From contig NZ_JAQFVF010000088.1 of assembly GCF_027789125.1 (NCBI RefSeq), positions 186,001 through 250,000 of the forward strand: a stretch of DNA of 64,000 nt, given 5' to 3'. The notes under the pieces were generated by a model. It saw only the letters and a list, made by a program, of their open reading frames with translations, did no database searches and was not told the origin of the DNA. This stretch comes from Paenibacillus aestuarii (lineage in GTDB: Bacteria > Bacillota > Bacilli > Paenibacillales > NBRC-103111). A program made the position numbers and the translations under genes. How positions within the stretch are numbered: the stretch's first letter is position 1; each line of letters begins with the position of its first letter. Below, in pieces: positions 1-64,000 of this stretch.

Positions 1-87
1 CAGCTGCAGCAGCAGGGTCATCTGGAACCCGCGAAAGCCGCTGAGCCTGCGGCAGCCGCGGATAGTGAGATCGAGAGCCGCGTTTAA
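1..87 (+). CDS. C-terminal end of an unidentified protein (partial)
   Basis: An open frame enters from the left edge and stops at TAA 85-87, leaving 28 visible codons. The tail is rich in Gln, Ala and Glu and ends in ESRV, like a low-complexity C-terminus. Nothing in it identifies a family. It is called only because the frame is open from the edge and the next gene begins about 90 bases later behind its own promoter-like element. Confidence 0.45.
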   Translation, partial: QLQQQGHLEPAKAAEPAAAADSEIESRV

Positions 88-125
88 AGCTCATTAACCT
101 GGCTAAAGACTATTACAAACGGCTA

Positions 126-134
126 TGCTACAAT
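126..134 (+). promoter_or_regulatory. Extended -10 element for the small membrane protein
   Basis: TGCTACAAT fits an extended -10 (TG-n-TACAAT) about 40 bases before the start codon. No good -35 hexamer is visible at the right distance, as is common for extended -10 promoters. The same TATGCTACAAT string recurs in front of ilvA in this window. Confidence 0.45.
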
Positions 135-174
135 GGAAGAGATAGCGCAATAATGAATGGAACGGAGGAGCTTC

Positions 175-492
175 ATGCGGCCAGATACGCTTCGCATTCT
201 GAATTTGCTGCAGCTACTTTCAGAGGTTGGCATTGGCATCGGTTATTTGCTGGGTCTGATTCCGTTTGTGTATTTGTGGTCGAGTGCCTGGGTGATACCG
301 CTCGTCTTCGTCTCCCTCGTGCTTGCTCTGCTGAATCGCAACGATACACTCAACATGACGATTGCCAACGTTGTGTTGTCGTTCCTGAGCTATATCCCCG
401 TCATCGGCTATTTGTTCCGCGCGGCGGGAATTGTGATCTCATGGATCAACATTCGTGTTATTTTGAATGGACGAAATAGAGGCTATTCTTGA
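175..492 (+). CDS. Small multi-pass membrane protein of unknown function
   Basis: About 105 residues starting MRPDTLRIL. The ATG at 175 follows GGAGGAG at 164-170 at good spacing; an in-frame ATG at 157 lies upstream of that Shine-Dalgarno sequence and is less likely. Most of the chain is hydrophobic, with three to four probable membrane helices (around residues 8-30, 32-52, 60-75 and 78-95) and a short basic tail (NGRNRGYS). No known domain was recognised. It is monocistronic: its own extended -10 lies upstream and a strong terminator follows 8 bases after the stop. Confidence 0.7.
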   Translation: MRPDTLRILNLLQLLSEVGIGIGYLLGLIPFVYLWSSAWVIPLVFVSLVLALLNRNDTLNMTIANVVLSFLSYIPVIGYLFRAAGIVISWINIRVILNGRNRGYS

Positions 493-500
493 ATTGTAAA

Positions 501-540
501 GAGACCTGGCGGTCGCACTGTTTCCGCCAGGTCTCTTTTT
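501..540. terminator. Bidirectional intrinsic terminator between convergent genes
   Basis: A 12-bp perfect stem (GAGACCTGGCGG at 501-512 with CCGCCAGGTCTC at 524-535) is followed by five T. It separates the membrane protein gene from the convergent oxidoreductase gene that ends at 545. Confidence 0.9.
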
Positions 541-544
541 GGGT

Positions 545-1168
545 TTAATAAGCCAGTCCAACCCGGCAGTTCACATAGTCCTGCTGAAGGGCTTCCGCAT
601 AGGTGAACGCTGCGGTGTCGCCTACGGAAATGGACATGCCCCCGTCGGGCAAATAATCTTTTTCCGCGCGGTACCCGCCTTGCGGCTCTCCGTCCGGCAA
701 ATAAGTCGGACAGATGACCGTCCAAGCCAAGCCGGATGCGGCAAGCAGCTCCCAAGCCTTCCGGTGTTCTTCCGCTGCTCGCGTTGATGAGCGCCTAGTG
801 TCCGGCGTTTCATAGCGCAGCAGCCCCGGGTATTCGCGGCTCTGCAAAATTCCCGCGGTGCCAATGGTAATGATGCGCGGGACGCCGGTTTCCTTCATGC
901 CGTCGATAATTAGGGGCATGCTCTCGGTGAGCACGGTGCCGCCATCTGTGCTCAGGCAGCTGATGAGAAGCTCAGCCTGTTGCAGCGAGCGGCGAATATC
1001 TTCTGGTCGGCGAACATCGCCGTGCAGCACGGTGAGCCGTTCGGGGCGCAGCTCGACCAGTTTGTCAGGGTTGCGAACGAGGACGGTAACGTCGTGCCCA
1101 TCCCGTAGTGCTTTATGTAGAACTCTTTTGCCTACTCGACCTGTAGCTCCTAAAATAGCAATGCGCAT
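545..1168 (-). CDS. NAD(P)-binding oxidoreductase, NmrA/BVR-B-like SDR
   Basis: 207 residues with an N-terminal dinucleotide-binding motif GATGRVGKR (about residues 8-16), Arg at the end of strand 2 (LVRNP) suggesting NADPH preference, and the extended-SDR pattern of a Rossmann fold covering nearly the whole chain. This matches the YwnB/flavin-reductase-like group, whose substrates are mostly unknown. The start ATG follows CAGGAGG at good spacing, and a sigma-A-like promoter lies just upstream. It is transcribed alone. A second, different protein of the same general fold lies at 22523-23191. Confidence 0.82.
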   Translation of the reverse strand: MRIAILGATGRVGKRVLHKALRDGHDVTVLVRNPDKLVELRPERLTVLHGDVRRPEDIRRSLQQAELLISCLSTDGGTVLTESMPLIIDGMKETGVPRIITIGTAGILQSREYPGLLRYETPDTRRSSTRAAEEHRKAWELLAASGLAWTVICPTYLPDGEPQGGYRAEKDYLPDGGMSISVGDTAAFTYAEALQQDYVNCRVGLAY

Positions 1169-1196
1169 GGCAGCCTCCTGTAAAATGGATAGCTTG

Positions 1197-1226
1197 ATTA
1201 TACCCTTTCACGGGAGTAAGCGGTAA
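1197..1226 (-). promoter_or_regulatory. Sigma-A-type promoter for the oxidoreductase gene
   Basis: On the minus strand TTACCG (1226-1221) and TATAAT (1202-1197) are separated by 18 bases. The gene starts about 30 bases downstream of the -10. Confidence 0.55.
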
Positions 1227-1486
1227 CTCAATGGAATGTGCAGCATGCCGGTTCGCTATGCTGCCGCATAAAAGAACAACAGCGCCCAACTCTAGGATTG
1301 CACGGCATATGACAGCCATCAGAGACAATCCATGGTTGGGCTGAGCAATAACGATGCCGTCACCGAAGCGAACCGGTTAGCTGCCAATATTCTACGGCTG
1401 GACCCGATGACGCGGTCAGACGGTCAAGCTGCAGATCGAATGGATCGACAGGTAGATGTATTCTCTACATATTAGTAAATGCCAAT
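1227..1486. other. Intergenic stretch with a hairpin and a doubtful 47-codon ORF
   Basis: No confident gene. A 7-bp perfect hairpin (GCAGCAT 1240-1246 with ATGCTGC 1258-1264) lacks a T-run. A 47-codon plus-strand ORF runs from ATG 1332 to TAG 1475 and is followed by a terminator, but it has no convincing Shine-Dalgarno sequence and matches no family I know. Confidence 0.4.
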
Positions 1487-1531
1487 TGGCTGCGGATCGT
1501 GAACCTAGTTTTGCAGGGGGCAGCCATTTTT
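1487..1531 (+). terminator. Intrinsic terminator in the intergenic region
   Basis: TGGCTGC (1487-1493) pairs with GCAGCCA (1520-1526), followed by TTTTT. It ends a plus-strand transcript for which no certain gene is visible. Confidence 0.5.
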
Positions 1532-1564
1532 GTATATCCTAAGCCTCATCCACTCCCCGCACAC

Positions 1565-1593
1565 TTGAACCTGCTGAGCGAATCCAGCATAAT
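1565..1593 (+). promoter_or_regulatory. Sigma-A promoter of rluF
   Basis: TTGAAC (1565-1570), 17-base spacer, CATAAT (1588-1593). The start codon is about 50 bases downstream. Confidence 0.65.
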
Positions 1594-1646
1594 AGACCTG
1601 TGAATAAGCAGCGGATTATGTTGGCAGAGAAGGGATCTTTCGAGTC

Positions 1647-2381
1647 ATGAGAATTAATAAATTTATTAGCGAAACCGGCGTGTGCTCCAGGCGCGAGGCC
1701 GATAAATGGGTGGAAGCGGGACGTGTTTCGATCAACGGCGTGAGAGCAACGCTGGGCAGCGTCGTCGACCCCGGCGATGACGTCCGTATCGATGGCAGGA
1801 AGATCGGCGAGAAGAAAGAGCACGTCTACATCGCGTTGAACAAGCCGGTGGGAATTACCAGTACGACGGAAGCGCATGTGAAGGGCAACATTGTTGACTT
1901 TGTCGGGCACGAGGAGCGCATTTTTCCTATCGGGCGGTTGGACAAAGATTCCGAAGGGCTGATTTTGCTGACTAACAACGGCGATATCGTCAACCAGATT
2001 TTGCGGGCGGAGAATAATCACGACAAAGAATATATCGTTACTGTCAACAAACCGGTAACTCCGATGTTTTTGCAAGGGATGGCGAGCGGGGTGAAAATCC
2101 TCGGAACGACGACCAAGCCCTGCGAGGTTTATAAAGTCGGGGATCGGGTTTTCCGGATCATTCTTACGCAAGGGCTGAACCGGCAAATCCGCCGGATGTG
2201 CGAGGCGTTCGGCTATCGCGTTACGCGTCTGCAGCGCGTGCGGATCATGCATATCCACCTGGGCAACCTAAAGCTCGGCCAGTGGCGGGATTTAACGAAA
2301 GGTGAGATGCAGGATTTAATGCGTACGCTCAGCAAAAGCTATCCAGGAACGGACAAGGACCGGACGCAGGCAAGAAATTAG
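1647..2381 (+). CDS. rluF: 23S rRNA pseudouridine synthase, RluF/RluB family
   Basis: 244 residues. An N-terminal S4 RNA-binding domain (about 1-50, beginning [19 protein letters not shown]) precedes the RsuA/RluB-type catalytic domain. The catalytic Asp is D99 in [10 protein letters not shown], and the conserved LNRQIRRM segment near residue 180 is present. The domain order and length fit RluF, which modifies 23S rRNA near the peptidyl-transferase centre (U2604 in E. coli numbering); RluB is the alternative. The ATG follows GAAGGGA. The gene is single, with its own promoter and terminator. Confidence 0.88.
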
Positions 2382-2395
2382 GCTAGCCTCATAAG

Positions 2396-2451
2396 AAAAG
2401 CATGTGCTGTGAACCCTCGGAGAAGGGCTTTCATATGTGCATGCTTTTTTT
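2396..2451 (+). terminator. Intrinsic terminator of rluF
   Basis: AAAAGCATG (2396-2404) pairs with CATGCTTTT (2440-2448) around a smaller inner hairpin, followed by a T-run. Confidence 0.7.
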
Positions 2452-2483
2452 AATTTACTTGTTTAAAAAAATTATATTGGCGA

Positions 2484-2511
2484 GCAACCTTTTTCCAACT
2501 TCTGACGTTAG
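2484..2511 (+). promoter_or_regulatory. Candidate ECF-sigma promoter of the SLH gene
   Basis: GCAACC (2484-2489), followed by a T-run, a 16-base spacer and CGTTAG (2506-2511). The AAC...CGT pattern with a 16-base spacer is that of Bacillus sigma-W/X/M-type promoters. No equally good sigma-A pair is visible nearer the gene. Confidence 0.5.
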
Positions 2512-2546
2512 AAGCATATAAGACCATTTTGTCTCTAAGGGGGAAG

Positions 2547-4943
2547 ATGAACTTGAAATTGCTTAAACAAGTGGGGTCTATCGCTGTAGCTTCTTCACTT
2601 CTACTAGCTGCCGTTCCTCATGCATGGGCAGACGAGGCTGCGCAGTCCGGCGCAGCCGTTAGTGATAGTGTAATCGCACGGCCAGTCATGCCTGTAATGC
2701 CCGGACAAGTTGACGGCAAACTGCCTGAGGCTAGCCTTTCCAAGGAACGGGCACTGGAGCTGGCCCAAAGTTATGTCACCATCCCATCTGGCTACACGCT
2801 GCAATCGATCAGCCTGAATGGCTACTATGGTGGCGGCCGCAGCTATCCAACGTGGAACATATCCTATGCCAAGAAGGTCAAGGATCAGTTTTACGGCAAT
2901 ATAAACATCTCCATTAATGGCATAGACGGATCGTTATCATCCTATTATAAGTACGATCAAGATCCAGACAGGAAGCCGAGTTATCCGCCGAAGGTTGACT
3001 TCAAAGGGGCCAAAGATGCCGCATCGGCTTGGATTACCAAAGTAAACCCAAGCAAACAAAGTGATTTACTGTATAACGATACAGAAGAGAAGGCTTTCCG
3101 CACACCGCTTGACGGGAACTACCAGTACAATATTCGCTTTGACCGCTCCGTAGCTGGCGTGCCTTTCCCACAAAACGGCGTAAACGTCACGGTGAATGGC
3201 GACGGGGAAGTGGTTTCCTACAATTATAATTGGGACGACCAAGTCACCTTCGACCAAAGTGCGGCTGCCATTACGATAGATAAAGCAGCGCAGCTATTTA
3301 AGGATAAAGCGAAGCTGTCATTGCAGTATCAAATTCCGTATCGCGCTGACGCCGCTCAAAAGAAACAGCCCATTATTTCGTATACATTCAACGGCTTTTC
3401 CTTGAATGCGGTAACAGGCGAGCTGTGGAATCCAGTGGGTGGGGACTCCGCTGCAGCAGGTCGGAAACCGCTTACTGACAAGCCGCTAGGAAGCAAGCCT
3501 GCAGCCAACCTGAACTTGACGAAGGAGCAGGCAGTCCGGAAGGTGATCGATACGTTCGGCCTCTCCTCAGATTTGCAATTGCAGGATGCTTCTTACAATG
3601 AATCCACGAATCCGGAGACAGGCGAGACGGAATCGACCTGGAATTTGAACTGGAATAAGCCTGCGGATAAAGAAGCAAATAGTAAAATTGTTGGCGGCGG
3701 TGCGTGGGCAACCGTTGACAGCAAAACGGGCGAAATCAAAAACTTCAACAGCTATGCGTCTTATGAACCGGACAAAGAAGTCGATGCCAAGGTCTCCCTG
3801 GATACGGCGGCGGCAACAGCCACTGACTTTGTGAAAAAACTGCTGCCGGCCTACACCGACCAGCTCGTGCTGGATGTGCCGAATGAAAAAGATTTCTCGG
3901 CCGATCAGCTGAAGCATATGCGCAACTGGGAGGTTAGCTTCAAACGGGTTATTGACGGCGTAGCTGCAGGTTATGAGCAAGCTTCGCTCAGTGTGGATCG
4001 CACGACAGGCAAGATCGTGAATTTCAGCATCTCGTTCAGCGATGTGCCTTACCCTACGCAGAAGCCTGAGGTCATTGATATTGACAAGGCCAAAGACCTG
4101 CTGCTATCGCAATACGATATTAAGCTGAACTATGTGCTTGCAGGTAACAGGGGTGTCGGCGTTATGCCGCTTGAGAAGTACAACCTCATGGTCGCGTCCG
4201 GCGAGATCCTGCCACAGGCGGCTGATCAGTCGGCCGATGACAAGCTGACAGCGAAACTGGTCTACTCCCTTGTTCCAAAGTACACACAGGAAGCGTTCCT
4301 GCTGGATGCGCAGTCCGGACAGTGGAAGAGCGCCAACACCGGCGAAGTGATCACACTTGGCAAAATCAAAGTCGACGATATCGACAATCACTGGGCGCGG
4401 AACGAGCTGCAGCTGATGGTAGATTACCAGGCGCTCGATGTCAAAGACGGCAAAGTCAATCCGGAGCAAACGATGACGCGCGGTGAAATGATCAAAATGC
4501 TGGTCATCGCCATCAACGGCGGCAACAGCGGTTTTTATTACGGTGCTGAGCGGAAAGCTTCCTTTGCGGATGTAAAAGCAGGTTCTCCATACTTCGCCTA
4601 TGTGGAAAGCGCCGTAGACCGCGGGCTTCTGGATCCAGGCGCCGACTTTAACCCGAATGCGCCGATGAATCGTGAGGATATGGCACAGCTCATCGTGAAG
4701 GCGCTGGGGTACCAGAACCTCACGAAGTATGAGGGCATTTTTAATACGAACTTCGCGGACGCTGCGCAGTTAAAAAATGCCGGCGCCGCTGTGATCGTGC
4801 TCGGCCTGGGTATTATGTCGTTGGATAACAATAGCTTCGAGCCGCAGCAAGAGGTATCAAGAGCTCAAGCGGCAAGCGCCTTCTTCCGCTTTTTACAGAA
4901 GCGCGCAGAACTGCAGTCTACGCCCCACATCGTTTATAGATAA
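2547..4943 (+). CDS. S-layer-homology surface protein with YcdB/YcdC repeats
   Basis: 798 residues. The ATG at 2547 follows AAGGGGG; a TTG at 2529 lies upstream of that Shine-Dalgarno sequence and is rejected. A signal peptide with a Lys-rich start and a hydrophobic stretch ends near AWADEA. The body carries YcdB/YcdC (PepSY-like) units, seen in repeated patterns of the type YTLQSISLNG ... YPTWNISYAKK and AVRKVIDTFGLSSDLQLQDA. The C-terminus (about residues 610-790) has three SLH modules, recognisable by DNHWARNELQ, FADVKAGSPYFAYVESAV and the AQAASAFFRFL end. SLH modules hold proteins to pyruvylated wall polymer, so it is probably a surface protein; its activity is unknown. It is monocistronic with a candidate ECF promoter, which suggests envelope-stress control. 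Confidence 0.88.
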   Translation: MNLKLLKQVGSIAVASSLLLAAVPHAWADEAAQSGAAVSDSVIARPVMPVMPGQVDGKLPEASLSKERALELAQSYVTIPSGYTLQSISLNGYYGGGRSYPTWNISYAKKVKDQFYGNINISINGIDGSLSSYYKYDQDPDRKPSYPPKVDFKGAKDAASAWITKVNPSKQSDLLYNDTEEKAFRTPLDGNYQYNIRFDRSVAGVPFPQNGVNVTVNGDGEVVSYNYNWDDQVTFDQSAAAITIDKAAQLFKDKAKLSLQYQIPYRADAAQKKQPIISYTFNGFSLNAVTGELWNPVGGDSAAAGRKPLTDKPLGSKPAANLNLTKEQAVRKVIDTFGLSSDLQLQDASYNESTNPETGETESTWNLNWNKPADKEANSKIVGGGAWATVDSKTGEIKNFNSYASYEPDKEVDAKVSLDTAAATATDFVKKLLPAYTDQLVLDVPNEKDFSADQLKHMRNWEVSFKRVIDGVAAGYEQASLSVDRTTGKIVNFSISFSDVPYPTQKPEVIDIDKAKDLLLSQYDIKLNYVLAGNRGVGVMPLEKYNLMVASGEILPQAADQSADDKLTAKLVYSLVPKYTQEAFLLDAQSGQWKSANTGEVITLGKIKVDDIDNHWARNELQLMVDYQALDVKDGKVNPEQTMTRGEMIKMLVIAINGGNSGFYYGAERKASFADVKAGSPYFAYVESAVDRGLLDPGADFNPNAPMNREDMAQLIVKALGYQNLTKYEGIFNTNFADAAQLKNAGAAVIVLGLGIMSLDNNSFEPQQEVSRAQAASAFFRFLQKRAELQSTPHIVYR

Positions 4944-4950
4944 GCGTTGC

Positions 4951-4984
4951 AAGCATGCTGCTTCGGCAGCATGCTTTATTTTCA
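4951..4984 (+). terminator. Intrinsic terminator of the SLH gene
   Basis: An 11-bp perfect stem (AAGCATGCTGC 4951-4961 with GCAGCATGCTT 4966-4976) closes a TTCG tetraloop and is followed by TATTTT. Confidence 0.85.
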
Positions 4985-4993
4985 GTGATTACG

Positions 4994-5021
4994 CTGCAAA
5001 CTCCCGAGATTATGCTACAAT
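4994..5021 (+). promoter_or_regulatory. Promoter of ilvA (extended -10)
   Basis: TG-C-TACAAT with the -10 hexamer at 5016-5021; a weak -35-like CTGCAA lies at 4994-4999 (16-base spacer). The expected start point near 5028 falls inside the palindrome at 5024-5046. Confidence 0.55.
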
Positions 5022-5023
5022 AC

Positions 5024-5046
5024 TGTATAAAACTTAGTTTTATACA
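5024..5046. promoter_or_regulatory. Perfect 23-bp palindrome at the ilvA start point
   Basis: TGTATAAAACT (5024-5034), a single central T, then AGTTTTATACA (5036-5046): 11-bp arms with no mismatch. It begins two bases after the -10 hexamer, so a bound protein would block initiation or clearance. There is no T-run for a terminator and the arms are AT-rich, which favours a protein operator over an RNA hairpin. I do not recognise the regulator. Confidence 0.6.
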
Positions 5047-5082
5047 ATGCTATAGGCATAGCTGGGAAAAGGAGCAGAGCGT

Positions 5083-6339
5083 ATGAACGTTTTAAGTAAA
5101 GTAGGTCTGGAAGATATTATTAAGGCGAACCATGTGCTTAGCCGGGTTATTGAACCTTCACCTTTGCAGCGCAATGAGCTGCTGTCCAGCATATATGAGT
5201 GCAACGTTTATCTAAAACGAGAAGATATGCAAGTCGTGCGATCGTTCAAAATCCGCGGTGCGTACAATGTGATTCAGAGCCTATCCCCATCCGAGCGCGA
5301 GGCCGGCGTAGTCTGCGCAAGCGCGGGTAATCACGCGCAGGGGGTCGCTTATTCTTGTAAGCAGTTAGGCATTCACGGGAAAATCTTCATGCCGACAACA
5401 ACCCCGCGCCAGAAGATATCGCAGGTGAAGCTCTTCGGCGGCCCGTTTGTGGAAGTCATTCTAACCGGGGATACGTTCGATGATTCTTCGGCTCAAGCGA
5501 AGGCGTACTGCGAGAAGGAGAACAAAGTATTCATTCACCCGTTCGACGATGTGCGTACGATCGCAGGCCAAGGAACCGTCGGTCTGGAAATTATGAATCA
5601 GATTCCGGAGACACCTGATTTTATTTTTGCCACCATTGGCGGAGGCGGCTTGGTCGCGGGCGTTTCGACGTATGTGCAAAGCGTATCGCCACAGACGCGG
5701 ATGATCGGCGTCGAACCTGAAGGAGCCGACAGTATGGCGCAGTCGCTTGCGCGAGGACAAGTCGTGACTCTGAGCACCATTGATAAGTTCGTCGACGGAG
5801 CAGCGGTGAAGCAGGTCGGCCAGTTAACGTTCGATATTTGTAAAGATGCGCTCGAAGATATTGTCGTCGTCCCTTCCGGTAAAGAGTGCACGACTATTCT
5901 TGAGCTTTATAACAACAATGCGATCGTCATCGAGCCTGCAGGAGCACTGCCGGTTGCGGCGCTGGATGCTTATCGGGAGCAGATTCGCGGTAAAACCGTC
6001 GTTTGCATCATCAGCGGCGGCAACAACGATATTGACCGGATGCAGGTCATTAAAGAACGATCCCTCATTTATGAGGGGCTGAAGCACTACTTCATCCTCA
6101 ATTTCCCGCAACGGGCTGGAGCGCTGCGCGAGTTCCTTGAGGAAGTGCTTGGACCGACAGACGATATTACCCGATTCGAGTATACCAAGAAGAATAATCG
6201 GGATGATGCACCTGCTTTAGTGGGGATCGAGCTTAAAAACAAGGATGACTACGAGGGCCTGATCGAGCGTCTGTCGCTTAAAGATTACGGCTTTATCGAA
6301 ATTAATAAAGATCCGAAGTTGTTTAATTTGCTTATTTAA
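5083..6339 (+). CDS. ilvA: Threonine ammonia-lyase, biosynthetic
   Basis: 418 residues, the length of Bacillus IlvA. It deaminates threonine to 2-oxobutanoate, the first step to isoleucine, using pyridoxal phosphate. K56 in RSFKIRGAYN is the expected PLP lysine, and the GGGGLVAG loop near residue 187 binds the phosphate. After the fold-type II domain comes a single ACT-like regulatory domain (about 335-415), as in the short Bacillus form rather than the two-domain E. coli form. The gene is alone, away from other ilv-leu genes, with its own promoter and a striking palindrome at the start site. The ATG follows AAAAGGAG. Confidence 0.93.
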   Translation: MNVLSKVGLEDIIKANHVLSRVIEPSPLQRNELLSSIYECNVYLKREDMQVVRSFKIRGAYNVIQSLSPSEREAGVVCASAGNHAQGVAYSCKQLGIHGKIFMPTTTPRQKISQVKLFGGPFVEVILTGDTFDDSSAQAKAYCEKENKVFIHPFDDVRTIAGQGTVGLEIMNQIPETPDFIFATIGGGGLVAGVSTYVQSVSPQTRMIGVEPEGADSMAQSLARGQVVTLSTIDKFVDGAAVKQVGQLTFDICKDALEDIVVVPSGKECTTILELYNNNAIVIEPAGALPVAALDAYREQIRGKTVVCIISGGNNDIDRMQVIKERSLIYEGLKHYFILNFPQRAGALREFLEEVLGPTDDITRFEYTKKNNRDDAPALVGIELKNKDDYEGLIERLSLKDYGFIEINKDPKLFNLLI

Positions 6340-6412
6340 GGCAGTGGCGGGATAGCCGCTGACAGGCAGACGATCCGTCCGGGACTGGATGCCTGGCAGC
6401 GGACGATCCTTC

Positions 6413-6444
6413 AGCTATTCCTATTTGGAATAGCTTTTATTTTG
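6413..6444 (+). terminator. Intrinsic terminator of ilvA
   Basis: A 9-bp perfect stem (AGCTATTCC 6413-6421 with GGAATAGCT 6427-6435) is followed by TTTATTTT. It ends only about 18 bases before the next start codon. A second possible stem (CGTCCG/CGGACG, about 6378-6404) lies just upstream. Confidence 0.75.
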
Positions 6445-6461
6445 CTGAAAGGGGGGCTGGC

Positions 6462-8009
6462 ATGAACAAAGAATTAAAAGCCAAATGTTTGCAGCATACA
6501 AAAGCTTACGCTTGGGCATATATAGCAATAATTGGTTGCGGCTTGTTAACGGTGAATCTGCTCGCTGCCGCATCATTCCCACTGCAGCCGCATGTATGGG
6601 TTGGGATCGTGCTGCAGGGCGCTGTCGTCTTACTGGCGGCGCGCTGGATCCAGCGGCTGCTGGATATAAGCGAAGCTCATCAACAGCGCAGCCGGGAATT
6701 CGCTCACATGGCTTACCATGATGACTTAACCGGGCTGCCGAACCGCCGCTTGTTCGACGACCGCTTGAAGCGCGCGCTGCTTCACGCTCAGCGGCATGAG
6801 CATCTTGTCGCCGTCATGTTCCTGGATCTCGATCGCTTCAAAGGCGTCAACGACACGCTTGGCCACGCGTCCGGCGATCTGTTGATCCGTCAGGCGGGAC
6901 GCCGCTTACTGCGATCCTTGCGCCGCGAGGATACCGTATTCCGCCAAGGCGGTGATGAGTTCACCATCCTGCTCGATCATATGGCGAAGCCGGAGGATGT
7001 AGGCACGGTGGCTGCACGCATACAGGCGGAGCTGGAAGAGCCGTTCATGCTGGATGGAACGCCGGTCTCGGTGACGGCCAGCATCGGCATTGCCCTGTAT
7101 CCGGCGGATGGCGATACACCGGAGCTGCTCATGCAGCGCGCGGATGAGGCTTTGGATTCGGCGAAGGAGCGGGGGCATAGCCGTTTTCAGTTTTTCGCAG
7201 CAGATATTGATGCGATGGTGTCGCACAAAGCGAAGCTGGAGAAAGAGCTGTATGCTGCGCTGAATCAGAAAGAATTTGAGCTGGTGTACCAACCGCGATA
7301 TGAAATAGATACAGGCCGAGTGAAAGGAGTCGAGGCTGTTCTCCAATGGAGCAGAGGTAAGAACAACAAGATCACTCAACCGGACTGGAGGAAGATAGCG
7401 AATGAAACGGGGGTAATCGTTCCCATCGGCCACTGGATGTTGGACACGGCATGTCGGCAAGTCAAGTTTTGGCAGGAGAATGGATTTCCTGACTTGCGGC
7501 TTACCGTGGGGATGTCGGCTGTTCAGTTTGAGGACGAGTTTCTCATTGAAACTTTGAAGCTTAATTTGAATGAAACGGGCATTTGCGCAAGCTGTGTAGA
7601 GTTTGATTTAACCGAGAGCCTGACGACATCGAGTGTGCAAAAAGTCGGTGAAAAGCTGCGGCAGTTAAAAGCGTTAGGCGTGCGCATCTTGATGGATGAT
7701 CTCTCAATCAGTCTGTTTATGCGTCCGGGTATGGAGGATGTGCCGATGGACAGTGTCAAGCTGGACAGCACCTTGATTCGCGATCTTCCGGGCGACGAAG
7801 ACAATCAGATGCTGATCGAGGCTATCATTCGCATGGCGCGTCGTCTGGGGCTGACAATCTTGGCCAAGGGTGTTGAAACGAAAGAGCAGTTGGAGCATTT
7901 GCAGCATTTGCAGTGCACCGAAGTACAAGGACCGCTCTTTAGTGAACCTCTGCATCCTGCTGAGTTCCTAGACCGCATGGGAGCAAATATTACGCAATCA
8001 GCCATGTAG
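6462..8009 (+). CDS. Membrane-anchored diguanylate cyclase with degenerate EAL domain
   Basis: 515 residues: two N-terminal membrane helices (about 15-37 and 44-66), a GGDEF domain (82-245) and an EAL-like domain (258-510). The cyclase looks active: GGDEF at 163-167, metal Asp residues in FLDLDRF, and an RxxD inhibitory site at 154-157. The EAL half has lost key residues: EAV (291-293) for EAL, Gly350 where the metal-binding Asn sits, and DDLSIS (412-417) for DDFGTG, although DLTE, K433 and Q489 remain. I infer a c-di-GMP synthase whose second domain is more likely regulatory than hydrolytic. The ATG follows AAAGGGGGG. Confidence 0.88.
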   Translation: MNKELKAKCLQHTKAYAWAYIAIIGCGLLTVNLLAAASFPLQPHVWVGIVLQGAVVLLAARWIQRLLDISEAHQQRSREFAHMAYHDDLTGLPNRRLFDDRLKRALLHAQRHEHLVAVMFLDLDRFKGVNDTLGHASGDLLIRQAGRRLLRSLRREDTVFRQGGDEFTILLDHMAKPEDVGTVAARIQAELEEPFMLDGTPVSVTASIGIALYPADGDTPELLMQRADEALDSAKERGHSRFQFFAADIDAMVSHKAKLEKELYAALNQKEFELVYQPRYEIDTGRVKGVEAVLQWSRGKNNKITQPDWRKIANETGVIVPIGHWMLDTACRQVKFWQENGFPDLRLTVGMSAVQFEDEFLIETLKLNLNETGICASCVEFDLTESLTTSSVQKVGEKLRQLKALGVRILMDDLSISLFMRPGMEDVPMDSVKLDSTLIRDLPGDEDNQMLIEAIIRMARRLGLTILAKGVETKEQLEHLQHLQCTEVQGPLFSEPLHPAEFLDRMGANITQSAM

Positions 8010-8260
8010 ATTTTATTGACCGGTGGTAGTATAATACTTTTGGTGCTTGGAACCCATATTGTTGCAAATAACAAAGCGGTAATGTGCGCTTGTAACACAT
8101 AACGAAATGTGAATTTTCCTTTCGTGTACCACTTTTCTCCTAGGTCTTTTAATGTTACAATTGTACATGGAAAGCCTTACATAATTTCGTTTTTCAACGG
8201 TTATACTACGTATGGGGTTCCAGGGTTGAGGTCAAATTTAGATGACGGGGGTTAAGAATA

Positions 8261-9328
8261 ATGAAAAAAGTGTTTACAACGGCACTCGTGGCTGTAACAG
8301 TTTCCGCAATGGCGCTGACAGGCTGTGCCAAGAAACCTGAGGCGAATACAGGTGGCGCAGCATCTCCTGCAGCAAGCGCAGCGGCATCGGCAGCTCCAAG
8401 CAACAACACAGGCAAGGATTTCAAAATCGGCATGGTTACCGATATCGGTGGCGTTAACGATAAATCCTTTAACCAAAGCGCATGGGAAGGTTTGAAAGCA
8501 CTTGAGAAGCAAACCGGCGCTAAAGTGAAGAATATTGAAAGTAAGAGCGATGCAGACTATACACCTAACTTGAACCAATTCGTTAAAGATAACTACAACC
8601 TGACTTGGGGTATCGGTTTCTTGATGGGCGATGCGGTTAAAGCCGTTGCTACACAAAACCCGAACGCTAAATTGGCTATTATCGATAACGTAGTTGATGC
8701 ACCGAACGTTGAGTCCGTAACTTTCTCCGAGCAAGAAGGTTCCTTCCTGGTTGGCGTAGTTGCAGGTCTGACAACGAAAACAAATAAAATCGGTTTCGTC
8801 GGCGGTATCGACATCCCGGTTATCAAACGTTTTGAAGCTGGTTTCAAAGCGGGTGTAGCAGCAGTTAACCCTAATGCGAAAGTACAAGTGAACTATACAG
8901 GCGCATTCGACAAGCCTGACCTTGGTAAAGCGGCAGCGGCGACGATCTTCAACGATGGCGCTGACATCATTTTCCCAGCAGCAGGTTCCACTGGTAACGG
9001 CGTATTTAACGAAGCTAAAGACCGCAACAAATCCGGCAAGAAGCTTTGGGTTATCGGTGTAGATAAAGACCAATCCCTAGAGTTTGGTGATGATGTAACA
9101 CTGACATCCATGCTGAAGCGCGTTGACCAAGCGGTAGTCCGTGTATCCAACGACATGATCTCTGGCAAGTTCCAAGGCGGTAAAACAGTTGTTCTCGGTT
9201 TGAAAGATGACGGCGTAGGCCTTCCTGAAACTTCCAAGAAGAACGTTTCTGCAGACATCCTCAAAAAAGTAGATGAGTACAAAGCAAAAATCATCAGCGG
9301 CGAGATTAAAGTTCCAGAAACTCCATAA
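8261..9328 (+). CDS. nupN: Nucleoside-binding lipoprotein of an ABC transporter (BMP family)
   Basis: 355 residues. A signal sequence ends in the lipobox LTGC (Cys at about 21), followed by a low-complexity Ala/Ser/Pro linker and a BMP/Med-type periplasmic-binding fold (KIGMVTDIGGVNDKSFNQSA is typical). Next come the ATPase and two permeases of the same class, so this is the receptor of a NupNOPQ-type guanosine/nucleoside importer. The 250-base upstream region holds a -10-like TATACT (8202-8207) without a good -35; I saw no purine riboswitch there. The ATG follows GGGGGTTAAG. A hairpin after the gene may raise receptor over transporter expression. Confidence 0.88.
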   Translation: MKKVFTTALVAVTVSAMALTGCAKKPEANTGGAASPAASAAASAAPSNNTGKDFKIGMVTDIGGVNDKSFNQSAWEGLKALEKQTGAKVKNIESKSDADYTPNLNQFVKDNYNLTWGIGFLMGDAVKAVATQNPNAKLAIIDNVVDAPNVESVTFSEQEGSFLVGVVAGLTTKTNKIGFVGGIDIPVIKRFEAGFKAGVAAVNPNAKVQVNYTGAFDKPDLGKAAAATIFNDGADIIFPAAGSTGNGVFNEAKDRNKSGKKLWVIGVDKDQSLEFGDDVTLTSMLKRVDQAVVRVSNDMISGKFQGGKTVVLGLKDDGVGLPETSKKNVSADILKKVDEYKAKIISGEIKVPETP

Positions 9329-9382
9329 TTGCTGTTGAACGTATAGAAGTGATAACACAGGTACTTAGCGTGTTTTAGTTGA

Positions 9383-9413
9383 AACAAGGCTAGTTGCATA
9401 AACTAGCCTTGTT
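9383..9413 (+). terminator. Perfect 13-bp hairpin between nupN and nupO
   Basis: AACAAGGCTAGTT (9383-9395) pairs exactly with AACTAGCCTTGTT (9401-9413) across a 5-base loop. The T-run is poor (CTTTAGTT), so it may terminate partly or protect the nupN 3' end, as is common after binding-protein genes in ABC operons. Confidence 0.75.
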
Positions 9414-9472
9414 CTTTAGTTAGAAGGGCTTTTTAAACTAAAGTGTTAAAAATTGATCCATAGGGTGATCTC

Positions 9473-11014
9473 ATGAGCGAATTAACCCCTGTTGTAGAGC
9501 TTTGTGGCATTACAAAGCGGTTCCCTGGCATCGTCGCCAATGACTCCATCAGCCTCAAGCTGCAAAAAGGCGAGATTCATGCCTTGCTTGGCGAGAACGG
9601 CGCAGGCAAATCAACATTGATGAATATCTTGTTCGGTCTGTATCAGCCGGATGAAGGTTATATTAAGATGCATGGCAATGAAGTGAAAATTGATAGTCCG
9701 AATCGCGCGATCGAGCTCGGCATCGGGATGGTGCATCAGCATTTTAAGCTGGTTCAGCCATTTACAGTAACGGAAAACATTATTTTGGGCATGGAGCCTA
9801 AAAAGGGCACGAAAATTGATTATCGTACGGCGCAAGAGAAAGTAAGCAAACTCTCGGAGCAGTACGGTCTGCGCGTAGATCCAAAAGCGAAAATCGAGGA
9901 TATTTCCGTTGGCATGCAGCAGCGTGTTGAAATCTTGAAAACGCTGTATCGGGGAGCCGACATTCTAATTTTTGACGAGCCGACGGCTGTATTGACTCCT
10001 CAGGAGATCAGCGAGCTGATCGAGATTATGCGCAATCTGGTCAAAGAGGGCAAATCCATTATTCTAATCACCCATAAGCTCAAAGAGATTATGGAAATCG
10101 CCGATACCGTGACGATTATTCGCCGGGGGAAAGTGATTGATTCAATAGCGACAGCCTCGGCAAATCCGCAAATTCTAGCGGAGAAGATGGTTGGCCGCGA
10201 TGTCAGCTTTAAAGTGGACAAGCAAGCCGCGAAGCTCGGCGAGCCTGTTCTGGAAGTGAAGGACTTAGTTGTTCGGAATCATCAAGGTCTAGCTGCCTTG
10301 AAGAGCTTGAACTTTGAAGTAAAAGCCGGAGAAATTCTCGGTATCGCCGGAGTCGACGGCAATGGCCAAAGTGAACTAATTGAAGCTTTGACCGGACTGC
10401 GCCCTGTAGACAGCGGCCAAGTAAAGCTGATGGGCAGTGATATTACGAATCAAACTCCGAGACACATTTCGGAGGCCGGATTATCTCATATTCCGGAAGA
10501 TCGACATAAACATGGCTTGGTTTTGGATTTCTCAATGAGCGAAAACATGGTGCTGGAAACGTATTTTCACCCTGAATATAACCGTGGCGGTCTGTTGAAC
10601 TACGAGGCAATCGATCGTCATGCTGAAGCGCTAATTAAGCAGTTCGACGTTCGGACGCCAAGCATTTATACAAAGGCCCGTTCCCTCTCAGGCGGTAATC
10701 AGCAAAAAGCGATTATTGCCAGGGAAATACACAAAAATCCAAATCTGCTGATTGCGGCACAGCCGACGCGGGGCTTGGATGTCGGGGCGATTGAGTTCGT
10801 GCATCGTCAATTGATTGAGCAGCGCAACAAAGGCAAAGCCGTACTTTTGATTTCTTTTGAATTGGATGAAATTATGAACGTATCTGACCGGATCGCGGTC
10901 ATTTACGAAGGACAGATTGTGGGCGAAGTACTGCCGCAAGAGACGAACGATCAGGAAATCGGACTTCTCATGGCCGGCAGTAAAGGCGCAGTGAAGGGAG
11001 CTGCTCATGAATAA
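9473..11014 (+). CDS. nupO: Nucleoside ABC transporter ATP-binding protein (double ATPase)
   Basis: 513 residues with two ABC domains in one chain. The first has Walker A GENGAGKST, a signature-like SVGMQQR and Walker B ILIFDEP. The second has a degenerate Walker A (GVDGNGQSE) but a clear LSGGNQQK signature and LLIAAQPTRGLD. This asymmetric arrangement is typical of sugar and nucleoside importers (RbsA/YufO type). It overlaps nupP by 8 bases, indicating translational coupling. Confidence 0.92.
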   Translation: MSELTPVVELCGITKRFPGIVANDSISLKLQKGEIHALLGENGAGKSTLMNILFGLYQPDEGYIKMHGNEVKIDSPNRAIELGIGMVHQHFKLVQPFTVTENIILGMEPKKGTKIDYRTAQEKVSKLSEQYGLRVDPKAKIEDISVGMQQRVEILKTLYRGADILIFDEPTAVLTPQEISELIEIMRNLVKEGKSIILITHKLKEIMEIADTVTIIRRGKVIDSIATASANPQILAEKMVGRDVSFKVDKQAAKLGEPVLEVKDLVVRNHQGLAALKSLNFEVKAGEILGIAGVDGNGQSELIEALTGLRPVDSGQVKLMGSDITNQTPRHISEAGLSHIPEDRHKHGLVLDFSMSENMVLETYFHPEYNRGGLLNYEAIDRHAEALIKQFDVRTPSIYTKARSLSGGNQQKAIIAREIHKNPNLLIAAQPTRGLDVGAIEFVHRQLIEQRNKGKAVLLISFELDEIMNVSDRIAVIYEGQIVGEVLPQETNDQEIGLLMAGSKGAVKGAAHE

Positions 11015-12086
11015 GGTTGTTAGAGTTTTTACCAGTGATTCGGCGATCAATCCGATCGTGGCAATCATCCTTGGGCTGTTATTCGGAGCGCTCGTCATGC
11101 TGGCTGGCGGTTATAACCCTATCGAGGCGTACAGTTCGTTGTTTGCAAGGATCTTCGGCAGCTCCTATGACATTGGAGAAGCTATCCGGGCGATTACTCC
11201 GCTTATCTTAACCGGTTTGTCGGTTGCCTTCGCATTCCGTACAGGATTGTTCAATATTGGCGCTGAAGGCCAAGTGGTCATGGGGATGACTGGTGCGACG
11301 ATCATCGGCGTGAAAGTGACCGGACTTCCCTGGATCATCCACGCTCCGCTTGCCGTTATCGTCGGCGCGCTGTTAGGTGGCCTTTGGGGAGCTATTGCCG
11401 GCTATCTGAAAGCAAAACGCGGCGTGAACGAGGTCATCACCACGATCATGTTGAACTGGATCGCACTATTCCTTTCCAACTATATCGTGAATACGTTCCT
11501 TCTGGAGCCTAAGCAGCAGCGTTCTTATATGATTCAAGATTCAGCTTCGCTGAGCATCGATTGGTTATCGAACATGCTGAACCACGCGCGGGTTCATTGG
11601 GGCACATTGATTGCGCTGCTTGCAGCCGTTGCATTCTATATCATCTTGATGAAAACGAAGCAGGGCTTCGAGCTCCGCGCTGTTGGGCATAACGTGGATG
11701 CGGCCAAATATGCCGGCATGAACGTGAACCGTAACATGGTGAAAGCGATGTTTATCAGTGGTATTTTCGCCGGGTTAGCCGGCGTGTTTGAAATTTTGGG
11801 CGTATTCCACTACCAGGTTGTAGCTGCGGCTTCACCAGGGTATGGCTTCGACGGTGTGGCGGTTTCCTTGCTGGGCGCTAACAATCCAGTCGGGATCGTG
11901 CTCGGTGCCGCGCTGTTTGGCGGACTCACTTACGGATCCGCAGGCATGAGCTTCGGTGCGGACGTTCCGCCGGAAATTATTCGAATCGTTATTAGTTCCG
12001 TTATTTTCTTTGTCGCCACACAAGGTATTGTGAAATGGATACTTATTCCGTTCTACGGCAAACGCAAGAAAGAGAGGGCGTCGTAA
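11007..12086 (+). CDS. nupP: Nucleoside ABC transporter permease
   Basis: 359 residues, strongly hydrophobic with about nine or ten membrane helices, of the BPD_transp_2 family (YufP/RbsC-like). FNIGAEGQVVMG and the NVDAAKYAGMN loop are characteristic. It starts inside the end of nupO and ends two bases before nupQ, so the three genes are one transcription and translation unit. Confidence 0.9.
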   Translation: MNKVVRVFTSDSAINPIVAIILGLLFGALVMLAGGYNPIEAYSSLFARIFGSSYDIGEAIRAITPLILTGLSVAFAFRTGLFNIGAEGQVVMGMTGATIIGVKVTGLPWIIHAPLAVIVGALLGGLWGAIAGYLKAKRGVNEVITTIMLNWIALFLSNYIVNTFLLEPKQQRSYMIQDSASLSIDWLSNMLNHARVHWGTLIALLAAVAFYIILMKTKQGFELRAVGHNVDAAKYAGMNVNRNMVKAMFISGIFAGLAGVFEILGVFHYQVVAAASPGYGFDGVAVSLLGANNPVGIVLGAALFGGLTYGSAGMSFGADVPPEIIRIVISSVIFFVATQGIVKWILIPFYGKRKKERAS

Positions 12087-12087
12087 T

Positions 12088-13071
12088 ATGGACCTTCTAT
12101 CAATGATAAACGCGTTACTGACCAAGTTCAGCGAACTTATTAATACGACGCTAGTTTATTCAACGGCGCTGATCTTCGGCGCATTGGGCGGTATCTTCTC
12201 CGAGCGCTCGGGTGTCGTCAATATCGGCATCGAGGGCCTCATGGTATCCGGGGCGTTCGCTTCAGCCGTGGGCGCCTACTATGCAGAGGAAGCCAACATG
12301 GGCATGTGGTCACCTTGGATCGGCTTGCTGACAGCGATCGTTTTCGCGCTGATTTTTGCGCTGATTCATGCGGTGGCGACGATTACGTTTAAAGCGGATC
12401 AAGTTATCAGTGGGGTCGTCATTAACTTCCTTGCTGCCGGCGTGACTGTATATCTGGTAAAAGTTTTGTTCAATGGCGCAGGTCAAACCGAGACGCTTAA
12501 TAATGTGTTTGGCAAATGGGAAATCCCACTGCTCTCGAAAATTCCTTATATCGGCTATGCGTTCTTTACGGCATATCCGACGACGTACATTGCTTTGATT
12601 CTCGTGGCCGTAACGTGGTACGTGCTGTTCAAAACACCATTCGGCTTGCGCCTCCGCTCTGTCGGGGAGCATCCGAGCGCTGCGGATACAGTCGGTATCA
12701 AAGTGAAACGGATTCGTTACATGGCCGTGCTGATCAGCGGTATTTTCGCCGGTCTTGGCGGAGCGACAATCACACTGACAACGACGAGCAGCTTCTCGCA
12801 CAACACGATTTCTGGACAGGGCTTTATCGCGATGGCGGCGATGATCTTCGGAAAATGGCATCCGGTAGGGGCGATGGGTGCCGCGGTATTCTTCGGGATG
12901 GCGCAAGCGCTCAACAATTTCATGCGGCTGTTCGATTTCTCCAAGCACATTCCGCAAGAATTCCTGTACATGCTGCCGTATGTGCTGACCATTCTAGTAT
13001 TGGCCGGTGCGGTAGGCCGGGCGAAAGCACCATCTGCTTTGGGCGAGCCTTACGATCCAGGCAAAAGATAA
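12088..13071 (+). CDS. nupQ: Nucleoside ABC transporter permease
   Basis: 327 residues, BPD_transp_2 family like its neighbour but a distinct subtype (YufQ). SERSGVVNIGIEGLM and the HPSAADTVGIKV loop match the second permease of BMP-type nucleoside importers. It pairs with nupP to form the membrane channel. An intrinsic terminator follows 12 bases after the stop. Confidence 0.9.
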   Translation: MDLLSMINALLTKFSELINTTLVYSTALIFGALGGIFSERSGVVNIGIEGLMVSGAFASAVGAYYAEEANMGMWSPWIGLLTAIVFALIFALIHAVATITFKADQVISGVVINFLAAGVTVYLVKVLFNGAGQTETLNNVFGKWEIPLLSKIPYIGYAFFTAYPTTYIALILVAVTWYVLFKTPFGLRLRSVGEHPSAADTVGIKVKRIRYMAVLISGIFAGLGGATITLTTTSSFSHNTISGQGFIAMAAMIFGKWHPVGAMGAAVFFGMAQALNNFMRLFDFSKHIPQEFLYMLPYVLTILVLAGAVGRAKAPSALGEPYDPGKR

Positions 13072-13083
13072 TCTTACACAAAT

Positions 13084-13132
13084 ATGCATGGCTAAGCGTC
13101 TCTGGGGACGACAGGCCATGCATGTTTTTTTT
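13084..13132 (+). terminator. Intrinsic terminator of the nup operon
   Basis: ATGCATGGC (13084-13092) pairs with GCCATGCAT (13115-13123), followed by G and eight T. Confidence 0.85.
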
Positions 13133-13157
13133 AATCCTGACATCTCGATTCCTCACG

Positions 13158-14018
13158 CTATAGCGATTTCATTTGGTTCCGGTACTCGGTCGGCGATACG
13201 CCATACCAACGTCGAAACTGTTTGGAGAAGTAGAGCGGATCGTGAAAACCGACAGAAGCCGCAATCTGCTCGACCGTCAGCTCCAAGCGTTCCCGCAGCA
13301 GCAGCCTGGCTTTATCTACGCGCAGCTTTTGCAGAAAAGCTACCGGCGTTACTTTCGTATGCCTTTTGAACAAGCGCGACAAATAAGCGCGGTTGTAACC
13401 GATGCTCTCTGCCATCAACTCAATGGTGATTGGTTCCGCGTATTGTGTGGAAAGATAATGAATGGCTTGCTGTACAATTCGATCGCTTTCGACATCCGCG
13501 ACGACATCATCCGCCGCCGCATGTGTCAAAAGTTCACAATATTCGCCAAGCAGCAATTGAAGGTACCCGCACGCTTTGAGCTGGGCGTTGCTCCGTTTGG
13601 CATGAAGCGCCTGCTGGATATGGCGGAACAGCACAGGAATCCGCCGGTTTCGCCTGGCATGGACGATGGGCTGCAGCTGGTTCACGCCCGAACTGGCGAC
13701 CAAGGGAGCGGCCTCAGGCCCGCTGAAGGCAATCCAACAGTAATGCCACGGATCCTCCGCATCGGATCGATAGCTGACCAACTGTTCAGGCTCAATGAAG
13801 AAGCTGTCGCCGGCGCCAAGCTCATAATCCTGCCCGTGGCAGGAAAAGGTGCCTTGGCCGGATATAATATAATGGACAAGATAATAATCGTATACCTTCG
13901 GTCCCAGTTTATGTTCCGCTTTGGTTTGGCTCTCCCCGGCAAAGAGCACAAGTAAGTTGTGGTCGGCCGCAGGGAGCGGATTGGAGACGACGTAATAGCT
14001 TTCCGGCTTAGTCATCAT
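13158..14018 (-). CDS. AraC-family transcriptional regulator, probable gal regulator
   Basis: 286 residues from the ATG at 14018; an ATG at 14027 is only two bases after GGAGG and is less likely. The N-terminal half is a cupin-type sensor (GTFSCHGQDYELGAGDSFFIEPEQ), and the C-terminal 100 residues are two helix-turn-helix motifs of the AraC/XylS type (IGYNRAYLSRLFKRHTKVTP and VGFHDPLYFSKQFRRWYGVS). It is divergent from galK-galE-galT with about 190 bases between the start codons, so local control of galactose use is the simplest inference. The ligand is unknown. Confidence 0.88.
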   Translation of the reverse strand: MMTKPESYYVVSNPLPAADHNLLVLFAGESQTKAEHKLGPKVYDYYLVHYIISGQGTFSCHGQDYELGAGDSFFIEPEQLVSYRSDAEDPWHYCWIAFSGPEAAPLVASSGVNQLQPIVHARRNRRIPVLFRHIQQALHAKRSNAQLKACGYLQLLLGEYCELLTHAAADDVVADVESDRIVQQAIHYLSTQYAEPITIELMAESIGYNRAYLSRLFKRHTKVTPVAFLQKLRVDKARLLLRERLELTVEQIAASVGFHDPLYFSKQFRRWYGVSPTEYRNQMKSL

Positions 14019-14103
14019 GGCGCGCATGCCCTCCTTTATTTACATAAACTTTATCATAATCAAGTTTAAAGATGAAGGCTATAAAATCACTTTTTTCCAT
14101 GTG

Positions 14104-14183
14104 GAAATTACATGCATCCATAGCTAATTCAGCAGCCATCTTTTATACTGAAATTACAAATCAACGTTTTGAAAATGGGTTCA
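14104..14183 (+). promoter_or_regulatory. galK control region: -10, direct repeats and cre-like site
   Basis: A -10-like TATACT at 14144-14149 has no good -35, as expected for an AraC-activated promoter. GAAATTACA occurs twice (14104-14112 and 14150-14158). TGAAAATGGGTTCA (14170-14183), just downstream of the expected start point, differs from the catabolite-response consensus TGNAANCGNNNNCA at one position (T for C), a position suited to CcpA roadblock repression. All three are by-eye candidates. Confidence 0.4.
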
Positions 14184-14206
14184 ATCATAGAAAAGGCGGT
14201 GCCACC

Positions 14207-15388
14207 TTGGCAAATTTACAAGCACTAAAGAAGACATTCGTTGAACTGTACGGCGACTCCTCAGCGTCTATCGCGGCTTTTCATGCTCCTGGACGCGTTA
14301 ATCTGATCGGTGAGCACACGGATTACAACGGCGGCTACGTATTTCCGGCGGCACTGACCTTCGGAACGACCATGCTGATTCGTCCGAGAGAAGACCGCAA
14401 CATCGGTTTCGCTTCCACGAACTTGCCGCTTCGCAAACAAATTTCCATAGACGAGTTGTCCTATCAAGAGGAAGATGACTGGATGAACTACCCGAAGGGC
14501 ATCTTTGTCCACCTGGCCAAAGAGGGCTTCCCGGTGACCAAAGGCTACGATCTTTTGTTCCACGGTGAAATTCCAAATGGCTCGGGGCTGTCCTCTTCCG
14601 CTTCCATCGAAGTCGTTACGGCATTCGGATTATTATCGATGGAAGGTTATCCGAAGGATACGGTGAAGATTGCGCTGCTGGCGCAAAAGACGGAAAACCA
14701 GTTCGTCGGTGTCAACTGCGGCATTATGGATCAGTTCGCAGTTGCCAACGGCAAGAAGGATCATGCGATCCTGTTAATGTGCGATACGTTGGAATACAGC
14801 CATGTTCCATTTAATAGCGGTAAATACAAACTGGTGATCGGCAACACGAATAAACGCAGAGGCTTGGTGGATTCCGCCTATAATGAGAGAAGAAGTCAAT
14901 GCGAGCAGGCGGTCACATACTTGCAGCAGCAGTATCCGGGTATTGAATTGCTCGGTCAGTTGAGCCTCGAACAATTCAACGCGGCTAAGCATCTCATTCC
15001 TGATGAAACCGTCAGCAAGCGAGCGCAGCATGTGATCGAGGAGATCGATCGAGTTCTGCAATCCATTGACGTATTGAAAGCGAACGACCTTGAAGCATTC
15101 GGCAAGCTAATGGTCGGGTCTCACAATTCGCTGCGCGATCTCTATGAAGTAACAGGTCCGGAACTGGACGCGATGGTTGAAGCTGCGCTTAAAGTGCAGG
15201 GCGTTCTAGGTTCGCGCATGACAGGTGCTGGCTTCGGCGGATGCACAGTATCCCTCGTGCACGAAGACAGCGTGCAGACGTTTATTGATCAAGTAGGCCG
15301 GGAGTATACGGAGAAAACGGGCCTGACGCCGAGCTTCTATGTTTGTGAGATCGGCAACGGTGTTGAAAAGCTGGAGGAGGCGCTATAA
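14207..15388 (+). CDS. galK: Galactokinase
   Basis: 393 residues from a TTG start at 14207, chosen because AAAAGGCGGTG precedes it and because the protein then has family length; the longer open frame adds 45 residues with no Shine-Dalgarno sequence. GHMP-kinase motifs are clear: GRVNLIGEHTDYNGG (galactokinase signature), the ATP loop GEIPNGSGLSSSASIE and the C-terminal GAGFGGCTVSL. It phosphorylates galactose at C1, the first Leloir step. The stop codon abuts the galE start. Confidence 0.95.
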   Translation: MANLQALKKTFVELYGDSSASIAAFHAPGRVNLIGEHTDYNGGYVFPAALTFGTTMLIRPREDRNIGFASTNLPLRKQISIDELSYQEEDDWMNYPKGIFVHLAKEGFPVTKGYDLLFHGEIPNGSGLSSSASIEVVTAFGLLSMEGYPKDTVKIALLAQKTENQFVGVNCGIMDQFAVANGKKDHAILLMCDTLEYSHVPFNSGKYKLVIGNTNKRRGLVDSAYNERRSQCEQAVTYLQQQYPGIELLGQLSLEQFNAAKHLIPDETVSKRAQHVIEEIDRVLQSIDVLKANDLEAFGKLMVGSHNSLRDLYEVTGPELDAMVEAALKVQGVLGSRMTGAGFGGCTVSLVHEDSVQTFIDQVGREYTEKTGLTPSFYVCEIGNGVEKLEEAL

Positions 15389-16375
15389 ATGGCAATTTTA
15401 ATTACGGGCGGTGCAGGTTATATCGGCTCTCACGCGGTTGCGGAGCTGCTGGAAAAAGGTGAAGATGTAGTCGTTGTGGATAACTTGCAGCAAGGCCATC
15501 GCGAAGCGGTCTTGGGCGGCAAGCTGTATGTTGGCGACCTGCGCGATAGTGAATTCATGGATACTGTATTTCGTGAAAATCAAATCGATGCGATTATTCA
15601 TTTTGCGGCCAATTCGTTGGTCGGCGAAAGTATGACAAACCCTGCCAAATACTATCACAATAACGTATACGGCACACTTTGCTTGCTGGAGAAAATGACG
15701 CAATATGGCGTCAAAAACATCGTGTTCTCCTCCACAGCGGCCACTTACGGCGAACCGGACAATATTCCGATTCTCGAGACGGACCGCACTTTACCGACGA
15801 ATACGTACGGCGAAACGAAGCTCGCCATGGAAAAGATGATGAAATGGTTTGATACGGCTCATGGCATCAAGTATGTATCCTTGCGCTATTTCAACGCAGC
15901 TGGAGCACATGCTAGCGGTAAAATCGGCGAAGACCACAGCCCTGAAACGCACTTGATTCCCATCATTTTGCAGGTCGCATTAGGTCAAAGAGAACATATA
16001 TCAATTTTCGGCGATGATTACTCGACAGAAGACGGAACGTGCGTCCGCGACTACATCCACGTCAGCGACCTTGCCAGCGCACACGTGCTGGCGGTTGAAA
16101 AGCTGCGCGCAGGTGCGGATAGCGCCATCTACAATCTCGGCAATGGCAAAGGCTTCTCCGTGAAAGAAGTCATCGACATCGCCCGCAAGGTTACGGGTCA
16201 CGCGATTCCGGCTGTCGTTCAGCCGCGCAGAGCAGGAGACCCTGCCGTGCTGATCGCATCTTCGGAACGCGCGCGGGCTGAGCTGGGCTGGAAGCCATCG
16301 CGCGATTCGCTGGAAGCGATCATCGAGAGCGCGTGGAGCTGGCATCAGCAGCATCCGAGCGGCTACGCGAAGTAA
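15389..16375 (+). CDS. galE: UDP-glucose 4-epimerase
   Basis: 328 residues, standard length. The Rossmann motif GGAGYIGSH, the catalytic SSTAATYG and [10 protein letters not shown] (YxxxK), and the late [11 protein letters not shown] stretch are all present. It interconverts UDP-galactose and UDP-glucose. The ATG directly follows the galK stop with GGAGG inside the end of galK. Confidence 0.96.
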
Positions 16376-16408
16376 GCTGCATCAAGGGAAACGAAAGGAG
16401 CCGGGAAC

Positions 16409-17986
16409 ATGAGTTTAGTTGCACCGAAACAAACGCAAACGGCGCTCAACATCGAGAGACTGCTGCAATTCGCAAGACAAAATGAGCTGATCGATGAGCT
16501 GGATATATATACTTCACGCAATGCGCTGCTGGATCTGTTCAGCCTTCCAGAGCCTTATCAAGGCGAGATGCCGAATGAAAAGCTGGACAGCCCTGCGGAA
16601 CTGCTTCAGCACTTGCTGGATGACGCCTACGAGTCGGGCCTGCTGCAGGAGAACACAAGCACTTACCGGGATTTGCTGGACGCGAAAATCATGGGCTTGC
16701 TGATGCCTAGACCATCCGAGGTCGTCCATCAGTTCTGGCATCGGGCGAAGACCACGGGTGTCGAGAAAGCTACGGATTATTTTTATAAGTTATCAATCGA
16801 TTCCAACTATATCCGCATGGATCAAATTCGCAAGAATGCGTACTGGCTGGCGGGCACGGAGTACGGCGATCTGGAGATCACTGTAAACCTCTCCAAGCCG
16901 GAAAAGGATCCGAAGGAGATTGCCCTGCTCAAAACGCTGCCGCAAAGCAGCTACCCCAAATGTCTCTTGTGCGTGGACAATTTGGGCTATGCGGGAAGAT
17001 TGAATCACCCTGCGAGACAAAACTTGCGCGTAATTCCGCTGGAGCTGGACAACGAGAAATGGTACTTCCAATACTCGCCATATGTCTATTACAACGAGCA
17101 CAGCATCATTTTCCACGAGCACCATATTCCGATGAAGACGACGGCGAATACCTTCTACCGCTTGCTCGATTTCATCGACCAATTCCCGCATTATTTCATC
17201 GGATCAAATGCGGATCTTCCGATCGTGGGCGGCTCGATTCTGAACCATGACCACTTCCAGGGCGGCAAGCACAAGTTCCCGATGGAAAAAGCGCCGAGTG
17301 AAGCCTTCTTCGCGCACCCTGAATTTGCAGGCGTGAAAGCGTCCATTGTGAAATGGCCGATGTCGGTCTTGCGCTTGAGCGGCCATAACAAGCAGACGCT
17401 CTACATGCTCGCCAGCAAGCTGCTGGAAGACTGGCGCGCCTACAGCGATGCGGAAGCGGACGTTCTCGCCTTCAGCGAGAAGGACGGACAGCGGATTCCG
17501 CATAACACGATTACCCCGATTGCCCGCAACAATGCACGGGGCGAATATGAGCTGGACCTGGTGCTGCGGAACAACCGCACCAGCGCGGAGCATCCGGATG
17601 GCATCTTCCATCCGCATCAGCACTTGCACCATATCAAGAAGGAGAATATCGGCTTGATCGAGGTGATGGGCCTCGCGGTGCTGCCGGGCCGCCTGCAGGC
17701 GGAGCTGGCGGAGATCGCCCGGCTTCTGACCGGCGAAGCCGATTTCAGCAGCGCGATCCGCGAGGACGCAGGCCATCCGCTGCATAAGCATGCGGCATGG
17801 ATTGAGGCGCTGCTCGCGAAGTACGGCAGCGCGATGCAGCTTGCCGAGGCGCAGACTGCGCTGCAGGACGAGGTCGGCGGCAAGTTCCTCGAAGTGCTGC
17901 AAGATGCCGGCGTCTTCAAGCGCACGGAAGCTGGGCAAGCGGCATTCGGCAAGTTCCTGGCGGCTGCCGGGTTCGTGCAGTCCTAA
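16409..17986 (+). CDS. galT: UDP-glucose--hexose-1-phosphate uridylyltransferase, Firmicute type
   Basis: 525 residues, the long class 2 GalT of Firmicutes and not the short E. coli type. The nucleophile motif is NHDHFQGG (HxHxQ) near residue 280, and SYPKCLLCVDNLGYAGRLNHP is typical of the class. It moves UMP between UDP-glucose and galactose-1-phosphate, completing the Leloir set. The ATG follows AAAGGAG. A strong terminator ends the operon. Confidence 0.95.
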   Translation: MSLVAPKQTQTALNIERLLQFARQNELIDELDIYTSRNALLDLFSLPEPYQGEMPNEKLDSPAELLQHLLDDAYESGLLQENTSTYRDLLDAKIMGLLMPRPSEVVHQFWHRAKTTGVEKATDYFYKLSIDSNYIRMDQIRKNAYWLAGTEYGDLEITVNLSKPEKDPKEIALLKTLPQSSYPKCLLCVDNLGYAGRLNHPARQNLRVIPLELDNEKWYFQYSPYVYYNEHSIIFHEHHIPMKTTANTFYRLLDFIDQFPHYFIGSNADLPIVGGSILNHDHFQGGKHKFPMEKAPSEAFFAHPEFAGVKASIVKWPMSVLRLSGHNKQTLYMLASKLLEDWRAYSDAEADVLAFSEKDGQRIPHNTITPIARNNARGEYELDLVLRNNRTSAEHPDGIFHPHQHLHHIKKENIGLIEVMGLAVLPGRLQAELAEIARLLTGEADFSSAIREDAGHPLHKHAAWIEALLAKYGSAMQLAEAQTALQDEVGGKFLEVLQDAGVFKRTEAGQAAFGKFLAAAGFVQS

Positions 17987-17991
17987 ATCGT

Positions 17992-18057
17992 AACACCCCT
18001 TAACAGGCATTAGGATTAGCTTTTTGGTTAATCCGATGTGTGTAAGGGGTGTTTTTT
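17992..18057 (+). terminator. Intrinsic terminator of the gal operon
   Basis: AACACCCCTTA (17992-18002) pairs with TAAGGGGTGTT (18043-18053), followed by T residues. Inside lies a second pairing (GGATTA/TAATCC). Confidence 0.85.
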
Positions 18058-18072
18058 GCGTCAAAGCGCCAA

Positions 18073-18102
18073 TTGGAAACGGCAGCCAGAATTTAGTACA
18101 CT
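18073..18102 (+). promoter_or_regulatory. Sigma-A-type promoter before the YhfP-like gene
   Basis: TTGGAA (18073-18078), 18-base spacer, TACACT (18097-18102). Confidence 0.5.
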
Positions 18103-18144
18103 GATTAAAGAATCATGCGAAATTCACGTGATGGGAGGGGTAAC

Positions 18145-19134
18145 ATGGACAGTTTTGAAGCGCTGTTCGTCGAACGAACAAATGAAACATTTGCGATAGG
18201 GATCAAGGAACTTAAGTTAGAGGATCTTCCTCCAGGTGAAGTGACCGTCCGTGTGCATTACTCCAGCATGAATTATAAAGACGCGTTGGCCTGCAGCCCG
18301 AATGGCCGCGTTGTCCGTTCATATCCGATCGTGCCGGGCATCGACCTGGCGGGCACCGTAGCCGCCTCCAGCGATCCTCGTTTTGTGGAGGGGGATGAAG
18401 TGCTCGTCACCAGCTATGAGCTGGGGACGGGGCGTTACGGCGGGTTCAGCGCGTATGCGCGCGTGCCCGCAGATTGGGTCGTGCCGCTGCCGCAAGGCCT
18501 CACGCATCGTGAGGCGATGCTGCTCGGCACGGCCGGGTTTACCGCTGCCTTGTCGGTGCAGCGGATGGAAGACAACGGGCTTCGCCCGGAGCAAGGCCCG
18601 GTGCTGGTGCGCGGCGCGACAGGCGGCGTGGGGAGCAACAGCGTGTCCATGCTGGCCGCGCTAGGGTACCAAGTCGAAGCCAGTACGGGCAAAGCGGAGG
18701 ATCACGGCTACCTGACCGCACTCGGCGCTGCGGCCGTGCTGCCGCGGGAGGCGCTGTCGCCGGCAACGCAGAAGCCGCTTGACAAAGAGTACTGGGCAGG
18801 CGCCGTGGACCCTGTCGGCGGAGCAGCGCTGACGTACGTACTGAGTCGAATCCGGTACGGCGGCTCGGTCGCGCTGAGCGGTCTTACGGGCGGCAACGAT
18901 TTCGCCGCGACGGTGTTCCCGTTTATTTTGCGGGGCGTCAACCTGTTGGGAATTGACTCTGTGTATTACCCGGCGGCGGCTAGACGCCAGCTCTGGGAGC
19001 GGATGGCAACCGAGCTGAAACCGGTGGGCTTGGAGAAGACAGTCTACAAAGAAGTGGAACTGGCTGGCGTAGTGGATGCGGCTCAAGAAGTTTTGAACGG
19101 ACAAGTCCGAGGCCGCATTCTCGTCAAGTTGTGA
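18145..19134 (+). CDS. YhdH/YhfP-family quinone oxidoreductase (acryloyl-CoA reductase-like)
   Basis: 329 residues from the ATG at 18145, preceded by GGGAGGGG; the frame extends 10 codons further upstream without support. It is a zinc-free medium-chain dehydrogenase: SSMNYKDALA near the start, GIDLAGTV, and the NADPH-binding GATGGVGSNSVSML. This matches the YhdH/YhfP/AcuI group, in which AcuI reduces acryloyl-CoA. Its stop overlaps the upstream edge of the nitrilase reading frame, so the two are probably one operon. Confidence 0.88.
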   Translation: MDSFEALFVERTNETFAIGIKELKLEDLPPGEVTVRVHYSSMNYKDALACSPNGRVVRSYPIVPGIDLAGTVAASSDPRFVEGDEVLVTSYELGTGRYGGFSAYARVPADWVVPLPQGLTHREAMLLGTAGFTAALSVQRMEDNGLRPEQGPVLVRGATGGVGSNSVSMLAALGYQVEASTGKAEDHGYLTALGAAAVLPREALSPATQKPLDKEYWAGAVDPVGGAALTYVLSRIRYGGSVALSGLTGGNDFAATVFPFILRGVNLLGIDSVYYPAAARRQLWERMATELKPVGLEKTVYKEVELAGVVDAAQEVLNGQVRGRILVKL

Positions 19135-19148
19135 AGGAGTTGAAGCAG

Positions 19149-20006
19149 ATGAAAATGAGAGTTTCCGCCGTGCAGTACCATTTACATACGATCAAGAGCT
19201 TTGAGGAATTTGCCGCTCAAGTGGAGCATTATGTCAAATGCGCCGAGGAGTTTGAAGCGGATTTTGTCTTATTTCCCGAGCTGTTTACGACACAGCTGAT
19301 GTCAATTGGCGACAAAAACGGCAAGGCGCTTCCGATCGAGGCTTTGCCTGGCTATACGGAGCAATACCGCTCCCTCTTTCAAGGACTGGCCCAGCGTACA
19401 GGCATGCATTTGATCGGCGGCACGCACATTACGGAGGAGAATGGGAAGCTTTTTAATACAGCGTTTCTATTTTATCCGGACGGCCGTATTGCTGAGCAGA
19501 AAAAACTGCATATCACGCCAACTGAAGTGAAAGAGTGGAACATGGGCGCCGGTGACAATCTGCAGGTGTTCGATACGGACAAGGGTCGCATCGCCATTCT
19601 CGTGTGCTATGATGTTGAGTTTCCGGAAATTGTAAGAATGGCCAAAGCCCGCGGGGCTGACGTGCTGTTTGCGCCATCTTGTACGGATGACAGGCATGGT
19701 TTTCATCGGGTGCGCTATACCTGCCATGCGCGTACGATCGAGAATCAGATCTACGTGGTCACAACAGGAACAGTCGGCGGGCTGCCTACCGTAGATTTCA
19801 TGCGCGCGAACTTTGGCCAAGCGGCGGTCATTACGCCTAACGATGTGCCGTTCCCGCCTAAAGGCATTTTGGTGGAAGGCGAAATCAACGATGACATGAT
19901 CGTTACGGCCGACCTGGACTTGGATCTGCTCTACCTTGTTCGCGAAAAAGGTTCTGTCACGACATGGCGTGACCGCAGAACAGATATGTATACCGACTGG
20001 ACGTAG
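19149..20006 (+). CDS. Carbon-nitrogen hydrolase (nitrilase superfamily)
   Basis: 285 residues. The ATG at 19149 lies 9 bases after AAGGAG; a GTG at 19131 lies before that site. The catalytic triad is visible: E44 in LFPELFT, K119 in QKKLHITPTE and C153 in LVCYDVEFPE. Such enzymes cleave amides or nitriles; the exact substrate cannot be read. The following gene is a GNAT acetyltransferase. In many proteobacteria a GNAT domain and a nitrilase of this kind are fused in one protein, so I infer that the two neighbours here act together. Confidence 0.9.
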   Translation: MKMRVSAVQYHLHTIKSFEEFAAQVEHYVKCAEEFEADFVLFPELFTTQLMSIGDKNGKALPIEALPGYTEQYRSLFQGLAQRTGMHLIGGTHITEENGKLFNTAFLFYPDGRIAEQKKLHITPTEVKEWNMGAGDNLQVFDTDKGRIAILVCYDVEFPEIVRMAKARGADVLFAPSCTDDRHGFHRVRYTCHARTIENQIYVVTTGTVGGLPTVDFMRANFGQAAVITPNDVPFPPKGILVEGEINDDMIVTADLDLDLLYLVREKGSVTTWRDRRTDMYTDWT

Positions 20007-20012
20007 CCCGGA

Positions 20013-20705
20013 ATGAGTATGACAGAGAAGTCACCCTACTATAAGCGACTGTATGTGTTTGATGGCGATAAGCCGGTCGAAGCGATTATCCGCAATTATA
20101 CGAGCAATGATTTTGCAGGACTCATCCGCGTTCAGCAGGAAAGCTTCCCGCCGCCGTTCCCTTCGGAGCTATGGTGGAATGAGGAGCAGTTGAACGAGCA
20201 TGTCAGCCGGTTCCCGGAAGGAGCCCTATGTGTGGAAATTGCCGGTGAAATCGCTGGTTCTATCACGGGCCTGCGCGTAAACTATGACCCTCAGCAGGCG
20301 ACGGACCATAGCTGGGCAACCATTACAGACAACGGATATATTCGCAATCATCAGCCTGATGGGGATACGCTCTACATCGTCGATATTTGTATCCGCCCTG
20401 CCCATCGCAAGTTGGGTCTCGGGAAGTGGATGATGCAATCGATGTACGAAGTCGTCGTACAGCTGCAGCTCAAGCGGCTGCTTGGCGGTGGGCGCATGCC
20501 TGGCTATCACAAGGTTGCCGCATCTATGACCATCACGGACTATGCGGAAGCGATTATTGCCGGACGGCTGAAAGACCCGGTCATCACGTTCCTCCTGCGC
20601 TGCGGGCGGACACCGGTACAAGTGGTGCCGCACTATTTGGATGATGAAGAGTCTGGCAATTATGCCATGCTGATGGAGTGGGAGAATCCATTTATACAAG
20701 TGTGA
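20013..20705 (+). CDS. GNAT-family N-acetyltransferase, partner of the nitrilase
   Basis: 230 residues. The acetyl-CoA-binding core is visible at LYIVDICIRPAHRKLGLGKWMM (motif A), with RxxGLG at the end. The start is 7 bases after the nitrilase stop with no strong Shine-Dalgarno sequence, suggesting coupled translation. The acceptor is unknown; the link to the nitrilase is supported by gene order and by natural fusions known in other bacteria. Confidence 0.85.
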   Translation: MSMTEKSPYYKRLYVFDGDKPVEAIIRNYTSNDFAGLIRVQQESFPPPFPSELWWNEEQLNEHVSRFPEGALCVEIAGEIAGSITGLRVNYDPQQATDHSWATITDNGYIRNHQPDGDTLYIVDICIRPAHRKLGLGKWMMQSMYEVVVQLQLKRLLGGGRMPGYHKVAASMTITDYAEAIIAGRLKDPVITFLLRCGRTPVQVVPHYLDDEESGNYAMLMEWENPFIQV

Positions 20706-20779
20706 GACAATCAATTAAAGCATTACATGATAACTTGTTCAATGAGAGTGCAAATTAATGAATAGGAGTTGTCTTTTTA

Positions 20780-21451
20780 ATGGAGTATCATCGAATATCT
20801 AATATTAGCGACCCATTTTTTAAAAAAATGCACGAATTAATGCAAATGGTTTTCCCACCGGAAGAAGTGCTGGAATATTCTTTGTGGAAAGAACCGCTTG
20901 AGGATCCGGGAATTCGCGTGTTCGTTGCCATTCATGAAGGCAAGGTCGTAGGCACGACGGAATACCGGTACTATGACGATTTCCAAGTGGCAATGACGGA
21001 CTTTACGATTATTGGCCAAGCCGGGCTCGGAATCGGCAGATTTCTGGCCCGCAAGCGTTGGGACGATCTCCAGGCGCTGGCAGCGGCATCGGGCAAGCCG
21101 ATGCTCGGCATGTTCGCGGAGATCTATGATCCTTACCGGGTCCATGACCACGCCTTTGGCGGCGTGAAGCCGATGGACCCGTACGTCCGCCGCGAGGTGC
21201 TGTCCCACCTCGGGTATAAACGGTTGGATTTCGGCTATGTCCATCCATCCTGGGAAAACAACGGGGAAGCTGTCGAGGTGCTCGACCTCTGCTTCCTGCC
21301 GACGGACGAGGAGCGCGAAGGCGTGCCTGCGCAGCTCGTCGTAGACTTCCTTACGCGCTACTATGCCGTGCTGGCGAATAAGCCGGCTCAATGGCACGCG
21401 ATGGTGGAAGCTTTGAAGCAGCGCGAGATCGTGGCGCTGCTGCCGATTTAA
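20780..21451 (+). CDS. GNAT-like protein
   Basis: 223 residues beginning MEYHRISNISDPFFKKM. An early segment (IRVFVAIHEGKVVGTTEYRYY) resembles the GNAT beta2-beta3 hairpin, followed by TDFTIIGQAGLGIGRFLARKRWDDL where the acetyl-CoA loop should be; the canonical Q/RxxGxG/A is altered to QAGLGIGR. It follows the GNAT gene on the same strand behind AATAGGAG, and a strong terminator closes the cluster. An acyltransferase role in the same pathway is likely but unproven. Confidence 0.7.
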   Translation: MEYHRISNISDPFFKKMHELMQMVFPPEEVLEYSLWKEPLEDPGIRVFVAIHEGKVVGTTEYRYYDDFQVAMTDFTIIGQAGLGIGRFLARKRWDDLQALAAASGKPMLGMFAEIYDPYRVHDHAFGGVKPMDPYVRREVLSHLGYKRLDFGYVHPSWENNGEAVEVLDLCFLPTDEEREGVPAQLVVDFLTRYYAVLANKPAQWHAMVEALKQREIVALLPI

Positions 21452-21458
21452 CTGCAAG

Positions 21459-21491
21459 GCCGCCGACTACTTTGAGAGTCGGCGGCTTTTT
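21459..21491 (+). terminator. Intrinsic terminator of the nitrilase/GNAT cluster
   Basis: A 10-bp perfect stem (GCCGCCGACT 21459-21468 with AGTCGGCGGC 21477-21486) followed by TTTTT. Confidence 0.88.
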
Positions 21492-21614
21492 GTATACGAA
21501 ACTTTATGTAAAATCATTGTTTCGCTAACGCCGGCGCGGGGAGACAAGTATAATAAGATTAGGTCACCATTTTCACTATTTTCACCATTTTTGAATGAAT
21601 AGAGGGATATTGAA

Positions 21615-22502
21615 TTGAAACAAGGCCTATACCCTGTCGCAGGCATGTCCGCTCAAGAGCTGGAAGCTGTCCGAGAGCTTTGGCGCGTATGCAACGAAGC
21701 GGAGCAGATTGATATTAAGCTGAACTGGAGCACGTTGTCGACCCGGTCGCCGGGCATTACAAATGACTTTTTATATTATGAGAACGATCGTGTTGTCGGA
21801 TTTTTGGGGATATACAGTTTTTTATCGACGGAGGTCGAAATTAGCGGGATGGTTCATCCCGATGCCAGACGCAAAGGGATCTTCAGCCAACTGGTGCAAA
21901 CGGCTATAGCGGAATGCAAGCGCAGAACGATTCCTAAGGCTATCTTTATTAACGAGCGGGGCTCCGCGAGCGGCAAAGCTTTTCTGAGTCAACTTGGAGC
22001 GCGGTACAGCTTCTCGGAGTATGTGATGGAACTGCAAGACGCGGACGGAGCGAATTCTACTGTTCCCCTTGGTGAAGATGTTACCCTGCGGGCAGCGGCT
22101 AAAGAGGATGTCGACTTGCTCGTCAAGCTGAATACGTCCGGTTTCGCTATGCCTGAAGAGAATGCGCGTGAATACGTGATGCAGACGCTGGAAGGGGACA
22201 AGGAGCGCACGTGGATTGCTGAAACTGGCGATGAGCACGTGGCTATCGGCAAGATCGGCGCTTTGGTGGAAGGGGATGGACGAGCGTTTATTTACGGTTT
22301 TTGCGTGCTGCCTGAATACCGTAGCAAAGGGCTAGGGCGCCAAATCCTGCGTCATACTATTGAGCTATTGAAAAGCAGAGAACAAGCAAAGACTGTGAAG
22401 CTGGAAGTCGCCGTTGAAAATGAGAAGGCGCTAGGCTTGTATGAATCCTGCGGCTTTCAAATGCTGAATGCAAACGATTATTACGAATTTTTGCTGGTTT
22501 AA
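21615..22502 (+). CDS. Tandem GNAT acetyltransferase
   Basis: 295 residues from a TTG start at 21615 (GAGGGA upstream). Two GNAT folds are joined: the N-terminal one with ISGMVHPDARRKGIFSQLV (about 76-94) and the C-terminal one with IYGFCVLPEYRSKGLGRQIL (about 222-241), both with an acetyl-CoA pyrophosphate loop. The tandem layout resembles mycothiol-synthase-like proteins, but the acceptor is unknown. Just upstream, 21564-21592 holds three imperfect copies of CACYATTTT, and TATAAT lies at 21549-21554 with a poor -35. Confidence 0.82.
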   Translation: MKQGLYPVAGMSAQELEAVRELWRVCNEAEQIDIKLNWSTLSTRSPGITNDFLYYENDRVVGFLGIYSFLSTEVEISGMVHPDARRKGIFSQLVQTAIAECKRRTIPKAIFINERGSASGKAFLSQLGARYSFSEYVMELQDADGANSTVPLGEDVTLRAAAKEDVDLLVKLNTSGFAMPEENAREYVMQTLEGDKERTWIAETGDEHVAIGKIGALVEGDGRAFIYGFCVLPEYRSKGLGRQILRHTIELLKSREQAKTVKLEVAVENEKALGLYESCGFQMLNANDYYEFLLV

Positions 22503-22522
22503 CACCGAAGGGGGTGGCCGGA

Positions 22523-23191
22523 GTGGCCAAAACGGCATGTATCGCTGGAGCGACCGGATTGGTTGGCGGGGAGCTGCTGAAGCAAGCGCTGGCGCTGGAT
22601 GATTACGGTCATATTACTGTACTGGTGCGCAAGGAGCTGCCGATCCGTCATCCGAAGCTGCGGCAGGTCGTCGTTGATTTCGAGCGGCTGTGGGAGTACC
22701 GCGAGCTTCTGGGAGCGGACGATGTCTTCTGCTGTCTGGGCACGACGATCAAAATCGCTAAGACCCAGGAGGCGTTCGAGCGCGTTGACCGCCATTACCC
22801 GCTGGCGTTAGCGCGACTCGCGAAGGAACAGGGCTGTGCCCGCTTTTTGATCATTTCCGCGATGGGAGCGAACCCGCAATCGAGCATTTTTTACAATCGG
22901 GTCAAGGGGACGCTCGAAGCTGAGCTGCGTGAGTTGCGGCTGCCTGAGCTGCACATATTCCGCCCATCACTGCTGCTCGGTGATCGGGGCGAATTCCGCC
23001 TCGGCGAGCGGCTTGCCGCTGCCCTTATGCGGGCGACGGCGTTCGCGATGGCCGGGCCGCTGCGTCCGTACCGGGCGATTCATGCCCGGACGGTCGCTTG
23101 GGCGATGCTGCGGGCTGCGCGCAGTGGCGTCCCCGGAACCCATGTATACGCATCCAACCGGATTGCAGAGCTCGGGGATTCCCGCCACTAG
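22523..23191 (+). CDS. NAD(P)-binding protein, HTATIP2/YwnB-like
   Basis: 222 residues from GTG 22523, eight bases after AAGGGGG; GTG 22514 is the alternative. It opens with the nucleotide-binding loop IAGATGLVGGELL and keeps VFCCLGTTIKIAKTQEAF and FLIISAMGAN, features of the oxidoreductase HTATIP2-like atypical SDR group. It begins 20 bases after the tandem GNAT gene and may be cotranscribed. Its last codon and stop lie in the first of two 24-bp direct repeats. Confidence 0.8.
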   Translation: MAKTACIAGATGLVGGELLKQALALDDYGHITVLVRKELPIRHPKLRQVVVDFERLWEYRELLGADDVFCCLGTTIKIAKTQEAFERVDRHYPLALARLAKEQGCARFLIISAMGANPQSSIFYNRVKGTLEAELRELRLPELHIFRPSLLLGDRGEFRLGERLAAALMRATAFAMAGPLRPYRAIHARTVAWAMLRAARSGVPGTHVYASNRIAELGDSRH

Positions 23192-23239
23192 CGGCTCCAG
23201 CTCTAGTGGTTCCGGCACTAGCGCTCCCAGCTCTAGTGG
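23186..23239. repeat. Two 24-bp direct repeats spanning the stops of convergent genes
   Basis: Repeat 1 at 23186-23209 and repeat 2 at 23216-23239 differ only at a few central bases. Each is flanked by CACTAG and CTAGTGG, so each can also fold on itself. One contains the TAG of the upstream plus-strand gene and the other the TAG of the minus-strand pyrH paralogue. No T-run follows on either strand. Confidence 0.7.
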
Positions 23240-23967
23240 AAAATAAGCTCGGAGGAGCTGCTGATGATGGTGCCGATATTTTTGCCCTCGCAGATTTCTT
23301 TCATTGAGCCTGGTTTATCAAAGTTGAACACGTGGATCGGGATGTGGTAGTCCCTAGCGAGGATGAAGGCGGACTGATCCATGACCTTCAAGTCGTTTTG
23401 AATCACATCGTTATAGTGAAGCGATTTATATTGCTGTGCATCCTTGTGATGCTTCGGGTCCTGATTGAAGACGCCGTCTACGCCGTGTTTGGCGACCAGA
23501 ATGGCTTCGCAATTCACCTCAATCGCCCGCTGCACGGAAGGATAGTCCGTCGTCACGAAGGGCTGGCCGTTGCCTCCAGCAAAAATGACGATATACCCCT
23601 TTTTCAAGTGTTGAATCGCTCGAAGACGGATAAAGGGCTCCGCCACGGAGGCGATCGGAATGGCCGTCATGACGCGCACTTCCGCATCCGTCTTAGCTTT
23701 AAGCACACCGCGCAGCATTAAGCTGTTGATGACCGTCGCCAGAGTGCCGATATTGTCGGCCTCAGCTTTTTCAATGCCCCAGCTTTCACCCATATTCCCA
23801 CGAAAAATATTGCCTCCGCCAATGACTACGCACACTTCCACGCCGAGACCGACTACGGCCATAATTTCATTCGCGATGTGGTCCAGCTGCCTCGGATCGA
23901 ACCCGAACTCGTTTTCTCCGGCTACTGCGCCTCCGCTTAGCTTGATGAGTACTCTTTTATACCGCAT
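23233..23967 (-). CDS. pyrH: UMP kinase (PyrH) paralogue
   Basis: 244 residues of the amino-acid-kinase fold. KLSGGAVAGE, VVIGGGNIFRG, IGTLATVINSL and VDGVFNQDPK align with PyrH, which phosphorylates UMP to UDP in the cytosol. Several normally fixed positions differ: FVTTDY for the usual FFSTDT, MDQSAF for MDSTA, and an altered allosteric region (VMTAIPIASVAEP). Housekeeping pyrH sits in rpsB-tsf-pyrH-frr; this copy stands alone beside an unrelated transporter, so I take it as a second, diverged copy. It is preceded by a leader peptide and terminator (24001-24090), with start ATG after GAGAGGAGAG. It could instead bind another nucleotide. Confidence 0.85.
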   Translation of the reverse strand: MRYKRVLIKLSGGAVAGENEFGFDPRQLDHIANEIMAVVGLGVEVCVVIGGGNIFRGNMGESWGIEKAEADNIGTLATVINSLMLRGVLKAKTDAEVRVMTAIPIASVAEPFIRLRAIQHLKKGYIVIFAGGNGQPFVTTDYPSVQRAIEVNCEAILVAKHGVDGVFNQDPKHHKDAQQYKSLHYNDVIQNDLKVMDQSAFILARDYHIPIHVFNFDKPGSMKEICEGKNIGTIISSSSELIFH

Positions 23968-23991
23968 ATTCTCAGCTCTCCTCTCGACAAT

Positions 23992-24026
23992 AAAAAAACA
24001 CTAAAGCAATAAATGCTCTAGTGTTT
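23992..24026 (-). terminator. Intrinsic terminator (attenuator) directly upstream of the pyrH paralogue
   Basis: Read on the minus strand, a 13-base arm (24026-24014) pairs with 24008-23996 with one mismatch across a 5-base loop and runs into seven T. It ends only about 25 bases before the start codon, with no room for a promoter between, so pyrH expression must come by readthrough. The stop codon of the leader ORF lies in its second arm. Confidence 0.85.
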
Positions 24027-24090
24027 CAAAAAAGGAAATAGGAAAGCGCTGAATCCGAATCGCCAAACGCGTCTTGACAGCAGCTCTCAT
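24001..24090 (-). CDS. Leader peptide of the pyrH paralogue (29 codons)
   Basis: ATG at 24090-24088, preceded at 7 bases by AAAGGTG; the peptide begins MRAAVKTRLAIR and ends LEHLLL, stopping at TAG 24003-24001 inside the terminator hairpin. A promoter with a 17-base spacer sits 30 bases upstream of its start codon. The message contains a pyrimidine-rich stretch with six U (24033-24028) just before the terminator, and ends with four Leu codons in the last six. A ribosome finishing the ORF would cover the first hairpin arm and prevent termination. This is the geometry of attenuation leaders; the signal sensed is inferred, not seen. Confidence 0.55.
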   Translation of the reverse strand: MRAAVKTRLAIRIQRFPISFFETLEHLLL

Positions 24091-24121
24091 ATTCCCACAC
24101 CTTTCCACGCAGATTAGTTGT

Positions 24122-24150
24122 ATTTTACCCAAAGCCTGGAAGGAACGCAA
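24122..24150 (-). promoter_or_regulatory. Sigma-A promoter of the leader peptide and pyrH paralogue
   Basis: TTGCGT (24150-24145), exactly 17 bases, TAAAAT (24127-24122), immediately after the stop codon of the upstream transporter gene. The start point is expected near 24115. Confidence 0.6.
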
Positions 24151-24153
24151 CCC

Positions 24154-25473
24154 CTATTTGTTTTCGGGCACGCGGACATGGACAATGAGCCCGATAATGA
24201 CAAGAATCAGCAAGGAGCCGAGTGCCGTGCGGCTGGCGATATTGCCAGAAGAGGCGAGCGCCCATGTGATGGAGCCGTACAAGGTAGGTCCTACAATGGA
24301 GGACACTTTGCCGGAAAAAGCAAATAAGCCGAAAAACTGCCCCCGCTTATCCTCCGGTGTAAGGGCAACAATTAATGTGCGCGAGGTGACCCACATGGCG
24401 CCCATCGACACGCCGTACAGGCTGCCGGCGATCCAAAACAGGCTTTTGCTCGTTGTGAGGGAAGCGATCGATATAGCGATAATGAGAATGACCGCTACGG
24501 CGCTGACGGCTTTCTTCGGGCCGATCCCTCTTGTAACGTAGCCAAATAAGAAAGAGCCGATAATGCTGGAAATGGTAGAAACCAGGTACAGTAAAATAAA
24601 TTGGCTGGTGCTGAAGCTCATAACCGTATTCGCATAGACCGCCATCACGGCAATCGCTGTTGCAATCGCGTCGTTAAAGAAGAAATAAGCGATCATAAAG
24701 AGGAAGGCTGCCCGGTAATTGCGCGCTTCCTTGAACGTTTCCCAGATCTCACGATAACCGCTGAGCAGCGACTTTTGTGCGTCGGCAGCTGCGGCTTTGG
24801 CCGGGCGTTCTTTATAAAGAAGCATGATAGGGAGTGAAAATAAGAGAAAGAGCAGGGCGCTTGGGATGAACGTATTTTCATAATGCTTGCCATTGATCAG
24901 CGGATAGACCACCAGTCCGACCAGTGTGCCGATATAGCCCACCGCAACGCCAACACCGGAAATAATCGGCAGCTCCCGCGAATTGCCCAAGTCGGAAATC
25001 ATCGAATCGTAGAAGATGAGGCCGGAATTATAAAAAAACTTGGCGATCATAAAAAAGAAAATGACACCGATAATCCCGACATTCAGCCCCATCCACTGTT
25101 GGTCCGTATGCCAGAGGGATGATACGCCCATAAGCAGCGTTGCTGCTATGCAAACGAGTGTAAAAGGCACGAGATAAGCTTTTTTCTTCCCCGTTCGATC
25201 GATCCAGACGCCGAATAAAGGGGAAAGCAAAACTAGAAAGAAACTGGAAATGGCATTGGAGTACGTAATGAACGTACTGGCGATTTGATTCATTTCCTCG
25301 CTTTTGCCAAGCGTTTCGCTTAAGTAAAAAGGGTAAAACACGGTCACGATATTGGACGAGAAAATGGTGTTGGCAAAATCGTACATCGCCCATGCGAAGA
25401 TCGGCAATGAAAAAAACAGCGCCCACACGTTTCGGGCCTGCGCCGGATTGGTAGGGGATTCAAGCTGCGCCAC
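24154..25473 (-). CDS. Major facilitator transporter, UMF1/Atg22-like
   Basis: 439 residues from a GTG start behind AAAGGTG. About twelve membrane helices are visible. FAWAMYDFANTIFSSNIVT near residue 25 and VWIDRTGKKKAYL in the loop between helices 2 and 3 mark the UMF1 group (vacuolar effluxer Atg22 relatives). Substrates of bacterial members are unknown; amino-acid or metabolite efflux is a guess from the yeast relative. Upstream of the start a TATACT is visible on the minus strand without a good -35. Confidence 0.87.
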   Translation of the reverse strand: MAQLESPTNPAQARNVWALFFSLPIFAWAMYDFANTIFSSNIVTVFYPFYLSETLGKSEEMNQIASTFITYSNAISSFFLVLLSPLFGVWIDRTGKKKAYLVPFTLVCIAATLLMGVSSLWHTDQQWMGLNVGIIGVIFFFMIAKFFYNSGLIFYDSMISDLGNSRELPIISGVGVAVGYIGTLVGLVVYPLINGKHYENTFIPSALLFLLFSLPIMLLYKERPAKAAAADAQKSLLSGYREIWETFKEARNYRAAFLFMIAYFFFNDAIATAIAVMAVYANTVMSFSTSQFILLYLVSTISSIIGSFLFGYVTRGIGPKKAVSAVAVILIIAISIASLTTSKSLFWIAGSLYGVSMGAMWVTSRTLIVALTPEDKRGQFFGLFAFSGKVSSIVGPTLYGSITWALASSGNIASRTALGSLLILVIIGLIVHVRVPENK

Positions 25474-25584
25474 GCGATTCCCACCTTTCTTGAGCTCACT
25501 TCATATTCCTAAAGTATATTGGCTATTGGATGAGGAAATCCCTTTGCTTTACATGAAAAATAAATGCCCTCTGGAGGCAGATGG

Positions 25585-25641
25585 CAAAGAGGCCGCCCTA
25601 GCCAGGTCATCGCTGATGACTTAGCCGAGGCAGCCTCTTGA
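25585..25641 (-). terminator. Likely terminator of the ywqB-ywqA unit
   Basis: AAGAGGC (25587-25593) pairs with GCCTCTT (25633-25639) around an inner GTCATC/GATGAC hairpin. The T-run on the minus strand is short. Confidence 0.5.
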
Positions 25642-25647
25642 TCATGC

Positions 25648-28524
25648 CTATAATTCGACCCATTCCCGCCGAAGGGTGAACAGATCGCGCAGCTCGTCCG
25701 TGGTGAGCTCGGTAATCCAATTCTCGCCGGTGCCGACGATTTGCTGGCTCAGGCCGAGCTTGCGCTCGATCATCTCATCGATGCGCTCCTCGAGGGTGCC
25801 CAACGTCACAAACTTGTGCACCTGCACATGACGCGTCTGCCCGATCCGGAACGCGCGGTCCGTCGCCTGGTTCTCGACGGCGGGATTCCACCAGCGATCG
25901 TAGTGGAACACATGATTCGCCGCCGTTAGGTTGAGCCCGATGCCGCCGGCCTTCAGCGAAAGGATGAACACCGACCGCTGCTCCTCCGCCGGCAGGCTGC
26001 TATTCTGGAAGTGCGCGATCATCTCGTCGCGCGCTGTCTTGGACGTGCCTCCGTGCAGGAAGAGTACGGATTCGCCGAGCTCCTGTTGCAAAACATGCTG
26101 CAGCAGGCTGCCGGTCTCTACAAATTGCGTGAAAATCAAGCATTTGTCGCCTTCCTGGCGCAGCTCCTGCACCATCTCGAGCAGCCGCTCCAGTTTGTTC
26201 GACCGGCCCATCCATGGTGCTTCCGGTCCTTCTTTGAGCAGCAGGGAAGGGTGGTTGCACACCTGCTTGAGCTTCGTCAGTGCGGCGAGGATCAGCCCGC
26301 GCCGCTCCATGGCCGAGAGCTTGTCGAGCCGCTCGAACATGTCTTGAATGTAATTTTCGTATAAGGAGCCCTGCTCGGCGGTCAGAGAAATAAATGTTTT
26401 CGACTCATTTTTCTCCGGCAAATCGAGCTGAATGGCGGGGTCATTCTTCACGCGGCGCAGCAGAAACGGACGAATCAGCCGCTGTACCTTGTTGATGATC
26501 TCGCTGTCCTGGGTCCGCTCGATCGCCGTCACATACCGGTGTGTAAACTCGCGGACAGTGCCGAGGTAGCCCGGATTGGCAAAGTCAAAAATCGACCACA
26601 GCTCGGTGAGTCTATTTTCGATCGGCGTTCCCGTTAAGGCAATGCGGTGGTAGCCGTCCAGGCGCCGAATGGCGGATGCCTGCTTGGTATAAGCATTCTT
26701 TATATTTTGCGCTTCATCCAGACAGATCGAGTTCCACATGACAGTGGAGAGCTCGGCTTCGTCCAGATGCGAGAGCGTGTAAGAGGTCAGCACCAGATCG
26801 GAACGGTCCGCGGTTTCTTTGAAAAAGGGCCCTTTTAAGCGCTGAGGCCCGTAGTGCAAATGCACCTTGAGCGAGGGTGCAAAGCGCTTAAGCTCCATCT
26901 GCCAGTTGCCGAGCACGGAAGTCGGACAGATGAGCAGCGATGGTGTCTCCGGCCGTTCCTGTTCTTTGACGGTGAGCAGATAGGTGATCCATTGAATCGT
27001 CTTACCGAGACCCATGTCGTCGGCCAGACAGCCGCCGAGGCCGAATCGGCGCAAAAACAGCAGCCATGAGATTCCGTCCACTTGGTAATGGCGGAGCGAG
27101 CCTTGGAAGCTGGGCGGCGGCTGGATGAGCGGGATCGATTCCGTCTGTGTCAGCTGATCGATCATATGGCGAAGCTGTTCGTTCAGCTCCACTTCCATAT
27201 CGAGATAGCGCAGCGCGTCCGGATCGTCCTCCGGCGGCAGCAAGCCCCCGGCGTCACCGGCAAAATGCAGCTCCAGCACATCGCGGAAGGACAGCCCGTT
27301 CTTCTTCTGCACCTGCTTCATGATCTGCTCAACTTGCGCCATGAATTGCGGGTCCAGCTGAATCCAATTGCCGCGAATCTGAATGAGCTTGCGCTTCTCT
27401 TCAAGCAGCTGGCGGAACTCTTCTTCCGACAGCTCGATGTCGCCTACGGCCAGCTTCCAGTCGAACTGCATCAGCTGGTTCAGGCCGAACATCGTCTCCC
27501 GTCCGGAGCCGACGGAAGACTTGATCTTCGCGCGCAGCTTCGGCCGCATCTTGCGGATGCGGTCCCACCAGGCCGGGAGGAATACGCTCGTCCCGGCCTC
27601 CACAAGCCGTACGCTTCCCTCTGCGAGGAAGCGCCAAGCCTCCTCCTCCGTCAATGTCTGACGGAGGTTCGGTTCCTCAGCATCCGTGCCGAGCCACGGC
27701 AGGATGCGCATCCACTTGGCCGCGTCGCGCTGCACGCGGCCGATCTCCGGCAGCCAAGCCTCCGGCAATGGCTGCTCGCCCGGCACGGGCGTGCCGTCCG
27801 GCGTCACCGTGCGCAGCACGTCGGGTGACAGCCGGTCCTGCAGCACGATGCGCAGCCGCCAGCCGTGGCCCTGTGCCTGGTCGGGTTCGACCAGCTGCAG
27901 GCATGTGCGCATCGGCGTCCGGTCCTGGCGCCAGCCGATGGCGACGAGCCAGTCTTCCTCGTCGAGCCAAATGCCGGTGTCGGCTTCGCCCCGGCGCATC
28001 AGCGGATATGCAGCTTCGAGCTTGCGCAGATTGTCCTTCATGACGCCGTCTTCGTCGACCCACTCCGGGATGAGCGCATGGATCCAACGGGATACCGTCG
28101 GTGTCTCCAGCGCTTGCAAATCTTCGGGAAGCTGAAGCTTCCAGCCAATCTCGCCCGCTTTCCATTTGTCATAGTCGGGCATGAAGCGTCCGGTCGCCAG
28201 CGCTTCCCGGATCGCCGGCGCGAGCTTAATCAGATTCGCGCACTCGCTATTCCAGTGGAGCTTCACGTGCTGCACCGGCTGCGGATCGTGGAAGTAGTCC
28301 AGCGCTTCGAGCGGCTGGAGTTCGATGCCTTCGCGATTTTGCCATTCGCTCGGTTCCAGAAAGGTGCCGTAGAAGGAAGCGCGGTGCCAGGCGAACAGCA
28401 TATTTTTCAAATCCAGAGCATCCCAGATGCCGCCGTTCTCGCGGGTGCCCCATAAAAACAATGAACCATTAGGTACAGAGCTAACGTGAACCGTCAGCGC
28501 GCTGGTTTCGATCATCGAATCCAT
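25648..28524 (-). CDS. ywqA: SNF2-family DNA-dependent ATPase/helicase (YwqA-like)
   Basis: 958 residues. The N-terminal half is the accessory region typical of bacterial SNF2 proteins; the C-terminal half is the two-lobed motor. Motif I is LADDMGLGKTIQW, motif II CLDEAQNIKN, motif III IALTGTPIENR, and motif VI lies in DRAFRIGQTRHVQVH. SNF2 motors translocate on double-stranded DNA. The upstream gene (ywqB-like, SWIM zinc finger) overlaps it by 13 bases, the arrangement of ywqB-ywqA in Bacillus, so they likely work as a complex. The cellular role is not settled. Confidence 0.92.
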   Translation of the reverse strand: MDSMIETSALTVHVSSVPNGSLFLWGTRENGGIWDALDLKNMLFAWHRASFYGTFLEPSEWQNREGIELQPLEALDYFHDPQPVQHVKLHWNSECANLIKLAPAIREALATGRFMPDYDKWKAGEIGWKLQLPEDLQALETPTVSRWIHALIPEWVDEDGVMKDNLRKLEAAYPLMRRGEADTGIWLDEEDWLVAIGWRQDRTPMRTCLQLVEPDQAQGHGWRLRIVLQDRLSPDVLRTVTPDGTPVPGEQPLPEAWLPEIGRVQRDAAKWMRILPWLGTDAEEPNLRQTLTEEEAWRFLAEGSVRLVEAGTSVFLPAWWDRIRKMRPKLRAKIKSSVGSGRETMFGLNQLMQFDWKLAVGDIELSEEEFRQLLEEKRKLIQIRGNWIQLDPQFMAQVEQIMKQVQKKNGLSFRDVLELHFAGDAGGLLPPEDDPDALRYLDMEVELNEQLRHMIDQLTQTESIPLIQPPPSFQGSLRHYQVDGISWLLFLRRFGLGGCLADDMGLGKTIQWITYLLTVKEQERPETPSLLICPTSVLGNWQMELKRFAPSLKVHLHYGPQRLKGPFFKETADRSDLVLTSYTLSHLDEAELSTVMWNSICLDEAQNIKNAYTKQASAIRRLDGYHRIALTGTPIENRLTELWSIFDFANPGYLGTVREFTHRYVTAIERTQDSEIINKVQRLIRPFLLRRVKNDPAIQLDLPEKNESKTFISLTAEQGSLYENYIQDMFERLDKLSAMERRGLILAALTKLKQVCNHPSLLLKEGPEAPWMGRSNKLERLLEMVQELRQEGDKCLIFTQFVETGSLLQHVLQQELGESVLFLHGGTSKTARDEMIAHFQNSSLPAEEQRSVFILSLKAGGIGLNLTAANHVFHYDRWWNPAVENQATDRAFRIGQTRHVQVHKFVTLGTLEERIDEMIERKLGLSQQIVGTGENWITELTTDELRDLFTLRREWVEL

Positions 28525-30101
28525 TTTCCTTTCTTCAGCTCTTCTTGGAAAGCGCGCAAGCGTGAGAATTTATCGGAAAGCCGGTACACATAGTGCTCCC
28601 AGCGGTCGGCTTGATCCAGCTGTTTGTAGAGCGCGTGCAGCTTCTTGAGCAGCCGGGTCGCGGTCTTGTAGGAAGCGCGGTTCCGTTCTTGCACGGCTCG
28701 TTCCGCGGCCTGATGGTAGAGCGGCAGCAGCAGCGATGCATCGTGATCCTCGATGGTCCGCAATTCCAACGCATACAGGTTGAGCGGCGAAATCCGGTTC
28801 GCCAGCTGAAGATCGACCCATTGCCGATAGCGCTTCGTTTGCAGCAAGTAAGCTGTGTAATAGTAGTAAGAGCGGGGCAGCAGAGATTCCATAACCTGCA
28901 CCCATTCGCCATCCGTCTCCAGATGCTTGGTTGTATCCAGCCAATACTGGCAAAACGCCCGGAAATCATCATGATTGGCCGCCGCAATCGGCGTTAACAG
29001 CCAGCGCAGCCAGACCAGGGTATCTTCCCAGCGCCGCTCATTATAGTAATAATTGAGATACAGAAAGAAGTCTTTAGCATTCGGGTGGGAAAGCTGTTTC
29101 AGGCGCTCAAAGGCGTCTTCCGTGTTCCCTTGGATAATATCAAAATGCGCCCTAGCGACAATCAGGGTATCCTTTTTGCGCGCCAGCGTCTCCTTTTTAG
29201 CCAGAAGCTGTTCCAGGCGGGTGATTTCCTCTTGCCCGATTTTTTCATATCCGTCCATCTTCCACCATAGGAAACGGTAGATGAATAACCAGTCGACAGG
29301 ACTGTCCTTGCCTTGCAGCGCGAGGTCGCCGAGCATTTTCATCGTAGCTTGCCAAGCCTTCGGTTCAGCCGTGTAAGAGCCATTGACGTCCATGCGTTCT
29401 ACAAATTCGACGAACTTATCTTCGCAATTTTTTGCGGCAACTTTGCAGCCATTCTCATGGTAGTAAGACAAGTAGGAGCTCTTGGTATCTTGATAGAATT
29501 GATCGATCTTGCGCATCATGAACAGCGCGATATGCAGCTGATACAGCTCTTTGACTGAGGTGCGCCAGCTGGCGGCAAAACCGGGCAGCGTTTCCAATGC
29601 CGACTCATAAAACGTTTCAATCGAATGCTGATGTGAAATGGAGAAGCCATGGAAGCGGCCTTCAAAAAAACGGTGCCATTCCGCAGGCGCAGCATTCTCC
29701 TGAGGCACATTCGGGTTGGATGCTTTGCGTTCCGGCGTGGACGGGGCTCCGCGAACCGTCTTCTTCCGGGTGTGAATCGCTTGCTTCAGCTGCTGAAGCA
29801 GCAGCTCCGGCCGGCCATAGGGCGCGTACAAACTGAAAAAAGCCGCAGCTATATGTTGGCAATAACCGTTATAGTCGCAACTGCAAGAGCTCTGCGTAAA
29901 GTCTTCGAGGTTCAGGACGACCTCGTAAACCTTATCGCTGGCGACGGACGCATGAATGCTTAAGCCGACCAAATCTATATCGCCTACGCGGCTCTTGTGA
30001 TAATCCTCCCAGCCTCGTTCCAACTGCTGAGCATCGTAATGGTGCTGAACTTGCTTCATTAAGTAGTTCATTCGATTTTTGGGAATCTGCAGTTTCAGCA
30101 T
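28512..30101 (-). CDS. ywqB: SWIM zinc-finger protein, partner of the SNF2 helicase (YwqB-like)
   Basis: 529 residues. A SWIM motif near residue 73 (SSCSCDYNGYCQHIAAAFF: CxC ... CxH) should bind one zinc and may contact DNA or the partner. The rest looks helical and repeat-like, with alternating Leu/Tyr/Trp (for example YLNYYYNERRWEDTLVWLRW), suggesting TPR-like packing. The 13-base overlap with the helicase gene implies coupled synthesis. Confidence 0.85.
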   Translation of the reverse strand: MLKLQIPKNRMNYLMKQVQHHYDAQQLERGWEDYHKSRVGDIDLVGLSIHASVASDKVYEVVLNLEDFTQSSCSCDYNGYCQHIAAAFFSLYAPYGRPELLLQQLKQAIHTRKKTVRGAPSTPERKASNPNVPQENAAPAEWHRFFEGRFHGFSISHQHSIETFYESALETLPGFAASWRTSVKELYQLHIALFMMRKIDQFYQDTKSSYLSYYHENGCKVAAKNCEDKFVEFVERMDVNGSYTAEPKAWQATMKMLGDLALQGKDSPVDWLFIYRFLWWKMDGYEKIGQEEITRLEQLLAKKETLARKKDTLIVARAHFDIIQGNTEDAFERLKQLSHPNAKDFFLYLNYYYNERRWEDTLVWLRWLLTPIAAANHDDFRAFCQYWLDTTKHLETDGEWVQVMESLLPRSYYYYTAYLLQTKRYRQWVDLQLANRISPLNLYALELRTIEDHDASLLLPLYHQAAERAVQERNRASYKTATRLLKKLHALYKQLDQADRWEHYVYRLSDKFSRLRAFQEELKKGKWIR

Positions 30102-30286
30102 GATGGCTATCCTACCTCCGAGCGGTGCATTCCTTCTTCCATAGTAACAGATTTTTTCCGAAATTGCCCATTTCCATAGTGTATGCCAAAGGCAATATTT
30201 TTATAAGGGGAATGAGTACTTATCTCTGCTTTTCTGACCATAATGTGATAAAGTGAACTTAGAGGCATCGAAAGGAGATCTGCGGC

Positions 30287-30580
30287 ATGGGGATTAAATT
30301 TGGCAGAGAGTATAAGGATATCGTTGCTGATTTCATGCGCGGTATCGCATTAGTGGACGGATACTACGATTTATTTGAAATGTCAGAGGAAGAGTGGCAG
30401 GAGCTGACTCCCGAGGAACAAGAGGAGTGCCTGCGGACGCTGGCGGATGATATTTTTTACGGCTTAGGGAGTACCCCGGTCATCCAGGTCGGTCTGGGCT
30501 CGGTTCGCCACGACCCTACGAATCACGTGCTTAAAGTGCACGACGGGGAGAAGCTGGTGTCGGTGATTTATTTGGTCTGA
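30287..30580 (+). CDS. Small acidic protein of unknown function
   Basis: 97 residues, not recognised. The N-terminus (MGIKFGREYKDIVADFMRG) is amphipathic, the middle is very acidic (MSEEEWQELTPEEQEECLRTLADD), and the end has short beta-like segments (VIQVGLGSV, LKVHDGEKLVSVIYLV). No membrane helix or signal peptide. The ATG follows AAAGGAG. It precedes recQ by 43 bases on the same strand and may share its transcript. Confidence 0.75.
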   Translation: MGIKFGREYKDIVADFMRGIALVDGYYDLFEMSEEEWQELTPEEQEECLRTLADDIFYGLGSTPVIQVGLGSVRHDPTNHVLKVHDGEKLVSVIYLV

Positions 30581-30623
30581 CGTTGCCAGTGCGCAAGTAA
30601 GTATAGAAAGGTGTTCACAAGTT

Positions 30624-32432
30624 ATGCTTTCAGAGGCTAGAAAAGTTTTACAACATATTTACGGCTATCCGGAATTTCGCGAGGGCCAAAAAAATATTAT
30701 TACCAACCTCTTGCAAGGGCGCGATACGCTCGGCATTATGCCGACCGGGGGCGGGAAGTCGATCTGTTACCAAGTCCCGGCCCTGCTTATGGAGGGCGTG
30801 ACGCTTGTCATTTCACCGCTGATTTCGTTGATGAAGGATCAGGTCGATGCGCTGGCGAGCTTAGGCGTTCCGGCGACGTTCATCAACAGCACGCTGGAGA
30901 GCAGAGAGGTCGAACAGCGTCTGCAGGGAGCGATGCAGGGCAAATACAAGCTGCTGTACATCGCGCCGGAGCGGCTGGAATCCGAGCGGTTCCGCGCGCG
31001 CATGCATGCGCTTAAGCTGCCGTTCGTGGCGATCGATGAAGCACACTGCGTCTCGCAGTGGGGGCACGATTTCCGCCCAAGCTACGTGGCCATCGCGCCG
31101 TTCATTCGCGAGCTGCCGCATCGCCCGATTGTGGCGGCGTTTACAGCGACGGCTACGACCGAAGTGACGGAGGACATCGCTCGTCTGCTGGAGCTGGACG
31201 ATGCGGGCATTTTCGTCAACGGCTTCAGCCGGGATAATCTGGAATTAACGATTCTGCGCGGCGAGAACAAGAAGGACTACATCCAAGCTTATGTGAAAGA
31301 GCATACCCATCAGCCGGGCATTATTTATGCCGCTACGCGGAAGGATGTGGAGGACCTCTACGAGCTATTGCGTAAAAAAGGCTTTGCCGCCGGGAAATAT
31401 CATGCCGGTCTGACTGATGAAGAGCGCTCCTATATGCAGGAATCGTTCCTCTATGATGATATTCGCGTGATGATTGCGACGAACGCTTTTGGCATGGGGA
31501 TTGATAAGTCCAACGTGCGTTATGTCATTCACTACAATATGCCGAAAAATATGGAGGCGTACTACCAGGAAGCCGGACGCGCGGGGCGTGACGGGGAGCC
31601 TTCGGAGTGTATTCTGCTGTTCAGCGCGCAGGATATTATGACACAGAAGTTCCTTATCGAGCAAAATCAGCTCGCGCCGGAGCGCAAAGCCAACGAATAC
31701 AAGAAGCTGCAAACGATGATCGATTTCTGCTATTCACCAAGATGTTTGCGCAACGTGATCTTGCACTATTTCGGCGAGACGAACCGCGAGGATACTTGCG
31801 GTAATTGCAGCTCTTGCAAGGATGATCGCGATACCGTGGACATTACGGTGGAAGCGCAAAAAATCTTTTCCTGCATCCGCCGCATGCAAGAGCGGTTCGG
31901 CATTTCCATGATCGCTTCGGTGCTTAAGGGTTCGAAAGCGAAAAAGGTTCTCGATTACCGCTTCGACCGGCTGCCGACTTATGGAATTATGCGCGATTTG
32001 CCGGAGAAGGAAATATCTGATCTTATTAATGTTCTGATTTCCGAAGGCTATCTGGCCTTATCTGACGGTCAATATCCTGTCGTGAAGCTGCTGCAGCCGG
32101 CAGCCGACGTGCTGCAAGGCAAGCTGCAGGTGTTCCAAAAGGTGCGCAAGCAGCAGGTGCGGGCTGCCGCCATCGACAACACACTGTTCGAGCAGCTGCG
32201 GCTGCTGCGCCGGGAGATTGCCCAGAAGGAGAAGGTGCCGCCGTATATTATTTTTGCGGACAGCACGCTGCGTGAGATGAGCGAGATCTGCCCGACGACC
32301 GCTGCCGGCATGCTGAAGATCAAAGGTGTCGGCGAAGTGAAATTCCGCAATTATGGCATGCCGTTCCTGGAGCTGCTGCGCACCTACACAGGTGAAAGCG
32401 AGGTTGGCGCAGCCGCTTACGATTACGAATAA
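30624..32432 (+). CDS. recQ: ATP-dependent DNA helicase RecQ
   Basis: 602 residues with the full RecQ plan. Walker A is TGGGKS with K45, motif II is IDEAHCVSQWGHDFRPSY (the DEAH box with the RecQ aromatic loop), and motif VI is QEAGRAGRDG. A zinc-binding RQC region has four Cys (CYSPRC ... CGNCSSC, about 373-397). The C-terminal 75 residues form an HRDC domain. RecQ unwinds DNA 3'-5' in recombination repair. The ATG follows GAAAGGTG. Confidence 0.95.
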   Translation: MLSEARKVLQHIYGYPEFREGQKNIITNLLQGRDTLGIMPTGGGKSICYQVPALLMEGVTLVISPLISLMKDQVDALASLGVPATFINSTLESREVEQRLQGAMQGKYKLLYIAPERLESERFRARMHALKLPFVAIDEAHCVSQWGHDFRPSYVAIAPFIRELPHRPIVAAFTATATTEVTEDIARLLELDDAGIFVNGFSRDNLELTILRGENKKDYIQAYVKEHTHQPGIIYAATRKDVEDLYELLRKKGFAAGKYHAGLTDEERSYMQESFLYDDIRVMIATNAFGMGIDKSNVRYVIHYNMPKNMEAYYQEAGRAGRDGEPSECILLFSAQDIMTQKFLIEQNQLAPERKANEYKKLQTMIDFCYSPRCLRNVILHYFGETNREDTCGNCSSCKDDRDTVDITVEAQKIFSCIRRMQERFGISMIASVLKGSKAKKVLDYRFDRLPTYGIMRDLPEKEISDLINVLISEGYLALSDGQYPVVKLLQPAADVLQGKLQVFQKVRKQQVRAAAIDNTLFEQLRLLRREIAQKEKVPPYIIFADSTLREMSEICPTTAAGMLKIKGVGEVKFRNYGMPFLELLRTYTGESEVGAAAYDYE

Positions 32433-32458
32433 GCGTATGCTTACGGAGGAGGGTTCGC

Positions 32459-32752
32459 ATGAAATTGACGACCGCTGAGATCGAGGAGCGGCTGGCGGAG
32501 AAGGCCGTCGCTGCCTGGAAGACGGACGACCAGAAGTGGATCGTGCGCAAGTACCGGTTTAGCGAATTTATGCAAGGGATTGCTTTCGTCAATGAGGTGG
32601 CTCGCCTGGCCGAGGCGAACAACCATCATCCGATGATTGCGATTGATTACAAAATGGTCACGCTGCGCCTCACCTCCTGGCATGCAGGGGGCTTGACCGA
32701 CCTGGACTTCAGCCTAGCGGCTCAGTTCGAAGCGGCGTACAGCAGCGTTTAA
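32459..32752 (+). CDS. Pterin-4a-carbinolamine dehydratase (PCD/DCoH)
   Basis: 97 residues, the full length of the family. The signature NNHHP (about 58-62) followed by VTLRLTSWHAGGLTDLDFSLA gives the active-site histidines and the conserved loop. The enzyme dehydrates 4a-hydroxytetrahydrobiopterin for reuse; I see no aromatic hydroxylase in the window, so its partner is elsewhere. The ATG follows GGAGGAGGG, 26 bases after recQ. The gene ends two bases before the stop of a convergent gene, leaving no room for a terminator. Confidence 0.9.
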   Translation: MKLTTAEIEERLAEKAVAAWKTDDQKWIVRKYRFSEFMQGIAFVNEVARLAEANNHHPMIAIDYKMVTLRLTSWHAGGLTDLDFSLAAQFEAAYSSV

Positions 32753-32754
32753 CA

Positions 32755-33288
32755 TCACGCCGGAGGCGAGGTTGCAGGGTCGTAAACCATGCAATGGAAC
32801 ATGGCATTGCCTGTGGGCGTCAGTTTCTCGTACGTATCTGTGATGTGGAACCCGGCGCGCTCGTAGGTACGGATGGCGCGTGTGTTCCAGGTAAGCACCT
32901 CCAGATCGATCTCGTTCTGCGGCGCCCGGCGCAAAGCCTCCTGGACAAGCAGTTTGACGAAGGGTACCCCCAGGCCTTGTCCGGTTCCACGTGCAGTGCT
33001 TTGTCCGCATAAAGCGGGGTGAAGTCCGAGTCCGAGGCGGGTGACGCCGACGATGGGGAAGAATTGCACGAATCCGACCAGCTGGGAGTCTTCATCCACG
33101 ACGGCTGCATACTGGTTGTCCCTGATGAGGGGATCGGCGAACTCGATTTGTTCGTGCTGCATCGTCGCCCAGTCTGACCAGTTATATAAGTTATAGGGCG
33201 GCGGATAGCGCCATCCGCATAGTGCCTGTGCATGCGCTAAAGTAAGCGGGTGTACACGCCACTGTAAGTTGGCATTGGTAGCATTCAT
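32755..33288 (-). CDS. GNAT-family acetyltransferase (RimJ/RimL-like)
   Basis: 177 residues. WRVHPLTLAHAQALCGWRYPPPYNLYNW at the start and the substrate-end NTRAIRTYERAGFHITDTYEKL are features of ribosomal-protein-type GNAT enzymes. The acetyl-CoA loop is GTGQGLGVPFVKLLV (about 110-124). It is convergent with the dehydratase gene, stop to stop with two bases between. The acceptor is unknown. Confidence 0.83.
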   Translation of the reverse strand: MNATNANLQWRVHPLTLAHAQALCGWRYPPPYNLYNWSDWATMQHEQIEFADPLIRDNQYAAVVDEDSQLVGFVQFFPIVGVTRLGLGLHPALCGQSTARGTGQGLGVPFVKLLVQEALRRAPQNEIDLEVLTWNTRAIRTYERAGFHITDTYEKLTPTGNAMFHCMVYDPATSPPA

Positions 33289-33419
33289 TGCATCGGATCA
33301 CCCTTTCAATTCGGGATTGATTGTAGCTTGTATAGGTTCGTTGTACCATAGAGGATATGAGAAGATCAAACGGGGTATAGCATTTTTACTGTATCTTATA
33401 CATAGGTGGTGTTTATTTA

Positions 33420-34259
33420 ATGGAAAATATTGTAAAACAATCGTGGCTGCTCGGACGGTTAGGCGAGGCTAATATCGTTATTGCGGATTGCCGTTTTGCG
33501 CTTGGGCAGCCGCAATCCGGCCGTGACCAGTACGATAAAGACCATATCCCTGGTGCGGTATATGTTGATTTGGAGTCAGACATGTCCGGTGCGATTATGG
33601 TGCATGGCGGTCGTCACCCGCTGCCTGATCTCGGCGGTTTTTCGATACGTATGGGGCAGCTCGGCATTGACGCGACAACGACGGTCGTCGCTTATGATGA
33701 TCAGGGCGGGGCGATGGCATCCCGTCTATGGTGGATGTTGAAGTTCCTCGGGCACAGCCAGGTGTATGTGCTCGATCAAGGATATGCGGCGTGGAAGGCA
33801 GCCGGACACCCGGTAACGGACGAAGTCCAGGTACCTGAATCGCGCACGTTCTCGCCGAAGGTACAGCGTTCCATGTTGGCTAGCATGGATGAGGTGAAAG
33901 ATAAGCTCGGCCGGGCTGGAACGGTGCTGGTCGACTCCCGCGAGGAGCGCCGCTACCTCGGGCTGGAGGAGCCGATCGATAAAGCTGCCGGGCATATTCC
34001 TGGTGCGCGCAACTATTTCTGGAAGGGCGTGCTTGACGAGTCGGGCGCTTGGCGCAATGCCGCCGATCAGGAGCGCCATTTTGCCGGCTTGCGCGACGCC
34101 GAGGAAATTATCGTCTACTGCGGCTCCGGCGTGACCGCTTGCCCTAACGTGCTGGCGCTGGCGGAAGCGGGCTTTGCGAACGTGAAGCTCTATAGCGGTA
34201 GTTGGAGCGACTGGATCAGTTGGGAAGACAACCCGATTGCGACGGGTGAGGAGAAATAA
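33420..34259 (+). CDS. Two-domain rhodanese, thiosulfate/3-mercaptopyruvate sulfurtransferase
   Basis: 279 residues in two rhodanese domains. Only the second is catalytic: C234 in VYCGSGVTAC, a CxxGxTA-type loop. In the first the matching site is Asp (AYDDQGGAMASR), as usual in this class. The loop CGSGVT is closer to 3-mercaptopyruvate sulfurtransferases (CGSGV) than to classical rhodaneses (CRKGVT). The ATG follows AGGTGGTG. Monocistronic with a terminator. Confidence 0.9.
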   Translation: MENIVKQSWLLGRLGEANIVIADCRFALGQPQSGRDQYDKDHIPGAVYVDLESDMSGAIMVHGGRHPLPDLGGFSIRMGQLGIDATTTVVAYDDQGGAMASRLWWMLKFLGHSQVYVLDQGYAAWKAAGHPVTDEVQVPESRTFSPKVQRSMLASMDEVKDKLGRAGTVLVDSREERRYLGLEEPIDKAAGHIPGARNYFWKGVLDESGAWRNAADQERHFAGLRDAEEIIVYCGSGVTACPNVLALAEAGFANVKLYSGSWSDWISWEDNPIATGEEK

Positions 34260-34290
34260 GCTTGGAAGCCTCGTGGACCGCGGGTTGGAG

Positions 34291-34328
34291 GGCTGTGACA
34301 GGGTATGACCTGTTGCAGCCTTTTTTGG
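34291..34328 (+). terminator. Intrinsic terminator of the sulfurtransferase gene
   Basis: GGCTGTGACAGG (34291-34302) pairs with CCTGTTGCAGCC (34309-34320), with two non-Watson-Crick positions, followed by six T. Confidence 0.8.
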
Positions 34329-34495
34329 TTGTCTGCTAAGTGCGATCTAATACATAAACCTTTGAGCTCTTGTAAGATAAAAATCAAGCAAAATTACTCC
34401 AGAACTCGACAAAGAATGCCGATAATATGGTAGGATCAAACTATCGATCAGAATTACGGAGTTCCCGAGGATCTTCTTGGGTGGGGGGAATATAG

Positions 34496-37400
34496 TTGCG
34501 GAAGTTAAAAGTTTTCATATCCGTGTGTATGCTGTCGACAACACTGCCATCTTCTGTGTTAGCGGGCTACACACTCGATCGGGATAATAACGGCGTTGAC
34601 ATTCAAGATGTCGTGCGGGCCTTACAAGATAGCCAGGCGGCGGTCGCCATTACGGGCAAAAGCACGTTCGATAAGGCCGATGTGCAAAATCTCCTTAGTC
34701 AAATCCAACCAATAAGCCAACGGTCCGTTAAAGGGACGATTACAGGTTACGTGCTGGATGAAACAGGGGAAACCGTACCGGGAGCTGAGGTTGTTCTTGT
34801 CGACTTGGGCTTGACCGTATTAACGGATGCGTCCGGAAAATTTGAATTTAACAACGTCCCAGCCATGTACCAGGCCAAGGTTCGTGTCCATAAAGCCGAT
34901 TACACCGATGTGTATTCCGAAGCATTTAATATTTTGCCGGGAAATTCCCTCGTTCTGGACAACCTTTTCCTAACGAGTATACCATCCCTAGGCTCCGTTG
35001 CCGGGTATGTGTTCACGGCGGATCAGCAGCCTTTGGAATCGGCACTTGTTACGCTCAACGGGCCAGCGGGTACACGGAATGCGCGTTCGGATACGAGGGG
35101 CTACTTTTATCTCGATGCGGTGCCGACAGGCAATTGGAATGTGACCGTGACGAAGGACACGTACATAAGGGATGAACTGACCTTGACCGTAACGGCGAAC
35201 AGCTTGGTTACCATGCCCCCTGTCTACCTGGAAAAAGCGGTCAATACCCAGCCGACAGGCAGCATTGTGGGAGTCGTCAAGTCGGACGTGGATCAACCTC
35301 TGCAGGGGGCTCAAGTTAGTGTCACGGGCACGACTTATCAGGCTTTCACGGATGCGACTGGCACGTTTATGCTAACTCAAATACCATACGGCGCAGCCGA
35401 TTTGGATATCGCGATGGCTGGTTATCAGACGGCGCATATTTCAGGGGTGCCTGTCACTGCCGATGTCTATAATACCGGTACGACCAGACTAATCTCTCAA
35501 GGTGTGATAGGCGTTGTTCGGGATAGCGAAGGCGGCGCTGCTTTATCAAATGTCAGTATCCACTTAGAAGCAACTGATGGCAGCTATGCAAAAACGATTA
35601 CCTCGGATGCCGACGGGAAGTTCAGCTACACCCAAGTCCCTCCTAATAAGGCTTATACAATCTCGGTTACATATGCAGGCTATCTTTTGTACCCAATGCA
35701 GCCATTTATGGTCAATCAAGGGCAGTCTACAGTAAAAGAGATCTATTTGCAGCGCGGTGCTGCTGTCAGCACGGAACATGAGCTGCTTGATGCACTTGCG
35801 GATCCGATGGTTCCGTACATTTTGGTATTGGACGATATTCATCTAACACGTCCATATGCGTTTAACCGGAGTGTGCAGCTTCAGGGCATTAGCGGTTCCC
35901 ACACACAGTTGACGGCGCCAAGCTTTACAATGGATACGAGCAGTTCTTATCCCAATGTAAGCTTTGGAGATTTAGATATGTATTCCGATGTGGGTAATGA
36001 TGAAACCAATCTGCAGGCAGCACTCAGCAGCTTCTTGGGGTCAATTAAGGTGAACGGGTTTGCAGGCTATACAGGTATGATTCAAAGGAAGGATTCGGCG
36101 AATTACTTTGTTGCTGGTGAGGGAAGCGAGCTTACAGCTTATGTGCAAGACGCACAAGGCTTGCTTGGAGCTTTGTCGAATGCTAACGTTGCTACGATCT
36201 ATATGGCCCGTGATATAACAGTCTATAATGATCTAGCGTTCCCAGATCGTCCGATTCGACTGACCAGCCAAACACAGAAAGTATTAGCAACGAACCAATA
36301 TACTCACGCGGAGCAAATACAATTATCCAATGTCAGTTTGCTGCCAGATTCGACACCTCCGCAGTTGTCCGGCATTACAACTGGCGTCGTAGAGCTCGAA
36401 TCGCAGCAGGTTAAGGCAACTTCCAATGAGCCCGCGATCCTGTACTTGGTACCTGCAGAGACATCGTCTAATGCCGAGGACATTGCAGCGCACTACGTTG
36501 CCAAAACAAACGCCATTAATGACGAAGAGGCCTCAATCGAGTTATTGAACGTACCTCAAGGGGATTACGTGTTATACGCGATTGATGCGGCGGGCAATGT
36601 ATCGAACCCATCCGATATGATCAACGTGCGCAAATCAGTTGCAAATGCATTATTAACTATTCGCAATGGTCTACACATTGCGAATATGGCTGGCGTTACA
36701 AAATACGATTATGAGCGTGCAGGCTTGCATAGTCTGTATAACGAGCAATTAGACTTGTATGGATTTGCGCTTAACATGGATAAGGATGCATTATTGTCGG
36801 TTATAGATGATCATGACTTTGTTGATAAAATGCAAGTGTGGGTGGATACGGCCAATGAAACGCCGGTCATTCAGCGCGCATTAATGTCCGGATTCTTTTC
36901 TGGACACAGTAACTTTGATTGGTCCTATCTTAATGCCAACGCCGAGAGCATCCTTACGAGCTATCATTTATCAGGGATTTACTCGACCTCACAGCTTATT
37001 GCTGCAGAGCATTTGATGGAGCAGGCCTATAAGCAGGGCAACTATAAGCTTCTCTTCAAAGAGGTTATACAGAATGCCATTGACTGTTCAGTACCTTCAC
37101 CAGAGCAATCAGGCTGGACAGGCGATCCTGTGCCGCAGGGGCCAGGAACGAAGCAGGTAGCCCTTAGCCTGAGCCTAAGGAATGCAAATGGGGACTCGTT
37201 ACAAGGTTATACAGCTGAAGATTTCAGCGTCAAGGTCGGCCAGGAGCAGTTATCACTAGGGGATACGGAGTTTTTCCCATCGTTTGCTTATGACGATAGC
37301 AGTAAGACTTATCGGATCATGTTTAAAGGCAGCGAAGATTCGGCATCGTATGTGCTGTCCAATCTTTCACTTCAAGGAACTGTCATCCTGGAGCAACCGC

Positions 37401-38257
37401 TGTCTGTGACCACGCCGGTGAGCGATTATTCGACGGAATATGCAGCCCAGATCGTAAGCCAGCATTTGAAGGCTGATGGCTCGAACGTGGTCGTGACGTT
37501 CAAGCTCGCTAGCTCAAGCGGGGAAGGGATTACGGGCCTTACCGCATTAGATGTGAAAGCCAAAGTAGGCGGAGAGACAAGGGGAATATTTGACCCTGAT
37601 ATGTTTACTAACTTTACCGATCTGGGTGGAGGCGTATACAGTTTCGAGGTGCTGGAGTCCGTACTGGCAAGTCCAATCATATTGGATAACTTAACCGCTC
37701 AAGTCGACGGTGCGGATATTACCATCGCGACGGCAGTTTCCGTCAATCGCCAAGCGGCGCTCATCGAGCAGGCAGTTGCCGTGCATAACCAGGGCATTCT
37801 GAGTGGTACGTTGCTGCTCACGGGCAACTTGATAAACAGCTTGGCAGACATCGATTTGATCAATTTGCTCAGCCTAAATCAAAATTTGCAGCTTGCTTAT
37901 GGGGCGCATGGTAATGAATTGACGGAGGCATCGATCAGGCGAATTATCAATGGCATGAAACTGCTGGCAGGCCAGAGTCAATCACTGGATGACGTAGCGG
38001 ATACGTACGGGCTTGTTTTTAAGCAAAATGTAACAGGAGACGTGCGTACTTCCGTAAATGTGCGCAATAGCAGCGGCTACTTAAGCAACTATGGTGCTTC
38101 AAGTTCCGGCAATCACTACGAATTCTCCTTCGAGCATACAGCTGAATATCCTGTTGTTCTCACGTATATAGCTACTGACGAGGAGAAGCTGGCTTATGCC
38201 AGCGACGGTTCGGCTGTGCCTGACTTTGAAATTATTTTTACATTCCCTTTAGCATAA
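34496..38257 (+). CDS. Large secreted protein with dockerin-like loop and CarboxypepD_reg repeats
   Basis: 1253 residues from a TTG start, with GGGGGGAA just upstream. A signal peptide ends near SSVLAG. It is followed at once by LDRDNNGVDIQDVVRAL, a calcium-loop pattern of the dockerin/EF-hand type, with a degenerate second copy. Four carboxypeptidase-regulatory-like beta-sandwich repeats follow (about 80-145, 165-235, 250-320 and 335-405; each has a G-x-V ... TDASGKFEFNNVP pattern). Then come a region with two parallel-beta-like segments (ILVLDDIHLTRPY; TIYMARDITVYNDLAF) and C-terminal repeats with VTFKLASSSGEGITGL. There is no SLH, LPXTG or membrane anchor, so it should be released or held by other proteins. 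Function unknown. A GCCGATAA at 34418-34425 resembles a sigma-D -10 but lacks its -35. Confidence 0.8.
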   Translation: MRKLKVFISVCMLSTTLPSSVLAGYTLDRDNNGVDIQDVVRALQDSQAAVAITGKSTFDKADVQNLLSQIQPISQRSVKGTITGYVLDETGETVPGAEVVLVDLGLTVLTDASGKFEFNNVPAMYQAKVRVHKADYTDVYSEAFNILPGNSLVLDNLFLTSIPSLGSVAGYVFTADQQPLESALVTLNGPAGTRNARSDTRGYFYLDAVPTGNWNVTVTKDTYIRDELTLTVTANSLVTMPPVYLEKAVNTQPTGSIVGVVKSDVDQPLQGAQVSVTGTTYQAFTDATGTFMLTQIPYGAADLDIAMAGYQTAHISGVPVTADVYNTGTTRLISQGVIGVVRDSEGGAALSNVSIHLEATDGSYAKTITSDADGKFSYTQVPPNKAYTISVTYAGYLLYPMQPFMVNQGQSTVKEIYLQRGAAVSTEHELLDALADPMVPYILVLDDIHLTRPYAFNRSVQLQGISGSHTQLTAPSFTMDTSSSYPNVSFGDLDMYSDVGNDETNLQAALSSFLGSIKVNGFAGYTGMIQRKDSANYFVAGEGSELTAYVQDAQGLLGALSNANVATIYMARDITVYNDLAFPDRPIRLTSQTQKVLATNQYTHAEQIQLSNVSLLPDSTPPQLSGITTGVVELESQQVKATSNEPAILYLVPAETSSNAEDIAAHYVAKTNAINDEEASIELLNVPQGDYVLYAIDAAGNVSNPSDMINVRKSVANALLTIRNGLHIANMAGVTKYDYERAGLHSLYNEQLDLYGFALNMDKDALLSVIDDHDFVDKMQVWVDTANETPVIQRALMSGFFSGHSNFDWSYLNANAESILTSYHLSGIYSTSQLIAAEHLMEQAYKQGNYKLLFKEVIQNAIDCSVPSPEQSGWTGDPVPQGPGTKQVALSLSLRNANGDSLQGYTAEDFSVKVGQEQLSLGDTEFFPSFAYDDSSKTYRIMFKGSEDSASYVLSNLSLQGTVILEQPLSVTTPVSDYSTEYAAQIVSQHLKADGSNVVVTFKLASSSGEGITGLTALDVKAKVGGETRGIFDPDMFTNFTDLGGGVYSFEVLESVLASPIILDNLTAQVDGADITIATAVSVNRQAALIEQAVAVHNQGILSGTLLLTGNLINSLADIDLINLLSLNQNLQLAYGAHGNELTEASIRRIINGMKLLAGQSQSLDDVADTYGLVFKQNVTGDVRTSVNVRNSSGYLSNYGASSSGNHYEFSFEHTAEYPVVLTYIATDEEKLAYASDGSAVPDFEIIFTFPLA

Positions 38258-38266
38258 AAAAATGAC

Positions 38267-38302
38267 TAGAGCCCGCCTTCGCATCTTTGAAGGCGGGCTC
38301 TA
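38267..38302. terminator. Terminator between convergent genes
   Basis: A 14-bp perfect stem (38267-38280 with 38289-38302) has T-rich sequence on the minus strand (seven T after GTCA), so it mainly serves the minus-strand SRPBCC gene. Confidence 0.85.
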
Positions 38303-38307
38303 TCAGC

Positions 38308-38760
38308 TTACCAGCCAAAATCCATAGTCTTGCCAGTTTCAGCGTATGTTTTCACATTGCTTAGAATCATCGGCCAGCTTTGTTTTGTAGATTCGTAGGA
38401 CGGATGATGCTCCGGCCATTGATCGTTGACCAGCGTTATCTTCGTGCACGAGCCTACCTTCTCCAGCGCGAGAGTAACCCTTGTCTCGAGCTCGGCATGG
38501 TTCTCACGGTAAGATGGTCCGGGATGCTCTGTATAGCTCATGCGCTGGTTAGGCACAAACTCCAGCACGTTCCCATATACATGAACCGTTTCGTCCCCAT
38601 CATTGCCAGGTCCTACATATTGATAAGGAGCTCCGATTTCAAAGGTCGTTTGCAGTGTGCTTCCGAAAAAGATAGCCCTTGTCCCCTCAGGGGATACAAA
38701 AATCTGCCATATGTCCTCCGGCGTAGCGTTGATATAAAATTCATACTTCAATTCGTCCAT
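38308..38760 (-). CDS. SRPBCC/AHSA1-family protein
   Basis: 150 residues. The AHSA1/START-like fold is recognisable at FYINATPEDIWQIFVSPEGTRAIFFGS near the start and by the strand pattern ending MILSNVKTYAETGK. Such proteins form a hydrophobic ligand cavity; the ligand is unknown. It is divergent from an AraC regulator whose downstream neighbour is another SRPBCC protein. Confidence 0.83.
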   Translation of the reverse strand: MDELKYEFYINATPEDIWQIFVSPEGTRAIFFGSTLQTTFEIGAPYQYVGPGNDGDETVHVYGNVLEFVPNQRMSYTEHPGPSYRENHAELETRVTLALEKVGSCTKITLVNDQWPEHHPSYESTKQSWPMILSNVKTYAETGKTMDFGW

Positions 38761-38877
38761 GATCTAACCTCCGTTTAATGTATAATATTTTCCAATTACT
38801 TGGTCTTAATGTTACTATAAACATAGTGATAAGTATTGTAAAAACGCGACAAAACGAACGTATTTGGAGGAATGAAG

Positions 38878-39699
38878 ATGAATCCAAGCGATACTCCATC
38901 CAACAAAGGGATCCTGCACGCGGAAGCGGGTTTGCAGCGCTTCACGCTCAAGCGGATCGAACCGTCCGCAGACCTGGAACCGTTTATTGAGCATTACTGG
39001 GTCGTGCGGTGGGATTTACGGGACCAAACGCCGTTTTCACAAACGATTTTGTCTTATCCGAACGTGAATCTATCCTTCGAGCAGGAGAATGGAAAGCAGT
39101 TTAGCGGGGTTTACGGCGTACCACAAACGACCTATACACGCAACCTGCGGGGCGAAGGCAGAGTGCTGGGCATCAAGTTCAAACCAGGCGGGTTTTACCC
39201 CTTTTGGCAGCAGCCGATATCCATGCTGACGGGGCGAATCCTTAGTTTCGAAGGTGCCTTTGGGGTAAGCGCGCAGCAGTTGGAACAGATGATGTTCACA
39301 CAAGAAGATGATCATCGGATGGCTGACATTGCCGAGGATTTCTTGCGGAAGCGGCACCCTGAACCTGATTACAACGTCAAACTGATCAATCAAATGGTGC
39401 AAGCCGCCATTGCGCAACGGACTATTACCAAGGTTGAAGACCTTGCCAGCCTATTCGATATGAACAAAAGAACGCTGCAGCGGCTGTTTAATCGTTACGT
39501 CGGTGTTAGCCCCAAGTGGGTCATTCAGCGCTTCCGTCTTCAGGATGCTGCAGAGCTGATGGAGCAGGGCGGCGTGCCGGACTGGTCCGGGCTTTCACTC
39601 GATCTAGGCTATTACGATCAAGCGCACTTCATCAAAACGTTTAAAGCAATAATTGGCAAATCGCCCGAGCAGTATGTCAAAGAAATTGGGCTGGCTTAA
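38878..39699 (+). CDS. AraC-family regulator with DUF6597-type sensor domain
   Basis: 273 residues from the second of two close ATG codons, seven bases after TTTGGAGG. The N-terminal region (ADLEPFIEHYWVVRWDL ... YPNVNLSFE ... GIKFKPGGFYPFW) matches the sensor found with AraC domains in many Firmicutes. The C-terminal part has two helix-turn-helix units (LFDMNKRTLQRLFNRYVGVS and LGYYDQAHFIKTFKAIIGKS). It sits between two SRPBCC genes, one divergent and one 28 bases downstream, and probably regulates both. Confidence 0.86.
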   Translation: MNPSDTPSNKGILHAEAGLQRFTLKRIEPSADLEPFIEHYWVVRWDLRDQTPFSQTILSYPNVNLSFEQENGKQFSGVYGVPQTTYTRNLRGEGRVLGIKFKPGGFYPFWQQPISMLTGRILSFEGAFGVSAQQLEQMMFTQEDDHRMADIAEDFLRKRHPEPDYNVKLINQMVQAAIAQRTITKVEDLASLFDMNKRTLQRLFNRYVGVSPKWVIQRFRLQDAAELMEQGGVPDWSGLSLDLGYYDQAHFIKTFKAIIGKSPEQYVKEIGLA

Positions 39700-39727
39700 T
39701 CATATAAAATTTACAAGGAGGAAAACA

Positions 39728-40261
39728 ATGAATAATCATGTTACGCTTGTTGATGTGGGAACTGTTCGTGTCGAGCGGCTGCTGCCTGGTCCGATTGAAC
39801 GTGTCTGGACGTATTTGACCGATTCGGAGAAGCGGGGGACCTGGCTGGCAGCGGGCAACATAGAGCTGCGCGTGGGAGGTAAAGTGGAGCTGAATTTCAT
39901 CCACAGCCAACTATCCGATTTTGTCGAACCGACCCCAGAGCGGTACAAACATTTGGAACAAGGACATACCAACTATGGCATTGTTACTCGTTGCGAGGAG
40001 CCTTTCCTGCTGAGCTACACTTGGGGAGATGGGTCGGAGGACGCTTCGGAAGTAACTTACGAACTGACCCTAAACGGTGAAGAAGTGCTGCTTGTTTTGA
40101 CCCATCGCCAACTCTCTGGAGAACGAGCGGTTATGGTTAGTGTTGCTGCTGGCTGGCATACCCATCTGGATATTCTAGGTGACCAGTTGAACGGCCGCAA
40201 GCGTCGGGCTTTTTGGTCGACACATGCTGTTATGGAAGCGGAGTATGAGAAGAAGCTTTGA
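39728..40261 (+). CDS. SRPBCC-family protein
   Basis: 177 residues from the ATG at 39728 behind AAGGAGG; the frame is open further upstream but has no start support. VERLLPGPIERVWTYLTDSEKRGTWLAAG is the typical SRPBCC/AHSA1 opening, and WHTHLDILGDQLNG near the end is the last helix. It likely forms an operon with the AraC gene before it. Confidence 0.86.
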   Translation: MNNHVTLVDVGTVRVERLLPGPIERVWTYLTDSEKRGTWLAAGNIELRVGGKVELNFIHSQLSDFVEPTPERYKHLEQGHTNYGIVTRCEEPFLLSYTWGDGSEDASEVTYELTLNGEEVLLVLTHRQLSGERAVMVSVAAGWHTHLDILGDQLNGRKRRAFWSTHAVMEAEYEKKL

Positions 40262-40277
40262 ATGCATTAAATTTATG

Positions 40278-40856
40278 TCAATTCAGTCGATGATAGCATT
40301 TCAGAAAGACTGGGTATAACCTTACAGATAGAAAGGCTTTCATCCATTTAGCGAATATATATCGTTTCGGAAGCACTGCGTAAGTATTTATAAAAAAATA
40401 GCATGCCTTTTGCTTTCGTATTTTAGGCTTCTTTACTTGATCTGTTGCATGCTGTTGTTTGCTTGTATCAAGCCGAATTTGCTCTTTTTGCAAGGCTAAA
40501 GCAATTTTTGCAATTAATAGTTTTGCGGTGTGGTAATTAACGCCCATCAATTTGGCGAACGAAGTGATCGTATGCCGATGACCATCTTGTATCAGGATCT
40601 GAATAGCTCGGAACCATACCAATAACGACAGCTTGGACTTATGCATCACTGTTCCTGCAGTTAATGATATTTGAACCCTGCATTCTTTGCACTCCTATAA
40701 GTTACGAGTTTGAATCTTATAAAAAGTATCATTATCGCAATTGGGACAGCAGAATCCGTCTGACCAGCGCATTTTCATTAAATACTTTTCACAATTCGCT
40801 TCTGTTCGAAAATCCATATGAATAGCGTCATGCAATTTAAAAGTCACATCATCCAC
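40278..40856 (-). pseudogene. IS1595-type transposase remnant (amber stop, lacks DDE domain)
   Basis: Reading from GTG 40856, the N-terminal zinc ribbon is clear: ANCEKYLMKMRWSDGFCCP, then CPNC and ECKEC as the two Cys pairs, and SLTAGTVMHKSKLSL. A TAG at the codon just before ECKEC breaks the frame; the open part resumes and continues through a helix-turn-helix (FAKLMGVNYHTAKLLIAKI). This is the zinc-ribbon/HTH front of IS1595-family transposases. The DDE nuclease half is missing, and the last 60 residues show no likeness to it. The surrounding kilobase is visibly more AT-rich than its neighbours. No terminal inverted repeats were found by eye. Confidence 0.75.
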
Positions 40857-40867
40857 CCCACATGGAA

Positions 40868-40914
40868 GAACATTTGTTCTCTTTTATTATACTAAAACAA
40901 ATCTGCAATGTAAA
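40868..40914 (-). promoter_or_regulatory. Sigma-A promoter with DinR/LexA-type box before the transposase remnant
   Basis: On the minus strand TTTACA (40914-40909), 17 bases, TATAAT (40891-40886), then GAACAAATGTTC (40879-40868) over the expected start point. GAAC-N4-GTTC is the core of the Bacillus SOS box, and the central AAAT fits its RNRY pattern. The flanking C/G of the full consensus are replaced by A/T. Confidence 0.5.
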
Positions 40915-41221
40915 TCAAAAATTTGAATTATTATCCAAATTATCTCTGCTTCAAATGATTTATTCGAGAATCTCTTTTCTGTAGTATCTACAAAGTTTGA
41001 GCTTGTACTTTTAAATGGCTTGTTCCGAATATAGAGGATTTTCGATTTACCCCGTTTACCACGTGGACGAAAAGCTTGCGATTTGTTAACCCCGATTGAT
41101 TTGTAGATATCACAGAAAATGTATTTTCGAAAAATATACGGCGCTCGACCCGTGGCACGTATCTGCAGTGGTGCCGGGGCTGTTCTGCTCAAAGTGGCCG
41201 GATGCGGGGCATACATACAAC
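40915..41221. other. AT-rich stretch without a recognisable gene
   Basis: A minus-strand frame encodes a basic segment (VNKSQAFRPRGKRGKSKILYIRN) that could be the tail of a lost gene. The frame has no start with a Shine-Dalgarno sequence and its upstream part runs through the lipase terminator. Nothing else is visible. Confidence 0.4.
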
Positions 41222-41265
41222 AAAAGCTGCCCCAACATGCGCCAATGCTTGGCAGGGCAGCTTTT
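41222..41265. terminator. Bidirectional terminator at the lipase 3' end
   Basis: AAAAGCTGCCC (41222-41232) pairs with GGGCAGCTTTT (41255-41265). T-runs flank it on both strands. Confidence 0.8.
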
Positions 41266-41275
41266 TTTATAGCTT

Positions 41276-42055
41276 TCAACGCGGGCAGAGGCCTGGGTTC
41301 CGGCTGCACATCTCCTTGGTATAGCCCGGATCCAACTTGGCAAGCTCAGAGAAATAGTTACTCATCGCATGGTTGGCGGATAAGGAGCCTTTTTGAAAGC
41401 TGAGCTCATAACTTTTTTTCACATGAAGATAATGGTAGACTTCGTCCGTGCGGGGAGATTTGTAGATGACGGTAGGCAGCTGCGGGACGGCATCGAATTG
41501 GTTATGGATGCGCTGCCGGTTGTCGATAAGTTGGTTAAATCTACCTGCGAACGCCGGGCTGCCGACACGGGGAGAGGCGTACGTATACACAATCGGCGAT
41601 TTGAACTTGGTGTTGGCCGCGGCATCAGCGGCGCATAAAGTGGCAAGCCCGCCTCCCAGGCTGTGGCCGGTAATATATAGCTGCTTCTGAGCGGAGCGTT
41701 TGTTCAGCGTGGAAAGAATGCTTTTTCGCATAGATCGGTAAATGTTAAGAAAGCCCTCATGCACCAACCCCCCATCCCGAATATAAGGAAATGGAATTTG
41801 GCGTGCGATCACGTCAGAGATCCAGTCCGAAGTTGTGTTTGTCCCGCGAAATGCGACAATCACCCGATCATTGGATTCAATAATATACCCGAAATATTCC
41901 TCGCGGCCGATAAAGGAGGCGCCTTTAAAGGTCAAGTTTACGCTGTAGCCTCTTGGAACAATGAAAGTGCCGTCTGTATTATCAAACTGTTGATAGGTCT
42001 GACTAGCCACGGCACCTAAAAAAATAGCTAATCGTTGATCAAAGCTGCTACTCAT
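41276..42055 (-). CDS. Class 3 lipase (alpha/beta hydrolase)
   Basis: 259 residues. The nucleophile S132 lies in GHSLGGG; D188 (QFDAVPQLP) and H229 (SANHAMSNY) complete the triad at family spacing. VIVAFRGTNTTSDWISD near residue 65 is the lipase 3 oxyanion region. There is no signal peptide or membrane helix, so it is likely cytoplasmic, which is unusual for a triglyceride lipase and leaves the substrate open. The ATG follows GGAGGGGG. Confidence 0.9.
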   Translation of the reverse strand: MSSSFDQRLAIFLGAVASQTYQQFDNTDGTFIVPRGYSVNLTFKGASFIGREEYFGYIIESNDRVIVAFRGTNTTSDWISDVIARQIPFPYIRDGGLVHEGFLNIYRSMRKSILSTLNKRSAQKQLYITGHSLGGGLATLCAADAAANTKFKSPIVYTYASPRVGSPAFAGRFNQLIDNRQRIHNQFDAVPQLPTVIYKSPRTDEVYHYLHVKKSYELSFQKGSLSANHAMSNYFSELAKLDPGYTKEMCSRNPGLCPR

Positions 42056-42227
42056 ACGATCCCCCTCCCGACACAGGACCTTTTTTCATATATATATGTG
42101 TACGGCAGGCACTTGTCCTCTGGTATATGCCTATTTTCCATCTAATGGATAGAGTTTCCAATAGAACCGTGTTAAACTATGAAAATAGTTTTCTACCGGC
42201 GGTAAATAAGAGGTTGAGGTGATCGAG

Positions 42228-43298
42228 TTGAGGTCGATTTGGAAGTGGGTTGGACTCGGGATATTTACGCTTGTTTGTATTTTCCTGCTGAGCAATGTCC
42301 GGTACTTATTTATGTCCGTGCATCCTGATCAGATACGCGTGTCGCTTGGACCGGATATGACGGCAGAGAAGCTGGCCGGCGTGCTGCCCGGGAGCAAGGT
42401 CGTCGATCCGAAAATCGCGCTGCTCGCTGTCCCCTACGGGAAAGCGCAGGAATACGCTTTAACGGCGATGACCACCAGAGGTGTTTATCGCGCCTCAACG
42501 ATTCCATTAGATCATCCTGTTATTTCTTGGCGCTATTATGCCTCTCAGGTGCAAAATCAGACAACCGGCTTGCTCCACGGAGATTTTGGCACTTTTCGCA
42601 GCCCGACGAACTTGAAGGAGATGCGCGTTATTGATGCCATTCCGGACATGCTGCTGCGTACTTGCACATACTTTATTCCAGGTTTGCTTATGGCGATTGT
42701 GCTCAGTATTGTTCTAGCCTTGGCTGCATCGCTCTGGCGCGGCTTCGGTAAAGTGATCGACGGCGTCCATGTTCTGCTGCTCGGCTTGCCTGATTTTTTG
42801 CTGATCGTTCTGATTCAATTAGGCGCGGTTTATGTGACCCGAGCGCTTGGTCATTATGTGCTCCTGGTCGTACAAGTCGGAGATAAAACACCGTTCCTGA
42901 TCCCGTTCCTTGCGATTGCGCTGATCCCGACAGTCACGATCTATGGCGCGCTTCGTGTTGCGATGGCCCGCGAGCTTGGACAAGATTATGTCATCACAGC
43001 CTTGGCCAAAGGGTTAACCCGCCGTGAGGTACTTATGGGCCATGTGCTGCGCAATGTGATGGAGGACCTGCTCGTCATACTGCCTAAAGCGACGACTCTG
43101 GCGCTTGCTAGCATGGCGGTGGCGGAAGCGATCTGCGGTATTTTGGGACTGGGCGGATTTATTATTTCACCTGCTGTGCAGAGCATTTCGACGATATCAA
43201 TCATTTGCATGACACTAGCCATTCTTGCGATGTTGTTCCATGTGATCTACGCGCTGCTGCACAAAAGGGTTGTCATTCGCACAAGGGAGGCTGGCTGA
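42228..43298 (+). CDS. ABC transporter permease, DppB/OppB type
   Basis: 356 residues from a TTG at 42228; GAGGTGATC just before it matches the 16S rRNA tail over nine bases, which favours it over GTG 42219. It has one N-terminal helix, a long external segment (about 35-135) and five helices. The EAA loop is GQDYVITALAKGLTRREVLMGHVLRN, typical of peptide/nickel permeases. Only the second permease follows; no binding protein or ATPase lies nearby, so the ATPase must be supplied from elsewhere. Confidence 0.87.
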   Translation: MRSIWKWVGLGIFTLVCIFLLSNVRYLFMSVHPDQIRVSLGPDMTAEKLAGVLPGSKVVDPKIALLAVPYGKAQEYALTAMTTRGVYRASTIPLDHPVISWRYYASQVQNQTTGLLHGDFGTFRSPTNLKEMRVIDAIPDMLLRTCTYFIPGLLMAIVLSIVLALAASLWRGFGKVIDGVHVLLLGLPDFLLIVLIQLGAVYVTRALGHYVLLVVQVGDKTPFLIPFLAIALIPTVTIYGALRVAMARELGQDYVITALAKGLTRREVLMGHVLRNVMEDLLVILPKATTLALASMAVAEAICGILGLGGFIISPAVQSISTISIICMTLAILAMLFHVIYALLHKRVVIRTREAG

Positions 43299-43300
43299 CG

Positions 43301-44257
43301 ATGATGAAACGCTCATCAACTGCCTATTACTGTTCTGTTGGACTTATGGTGTTGTTGGCGCTGCTTATGATTTTTGGAAGCTGGATCAAGCCCCATCCCA
43401 TCACACCGGATCATAAAATCAACTTCATTCAAGTCCAGCAGGACGGCAAAACCCGATATCTCAGCCCGCCGTTCGCTCCGAATCGCACTTTTCTCCTGGG
43501 AACGGATCACCGTGGTTATGATATGCTCAGCCTGCTACTGAACGGCATGAAGTATACACTGGGCATGGCGCTTATTTTGACCTTGGCCCGTTTCCTCATC
43601 GCCCTTCCTTGGGGCATGTGGAGTGGTGCCAGCAGTAGAGGGCTGGGTGTCTTGAGCTCACTGCAGTGGGTGACTGCCTCTGTGCCGGCGTTTATCTTTC
43701 TCTTTCCGCCACTGGCGGGTATGTATTATGGGTTGCGGCTGGATTACGGAATCAAGTCGGATCCGCATTATCATTTTATGTTTACGGTGCTCTTTATTGT
43801 TCTGGTTACTTTCATTGGCATCTTTCCGTTAGCCCACCAGTTGGCAGGCCGTGCACAATATTATAGCCAGCGATTATATATCGATGCGTCGCGCTTGATG
43901 GGCGGTTCAGCCTATCACCGGACAGTTCGCCATTTAATTCCGTGCATGCGCAATGAGCTATTGTTCATGTTTCTCAGCGAATTCATGCAGGTTTTGTTCC
44001 TCATGGGGCAGTTGGCCGTGTTCAGCATTGTGCTTGGCGGTACGGAGACGGTTGGCGATGAGGAGGCGGGGTTCAAAATCAACGTATCCGTTACTGGTGA
44101 ATGGACCTCGCTGATTGCCTACGGGGCTAAATATATCAGGCTGCAGCCATGGATTATTTTGAGCGTAGGCGCATTCTTTGCGGTGGTGCTGCTGTCGCTG
44201 CAGTTTTTCCTGGCGCAGTTGAAACGGCGCTACGGCACCGAGCGCGAATTGATCTAA
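43301..44257 (+). CDS. ABC transporter permease, DppC/OppC type
   Basis: 318 residues from the ATG at 43301, two bases after the stop of the first permease. An N-terminal helix and an external segment with FLLGTDHRGYDMLSLLLNG, the classical DppC/OppC opening, precede five helices. The EAA-like loop is SQRLYIDASRLMGGSAYHRTVRHLIP. It forms a pair with the gene before it. Export or import direction cannot be told without the missing subunits. Confidence 0.86.
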   Translation: MMKRSSTAYYCSVGLMVLLALLMIFGSWIKPHPITPDHKINFIQVQQDGKTRYLSPPFAPNRTFLLGTDHRGYDMLSLLLNGMKYTLGMALILTLARFLIALPWGMWSGASSRGLGVLSSLQWVTASVPAFIFLFPPLAGMYYGLRLDYGIKSDPHYHFMFTVLFIVLVTFIGIFPLAHQLAGRAQYYSQRLYIDASRLMGGSAYHRTVRHLIPCMRNELLFMFLSEFMQVLFLMGQLAVFSIVLGGTETVGDEEAGFKINVSVTGEWTSLIAYGAKYIRLQPWIILSVGAFFAVVLLSLQFFLAQLKRRYGTERELI

Positions 44258-44295
44258 AAAGCCAGGGGTTCCACTCGAGGAACCCCTGGCTTTTT
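44256..44295. terminator. Bidirectional terminator between convergent genes
   Basis: A 17-bp perfect stem (44256-44272 with 44279-44295) with a 6-base loop; the outer A5/T5 arms supply U-runs on both strands. Confidence 0.92.
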
Positions 44296-44306
44296 CTCAA
44301 TGATCA

Positions 44307-44876
44307 TCAGCTGAGCTGGATGTCTAATCTGGCCGCTACGCCGGCCGGGTTGCTTACGCTGCGTGCGCCGACGAAGTTAAAGGCGATGATGACAATATCG
44401 TTGCGGCCTCTGCGCAGAAACCGGCGAACATTGAAGGTTCGGCCTGGATTGAAGAAAGCGGGCGTATTCTGCGGGCCATCGTAGAGAAGCGGGACGCCGT
44501 TAATGATGACAATCGCATAATTGTCGACAGAGATAAAGAACGAAGCGTTAACGATTCGCCGTTGCTGCGAAAGCGTAAAGCGTGTAGAGATTACAGCGTT
44601 ATCTGCGCTTAGATTACCGGAGAACCATACATAGTTGGCATTCTGGACGGGCACCCAGGCAGGTTCCCGCGGGATCACCTGGGCGTTAAACCAGGAATTA
44701 TCGGTGCCGATCGAGAGGAGGCGCTGGCTGAGGAAGCGATCCTTGCCAACACGATTCATTTTTTTGAGCTGTGCACGGTACATGGACATCACCTTGCTGC
44801 GCGAGAGCCCGGCGCTGCGAGGCAAGCGGACTACTTTCCATGTGGATGCGGCTTTTTCCGGTTTTAAGAGTTTCAT
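44307..44876 (-). CDS. Uncharacterised beta-rich protein
   Basis: 189 residues from the ATG at 44876, eight bases after AGGAG; the frame is open six codons further. The first 60 residues are basic (SRSKVMSMYRAQLKKMNRVGKDRF). The rest has beta-sandwich character resembling galactose-binding-like modules: WFSGNLSADNAVISTRFTL, DNYAIVIINGVPLLYDG, RNDIVIIAFNF. No signal peptide or catalytic motif. It could be a carbohydrate-binding or structural protein; I cannot assign it. Confidence 0.72.
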   Translation of the reverse strand: MKLLKPEKAASTWKVVRLPRSAGLSRSKVMSMYRAQLKKMNRVGKDRFLSQRLLSIGTDNSWFNAQVIPREPAWVPVQNANYVWFSGNLSADNAVISTRFTLSQQRRIVNASFFISVDNYAIVIINGVPLLYDGPQNTPAFFNPGRTFNVRRFLRRGRNDIVIIAFNFVGARSVSNPAGVAARLDIQLS

Positions 44877-44990
44877 AGACCCATCTCCTATCATTATATG
44901 AAATTGTTACATTCTATTCTATGCGCGAGAGAGCATCGTGCTAGGGGTTAGAAGCTGATAGGAAAGAAAGATGGGTTGAGATTTACGGTA

Positions 44991-45040
44991 TATGTATAAT
45001 GTTGTTTCAATATAAAATATGTGTTAAATTTATGTATAAA
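44991..45040. repeat. Three short repeats TATGTxTWAW upstream of the RHH-methyltransferase gene
   Basis: TATGTATAAT (44991-45000), TATGTGTTAA (45018-45027) and TATGTATAAA (45031-45040) are in the same orientation within the probable promoter region. They are candidate operators for the ribbon-helix-helix domain encoded downstream, but the region is AT-rich and chance copies are possible. Confidence 0.35.
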
Positions 45041-45060
45041 AGATGAAAGGAGCCTCCCTC

Positions 45061-45948
45061 ATGACAGATGATAAAACGAAAAGGCTGTCCGTCTATTTGC
45101 CGGAAAAGGTGAAAGCCGGATTGGAGCTGATGGCCGATGAAACCGGGCTTTCGATGACTCAGCTGATTGTCATGGCGACTCACAGCCTGCTGGCGAATTA
45201 TGAAGCCAGAGGCGGCTCGATTTTCGCCGATTTATTGTCCGCCAGACATCGCATCGGTCAAGAGGCTGAGCAGAAGCGATTGCTGCTGGAACAGGATAAA
45301 AAGGCGATGCAGGACTATTACGGGGCCCGTGCCGAGGAATACGAACGCATCTATCACCGGGATGATCCGGATTATCAGCAAGGCCTAATTCTGCTCCGTC
45401 ATGCAATGACGGGGGTAGTGCGCGGTAGGCGCGTCCTGGAAGTTGCCTGTGGTACCGGCTACTGGACGCAAGCCGCGGCTGATGCTGCGGAGCACATCTT
45501 GGGCGTCGATATTCGCCCGGAGGTGCTGCAGATTGCGAAGGCGAAGCCATGGCCTGCTGGCAAGGTTGACTTCTGCATCGGCGATGCCTATCGGCTGGAT
45601 CAAGTGGAGGGGGGCTTTAACTGCGGAGTGGCGAACTTTTGGTTCTCGCACATCCCGCGCAATCGCCTCGACGAGTTTTTGGAGAGTTTTCACCGACGGC
45701 TGGGCCACGGAGCTACGGTCTTTATCGCGGATAATGTATATGTCGCTGGACGCGGAGGAGAGCTTATACGGAAAGAAGACAGCGAGGACACGTTCAAACG
45801 TAGAGAACTCGCAGACGGCACGCAACATGATATCATTAAAAATTATTACAGCTATGACGAGCTGAACGATATTTTCAAGCCTTACGCGAAGCATTTACAA
45901 GTTTTTGTAGGCAGCAGCTTCTGGTATGTCATCTATACGATAGCTTAA
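45061..45948 (+). CDS. Ribbon-helix-helix DNA-binding domain fused to a SAM methyltransferase
   Basis: 295 residues from the ATG at 45061 after AAAGGAGC. Residues 5-48 (KRLSVYLPEKVKAGLELMADETGLSM ... HSLLANY) form a ribbon-helix-helix fold of the CopG/Arc type. A helical linker (about 60-90) leads to a class I methyltransferase with motif I VLEVACGTGYW (125-135), a VDIRPE acidic end of strand 2, and an FWFSHIP motif IV region. The methyl acceptor is unknown; the motif IV has no NPPY/DPPY, so it is probably not a DNA amino-methylase. The fusion suggests DNA-targeted action, self-regulation, or dimerisation through the ribbon. Confidence 0.85.
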   Translation: MTDDKTKRLSVYLPEKVKAGLELMADETGLSMTQLIVMATHSLLANYEARGGSIFADLLSARHRIGQEAEQKRLLLEQDKKAMQDYYGARAEEYERIYHRDDPDYQQGLILLRHAMTGVVRGRRVLEVACGTGYWTQAAADAAEHILGVDIRPEVLQIAKAKPWPAGKVDFCIGDAYRLDQVEGGFNCGVANFWFSHIPRNRLDEFLESFHRRLGHGATVFIADNVYVAGRGGELIRKEDSEDTFKRRELADGTQHDIIKNYYSYDELNDIFKPYAKHLQVFVGSSFWYVIYTIA

Positions 45949-45988
45949 GTGCTATCACGGCAATCCCGTCCAACGGGCAACAGAAAAA

Positions 45989-46037
45989 GAAAAAGCCTGG
46001 CAGCCATCGCTGTACGATGCGCTTACAGGCTTTTCCC
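45989..46037. terminator. Bidirectional terminator between convergent genes
   Basis: AAAAGCCTG (45991-45999) pairs with CAGGCTTTT (46026-46034) around an inner CATCG/CGATG hairpin; T-rich on the minus strand (TTTTTCTTTTT). Confidence 0.8.
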
Positions 46038-46058
46038 TTATGTCAAGAAGGTGGACAT

Positions 46059-46361
46059 TCAGAACGTGGTCACATGATTTTCCTTAATGGCAAAGGCCAG
46101 AACGGCAATGACAATTGCGATAATGACCGCATAAATCACGACGCCAACAATACCGCATACGAGACCTGCGATAGCCATTCCTCTCCCTTGTTCGCCGCGA
46201 AGGCGAATTTCTTTGAGGGAAATCCGAGCAAAGACAATAGCGACAATTCCTATGATGAGACCAACATAAGGGATGACAACGGATAAAATGCCTAAAATCA
46301 TAGCTGCTATCGATTTGCCATTGGTTTGTGCTGGCTGTGGTGGTTGGACATAGGGTTCCAT
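46059..46361 (-). CDS. DUF4190 membrane protein
   Basis: 100 residues. A Pro/Gln-rich N-terminus is followed by two hydrophobic helices in the DUF4190 pattern: GKSIAAMILGILSVVIPYVGLIIGIVAIVFA, then GRGMAIAGLVCGIVGVVIY. Function unknown. The ATG follows AAAGGAGG. Monocistronic. Confidence 0.85.
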   Translation of the reverse strand: MEPYVQPPQPAQTNGKSIAAMILGILSVVIPYVGLIIGIVAIVFARISLKEIRLRGEQGRGMAIAGLVCGIVGVVIYAVIIAIVIAVLAFAIKENHVTTF

Positions 46362-46446
46362 GGAAGAACCTCCTTTGAAGAATCAGCATTCACACATTAT
46401 ATCCAAAAATACCCTTTTCGGCTAGGGGTAACAGCTTTTAATGAAT

Positions 46447-46493
46447 AAAAGCCCTGACAGCGGCTCCTTGGGAGTGCTGATCGGGCTTTTTTT
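46447..46493. terminator. Terminator of the NlpC/P60 gene
   Basis: AAAAGCCC and GGGCTTTT arms with an inner CAGC/GCTG pairing, ending in a T-run on the minus strand (TTTTATTC) and a longer one on the plus strand. Confidence 0.75.
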
Positions 46494-46513
46494 CTTAAAG
46501 TAATCCTGTAGCT

Positions 46514-46990
46514 TTAGTTGGATTGGACCGCAGTCAATTGGTTGTAAATATCGTCCCACAGTACCCGGCGGGCTGATACATAGCGCTTCGCGTAATAAGA
46601 CTCGCTCAAATTATTTTTCACAACACCTTCGTTTGTAGCGGAGTGAACGAACTCACCGTTACCGATGTACACGCCCACGTGAGAAACGCCTTTACCGTCC
46701 GTGTTGAAAAATACGAGATCGCCCTTACGAAGATCTTTTTTGTCAATCCAGTAGCCTTCTTGGTCCTGCCCTTTGGACGTGTGCGGGAGATCGATCCCAA
46801 ACTCGCTGAACAAGTATCTGGTAAACCCGGAGCAGTCGAAACCGCTTGTAGTTGTACCGGCCCAGCGGTAAGGCGTTCCTATGAGTTCATTCACTTTGGC
46901 ATCCATTGTGGATTCCGCGGCGAATACGCTCCCAGCGCTTACGCTTAAGGACAAAACAAGACTGAAAACAAGAGCAACAACCTTTTTCAA
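46514..46990 (-). CDS. Secreted NlpC/P60 peptidoglycan endopeptidase
   Basis: 158 residues from a TTG start at 46990, eight bases after AAGGAG. A signal peptide ends at VFAAES. The catalytic triad region is complete: C53 in FDCSGF, H104 in SHVGVYIG and H116 in FVHSA. The enzyme cuts wall stem peptides, probably gamma-D-Glu-diamino-acid bonds. It has no wall-binding domain. A c-di-AMP (ydaO-type) riboswitch lies directly upstream, a known association for cell-wall hydrolases in this group, tying its expression to c-di-AMP and turgor. Confidence 0.92.
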   Translation of the reverse strand: MKKVVALVFSLVLSLSVSAGSVFAAESTMDAKVNELIGTPYRWAGTTTSGFDCSGFTRYLFSEFGIDLPHTSKGQDQEGYWIDKKDLRKGDLVFFNTDGKGVSHVGVYIGNGEFVHSATNEGVVKNNLSESYYAKRYVSARRVLWDDIYNQLTAVQSN

Positions 46991-47008
46991 CTGCTTGTCT
47001 CCTTCCGG

Positions 47009-47122
47009 TGCCTACGAGGTTAGCTGGAGGGTTCGGTTGAAGGTTCCCTATGATCCCTGTCTTGCAAGATCAATTCACCCGGTGTGGTTCCCCCGTTTCC
47101 CACATTTTGCGGGAATTCGGCA
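47009..47122 (-). promoter_or_regulatory. c-di-AMP riboswitch (ydaO/yuaA type)
   Basis: Read on the minus strand, conserved ydaO blocks appear in order: TGCCGAAT at the 5' end, CGGGGGAACCA, CCGGGTGAATTG, ATAGGGAACCTTCAACCGAA, CCTCCAGCTAACCTCGTAGGCA at the 3' end (quoted in parts). The terminal TGCC/GGCA arms form P1. Only about 18 bases separate P1 from the start codon, and GGAAGGAG lies immediately after P1. There is no separate terminator between aptamer and gene, so control may act on ribosome access or within the aptamer. Confidence 0.92.
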
Positions 47123-47234
47123 TGAAATATTTGGTTTTTTAACGCTAGTCCTTAGGATTCGTCATAAACATGGAAAATCCTCCCCCTCTATTCAAATTTC
47201 TATTAAAATATGTGAAAAAACTTGGAAAGTAGAC

Positions 47235-47273
47235 GCAAAAAAAGCCTCTTTTTTCAAAAGAGGCTTTTTTTGC
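47235..47273. terminator. Strong bidirectional terminator
   Basis: A 17-bp perfect stem (47235-47251 with 47257-47273), loop of five, with seven A/T at each end. It ends the minus-strand transcript of the gene at 47301-48119 and isolates the riboswitch promoter. Confidence 0.9.
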
Positions 47274-47300
47274 AAGAAAATCGGGCAATTTCCCCGACAT

Positions 47301-48119
47301 TTAGCTGTTCATTTTGGCGGACCATAGTTGATATTGAGCGGTGATTGCCCACATTTGCAAAAACATGTTGAACAATGGGTACACCTGAGAAATGATTAGC
47401 GCTACCAGACCTGCCCATATATAGGCCGCTGTCACGGTTACCCCTGCCAAAAGTCCTGTGCTGAGCAGGATTAGAAAGGCTAGGACAATAATCGGCAGTG
47501 AATGGCGGACGAAGGTGATAAGAGTGGAGATGACTCCATGTCTAGCAGCGATAGCAAACTGGATGTACATGAACAGCAAGTTTATAAGAAAGCCATAGCA
47601 GAGAAGACCTGCGAGCCAAGGCAGCAGCTTGAGACCGGCTTGCTCGAAAGAGGCTGTATGCGTCAAGATCGTCTGAGCTTTCGGCAATAGCCAGAACAGC
47701 GGTGCCAAACTAAGCGCCATGCGCAGAATATAGGTCAGCATGAAAGGGAGGGTCAGCTCTTTGATGCCTTTAAAGAAGCGGTAGCCTGCGTTCTGATGGA
47801 GATGCGTCAGCGAATAGTACACGCCTGCATTCAGCATCGGAGTAAGCAGCATACGGACTCCGAGTAGCGCGGCGAGCCACCAGAGATACGAGTGGATCAG
47901 GTCTGTTTTCAGCAGCTGAAATTGGCTTTCCGCCAGAAAGAGCTGCAGCGTCTGCTTCGGCTGATGCGCTCCGGGAAATCGGTGCATCAGCGGTACGAGC
48001 ACGGATTGCACCAGTTTATACAGCATAACGCCCCATCCCATCTGGTACAGAAATAAGGCGATAACGGCGAAAGGCTGCTGAATTGCGGCCCAAAAACCGG
48101 TCTTCATATATGTTTTCAA
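47301..48119 (-). CDS. Polytopic membrane protein of unknown function
   Basis: 272 residues with about six membrane segments: near 15-37, 75-100, 125-148, 163-190, 205-232 and 235-258. The arrangement with cytosolic basic loops (HRFPGAHQPKQTL; GYRFFKGIKEL) suggests an integral membrane protein without catalytic motifs. It follows the M1 peptidase gene by 66 bases on the same strand, so the two may be cotranscribed. A CCCCGC/GCGGGG hairpin (about 48142-48156) lies between them. Confidence 0.75.
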   Translation of the reverse strand: MKTYMKTGFWAAIQQPFAVIALFLYQMGWGVMLYKLVQSVLVPLMHRFPGAHQPKQTLQLFLAESQFQLLKTDLIHSYLWWLAALLGVRMLLTPMLNAGVYYSLTHLHQNAGYRFFKGIKELTLPFMLTYILRMALSLAPLFWLLPKAQTILTHTASFEQAGLKLLPWLAGLLCYGFLINLLFMYIQFAIAARHGVISTLITFVRHSLPIIVLAFLILLSTGLLAGVTVTAAYIWAGLVALIISQVYPLFNMFLQMWAITAQYQLWSAKMNS

Positions 48120-48185
48120 GGCTGTCCCTCCTTATGCAGCCCCGCTAAGCGGGGAGCTCCACAATTTGATTGGTACATCGGCGCA

Positions 48186-50177
48186 TTACCATGAGACCCA
48201 GCCAAATATCGTCTGCAGGAACTGAAGAATGCCGAGATTCAAGCGGACTTTCCAAGTGGGGTCAACTTCTGTCTGCATGTAATTGTTGATATGTTTGTTT
48301 TCCAACACAAGTGTGTAATTAGGGTCAACACGCACCCAATCGACGGGAGCCGTATGCGTCAGCTTATATTCGATGCTGGCTTCAGCGCCATCCCAAGTTT
48401 TATCCAAGGTCGTACCGTCTGTAAAATGGAATTGAATCGGTACAGGCGGGGAACTGCCGCCGTGTTTCGCAATAAGCACGGTACTTTCATAGGAAGCGGC
48501 CGATTTGTCCCCACTTGGTTTGACACGGATGCTCTCAACGGAATAGTCCATCATCATTTTGCCGTATACATATTGGTTGAAAAAGTCATCCCATTTCGTT
48601 TTGGTCACATCCTCAACGACTTTTTGAAAGTCCTTCGTGGACGGATGCTTAAATTCCCAACGCTGGAAGTAGGTGTTCATGATGCGGTCCATCGTTTTGC
48701 TGCCGACCTGCTTCTCCAGTTCTTTGAGAACCAGTTTGGCACGCGTATACACGTTATCCGCGTACTCGCTATGCCCGTCGTATTTCCACGCTTCCAGCTG
48801 CAGAGCGTTTGGCGACGTGATATAGCTGGATTCGATCGGCAAGTTCGGCGTGACGCCGTACTCCGCTTCCATGACTTTATCTTCCGCATAGGAGGTAAAG
48901 CCTTCGTCCAGCCATGCCTCCTCGAACTCGTTCGTCGCCACGAGGCCGTAGAAGAACTGATGGCCGATTTCGTGAACGACGACGCGCTCCAGCTCCAGGT
49001 CTGGATTTTTTTCACTTGCGCCCCAGGCCGTGACAAGGGTCGGATACTCCATGCCGCCAGCGCCGTTGCCGTCCGCCGGAGGTACAACGATGGAAAGCGT
49101 CGAGTACGGATACGTTCCGTACCACTGGCTGTAGCGGGCTAACGCTTTCTTGGCTGCGTACATGTATCGGTCTTTCAGCTCTTTATGATTAGGATCAAGG
49201 TAGAGCTTGATTTTGACACCTGGTATTTGCGGAGAGGAGAACGGCTCTTCGACATAGATGAAATTTGGCGATGCTGACCATGCGAAGTCGTGCACGTCTT
49301 CGGCGTAGAATTGGTACGTCTTCATATCATTTTCCGTTACAGCCGGTTTCACAGGAAAGCCGGTAGCGGCCACCGTGTAAGCGGCAGGGACCTGGATCTT
49401 GACGTCATAAATGCCGAAATCGGAGTAAAACTCTGAGTTGCCGTGATACTGATGCAGGTTCCAGCCCTCGACGGTCCGGCCGCGCGTGCCTGCTTTCTCG
49501 TAAGCGGCGACTTTCGGGAACCATTGGCCAGCCATCACGAAGTCACCAACATAACCCATGCGGGCGAATGCGGCGGGCAGCTTGACGAGAAATTCGGTTT
49601 GAATCGTGACGCGCTCTCCGCCGCCAACTGGCTTCGGGAGAGGAATCTTGACCAAAGTATGATCGTCTTTATTGCCGTCATCGGGCTGCACGAATTCCAT
49701 CCGGCGCTGCAGATCGCTGCCGTCTTCACCCTTTATGCTGAGCAGAGTCATGCTGCCCACGGAGTCGGCTTTCGCTTCGTCCTGCCGGAGCTTGCCTCCC
49801 GACTCACGCATAAACGTCGTTTTTTTGGACTCGAACGCATTGGGGTATAGATGCAGATACAGATCCTGCACCGGAGCGGTCCCTGGATTTTCCCAGGTCA
49901 AAGTTTGCTGTCCTTTAATTTCTTTGGTATCGGGCAGGTAAACGACATTCATGTGATATTCCGATATCCGATAGCTGAGCGGCTCAGCGGCTTGCGGATC
50001 TACGGGTTTGCCGTCAGGCTTCTGCGTGTCAGGTGCCGGAGCAGGCGGCTCCTCCCGGGAAACAGGGATAGCAGGTCCCAAGGCGGGGAGTAATGAATTG
50101 GTTAGCAGAACGGCTCCCGCTGCCAGGAGCATCACAACGAACCATTGGACGATACGATATTTGAACCAAACACTCAT
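48186..50177 (-). CDS. M1-family metallopeptidase, membrane-anchored
   Basis: 663 residues from the ATG at 50177, which follows GGGGTG; the frame is open eight codons more. An N-terminal signal-anchor (IVQWFVVMLLAAGAVLLTN) is followed by a Pro-rich linker. The zinc site is VVHEIGHQFFYG with the third ligand in EEAWLDEGFTSYAED (HExxH-18-E). The aminopeptidase signature is GAGGMEYPTLV rather than GAMEN, as in many bacterial M1-like proteins. It is expected outside the cell. A hydrophobic helix near the C-terminus (FLQTIFGWVSW) may add membrane contact. Confidence 0.9.
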   Translation of the reverse strand: MSVWFKYRIVQWFVVMLLAAGAVLLTNSLLPALGPAIPVSREEPPAPAPDTQKPDGKPVDPQAAEPLSYRISEYHMNVVYLPDTKEIKGQQTLTWENPGTAPVQDLYLHLYPNAFESKKTTFMRESGGKLRQDEAKADSVGSMTLLSIKGEDGSDLQRRMEFVQPDDGNKDDHTLVKIPLPKPVGGGERVTIQTEFLVKLPAAFARMGYVGDFVMAGQWFPKVAAYEKAGTRGRTVEGWNLHQYHGNSEFYSDFGIYDVKIQVPAAYTVAATGFPVKPAVTENDMKTYQFYAEDVHDFAWSASPNFIYVEEPFSSPQIPGVKIKLYLDPNHKELKDRYMYAAKKALARYSQWYGTYPYSTLSIVVPPADGNGAGGMEYPTLVTAWGASEKNPDLELERVVVHEIGHQFFYGLVATNEFEEAWLDEGFTSYAEDKVMEAEYGVTPNLPIESSYITSPNALQLEAWKYDGHSEYADNVYTRAKLVLKELEKQVGSKTMDRIMNTYFQRWEFKHPSTKDFQKVVEDVTKTKWDDFFNQYVYGKMMMDYSVESIRVKPSGDKSAASYESTVLIAKHGGSSPPVPIQFHFTDGTTLDKTWDGAEASIEYKLTHTAPVDWVRVDPNYTLVLENKHINNYMQTEVDPTWKVRLNLGILQFLQTIFGWVSW

Positions 50178-50284
50178 GATTTTCACCCCGTTGACAAGCA
50201 TCTACAGCATGTATATGTAGACAAACCGGGGATTATTTCTAGTCAGCGAAAAATTGTGCGGACATGCACGGGTGCGGGTAGCCC

Positions 50285-50313
50285 TTGTTCTGGACGTAGA
50301 CTTTGGCTACAAT
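50285..50313 (+). promoter_or_regulatory. Sigma-A promoter of ywhD
   Basis: TTGTTC (50285-50290), 17-base spacer, TACAAT (50308-50313). Confidence 0.6.
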
Positions 50314-50400
50314 ACAATCAGAGAGTTCGATACTGCGTGGCACGGCGATTTCTAATCGCAGGCTGTGCATTTATAATGCGAGAGCGGGAAGGTGCATACC

Positions 50401-50892
50401 ATGGAAGCGGATAAAAAGAAGCTGGCTTTAAATATAGTAAGCTCAAAAGTGAATCACAAAGGATTCGGCGCAGGCGCCATTGATTTAAGCAACGTATCCA
50501 GTATTATCATCGACGGCGATGAAGCGTATCTGGATAACGGCGCGCTGCACGCCAAAAGCAAGATCGAGAAAGGCATTAAGTTCTCGATGAATAAAGACGA
50601 AGTGCCTGACGGCCGCAAATGCTGGATCGTCTGGGTAGCTGTAGACCGCACGGAAGAAGGGGCGTTCTATGCAGGCTTGACCGCGTGCGAGATGCTCGTC
50701 GATACGGAAGCGCGCAAGGGCTGGAAAATTCTTGCCGATCATGTCAATAAGATGGATGCGGCAATGAAGCGCAAATTTATTCTTGACGGTCTGAATGAGC
50801 AAGAGAAGGCCGCACTAAAAAATCAGCTGATCTCCCACAACGAGGAATGGTGGAATCGTTCGGACCAGACGCTCAAGGATGCGCTTTCATAA
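50401..50892 (+). CDS. ywhD: YwhD-family protein
   Basis: 163 residues from the ATG at 50401 (GAAGGTG upstream). The core EKGIKFSMNKDEVPDGRKCW, AVDRTEEGAFYAGLTACEML and DHVNKMDAAMKRKFI matches the conserved Firmicute YwhD family. Its function is unknown. As in Bacillus it lies next to pbpG and speE, here convergent with pbpG. Confidence 0.88.
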   Translation: MEADKKKLALNIVSSKVNHKGFGAGAIDLSNVSSIIIDGDEAYLDNGALHAKSKIEKGIKFSMNKDEVPDGRKCWIVWVAVDRTEEGAFYAGLTACEMLVDTEARKGWKILADHVNKMDAAMKRKFILDGLNEQEKAALKNQLISHNEEWWNRSDQTLKDALS

Positions 50893-50961
50893 AGCAGCGA
50901 CACAGCGGTTTGGAAAATATGAACATTATGTGTCATCCATTGTGACGCTCAGGTGAACCGG

Positions 50962-51000
50962 GTATACTAGACCCTAGTGTATGTTACACTCATATACTAG
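50962..51000 (+). repeat. Three-arm inverted repeat that can form two exclusive hairpins
   Basis: GTATACTAG (50962-50970), CTAGTGTATG (50974-50983) and CATATACTAG (50991-51000): the middle arm can pair with either flank, each with one mismatch. It lies between ywhD and its terminator. Confidence 0.5.
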
Positions 51001-51006
51001 GACAGC

Positions 51007-51044
51007 AAAAAGGCAGACTAAGACGCGCTTAGTTCTGCCTTTTT
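51007..51044. terminator. Bidirectional terminator between ywhD and pbpG
   Basis: AAAAAGGCAGACTAAG (51007-51022) pairs with CTTAGTTCTGCCTTTTT (51028-51044) with one bulge. Confidence 0.88.
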
Positions 51045-51065
51045 GTGTTTCATGGATAAGGAATG

Positions 51066-53159
51066 TCAGTCATTCCACCAACGTTTCAAATCGTTCCACC
51101 AAGAGCCGTTCTGGCCTTTGGCCGCTCCTTTAGTATCGCTTTGCTGCGTTGTTTTCGCTGGCTTATCGGTACAGTAAGTAGTCGGTTCCGTGCCGTTCAG
51201 AAACGCCTCCATCTTCGAATTCGGGCAATCCTCGTTGGCGAGCTTGCCGGTTGCCGGATCGACGTAGACGTTCACGACACCGTCCGGGATGGGGAAGAGC
51301 TTGGGCGGAATGGCTTCCAACGTCCGTTCGGTAAATTCCGCGAAAATCGGTGACGCGAGGTGCGATTCCACGGTGCTGATATCGCGGTCTTTGTCATAGC
51401 CGACCCACACGGCCGTCGCCAGCTCCGGCGTAAAGCCGACCAGCCAGGCGTCGGTGTCGGTCGTCCCCGTTTTGCCGGCAATCGGCCGCTTCAGCGTGCT
51501 TGCGACACGGTTGCCGGTGCCTCCTTCTTCGAACACACTTTCCATCAGGTTCGTCATCACGTAGGAAACAGCCGGCTCGAGGACTTTCTCCGATTTCGGC
51601 GCTGCTTGGTACAGCACCTTGCCGTTGGCATCTTCGATGCGTTCGATCGCTGTTGGTTCAATACGCACCCCTTGGTTGGCAATCGTTCCGAAAGCCGAAG
51701 CCATCTCCAGCGGGCTGACCGGATAAGCGCCAAGCGCCAGAGATGGGAGCGGCTTCATCGGGCTCGTGATGCCCAGCTTGCGCGCCAAGTCGATGACTTT
51801 GTCCGGGCCGACGTCAAGAATGGTGTGTACCGCATAAATGTTATCCGACTTCGAAATTGCCTGCCGCATGTCAATATTGGCATTGACGTACTGATCGTTA
51901 AAATTACGCGGCGTATATTGCTGCCGCCCCTGGTCGTAAGTAAAGACCGTCGGCTCACTCTTCACTAATGTTGCCGGTGTATATCCGTTCTGGAGGGCGA
52001 CCATATAAACGAACGGTTTAAAAGAAGAGCCCGGCTGGCGCTTATTGGAAATCGCACGGTTAAACTGGTTTTCCGTGTAATCGCGTCCGCCGACCATCGC
52101 TTTGATCGCCCCTGAACGGGGGTCAATGGCGACAAGGGCGCCCTGGATGTCAGGTTTCTCTGCCAGTTCCTTGTTCATGACGTCCTCGGCGATTTTTTGT
52201 GCATTCATATCGAGGGTCGTATAAATCTTGATGCCGCCCTCGTCCACTTGCTCTTCCGGAATGCCGAGCGTATCTGTGGCAAGTGCCCGCACATAGTCGC
52301 GGAAGTACGGCGCTGCCGCCTCTTTCTTTTTCGTGAGCGGTTGGATGGTCAGCTTCTCTTTGGCGGCGGCATCAGCGGCTTCCTGGGTAATAAACCCGCT
52401 GTGGACCATCGTCTGGAGCACCACCTTTTGCCGGTCCAGCGCATTGTTCAGATCATAGTAAGGCGAATAATAGCGCGGACCTTTCGGAACGCCGGCAATC
52501 ATAGCGCTCTCCGCGAGCGACAGCTCACTGGCATGCTTGCCGAAGAACAGCTCTGAAGCCGTTTCAATGCCATATGTAGAATGGCCATAATAAATTTGAT
52601 TCAAGTAATCATCAAGAATTTCATCTTTGCTGAGCTGCATCTCCATTTGAATCGCATAGACTGTCTCTTTAATTTTTCGCGCCCATGTGCGATCGTGATT
52701 TAAATAGAGATTTCTGGCCAATTGTTGCGTAATCGTTCCTGCGCCCTGCACTTTGGCCATCGCCTGAACGTTCACCACCGCTGCCCGAGCTACAGCCTTC
52801 AGATCGACGCCGAAGTGCTCGTAGAAATGCTGATCTTCTACAGCGAGTGTCGCTTTGATCAGGTAAGGGGAAATATCCTTCAAGGGGACAACCTGACGAT
52901 TTTGTCCGGAATAGAAGGTGTCGATCAACTGGCCCTGCACGTCAAACATTTGTGAGGTTTGCAGCATTTTTGTAACGGGAAGCGACTGGGAGCGCAAATA
53001 AACAAGAAAAGAGGCAACGCCGATGAGAAGCAGGATGGATAACGTAAACAGGAATGAGAACGTTTTTTTGATCCGGCGCATCCAGCGCATGGAGTTCACT
53101 TCTTTTTCTTTGGGCGAGACAGGTTTGCTGGCAGATTTGGGAGGGCGTTCATCAGACAC
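51066..53159 (-). CDS. pbpG: Class A penicillin-binding protein, PbpG-like
   Basis: 697 residues from a GTG at 53159, chosen because AAAGGAGG lies just before it; longer frames upstream overlap the promoter. A basic N-terminus, one membrane helix (about 37-57), a GT51 glycosyltransferase domain (AVEDQHFYEHFGVD with the catalytic Glu; GAGTITQQLARNL) and a transpeptidase domain (SSFK, SDN, KTGT) make a bifunctional peptidoglycan synthase. Length and context next to ywhD and speE fit Bacillus PbpG (PBP2d), which is made in the forespore. A sigma-G-like promoter is visible upstream, supporting a role in germ-cell-wall synthesis. Confidence 0.92.
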   Translation of the reverse strand: MSDERPPKSASKPVSPKEKEVNSMRWMRRIKKTFSFLFTLSILLLIGVASFLVYLRSQSLPVTKMLQTSQMFDVQGQLIDTFYSGQNRQVVPLKDISPYLIKATLAVEDQHFYEHFGVDLKAVARAAVVNVQAMAKVQGAGTITQQLARNLYLNHDRTWARKIKETVYAIQMEMQLSKDEILDDYLNQIYYGHSTYGIETASELFFGKHASELSLAESAMIAGVPKGPRYYSPYYDLNNALDRQKVVLQTMVHSGFITQEAADAAAKEKLTIQPLTKKKEAAAPYFRDYVRALATDTLGIPEEQVDEGGIKIYTTLDMNAQKIAEDVMNKELAEKPDIQGALVAIDPRSGAIKAMVGGRDYTENQFNRAISNKRQPGSSFKPFVYMVALQNGYTPATLVKSEPTVFTYDQGRQQYTPRNFNDQYVNANIDMRQAISKSDNIYAVHTILDVGPDKVIDLARKLGITSPMKPLPSLALGAYPVSPLEMASAFGTIANQGVRIEPTAIERIEDANGKVLYQAAPKSEKVLEPAVSYVMTNLMESVFEEGGTGNRVASTLKRPIAGKTGTTDTDAWLVGFTPELATAVWVGYDKDRDISTVESHLASPIFAEFTERTLEAIPPKLFPIPDGVVNVYVDPATGKLANEDCPNSKMEAFLNGTEPTTYCTDKPAKTTQQSDTKGAAKGQNGSWWNDLKRWWND

Positions 53160-53201
53160 GATCCTTCCTCCTTTCAAAATAAAATCGTCATTGTTACTTA
53201 C

Positions 53202-53232
53202 CATTATGGAAAAGCATGCCACCACCTATTCA
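53202..53232 (-). promoter_or_regulatory. Candidate sigma-G promoter of pbpG
   Basis: On the minus strand TGAATA (53232-53227), 18 bases, CATAATG (53208-53202), against a sigma-G consensus of GHATR-N18-CATWHTA: one mismatch in the -10. The start codon lies 40 bases downstream. Confidence 0.55.
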
Positions 53233-53281
53233 ATAATTTGTAAATAATTTTTAGGAAATCTGTAAATAGCCTAGGAAATCG

Positions 53282-53309
53282 TTGCATTTTGGGGGTAATG
53301 AACTATAAT
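53282..53309 (+). promoter_or_regulatory. Sigma-A promoter of speE
   Basis: TTGCAT (53282-53287), 16-base spacer, TATAAT (53304-53309). The leader is about 100 bases and contains a small TTCCA/TGGAA hairpin. Confidence 0.6.
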
Positions 53310-53417
53310 ACAATTTGGACATCTTGCTACATAACATTTCCATGTGGTGGAACACTGTTTACAGACACGATTGTGAGGATTTATTTATCCAATATAGAGA
53401 TGAAAGAGGGCATGAAC

Positions 53418-54245
53418 ATGGACCTGTGGTACACAGAGAAACAAACGGATAGCTTCGGGATTACAGCAAAGGTTAAAGAAACTTACGTAAGAGAGCAGAC
53501 CGATTTTCAAGATCTGGCTATGATCGAAACTGAAGAGTGGGGCACAATGCTGACACTTGACGGCATGGTCATGACAACAGTGAGGGACGAGTTCGTTTAC
53601 CATGAAATGGTGGCGCATCCTGCGCTCGTTACGCATCCAAACCCAGAGATGGTGCTAGTTGTAGGCGGCGGCGACGGCGGCGTGATTCGTGAGATCATGA
53701 AGCATCCGAAAGTGAAAAAAGCGGTTCTTGTTGACATCGACGGTAAAGTGATCGAGTACTCCAAGAAGTACTTGCCGACGATTGCAGGTGAACTAGACAA
53801 TCCGCGCGTAGAAGTGATCGTGAACGATGGCTACATGCACATTCATGACCACAAAAACACTTACGATGTCATCATGGTTGACTCCACAGAGCCCGTTGGA
53901 CCTGCTGTAGAGCTGTTTACTAAGGGCTTTTACCAAGGTATTTTCGACGCGTTAGAAGAAGACGGCATTTTCGTTGCCCAAACAGACAATCCATGGTTCA
54001 AAGCGGATCTGATTCAGACTGTGAACCGTGATGTCAAAGAAATCTTCCCGATTGTACGCGTATACGGCGCGAATATTCCTACTTACCCAAGCGGTTTGTG
54101 GACATTCACAATGGGCAGCAAAAAGCATGATCCGCTTCAAGTGGAGGAAGCCTCCATTCCTGAATTCCCGACCAAATACTATACGCCACGCCTTCACAAA
54201 GCGGCATTCGTTCTGCCGAAATTCGTAGAAGATTTGGTGAAGTAA
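53418..54245 (+). CDS. speE: Spermidine synthase
   Basis: 275 residues from the ATG at 53418, seven bases after AGAGGG; the frame is open 43 codons upstream through the promoter. The aminopropyltransferase signature [15 protein letters not shown] (about 79-93) binds decarboxylated SAM, D104-region VLVDID binds its ribose, and [10 protein letters not shown] holds the catalytic Asp. It makes spermidine from putrescine. In Bacillus speB follows; here a terminator follows, so agmatinase is encoded elsewhere or absent. Confidence 0.95.
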
Positions 54246-54252
54246 TGAAGAG

Positions 54253-54320
54253 CAACCGGCGACCGTTAGCGGCGCCTCCTATGTTGGAGGCATGCTATAG
54301 GTGCCGGTGTTTTTTTTAAT
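54253..54320 (+). terminator. Intrinsic terminator of speE
   Basis: AACCGGC and GCCGGTGTT arms flank an inner GCCTCC/GGAGGC hairpin; eight T follow. Confidence 0.75.
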
Positions 54321-54326
54321 GCTGAC

Positions 54327-54356
54327 ACACTGATGTCAGTGTTCGTTGGATATACT
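54327..54356. promoter_or_regulatory. Inverted repeat over the promoter of the DinB-family gene
   Basis: ACACTGA (54327-54333) and TCAGTGT (54336-54342) form perfect 7-bp arms with a two-base centre. A -10-like TATACT lies at 54351-54356, putting the repeat over the -35 position. A repressor site is possible. Confidence 0.4.
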
Positions 54357-54393
54357 GACTAGCGAAGAAGAATAAGAAATGGGGCGAGGATTA

Positions 54394-54900
54394 ATGGTGT
54401 ATACAAATATCCAGGAGTTTATCAACGATTACGAGCGGGAATCGCAAAGCACGCTAAAACTGCTGCAGGTATTAACGGATGAATCGCTCAAGCAGGAAAT
54501 TGCGCCAGGCGGCGGCTATCGCAACTTGGGCGACCTGGCTTGGCACTTGGTGCCGCATGGCGGGATCCTGGATCCGACAGGTCTTAAAGTCGAATTCCCG
54601 GAAGCTGCTGCTGCTCCTGCTTCAGCCGGCGAAATTGCGCAAGCCTATCGCAAGACGGCGCAATCTATGATCGATGCGGTCCGCTCCCAGTGGACAGACG
54701 CTGATTTGCAAAGGGAACTAAACATGTTCGGGCAGGTGTGGAAAATCGGATTGACGCTGGATATGTTCATCAAGCACGAAATCCACCATCGCGGGCAGTT
54801 GACTGTCCTCATGCGACAAGCGGGACTGCCTGTTTCCGGCGTGTATGGTCCTTCCAAAGAAGAATGGGCCCAATTTAATATGGAAAGCCCGACGGTATAA
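54394..54900 (+). CDS. DinB-family metal-binding protein
   Basis: 168 residues from the ATG at 54394 (GAGGA just upstream); ATG 54379 is an alternative with a weaker site. The DinB four-helix fold shows the three metal-ligand histidines: one in DLAWHLVPHG (about 49) and two in KHEIHHRGQLTVLMRQAG (about 131-135). These proteins include bacillithiol-dependent transferases and many of unknown activity. It interrupts the conserved speE-ywiB region and has its own terminator. Confidence 0.86.
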   Translation: MVYTNIQEFINDYERESQSTLKLLQVLTDESLKQEIAPGGGYRNLGDLAWHLVPHGGILDPTGLKVEFPEAAAAPASAGEIAQAYRKTAQSMIDAVRSQWTDADLQRELNMFGQVWKIGLTLDMFIKHEIHHRGQLTVLMRQAGLPVSGVYGPSKEEWAQFNMESPTV

Positions 54901-54922
54901 TAGAAGCGGCTTTGAATCTTTG

Positions 54923-54958
54923 AACCAGTCAACTGCGGGGCAGTTGGCTGGTTTTTTT
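54923..54958 (+). terminator. Intrinsic terminator of the DinB-family gene
   Basis: A 14-bp stem with one mismatch (54923-54936 with 54940-54953) followed by T residues. Confidence 0.88.
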
Positions 54959-55278
54959 GTTCGGCTTTTTGTGGCCAGCCGACTGCCTTGTTTAGAGCGC
55001 TGTTCCCCGCATGTGGCAAAAATGGCAGGATAACCAACATCCGAGGCTTATATCAGGCAATTATCCTGCTGAAAATGCAGGTTAACCAAATAACCTAGCT
55101 TGTTCTCAGGCGATTTGCATTGCAGGACGTGGTGGGAATGGGGAAGTAGCTCAACTGCGCATATCGAATCTCCCCAGCACATTGAATTCGCCGACCTTAT
55201 ATTATACACTTATACCTATCTTGCCTTATCTTGACATAGGGCGTAAGCAAGCTTACAGGAACAGGAGAATGACCAACG
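54959..55278 (+). promoter_or_regulatory. Leader/promoter region of ywiB-argS with alternative hairpins
   Basis: TTATCCTGC (55061-55069) can pair with the upstream GCAGGATAA (55025-55033) or, through CCTGC, with the downstream GCAGG (55077-55081); the two GCAGGWTAACCAA copies are direct repeats. TTGACA occurs near 55232 with TACAGG 17 bases on, and TATAC-type -10 elements occur further up. I looked for a T-box (AGGGTGGNACCGCG) and saw none. Confidence 0.35.
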
Positions 55279-55689
55279 ATGACGGCTAAGCAACGCGTGC
55301 GGATCCGGATTGAGAGCCGAAGCGGGAGCGAAACCACCGTTCAGAAGGCGAGAGGCGAGCTCTATCGGAAAGGCGACCATAGCTACATCCGCTATGAGGA
55401 AGCACCGAACGAACTCGGGCGAACCGTGACGCTGATTAAGCTGGAAACGGACCAAATCCGCATCATCCGGCAGGGCGATGTCCAAGCGGAGCAAACGTTT
55501 GTGCCTGGCGAGAAGCGGGCAGGCTTTTATCATACGCCGCAAGGAAGATTGGAACTTGAAACAGAGACTCATGAGCTGACATCGGAGGCTGTGCATGGCA
55601 TTGGCGTCACAAGGTGGAGCTATGACTTATATGCATCAGGTACACACGCAGGACATTATCGGATCAAGCTGTTGATTCAGGAGGAGTAA
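55279..55689 (+). CDS. ywiB: YwiB-family protein (DUF1934)
   Basis: 136 residues, a predicted all-beta lipocalin-like barrel (RVRIRIESRSGSETTVQKARGELY opening; HYRIKLLIQEE end). It precedes argS by seven bases, the gene order ywiB-argS seen in Bacillus. Function unknown; constant linkage with argS suggests a minor housekeeping role. Confidence 0.88.
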   Translation: MTAKQRVRIRIESRSGSETTVQKARGELYRKGDHSYIRYEEAPNELGRTVTLIKLETDQIRIIRQGDVQAEQTFVPGEKRAGFYHTPQGRLELETETHELTSEAVHGIGVTRWSYDLYASGTHAGHYRIKLLIQEE

Positions 55690-55696
55690 CTTAGAA

Positions 55697-57370
55697 ATGG
55701 ACGTATTAAACGAAGTCAAAACGATTGTGAAACAAGCCATCATCGAAGCTGTTATGGCAACGGGTCTCATCGAAGCGGAGCAAATGCCGGAGATTACCCT
55801 GGAGGTTCCCCGGGATAAGGCGCATGGCGATTTTGCGACCAATGTCGCGATGCAGCTGACACGCATTGCCAAGACGAACCCACGGCAGGTCGCCGAGCAA
55901 ATTATTGCCAACTTGCAAAAAGAAAAGGCGTACATCGCATCCGCCGAAATCGCGGGACCAGGCTTCATTAATTTTAAAATGAACAAAACATACCTCTATC
56001 CGCTGATTGCGGAAGTGGCGAAGCAAGGCGACCGCTACGGAGCTACCAATATCGGACAAGGTCTCAAAGTGCAAGTGGAGTTCGTGAGCGCGAACCCGAC
56101 GGGATCGCTGCATCTCGGACATGCCCGTGGCGCTGCTGTAGGCGATGCCCTGTGCAACCTGCTTCATCTTGCCGGGTACGATGTAAGTCGCGAGTACTAC
56201 ATCAATGACGCCGGCAACCAGGTGCTGAACCTTGCCAAATCGATCGAAGCCCGCTATCTGCAAGCACTTGGGCAAGATGCTGAAATGCCGGAAGACGGCT
56301 ATTTTGGCGAAGATATCAAAGGCTTCGCTGCTGATTTGGCCGCTGAGAAGGGCGACAGCCTGCTAAGCATGCCGGCCGAGGAACGCCAAGCTTACTTCCG
56401 TGCGTACGGTCTGCAAAAAGAACTCGACAAAATCAAACGCGACCTTGGCCGCTTCGGCGTTCAATTCGACAACTGGTTCTCGGAGATGTCGATTTACGAG
56501 GACAACCTCATCCCGGGCGTGCTTCAAGAACTGCGCGATAAAGGGCACGTTTATGAAGAAGAAGGCGCAACGTGGCTGAACACCGTGCCGCTTGGCGACG
56601 ACAAAAACCGCGTGTTAATCAAGAACGATGGTTCCTTCACGTACTTGACGCCGGACATCGCGTACCACCGCAACAAATTCCAGCGCGGCTTCGACCGCTT
56701 GATCAATATTTGGGGCGCCGACCACCACGGCTACATCCCGCGGATGAAAGCAGCCATGACGGCGCTTGGTTTCGAAGCTGATCGCCTCGTCGTGCTGATC
56801 GCGCAGATGGTAAGCCTTTTCCAGAACGGAGAAAAGGTGAAAATGTCCAAGCGCACAGGCAAGGCCGTGACGATGGAAGACCTGATGGACGAAGTCGGCG
56901 TCGACCCGATTCGCTATTTCTTCACCATGCGCAGCATGGATTCGCACCTGGATTTCGACATGGATCTTGCCGTTTCGCAATCCAATGAGAATCCGGTGTT
57001 CTACGTGCAGTACGCACACGCGCGTATTTGCAGCATCTTCCGCCAGGCGGCGGAACAGAACATCGCGATCCTGCCGCTCGAGCAGGTCGATCTGTCCCGC
57101 CTCGATGCGGAAGCGGAATTCGAACTGCTGCGCAAAATCGGCGAGCTTCCGGAGGAAATCGCCGTGGCTGCCGAGCAGTATGCGCCGCACCGCCTCATCC
57201 GCTATGTCTATGAACTGGCGAGCCAGTTCCATAGCTACTACAAAGGCCACTATGTCATCACCGATGACATGGCCTTGACGCAAGCCCGCCTTGCTCTGCT
57301 CGGCGCGCTGCGCACTACACTGGCCAACGTGCTGCGTGCCGTTGGCGTATCGGCTCCTGAGCGGATGTAG
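55697..57370 (+). CDS. argS: Arginyl-tRNA synthetase
   Basis: 557 residues, class I. The N-terminal Arg-tRNA-synthetase additional domain (1-120) precedes the HIGH motif HLGHARGA in FVSANPTGSLHLGHARGA, the KMSKS motif is KMSKRTG, and the C-terminal part is the helical DALR anticodon-binding domain ending at RAVGVSAPERM. It charges tRNA-Arg. It is cotranscribed with ywiB and followed by a strong terminator. Confidence 0.97.
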   Translation: MDVLNEVKTIVKQAIIEAVMATGLIEAEQMPEITLEVPRDKAHGDFATNVAMQLTRIAKTNPRQVAEQIIANLQKEKAYIASAEIAGPGFINFKMNKTYLYPLIAEVAKQGDRYGATNIGQGLKVQVEFVSANPTGSLHLGHARGAAVGDALCNLLHLAGYDVSREYYINDAGNQVLNLAKSIEARYLQALGQDAEMPEDGYFGEDIKGFAADLAAEKGDSLLSMPAEERQAYFRAYGLQKELDKIKRDLGRFGVQFDNWFSEMSIYEDNLIPGVLQELRDKGHVYEEEGATWLNTVPLGDDKNRVLIKNDGSFTYLTPDIAYHRNKFQRGFDRLINIWGADHHGYIPRMKAAMTALGFEADRLVVLIAQMVSLFQNGEKVKMSKRTGKAVTMEDLMDEVGVDPIRYFFTMRSMDSHLDFDMDLAVSQSNENPVFYVQYAHARICSIFRQAAEQNIAILPLEQVDLSRLDAEAEFELLRKIGELPEEIAVAAEQYAPHRLIRYVYELASQFHSYYKGHYVITDDMALTQARLALLGALRTTLANVLRAVGVSAPERM

Positions 57371-57401
57371 CAGCAAGCAAACATCATCCGCCAGGATCAA
57401 C

Positions 57402-57446
57402 AAAAGGGGTTAAGCAGCCTTCCCGCTGCTTAACCCCTTTATGTTT
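57402..57446. terminator. Bidirectional terminator between argS and the subtilase gene
   Basis: AAAAGGGGTTAAGCAG pairs with CTGCTTAACCCCTTT (57426-57440). It overlaps the stop codon of the minus-strand subtilase gene. Confidence 0.88.
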
Positions 57447-58599
57447 TCAGCGCGCCTAAGGCGCGTCGGGCATTCAGCTGCCCGGGCCGCCAGCGCGTGC
57501 TTTCGCGCTTGCTGAGACTGCTCGCGCAGCGTCTCAGAATGCCCTTGATCTGCAGCGGCCCCAGGTTCGGCTTCATGGACAGCATCAAGGCGATGACGCC
57601 GCTGACATGCGCAGTAGCCATGGATGTGCCGCTCAGCTCGTTGTATTTGCCGTGAAGCCAGGAGGAATAGATCCGCTCGCCTGGCGCGTATATATCGATT
57701 TGCTTACCGCGATTGCTGAACGGAGCGATTTTTCCAAGGCGCGTCGTCGCACCGACGGAGACGACTTGCGGGAATCGGGCCGGATAATCGACCGTTTTGC
57801 GTTTGCCGTCGTTGCCTGAAGAGGCCACGATAACTTTGCCTTTATAGTAGGCGTTCATGACGGCATGCTCCAACGAGCGGCTATAGGTCTTCATCCCGAA
57901 GCTCATATTGATGACATCGAGATCGTTTTGCACGCACCAGTCGATACCGGCGATAATATCCGATACGTAGGCGCTTCCGTTATAGTCGAACGCTTTGACG
58001 GGGTGAATAAGGGCACTAGGGGCTACGCCGAGGATGCCCGTACTGCTGCTTGCTGCCGCAATTGTACCAGCGATGTGTGTGCCATGGCCGTTGTCGTCGT
58101 AGGGCATCATACTGCGATTCAGCAGATTGACGCCGCGGGCAATGGAATTTCGCAAATCCTGATGGTTGTAATCGATGCCCGTATCAATGACGCCGATTCG
58201 TACGCTTCGGCCAACGGACTTGTTCCATACTTCGGGCGCGCCGATCTGCTCGACGCCCCAAGGAATCATTTGTGGACCGACGAAGGAGTTGCCTCGCCGA
58301 ATGCCAATTTTTTTCCCTACCACTTGGTGAACGGATACTTTGGTGTCTTCTTCAATCACATGCGCGCCGATGGTTTCTTTCAAGCGGGTGTCGGGCCGCA
58401 GTGTACAGGAGAAGCCGTGAATAATGCTAAGGTCGCGGACCTGGGAGAGATGGGTGAGGCTGGACTTCATCCGCCTTAGCTCTGCGCGGCAAGCAAAATA
58501 ATCTTTGGTTGATTGGAAATGGATAATGTGCTTCTTGCCTGATTGCTTGGTGAGACCAATTTCCTCATGAAGCAGTTGAAGAAAGGTGGCTGTATCCAT
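57439..58599 (-). CDS. Subtilisin-family serine protease (S8)
   Basis: 386 residues. The catalytic triad is D139 (GVIDTGID), H172 (NGHGTHIAGT) and S326 (GTSMATAHVSG), with the oxyanion N263 (SSGND). About 100 residues precede the catalytic domain and include a propeptide-like beta-alpha-beta pattern (KKHIIHFQS ... VRDLSIIHGFSCTL). There is no signal peptide, so it is either intracellular or exported by another route. It sits between argS and rpoE, where Bacillus has other genes. The ATG follows GGAGGGATGG. Confidence 0.9.
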   Translation of the reverse strand: MDTATFLQLLHEEIGLTKQSGKKHIIHFQSTKDYFACRAELRRMKSSLTHLSQVRDLSIIHGFSCTLRPDTRLKETIGAHVIEEDTKVSVHQVVGKKIGIRRGNSFVGPQMIPWGVEQIGAPEVWNKSVGRSVRIGVIDTGIDYNHQDLRNSIARGVNLLNRSMMPYDDNGHGTHIAGTIAAASSSTGILGVAPSALIHPVKAFDYNGSAYVSDIIAGIDWCVQNDLDVINMSFGMKTYSRSLEHAVMNAYYKGKVIVASSGNDGKRKTVDYPARFPQVVSVGATTRLGKIAPFSNRGKQIDIYAPGERIYSSWLHGKYNELSGTSMATAHVSGVIALMLSMKPNLGPLQIKGILRRCASSLSKRESTRWRPGQLNARRALGALKT

Positions 58600-58641
58600 A
58601 AGGCCATCCCTCCGTGACAGCGTAGAATCGAATCTCCCCTA

Positions 58642-58736
58642 TCCTATGTAAAGCTCATCCTGCTTGACCGTGTCTTCGCCTTTTGTGAAAATAAATGGGT
58701 TCGATGCCGTGTCAGATGCGTAGGTTTTACATAGGA
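58642..58736. repeat. Inverted pair of a 12-bp motif TTTACATAGGAT
   Basis: The motif is on the minus strand at 58652-58641 (upstream of the subtilase gene) and on the plus strand at 58726-58737, pointing outward. Each could be the -10 part of a divergent promoter or half of a shared operator. CATAGGATA on the minus strand fits the sigma-K -10 pattern CATANNNTA, but no matching -35 is visible. Confidence 0.45.
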
Positions 58737-58796
58737 TGAATAGAGAGGCGCGGCAGGAGTGTCTCTTTCTCAGGTGGTGGAAAAGGAGCGCTTCGG

Positions 58797-58901
58797 GTGC
58801 GCCGATTCCTGTGGGTACAGTCGCAAGCGAGGGGGGACCTTCGCTTGTTTTATTTTGATTGGAGGCTGAATTTGGTTCTCGTGCCTAGGAATCCCCTTTA
58901 G
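58797..58901 (+). CDS. Possible small protein, 34 residues
   Basis: GTG at 58797 lies eight bases after AAAGGAG, an excellent Shine-Dalgarno sequence, and opens a 34-codon frame beginning MRRFLWVQSQARGD with a Leu/Val-rich second half. Against it, a terminator-like hairpin (CAAGCGA 58824-58830 with TCGCTTG 58841-58847, then TTTTATTTT) lies inside the frame. No family was recognised. The rest of 58738-58998 shows no other gene; a clear rpoE promoter was not identified. Confidence 0.2.
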   Translation: MRRFLWVQSQARGDLRLFYFDWRLNLVLVPRNPL

Positions 58902-58998
58902 GGAGTTGCATTTTTAGAAAAAATAGGTTTTACTTAATGAAGATATGGATAAGGTAGAAGAATGAACTTGAACACATGGTCGAAGGGATGTGCCTTGA

Positions 58999-59574
58999 AT
59001 GGCTAGCGAATATACACTGAAAATCACGGCAGAGCAAGCACGCGAGATGCCAATGGTGGATTTGGCGTTTGAATTGCTGAAGTCGGCGAATACGCCATTT
59101 TATTATCGTGACCTGATGATGGAAATTGCTAAAATTAAAGGGCTGTCGGAGCAGGATGTTATGCAAGTGATCGCCCAACTATATACAGAAATCAATATCG
59201 ACGGACGCTTTGCCTGCGTAGGTTCCAACCTGTGGGGCTTGAAGCGCTGGTATCCAGTTGAGAAGTCGGAAGATGCGGTTGGCAACGCGAAGCGTCCTCG
59301 CATCATCAACGATGAAGACGACGATGACGAAGATATCTACGCGGAGGAAGAAGAAGATACATACGCAGAAGAAGACGAGTACGATGCTTTCGGCGGAGAC
59401 AGCGAAGAGGAAGCGGAAGAGGACTCGGAATTCTTCGAAGACGAAGAGATCGAGGAAGAAGAACTCGGCGACACAGAACTGGATGAATCTGAAGAAGGCC
59501 TGGATGAAGAGTTGGAAGAAGACGAAGAAGAAGGCGAGTTTGAAGATGAGGATGAAGAGGAAGACGACAAATAA
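58999..59574 (+). CDS. rpoE: RNA polymerase delta subunit
   Basis: 191 residues. The folded N-terminal domain (1-95; LTKITAEQ-like opening, then DLAFELLKSANTPFYYRDLMMEIAK) is the winged-helix HARE domain. The C-terminal half is almost only Glu, Asp and Tyr and is disordered, as in all delta subunits; it displaces nucleic acid from RNA polymerase and speeds recycling. Its position before pyrG is conserved in Firmicutes. Confidence 0.95.
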   Translation: MASEYTLKITAEQAREMPMVDLAFELLKSANTPFYYRDLMMEIAKIKGLSEQDVMQVIAQLYTEINIDGRFACVGSNLWGLKRWYPVEKSEDAVGNAKRPRIINDEDDDDEDIYAEEEEDTYAEEDEYDAFGGDSEEEAEEDSEFFEDEEIEEEELGDTELDESEEGLDEELEEDEEEGEFEDEDEEEDDK

Positions 59575-59580
59575 CTTGTC

Positions 59581-59610
59581 TTGACATCCGCTAGTGGTTC
59601 AGAGTAAACT
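59581..59610 (+). promoter_or_regulatory. Sigma-A promoter of pyrG
   Basis: TTGACA (59581-59586), 18-base spacer, TAAACT (59605-59610). Seven bases later comes GGGC (59618-59621), the expected start. Confidence 0.7.
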
Positions 59611-59617
59611 ATTGCAT

Positions 59618-59697
59618 GGGCTTTAAAAGAATCTTAACAAATAAGAGTATTCAAAAAGTGCCCCGTCACTACGGGTGTCACTTTTTTTGTTTTTTTG
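59618..59697 (+). promoter_or_regulatory. pyrG leader attenuator (CTP-sensing type)
   Basis: The predicted transcript begins GGGCUUU. About 35 bases on, an intrinsic terminator (AAAAAGTG ... CCCG paired with CGGG ... CACTTTTT, 59653-59688) precedes the gene. Its 5' arm contains GCCCC, able to pair with extra G residues added at the 5' end. In Bacillus subtilis low CTP makes RNA polymerase stutter at GGGC, and the poly-G blocks the leader terminator; this leader has the same parts. The C-tract is shorter than in B. subtilis. Confidence 0.65.
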
Positions 59698-59710
59698 GTG
59701 TTGTTTTTAA

Positions 59711-61417
<1,707 letters not shown>

Positions 61418-61487
61418 TTCGGCGCAAATTGCCACTTCCTGAAAACCAACTGATTTGTAAAACATTGCAATAAATTTTCGCCCCTCG

Positions 61488-61514
61488 GAAGGAAATTCGA
61501 AACGGATAGCGAAT
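61488..61514 (+). promoter_or_regulatory. Sigma-H promoter of spo0F
   Basis: GAAGGAAAT (61488-61496), 11-base spacer, AGCGAAT (61508-61514): every fixed position of the consensus RNAGGAWWW-N11/12-RNNGAAT is met. B. subtilis spo0F is also sigma-H dependent. Confidence 0.78.
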
Positions 61515-61572
61515 TATCTACCTCTATAGTCCATGGGATGATCGTTATTCGTTTTGGGAGGGGACCGGGTTT

Positions 61573-61965
61573 ATGAAAAAGAAAGTATTGATTGTCGATG
61601 ATCAAAACGGAATTCGCGTACTGCTAATGGAAGTTTTCAGCAATGAAGGATATGACACGTATCAAGCATCAAACGGCAAACTTGCGCTGGAAATTGTCAA
61701 AAACTCCTCACCCGACCTTGTATTATTAGATATGAAGATTCCAGGTATGGATGGTTTGGATATTTTGAAGCATGTGAAAGCCATTGACCCTTCGATTAAG
61801 GTCATTATGATGACGGCGTACGGCGAGCTTGATATGATCAAGGAAGCGACGGATTTAGGCGCGATCATGCATTTCACGAAGCCTTTCGACATCGATGAGC
61901 TGAGAATGGCTGTCAATAAACAGTTAAACAACGAATCCAACAATAGTTTTGCCGTAGGATCCTAG
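61573..61965 (+). CDS. spo0F: Sporulation phosphorelay response regulator Spo0F
   Basis: 130 residues, a single receiver domain with no output domain. The acidic pocket is D9-D10 (LIVDDQ), phosphoacceptor D53 ([11 protein letters not shown]), T81 (MMTAYGE) and K103 (FTKPFD). Spo0F takes phosphate from sporulation kinases and passes it to Spo0B. Its place between pyrG and fbaA is that of Bacillus, and its promoter is of sigma-H type. The short C-terminal tail [12 protein letters not shown] is unstructured. Confidence 0.94.
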
Positions 61966-61985
61966 GAGCTAGGATCTTTTTTTGT
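61958..61985 (+). terminator. Intrinsic terminator of spo0F
   Basis: GATCCTA (61958-61964) pairs with TAGGATC (61970-61976), followed by T residues; the first arm overlaps the stop codon. Confidence 0.82.
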
Positions 61986-62030
61986 AAGCGGAGAAATTCG
62001 TCGATTTTTGGGTTTTATTATAGGGCTTGG

Positions 62031-62059
62031 TTATCATTTGAAGCTATATGTGCTATAAT
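62031..62059 (+). promoter_or_regulatory. Sigma-A promoter of fbaA
   Basis: TTATCA (62031-62036), 17-base spacer, TATAAT (62054-62059) extended by TG-C. Confidence 0.68.
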
Positions 62060-62122
62060 ACTCAGGTATGACAAAGAGCGGTTTCTACGCATCTACTACA
62101 TGGTATTAGGAGGAAGAGAACT

Positions 62123-62977
62123 ATGGCATTGGTTTCAATGAACGAGTTTTTACCAAAAGCAAAAGCGAACAAATACGCGGTGGGTCAATTCAATATGAAT
62201 AACCTCGAATTTGCTCAAGCAATTGTGGACGCAGCAATGGAATTGAATTCCCCATTCATTTATGGTGTTAGCGAAGGCGCACTCAAATATATGGGTATTG
62301 AATTTACGGTTGCTATTGCAGAAGCGGCAGCTAAGAAATCCGGACTGCCAATCGCATTGCACTTGGATCACGGCAGCTCCTTTGAAGTCGCTATGAAATG
62401 TATCCGCGCAGGTTTCAGCTCCGTTATGTTTGACGGTTCCCACTACTCTTTCGAAGAGAACATCCGCTTGACCAAAGAAGTTGTAAAAGCTGCTCGCGCC
62501 ATGGGCGTATCCGTTGAGGGTGAGCTTGGAACAATCGGCGGCGTTGAGGATGATATCAGCGTGGACGAAGAGCATGCGAACCTGGCGAAGCCGGAAGAAG
62601 CAATCCGTTTCTACGAAGAAACAGGCGTTGACTGCTTGGCGATCGCTGTTGGTACAGCACACGGTATGTATGCTGGTGAGCCGAACATTCACTTCGACAT
62701 TATCGAAGCCGTATCCAAAGCAATTCCAGTTCCTGTTGTCTTGCACGGCGGTTCCGGCGTACCGGACGAAATGATTCGTAAATCCATTGCTGCCGGCGTT
62801 GGTAAAATCAACGTGAACACAGAGAACCAAGTTGCTTGCACGGATGCGATCCGTGAAGTATTGAACAAAGACGCGAAAGTGTACGATCCTCGTAAATACC
62901 TCACACCTGCTCGTAAAGCCATGGTTGAAGTTGTTAAATCCAAAATTCAATTGTTCGGAAGCAGCAATCAAGCTTAA
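62123..62977 (+). CDS. fbaA: Class II fructose-bisphosphate aldolase
   Basis: 284 residues. The zinc ligands H83 (LHLDHGSS), H180 (GTAHGMY) and H208 (LHGGSG) and the catalytic D82 are in place, so it is the metal-dependent aldolase of glycolysis. Its position after spo0F is the usual Bacillus order. The ATG follows TAGGAGGAAG. Confidence 0.96.
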   Translation: MALVSMNEFLPKAKANKYAVGQFNMNNLEFAQAIVDAAMELNSPFIYGVSEGALKYMGIEFTVAIAEAAAKKSGLPIALHLDHGSSFEVAMKCIRAGFSSVMFDGSHYSFEENIRLTKEVVKAARAMGVSVEGELGTIGGVEDDISVDEEHANLAKPEEAIRFYEETGVDCLAIAVGTAHGMYAGEPNIHFDIIEAVSKAIPVPVVLHGGSGVPDEMIRKSIAAGVGKINVNTENQVACTDAIREVLNKDAKVYDPRKYLTPARKAMVEVVKSKIQLFGSSNQA

Positions 62978-63014
62978 TCCAACTGTATAGATTTTGTGGG
63001 AAATGCATGGACGC

Positions 63015-63044
63015 ACAGATGAACGGCGCAAGCCGTCTGTCTTT
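63015..63044 (+). terminator. Possible terminator of fbaA
   Basis: ACAG...ACGGC, a GCAA loop, then GCCGT...CTGT, followed by CTTT. The stem has an internal loop and the T-run is short, so partial readthrough into murA is possible. Confidence 0.4.
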
Positions 63045-63139
63045 GCAGTTCCAATGTGTTTCCCTCTTCTGTTTTTACATGGGACAGGTCTGTCCATTTC
63101 TAGTTCTAGTAAGTAGGCACCTGAAGTAGGGGGAGAATC

Positions 63140-64000
63140 ATGTTGGAAAAATTAATGGTGGTCGGTGGCCGTCCACTACGGGGAACGATTCAAATCAGCG
63201 GAGCAAAGAATAGCGCGGTAGCTTTAATTCCGGCAGCGGTTCTTGCGGAGACGCCTGTAACCTTGGACAATCTGCCTCATCTTAGCGATGTGGCTACATA
63301 TACAGAAATTTTGACGGATTTGGGCGCAACGATTGATTGGAACGAGGATCGCATGACCATAGATCCAAGCGCGATGAGATCTCTCCCGATGCCCAATGGG
63401 AAAGTAAAGAAACTGCGTGCTTCTTACTATTTGATGGGCGCACTGCTAGGTAGATTTGGAGAAGCGATCATCGGAATGCCAGGAGGCTGTAATTTTGAAC
63501 CGCGCCCGATCGATCTGCATATTAAAGGGTTTGAAGCGCTGGGCGCTGAAGTCAGCAACGAGAATGGGGCATTGAAGATTCGGGCAAAAGAATTGCGCGG
63601 AGCAAAGATTTATTTGGACATGGCAAGCGTAGGGGCAACGATCAACATCATGCTCGCAGCATCACGCGCCAAAGGCTTTACTTTGATTGAAAATGCGGCG
63701 AAAGAGCCTGAAATTATAGATGTAGCAACACTATTGAACTCCATGGGCGCTAAGATTAAAGGCGCAGGCACCGAGACGATTCGCATTGAAGGCGTTTCGG
63801 AAATGCACGGCTGCCGCCATTCCATCATTCCTGACCGCATTCAAGCGGGAACCTATATGATCGCAGCGGCTGCTACGCGCGGTGATGTGACAGTCGATAA
63901 TGTCATTCCAAAGCACATGGAAGCATTGACGGCGAAGCTGCAGGAAATGGGCGTCCATATTTATGAGATGGATGAGTCGATTCGTGTTGTTGGCCAGCCT
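63140..64000 (+). CDS. murA: UDP-GlcNAc 1-carboxyvinyltransferase, MurA2/MurZ type (partial)
   Basis: 287 codons visible; the gene runs off the right edge. [22 protein letters not shown] is the MurA opening, and C117 in [13 protein letters not shown] is the active-site Cys that fosfomycin attacks. MurA adds enolpyruvate to UDP-GlcNAc, the first step of peptidoglycan precursor synthesis. Firmicutes have two copies; this position after fbaA is that of murAB (murZ) in Bacillus, although the transaldolase gene that lies between them there is missing. The ATG follows GGGGGAG. Confidence 0.93.

Follow-up and report, generated by a model that had tools for sequence, protein, structure and literature searches.

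A ribbon-helix-helix–methyltransferase fusion of Paenibacillus with a conserved putative operator at its own promoter

The stretch of DNA analysed here (the window, 64,000 nucleotides of Paenibacillus aestuarii) carries a gene in which a ribbon-helix-helix (RHH) DNA-binding domain is joined to a class I SAM-dependent methyltransferase (MTase), and the question raised by this locus is what a DNA-binding domain does on such an enzyme. A preliminary description, made from the sequence, had left the choice between a self-regulated enzyme and a methyltransferase brought to DNA or to DNA-bound targets, and had named three short repeats in the promoter as possible binding sites. The fusion that it reported is upheld by the analysis; the three repeats as binding sites are not.

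The fusion gene, its distribution and its surroundings

The fusion of the RHH domain to the MTase is genuine. A single open frame without internal stop runs on the + strand from the ATG at 45061 to the stop codon at 45948 and encodes 295 aa; another ATG, at 45043, was set aside as a start, since it adjoins the ribosome-binding site on its 5' side. The features of the gene and those proposed for its promoter are the following:

44987..45003, + strand, putative operator site 1, the upstream copy, an imperfect 17-bp palindrome, GGTATATGTATAATGTT, at a 22-bp offset from site 2
45002..45007, + strand, probable -35 hexamer TTGTTT, assigned by position only, 17 bp ahead of the -10 (alignment columns 15-20)
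45009..45025, + strand, putative operator site 2, a 17-bp palindrome with the consensus RACAYAWWWTWTRTGTT, here AATATAAAATATGTGTT, conserved in relatives
45022..45030, + strand, probable extended -10, TGT-TAAATT, which shares TGTT with site 2 (columns 35-43)
45046..45052, + strand, ribosome-binding site AAAGGAG, assigned by sequence, 8 bases ahead of ATG 45061
45061..45198, + strand, RHH DNA-binding domain, residues 1-46 (Pfam RHH_1/RHH_5), the most conserved region
45199..45300, + strand, helical linker between the RHH and MTase domains, residues 47-80
45301..45948, + strand, class I SAM-methyltransferase domain, residues 81-295, plus stop (profile, sequence and fold matches)

Pfam RHH_1 matches residues 8-36 with 21.2 bits against a cut-off of 20.5, RHH_5 scores 24.6, slightly under its cut-off of 26, and at E<=0.01 the two profiles match 11 and 13, respectively, of 13 members. 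The match to CopG (2cpg/1b01) is weak (E 0.017); positioned through the alignment with CopG, the strand pattern R8-x-[ST]10-x-Y12 is present in 29/29 fusions, at positions that face the DNA in RHH domains. On sequence grounds, the domain can be assigned to the RHH/CopG-like class by its profile match, its polar strand residues and a symmetric putative operator. An AlphaFold model of one chain (13 aligned sequences, mean pLDDT 83.3) lacks the RHH strand and predicts a long helix at residues 53-89. The similarity of lone plasmid RHH proteins to the fusion stops at residue 64, and five of the six lone family MTases start at the equivalent of fusion M83.

The preliminary description had called for a look at the distribution of the fusion. 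The family is represented by 104 genomes. At E<=1e-20 the protein is matched in 36 of them: 29 carry the full-length form (alignment from residue 1-4 to 293-295), and in seven the match begins only at residue 77-82. Since 29 genomes encode the protein over this whole length, a sequencing error cannot explain the join, which bears out the earlier reading of a continuous frame with a linker. Within the genus, the fusion is found in 20 of 30 genomes. The genome sets used for the order, the class and the phylum are samples: in the order, 36 of 392 genomes have a match at E<=1e-30, and every one of them belongs to this family; the sole match among 398 genomes of the class is the window's own genome; and the 398 genomes of the phylum (E<=1e-16) yield nothing beyond the window's genome and a single MTase-only protein. 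No match to the fusion protein is present in 50,697 phage records, and the ten matches in 72,556 plasmid records, five RHH-only and five on the MTase side, all span less than 80% of the query. Named carriers, from a scan limited to close relatives, are Paenibacillus sedimenti WST5 and Paenibacillus sp. P25.

With domain borders chosen by us, residues 1-46 reach a mean column identity of 0.889 in the 29 sequences, against 0.669 for residues 47-80 and 0.786 for the remainder. The dN/dS values are 0-0.089 for the RHH domain in six pairs (a seventh pair, the window versus L007, is saturated at silent sites), 0.059-0.114 for the MTase in five pairs (one saturated pair and one of unequal length were left out) and 0.035-0.508 for the linker in six pairs. 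The RHH domain is more constrained than the MTase in four of the five comparable pairs and less constrained in the pair L018/L020. Two genomes contain broken remnants, one (G094, L171) an internally deleted fusion with the operator kept (21.8 bits), the other (G050, L170) a part of the RHH domain with the operator gone, and the gene must therefore be dispensable.

All six genus regions compared (L036, L105-L107, L111, L112) share most of the window's gene order near the fusion. The neighbours differ in the regions from other genera (L037, L108-L110), where only the fusion matches, plus one distant gene in L109. No operon partner common across genera was found in the regions compared, and apart from its operator the fusion gene seems to have no fixed companion. 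The idea that the RHH part is the antitoxin of a toxin-antitoxin pair was discarded, there being no neighbour common between genera in these regions, and the neighbourhood was likewise dropped as a clue to the substrate because its order is kept only within the genus and the neighbours in other genera differ. Directly upstream of the fusion gene in the window lies a divergent gene (44307-44894, - strand). Its product, of 195 aa, is matched by no Pfam family at E<=1 and has no credible counterpart in NCBIfam; five of the six genus regions contain it (69-74% identity), L111 being the one without it. Further upstream, the window has two permease-like membrane proteins (42219-44257, + strand) that all six of these regions retain; the second of the two matches OppC_N very weakly (E 0.24).

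Tandem palindromes over the promoter

The palindrome RACAYAWWWTWTRTGTT stands upstream of 29/29 fusion genes with 0-4 mismatches to the consensus. A second copy, upstream of site 2, is more variable, and in the genome of the window this site 1 is degenerate: GGTATATGTATAATGTT has more than four mismatches to the consensus. When partners of site 2 were searched with a symmetrised site-2 matrix 12-40 bp away in both directions, the best one was located 22 bp upstream in 28 of the 29 loci; at the exception, L025, the best partner, at an offset of 21 bp, scores below zero, and the hold-out match described below falls at a different place. The column information reaches 2 bits inside site 2 and is about zero farther upstream.

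The probable -10 hexamer occupies 45025-45030. Most relatives read TGTTAWAAT at the extended -10, where T35, G36 and T37 are found in 29/29 loci and A39 and T43 in 28/29 each. A generic scan listed no + strand promoter at this place, and the -35/-10 reading thus rests on conservation and position; the same scan listed no terminator downstream of the fusion gene. Site 1 reaches the -35 and the right arm of site 2 enters the -10, so a repressor bound to both would cover the promoter. The direct repeats behave differently from the palindromes. A repeat search returned two two-copy families, TATGTATAA at 44991/45031 and TATAAAATATG at 45011/45035, and the copies at 45031 and 45035 sit 3' of the proposed -10, where the motif is unconserved. 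Lack of conservation among relatives rules the direct repeats out as an operator, and what is conserved instead of the three short repeats proposed earlier is the pair of tandem 17-bp palindromes.

A matrix made from the nine loci of other genera finds the operator in 20/20 promoters of the genus, and the reverse hold-out, with a matrix of the 20 genus loci, finds it in 9/9 promoters of other genera, with p=0.0033 each, which is the floor for 300 dinucleotide shuffles; the matches fall at the expected place in 28 of the 29 loci. The operator is absent before 8/8 lone MTases, which score -7.6 to -25.3 bits versus 17.5 to 49.1 for the 29 fusions, and no RHH-type operator is present in the promoter of a MerR-fused MTase (see below). 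The operator appears to go with the RHH domain and not with the MTase.

Among seven lone RHH proteins, the operator is present before one (G088), which has 69 residues, is 59% identical, carries the strand R-L-T-V-Y and has no MTase in frame. Its promoter reads AACACAGAAAATGTGTT and then TATAAT at the same place and scores 17.0 bits, above 500/500 shuffles (p=0.002); site 2 is good here and site 1 poor, and a test of palindromicity alone failed (0.092-0.684). No such operator was found before the five plasmid lone RHH proteins (<=4.9 bits) or before that of G500 (-27.9 bits), and the strand residues of these six, judged by eye, do not follow R-x-[ST]-x-Y. The plasmid proteins (L134:2492-2695 and its homologues in L135, L136, L137 and L138, on Bacillaceae plasmids) are RHH-like, 61-67 aa long, annotated as hypothetical and 51-59% identical to fusion residues ~7-64; those of L134, L135, L136 and L138 have no Pfam match at E<=0.01. 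Upstream of the L134 gene (strand K-x-P-x-S) there are GATATC-type palindromes 33 bp apart, with a shuffle share of 0.002 at this spacing (spacings of 11 and 22 were also tried and gave 0.012 and 0.058), and they perhaps represent a sister operator specificity; at the other four plasmid loci no palindrome-spacing shuffle share is below 0.05.

In a genome-wide scan with a double-site model, the promoter of the fusion gene is the top match in 20/20 fusion-bearing genomes of the genus (E 8.8e-9 to 1.1e-3), a rank that is obtained partly by construction because the model was made from those promoters. The window's own match (44989-45025, 22.4 bits) is the top one in the window and in its genome, and both its score and its E value are the weakest of the 20 genomes. 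The informative part of the scan is the absence of other strong places within the 150 candidates scored per genome out of about 1700-4000 first-look ones: outside the own promoter, the top match in the 20 genomes reaches only E 0.046, and ten genus genomes that lack the fusion have either no double-site match or one at E>=0.059. Weaker additional targets are possible, as 150 candidates were scored per genome and single sites are no commoner than a control. With one mismatch allowed, RACAYAWWWTWTRTGTT has 245 matches in 30 genomes versus 309 for the reversed control, so single sites are unable to define a regulon, and the attempt to delineate one in this way was abandoned.

The methyltransferase domain and a second route of fusion

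Pfam Methyltransf_25 matches residues 125-215 (3e-15). Motif I (EVACGTGYW) and a Rossmann-like fold, which define class I SAM-methyltransferases, are both found in the domain. The closest solved structure, by sequence and by fold, is that of the phosphonate O-methyltransferase DhpI (3ou2/3ou6/3ou7): 3ou2 is matched at 1.1e-12 with the single sequence and at 1.7e-17 with a profile of 13 homologues, and DhpI comes first when the AlphaFold model is compared with structures (TM 0.75-0.78 by target length, 24-26% identity). Seventeen of the 18 MTase positions examined are identical in 29/29 fusions, and the invariant set includes motif I, D150, W194, H197, K246, R248, G253, K260, N261, Y262 and W288, among others. 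By manual count on the alignment, the counterparts of R248 and K260 in DhpI are R168 and K180, which we take to be phosphonate-binding residues and whose equivalents are thus kept in all 29; DhpI Y29, presumably a ligand-binding residue, has no counterpart in the fusion. It is quite probable that the domain is an active small-molecule MTase, and an acidic small molecule is a reasonable guess for the acceptor. Two lone MTases (L103 and L104, of G006 and G007) lack the equivalents of R248 and K260 and other pocket residues, and they may have an altered function or be decaying. Three of the four lone MTase genes of genus g8 have, as judged by eye, a DHFR-like gene as their convergent neighbour, which is not informative about the substrate.

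In a tree of 37 MTases (the plasmid MTase L175 was left out, and midpoint rooting served for drawing only), the 29 RHH fusions are all on one side of a branch (100/99). Nearest to this clade in the midpoint-rooted drawing (95/83), with lone MTases beyond, is a fusion to a different DNA-binding domain, MerR, found in one genome (G068, L174:4410-5447; MerR_1 at 1.3e-14), the MTase part of which is 47% identical to the RHH-fused one. Its promoter, TTGCCT-19 bp-TACAAT, contains the dyad TTAGAG-TGAG-CTCTAA. A 19-bp spacer with a dyad is the usual layout at MerR-controlled promoters, and it arose in 1/3000 shuffles of the 200 upstream bases in a test framed after the site was seen. The MerR fusion resembles the RHH fusion in its related MTase and in having a regulator-type dyad in its own promoter, but it differs in its MerR helix-turn-helix and 19-bp-spacer promoter and in the absence of the RHH domain and of tandem palindromes. 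Related MTases thus appear to have acquired two DNA-binding domains that are not related to each other, and in both cases the promoter of the fusion gene holds a site that suits the domain. Because there are two fusion routes, the second of them represented by the single genome G068, the fusions probably serve the coupling of the enzyme to its expression and not dimerisation.

A trigger enzyme and the alternatives to it

An enzyme bearing a DNA-binding domain, with an operator at its own gene, has the makings of a trigger enzyme, and at the level of sequence both elements are found here; the conserved operator over the promoter also lends strong support to the self-regulated enzyme of the preliminary description. 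We consider it probable that the fusion protein is an autoregulating trigger enzyme, PutA-like in design and ArsR-MTase-like in content, that methylates a small molecule. The RHH domains would dimerise and then bind the tandem palindromes over their own -35/-10 region, a step for which the sequence argues strongly, and would thereby block RNA polymerase and keep the gene low; the position of the operator suggests repression rather than activation. DNA binding and autoregulation by the fusion protein are very likely. The C-terminal domain would act as a SAM-dependent MTase on a small, perhaps acidic, molecule, as suggested by the invariant residues on the SAM and acceptor sides and by the likeness to DhpI. 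The weakest steps come last: the substrate and/or SAM/SAH in the MTase domain may alter the grip of the RHH pair on DNA, and the enzyme might in this way be made once its substrate appears, for example a toxin or an antibiotic to be inactivated. Such ligand-coupled induction is conceivable, with the balance tipped slightly against it.

The SAM-binding part of the domain might also serve mainly as a SAM/SAH sensor, making the protein a SAM-responsive repressor with a MetJ-like logic and little or no catalysis. Motif I and D150 are indeed identical in 29/29 fusions, and MetJ is an RHH repressor with SAM as co-repressor (PMC1282579). However, W194, H197, R248, K260, N261, Y262 and W288 are likewise invariant, and a SAM sensor would hardly need them; these seven residues are intact in four of the seven lone MTases of the tree, with one change in a fifth, and no second double operator at E<0.04 was found near methionine genes or elsewhere among the 150 candidates scored in each of the 20 genomes. 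We regard a pure sensor as improbable. That the RHH domain merely dimerises the enzyme, its DNA binding lost or irrelevant, is very unlikely: an added RHH domain does make RcPutA dimeric (PMC5293562), and the predicted helix 53-89 could act as a dimer arm, but the conserved operator tracks the RHH domain and not the MTase, and the DNA-facing R8, S/T10 and Y12 are kept in every fusion. The same residues and the operator speak against the N-terminal part being only a dimerisation arm, the finding that the preliminary description had said would refute its proposal.

The joining of an MTase to a DNA-binding domain by itself invites the idea that the RHH domain directs methylation of DNA, or of a DNA-bound protein, beside the operator. 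None of the 29 fusions carries the DNA-MTase motif IV [DNS]PP[YFW] or PC[QN], and no DNA-MTase family is among the matches listed for Pfam (16) and NCBIfam (the best 25 of 39), which do include weak rRNA-MTase matches. Relatives without any DNA-binding domain exist, and the closest structure is that of a small-molecule enzyme. DNA methylation by the fusion is unlikely, and this reading was rejected on the absent motifs and the DhpI structure; taken with a double operator found, among the candidates scored, only at the own gene, they leave directed methylation of DNA or a DNA-bound protein extremely improbable and tell against the earlier proposal of an MTase brought to such targets.

The trigger-enzyme reading places the fusion beside several known systems. 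PutA also has an N-terminal RHH domain on an enzyme, represses its own gene and is a single-target trigger enzyme, but this trifunctional protein is a proline/P5C dehydrogenase without an MTase, it relocates to the membrane, and putP is a further gene under its control (PMC5293562, PMC8249747). ArsRM of Brevundimonas is likewise a DNA-binding regulator on a SAM-MTase; the palindrome that it binds is in the promoter of its own gene and its methyl acceptor is arsenite, while its DNA-binding domain is of the ArsR type and it is the first gene of a met operon (PMC10190100), unlike the fusion with its RHH domain and no conserved operon partner. MetJ shares with the fusion an RHH repressor domain and the involvement of SAM in its activity, but it is described without an MTase domain, the RHH dimer itself binds SAM, and methionine genes are controlled (PMC1282579); the same paper presented it in 2005 as the sole known SAM-binding RHH protein. 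DhpI, which the MTase domain matches best in both sequence and fold and whose R168/K180 pair aligns with R248/K260, has no DNA-binding domain, takes part in dehydrophos biosynthesis, shares 24-26% identity and has the unmatched Y29. Titles and abstract openings of open-licence literature on RHH/CopG proteins with methyltransferase or enzyme fusions mention no RHH-MTase protein, and the preliminary description, which knew of no characterised example, holds in this respect; as a statement on DNA-binding domains fused to MTases it does not, since an ArsR-MTase that binds its own promoter has been published (PMC10190100). The novelty lies in the RHH-MTase combination, the design of a DNA-binding domain on an enzyme being already known from ArsRM and PutA, and because these exist the fusion is a new variant rather than a new kind of system.

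A more speculative scenario, which we think unlikely, is that a single polypeptide works as a complete, inducible device for detoxification or self-protection, in which a DhpI-like pocket would sense a toxic acid or phosphonate-type natural product, the binding of which, along with SAM, would release the RHH domain from the double operator, and would then methylate the inducer, the MTase lineage having been wired to its own promoter twice, through RHH and through MerR. If this were true, the lineage would offer a natural swap experiment on how catalytic domains turn into sensors, and the RHH form would be a second, catalytic SAM-linked RHH regulator besides MetJ. The operator, its spacing and its half-site appear to be mapped already through the comparison of relatives, and the conserved promoter is a potential reporter in the search for the substrate. 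Methyltransferases would join the short list of enzymes that bear an RHH repressor, and related bacteria, in which lone-RHH, lone-MTase, RHH-MTase and MerR-MTase forms occur, provide material on how enzymes may gain control of their own genes.
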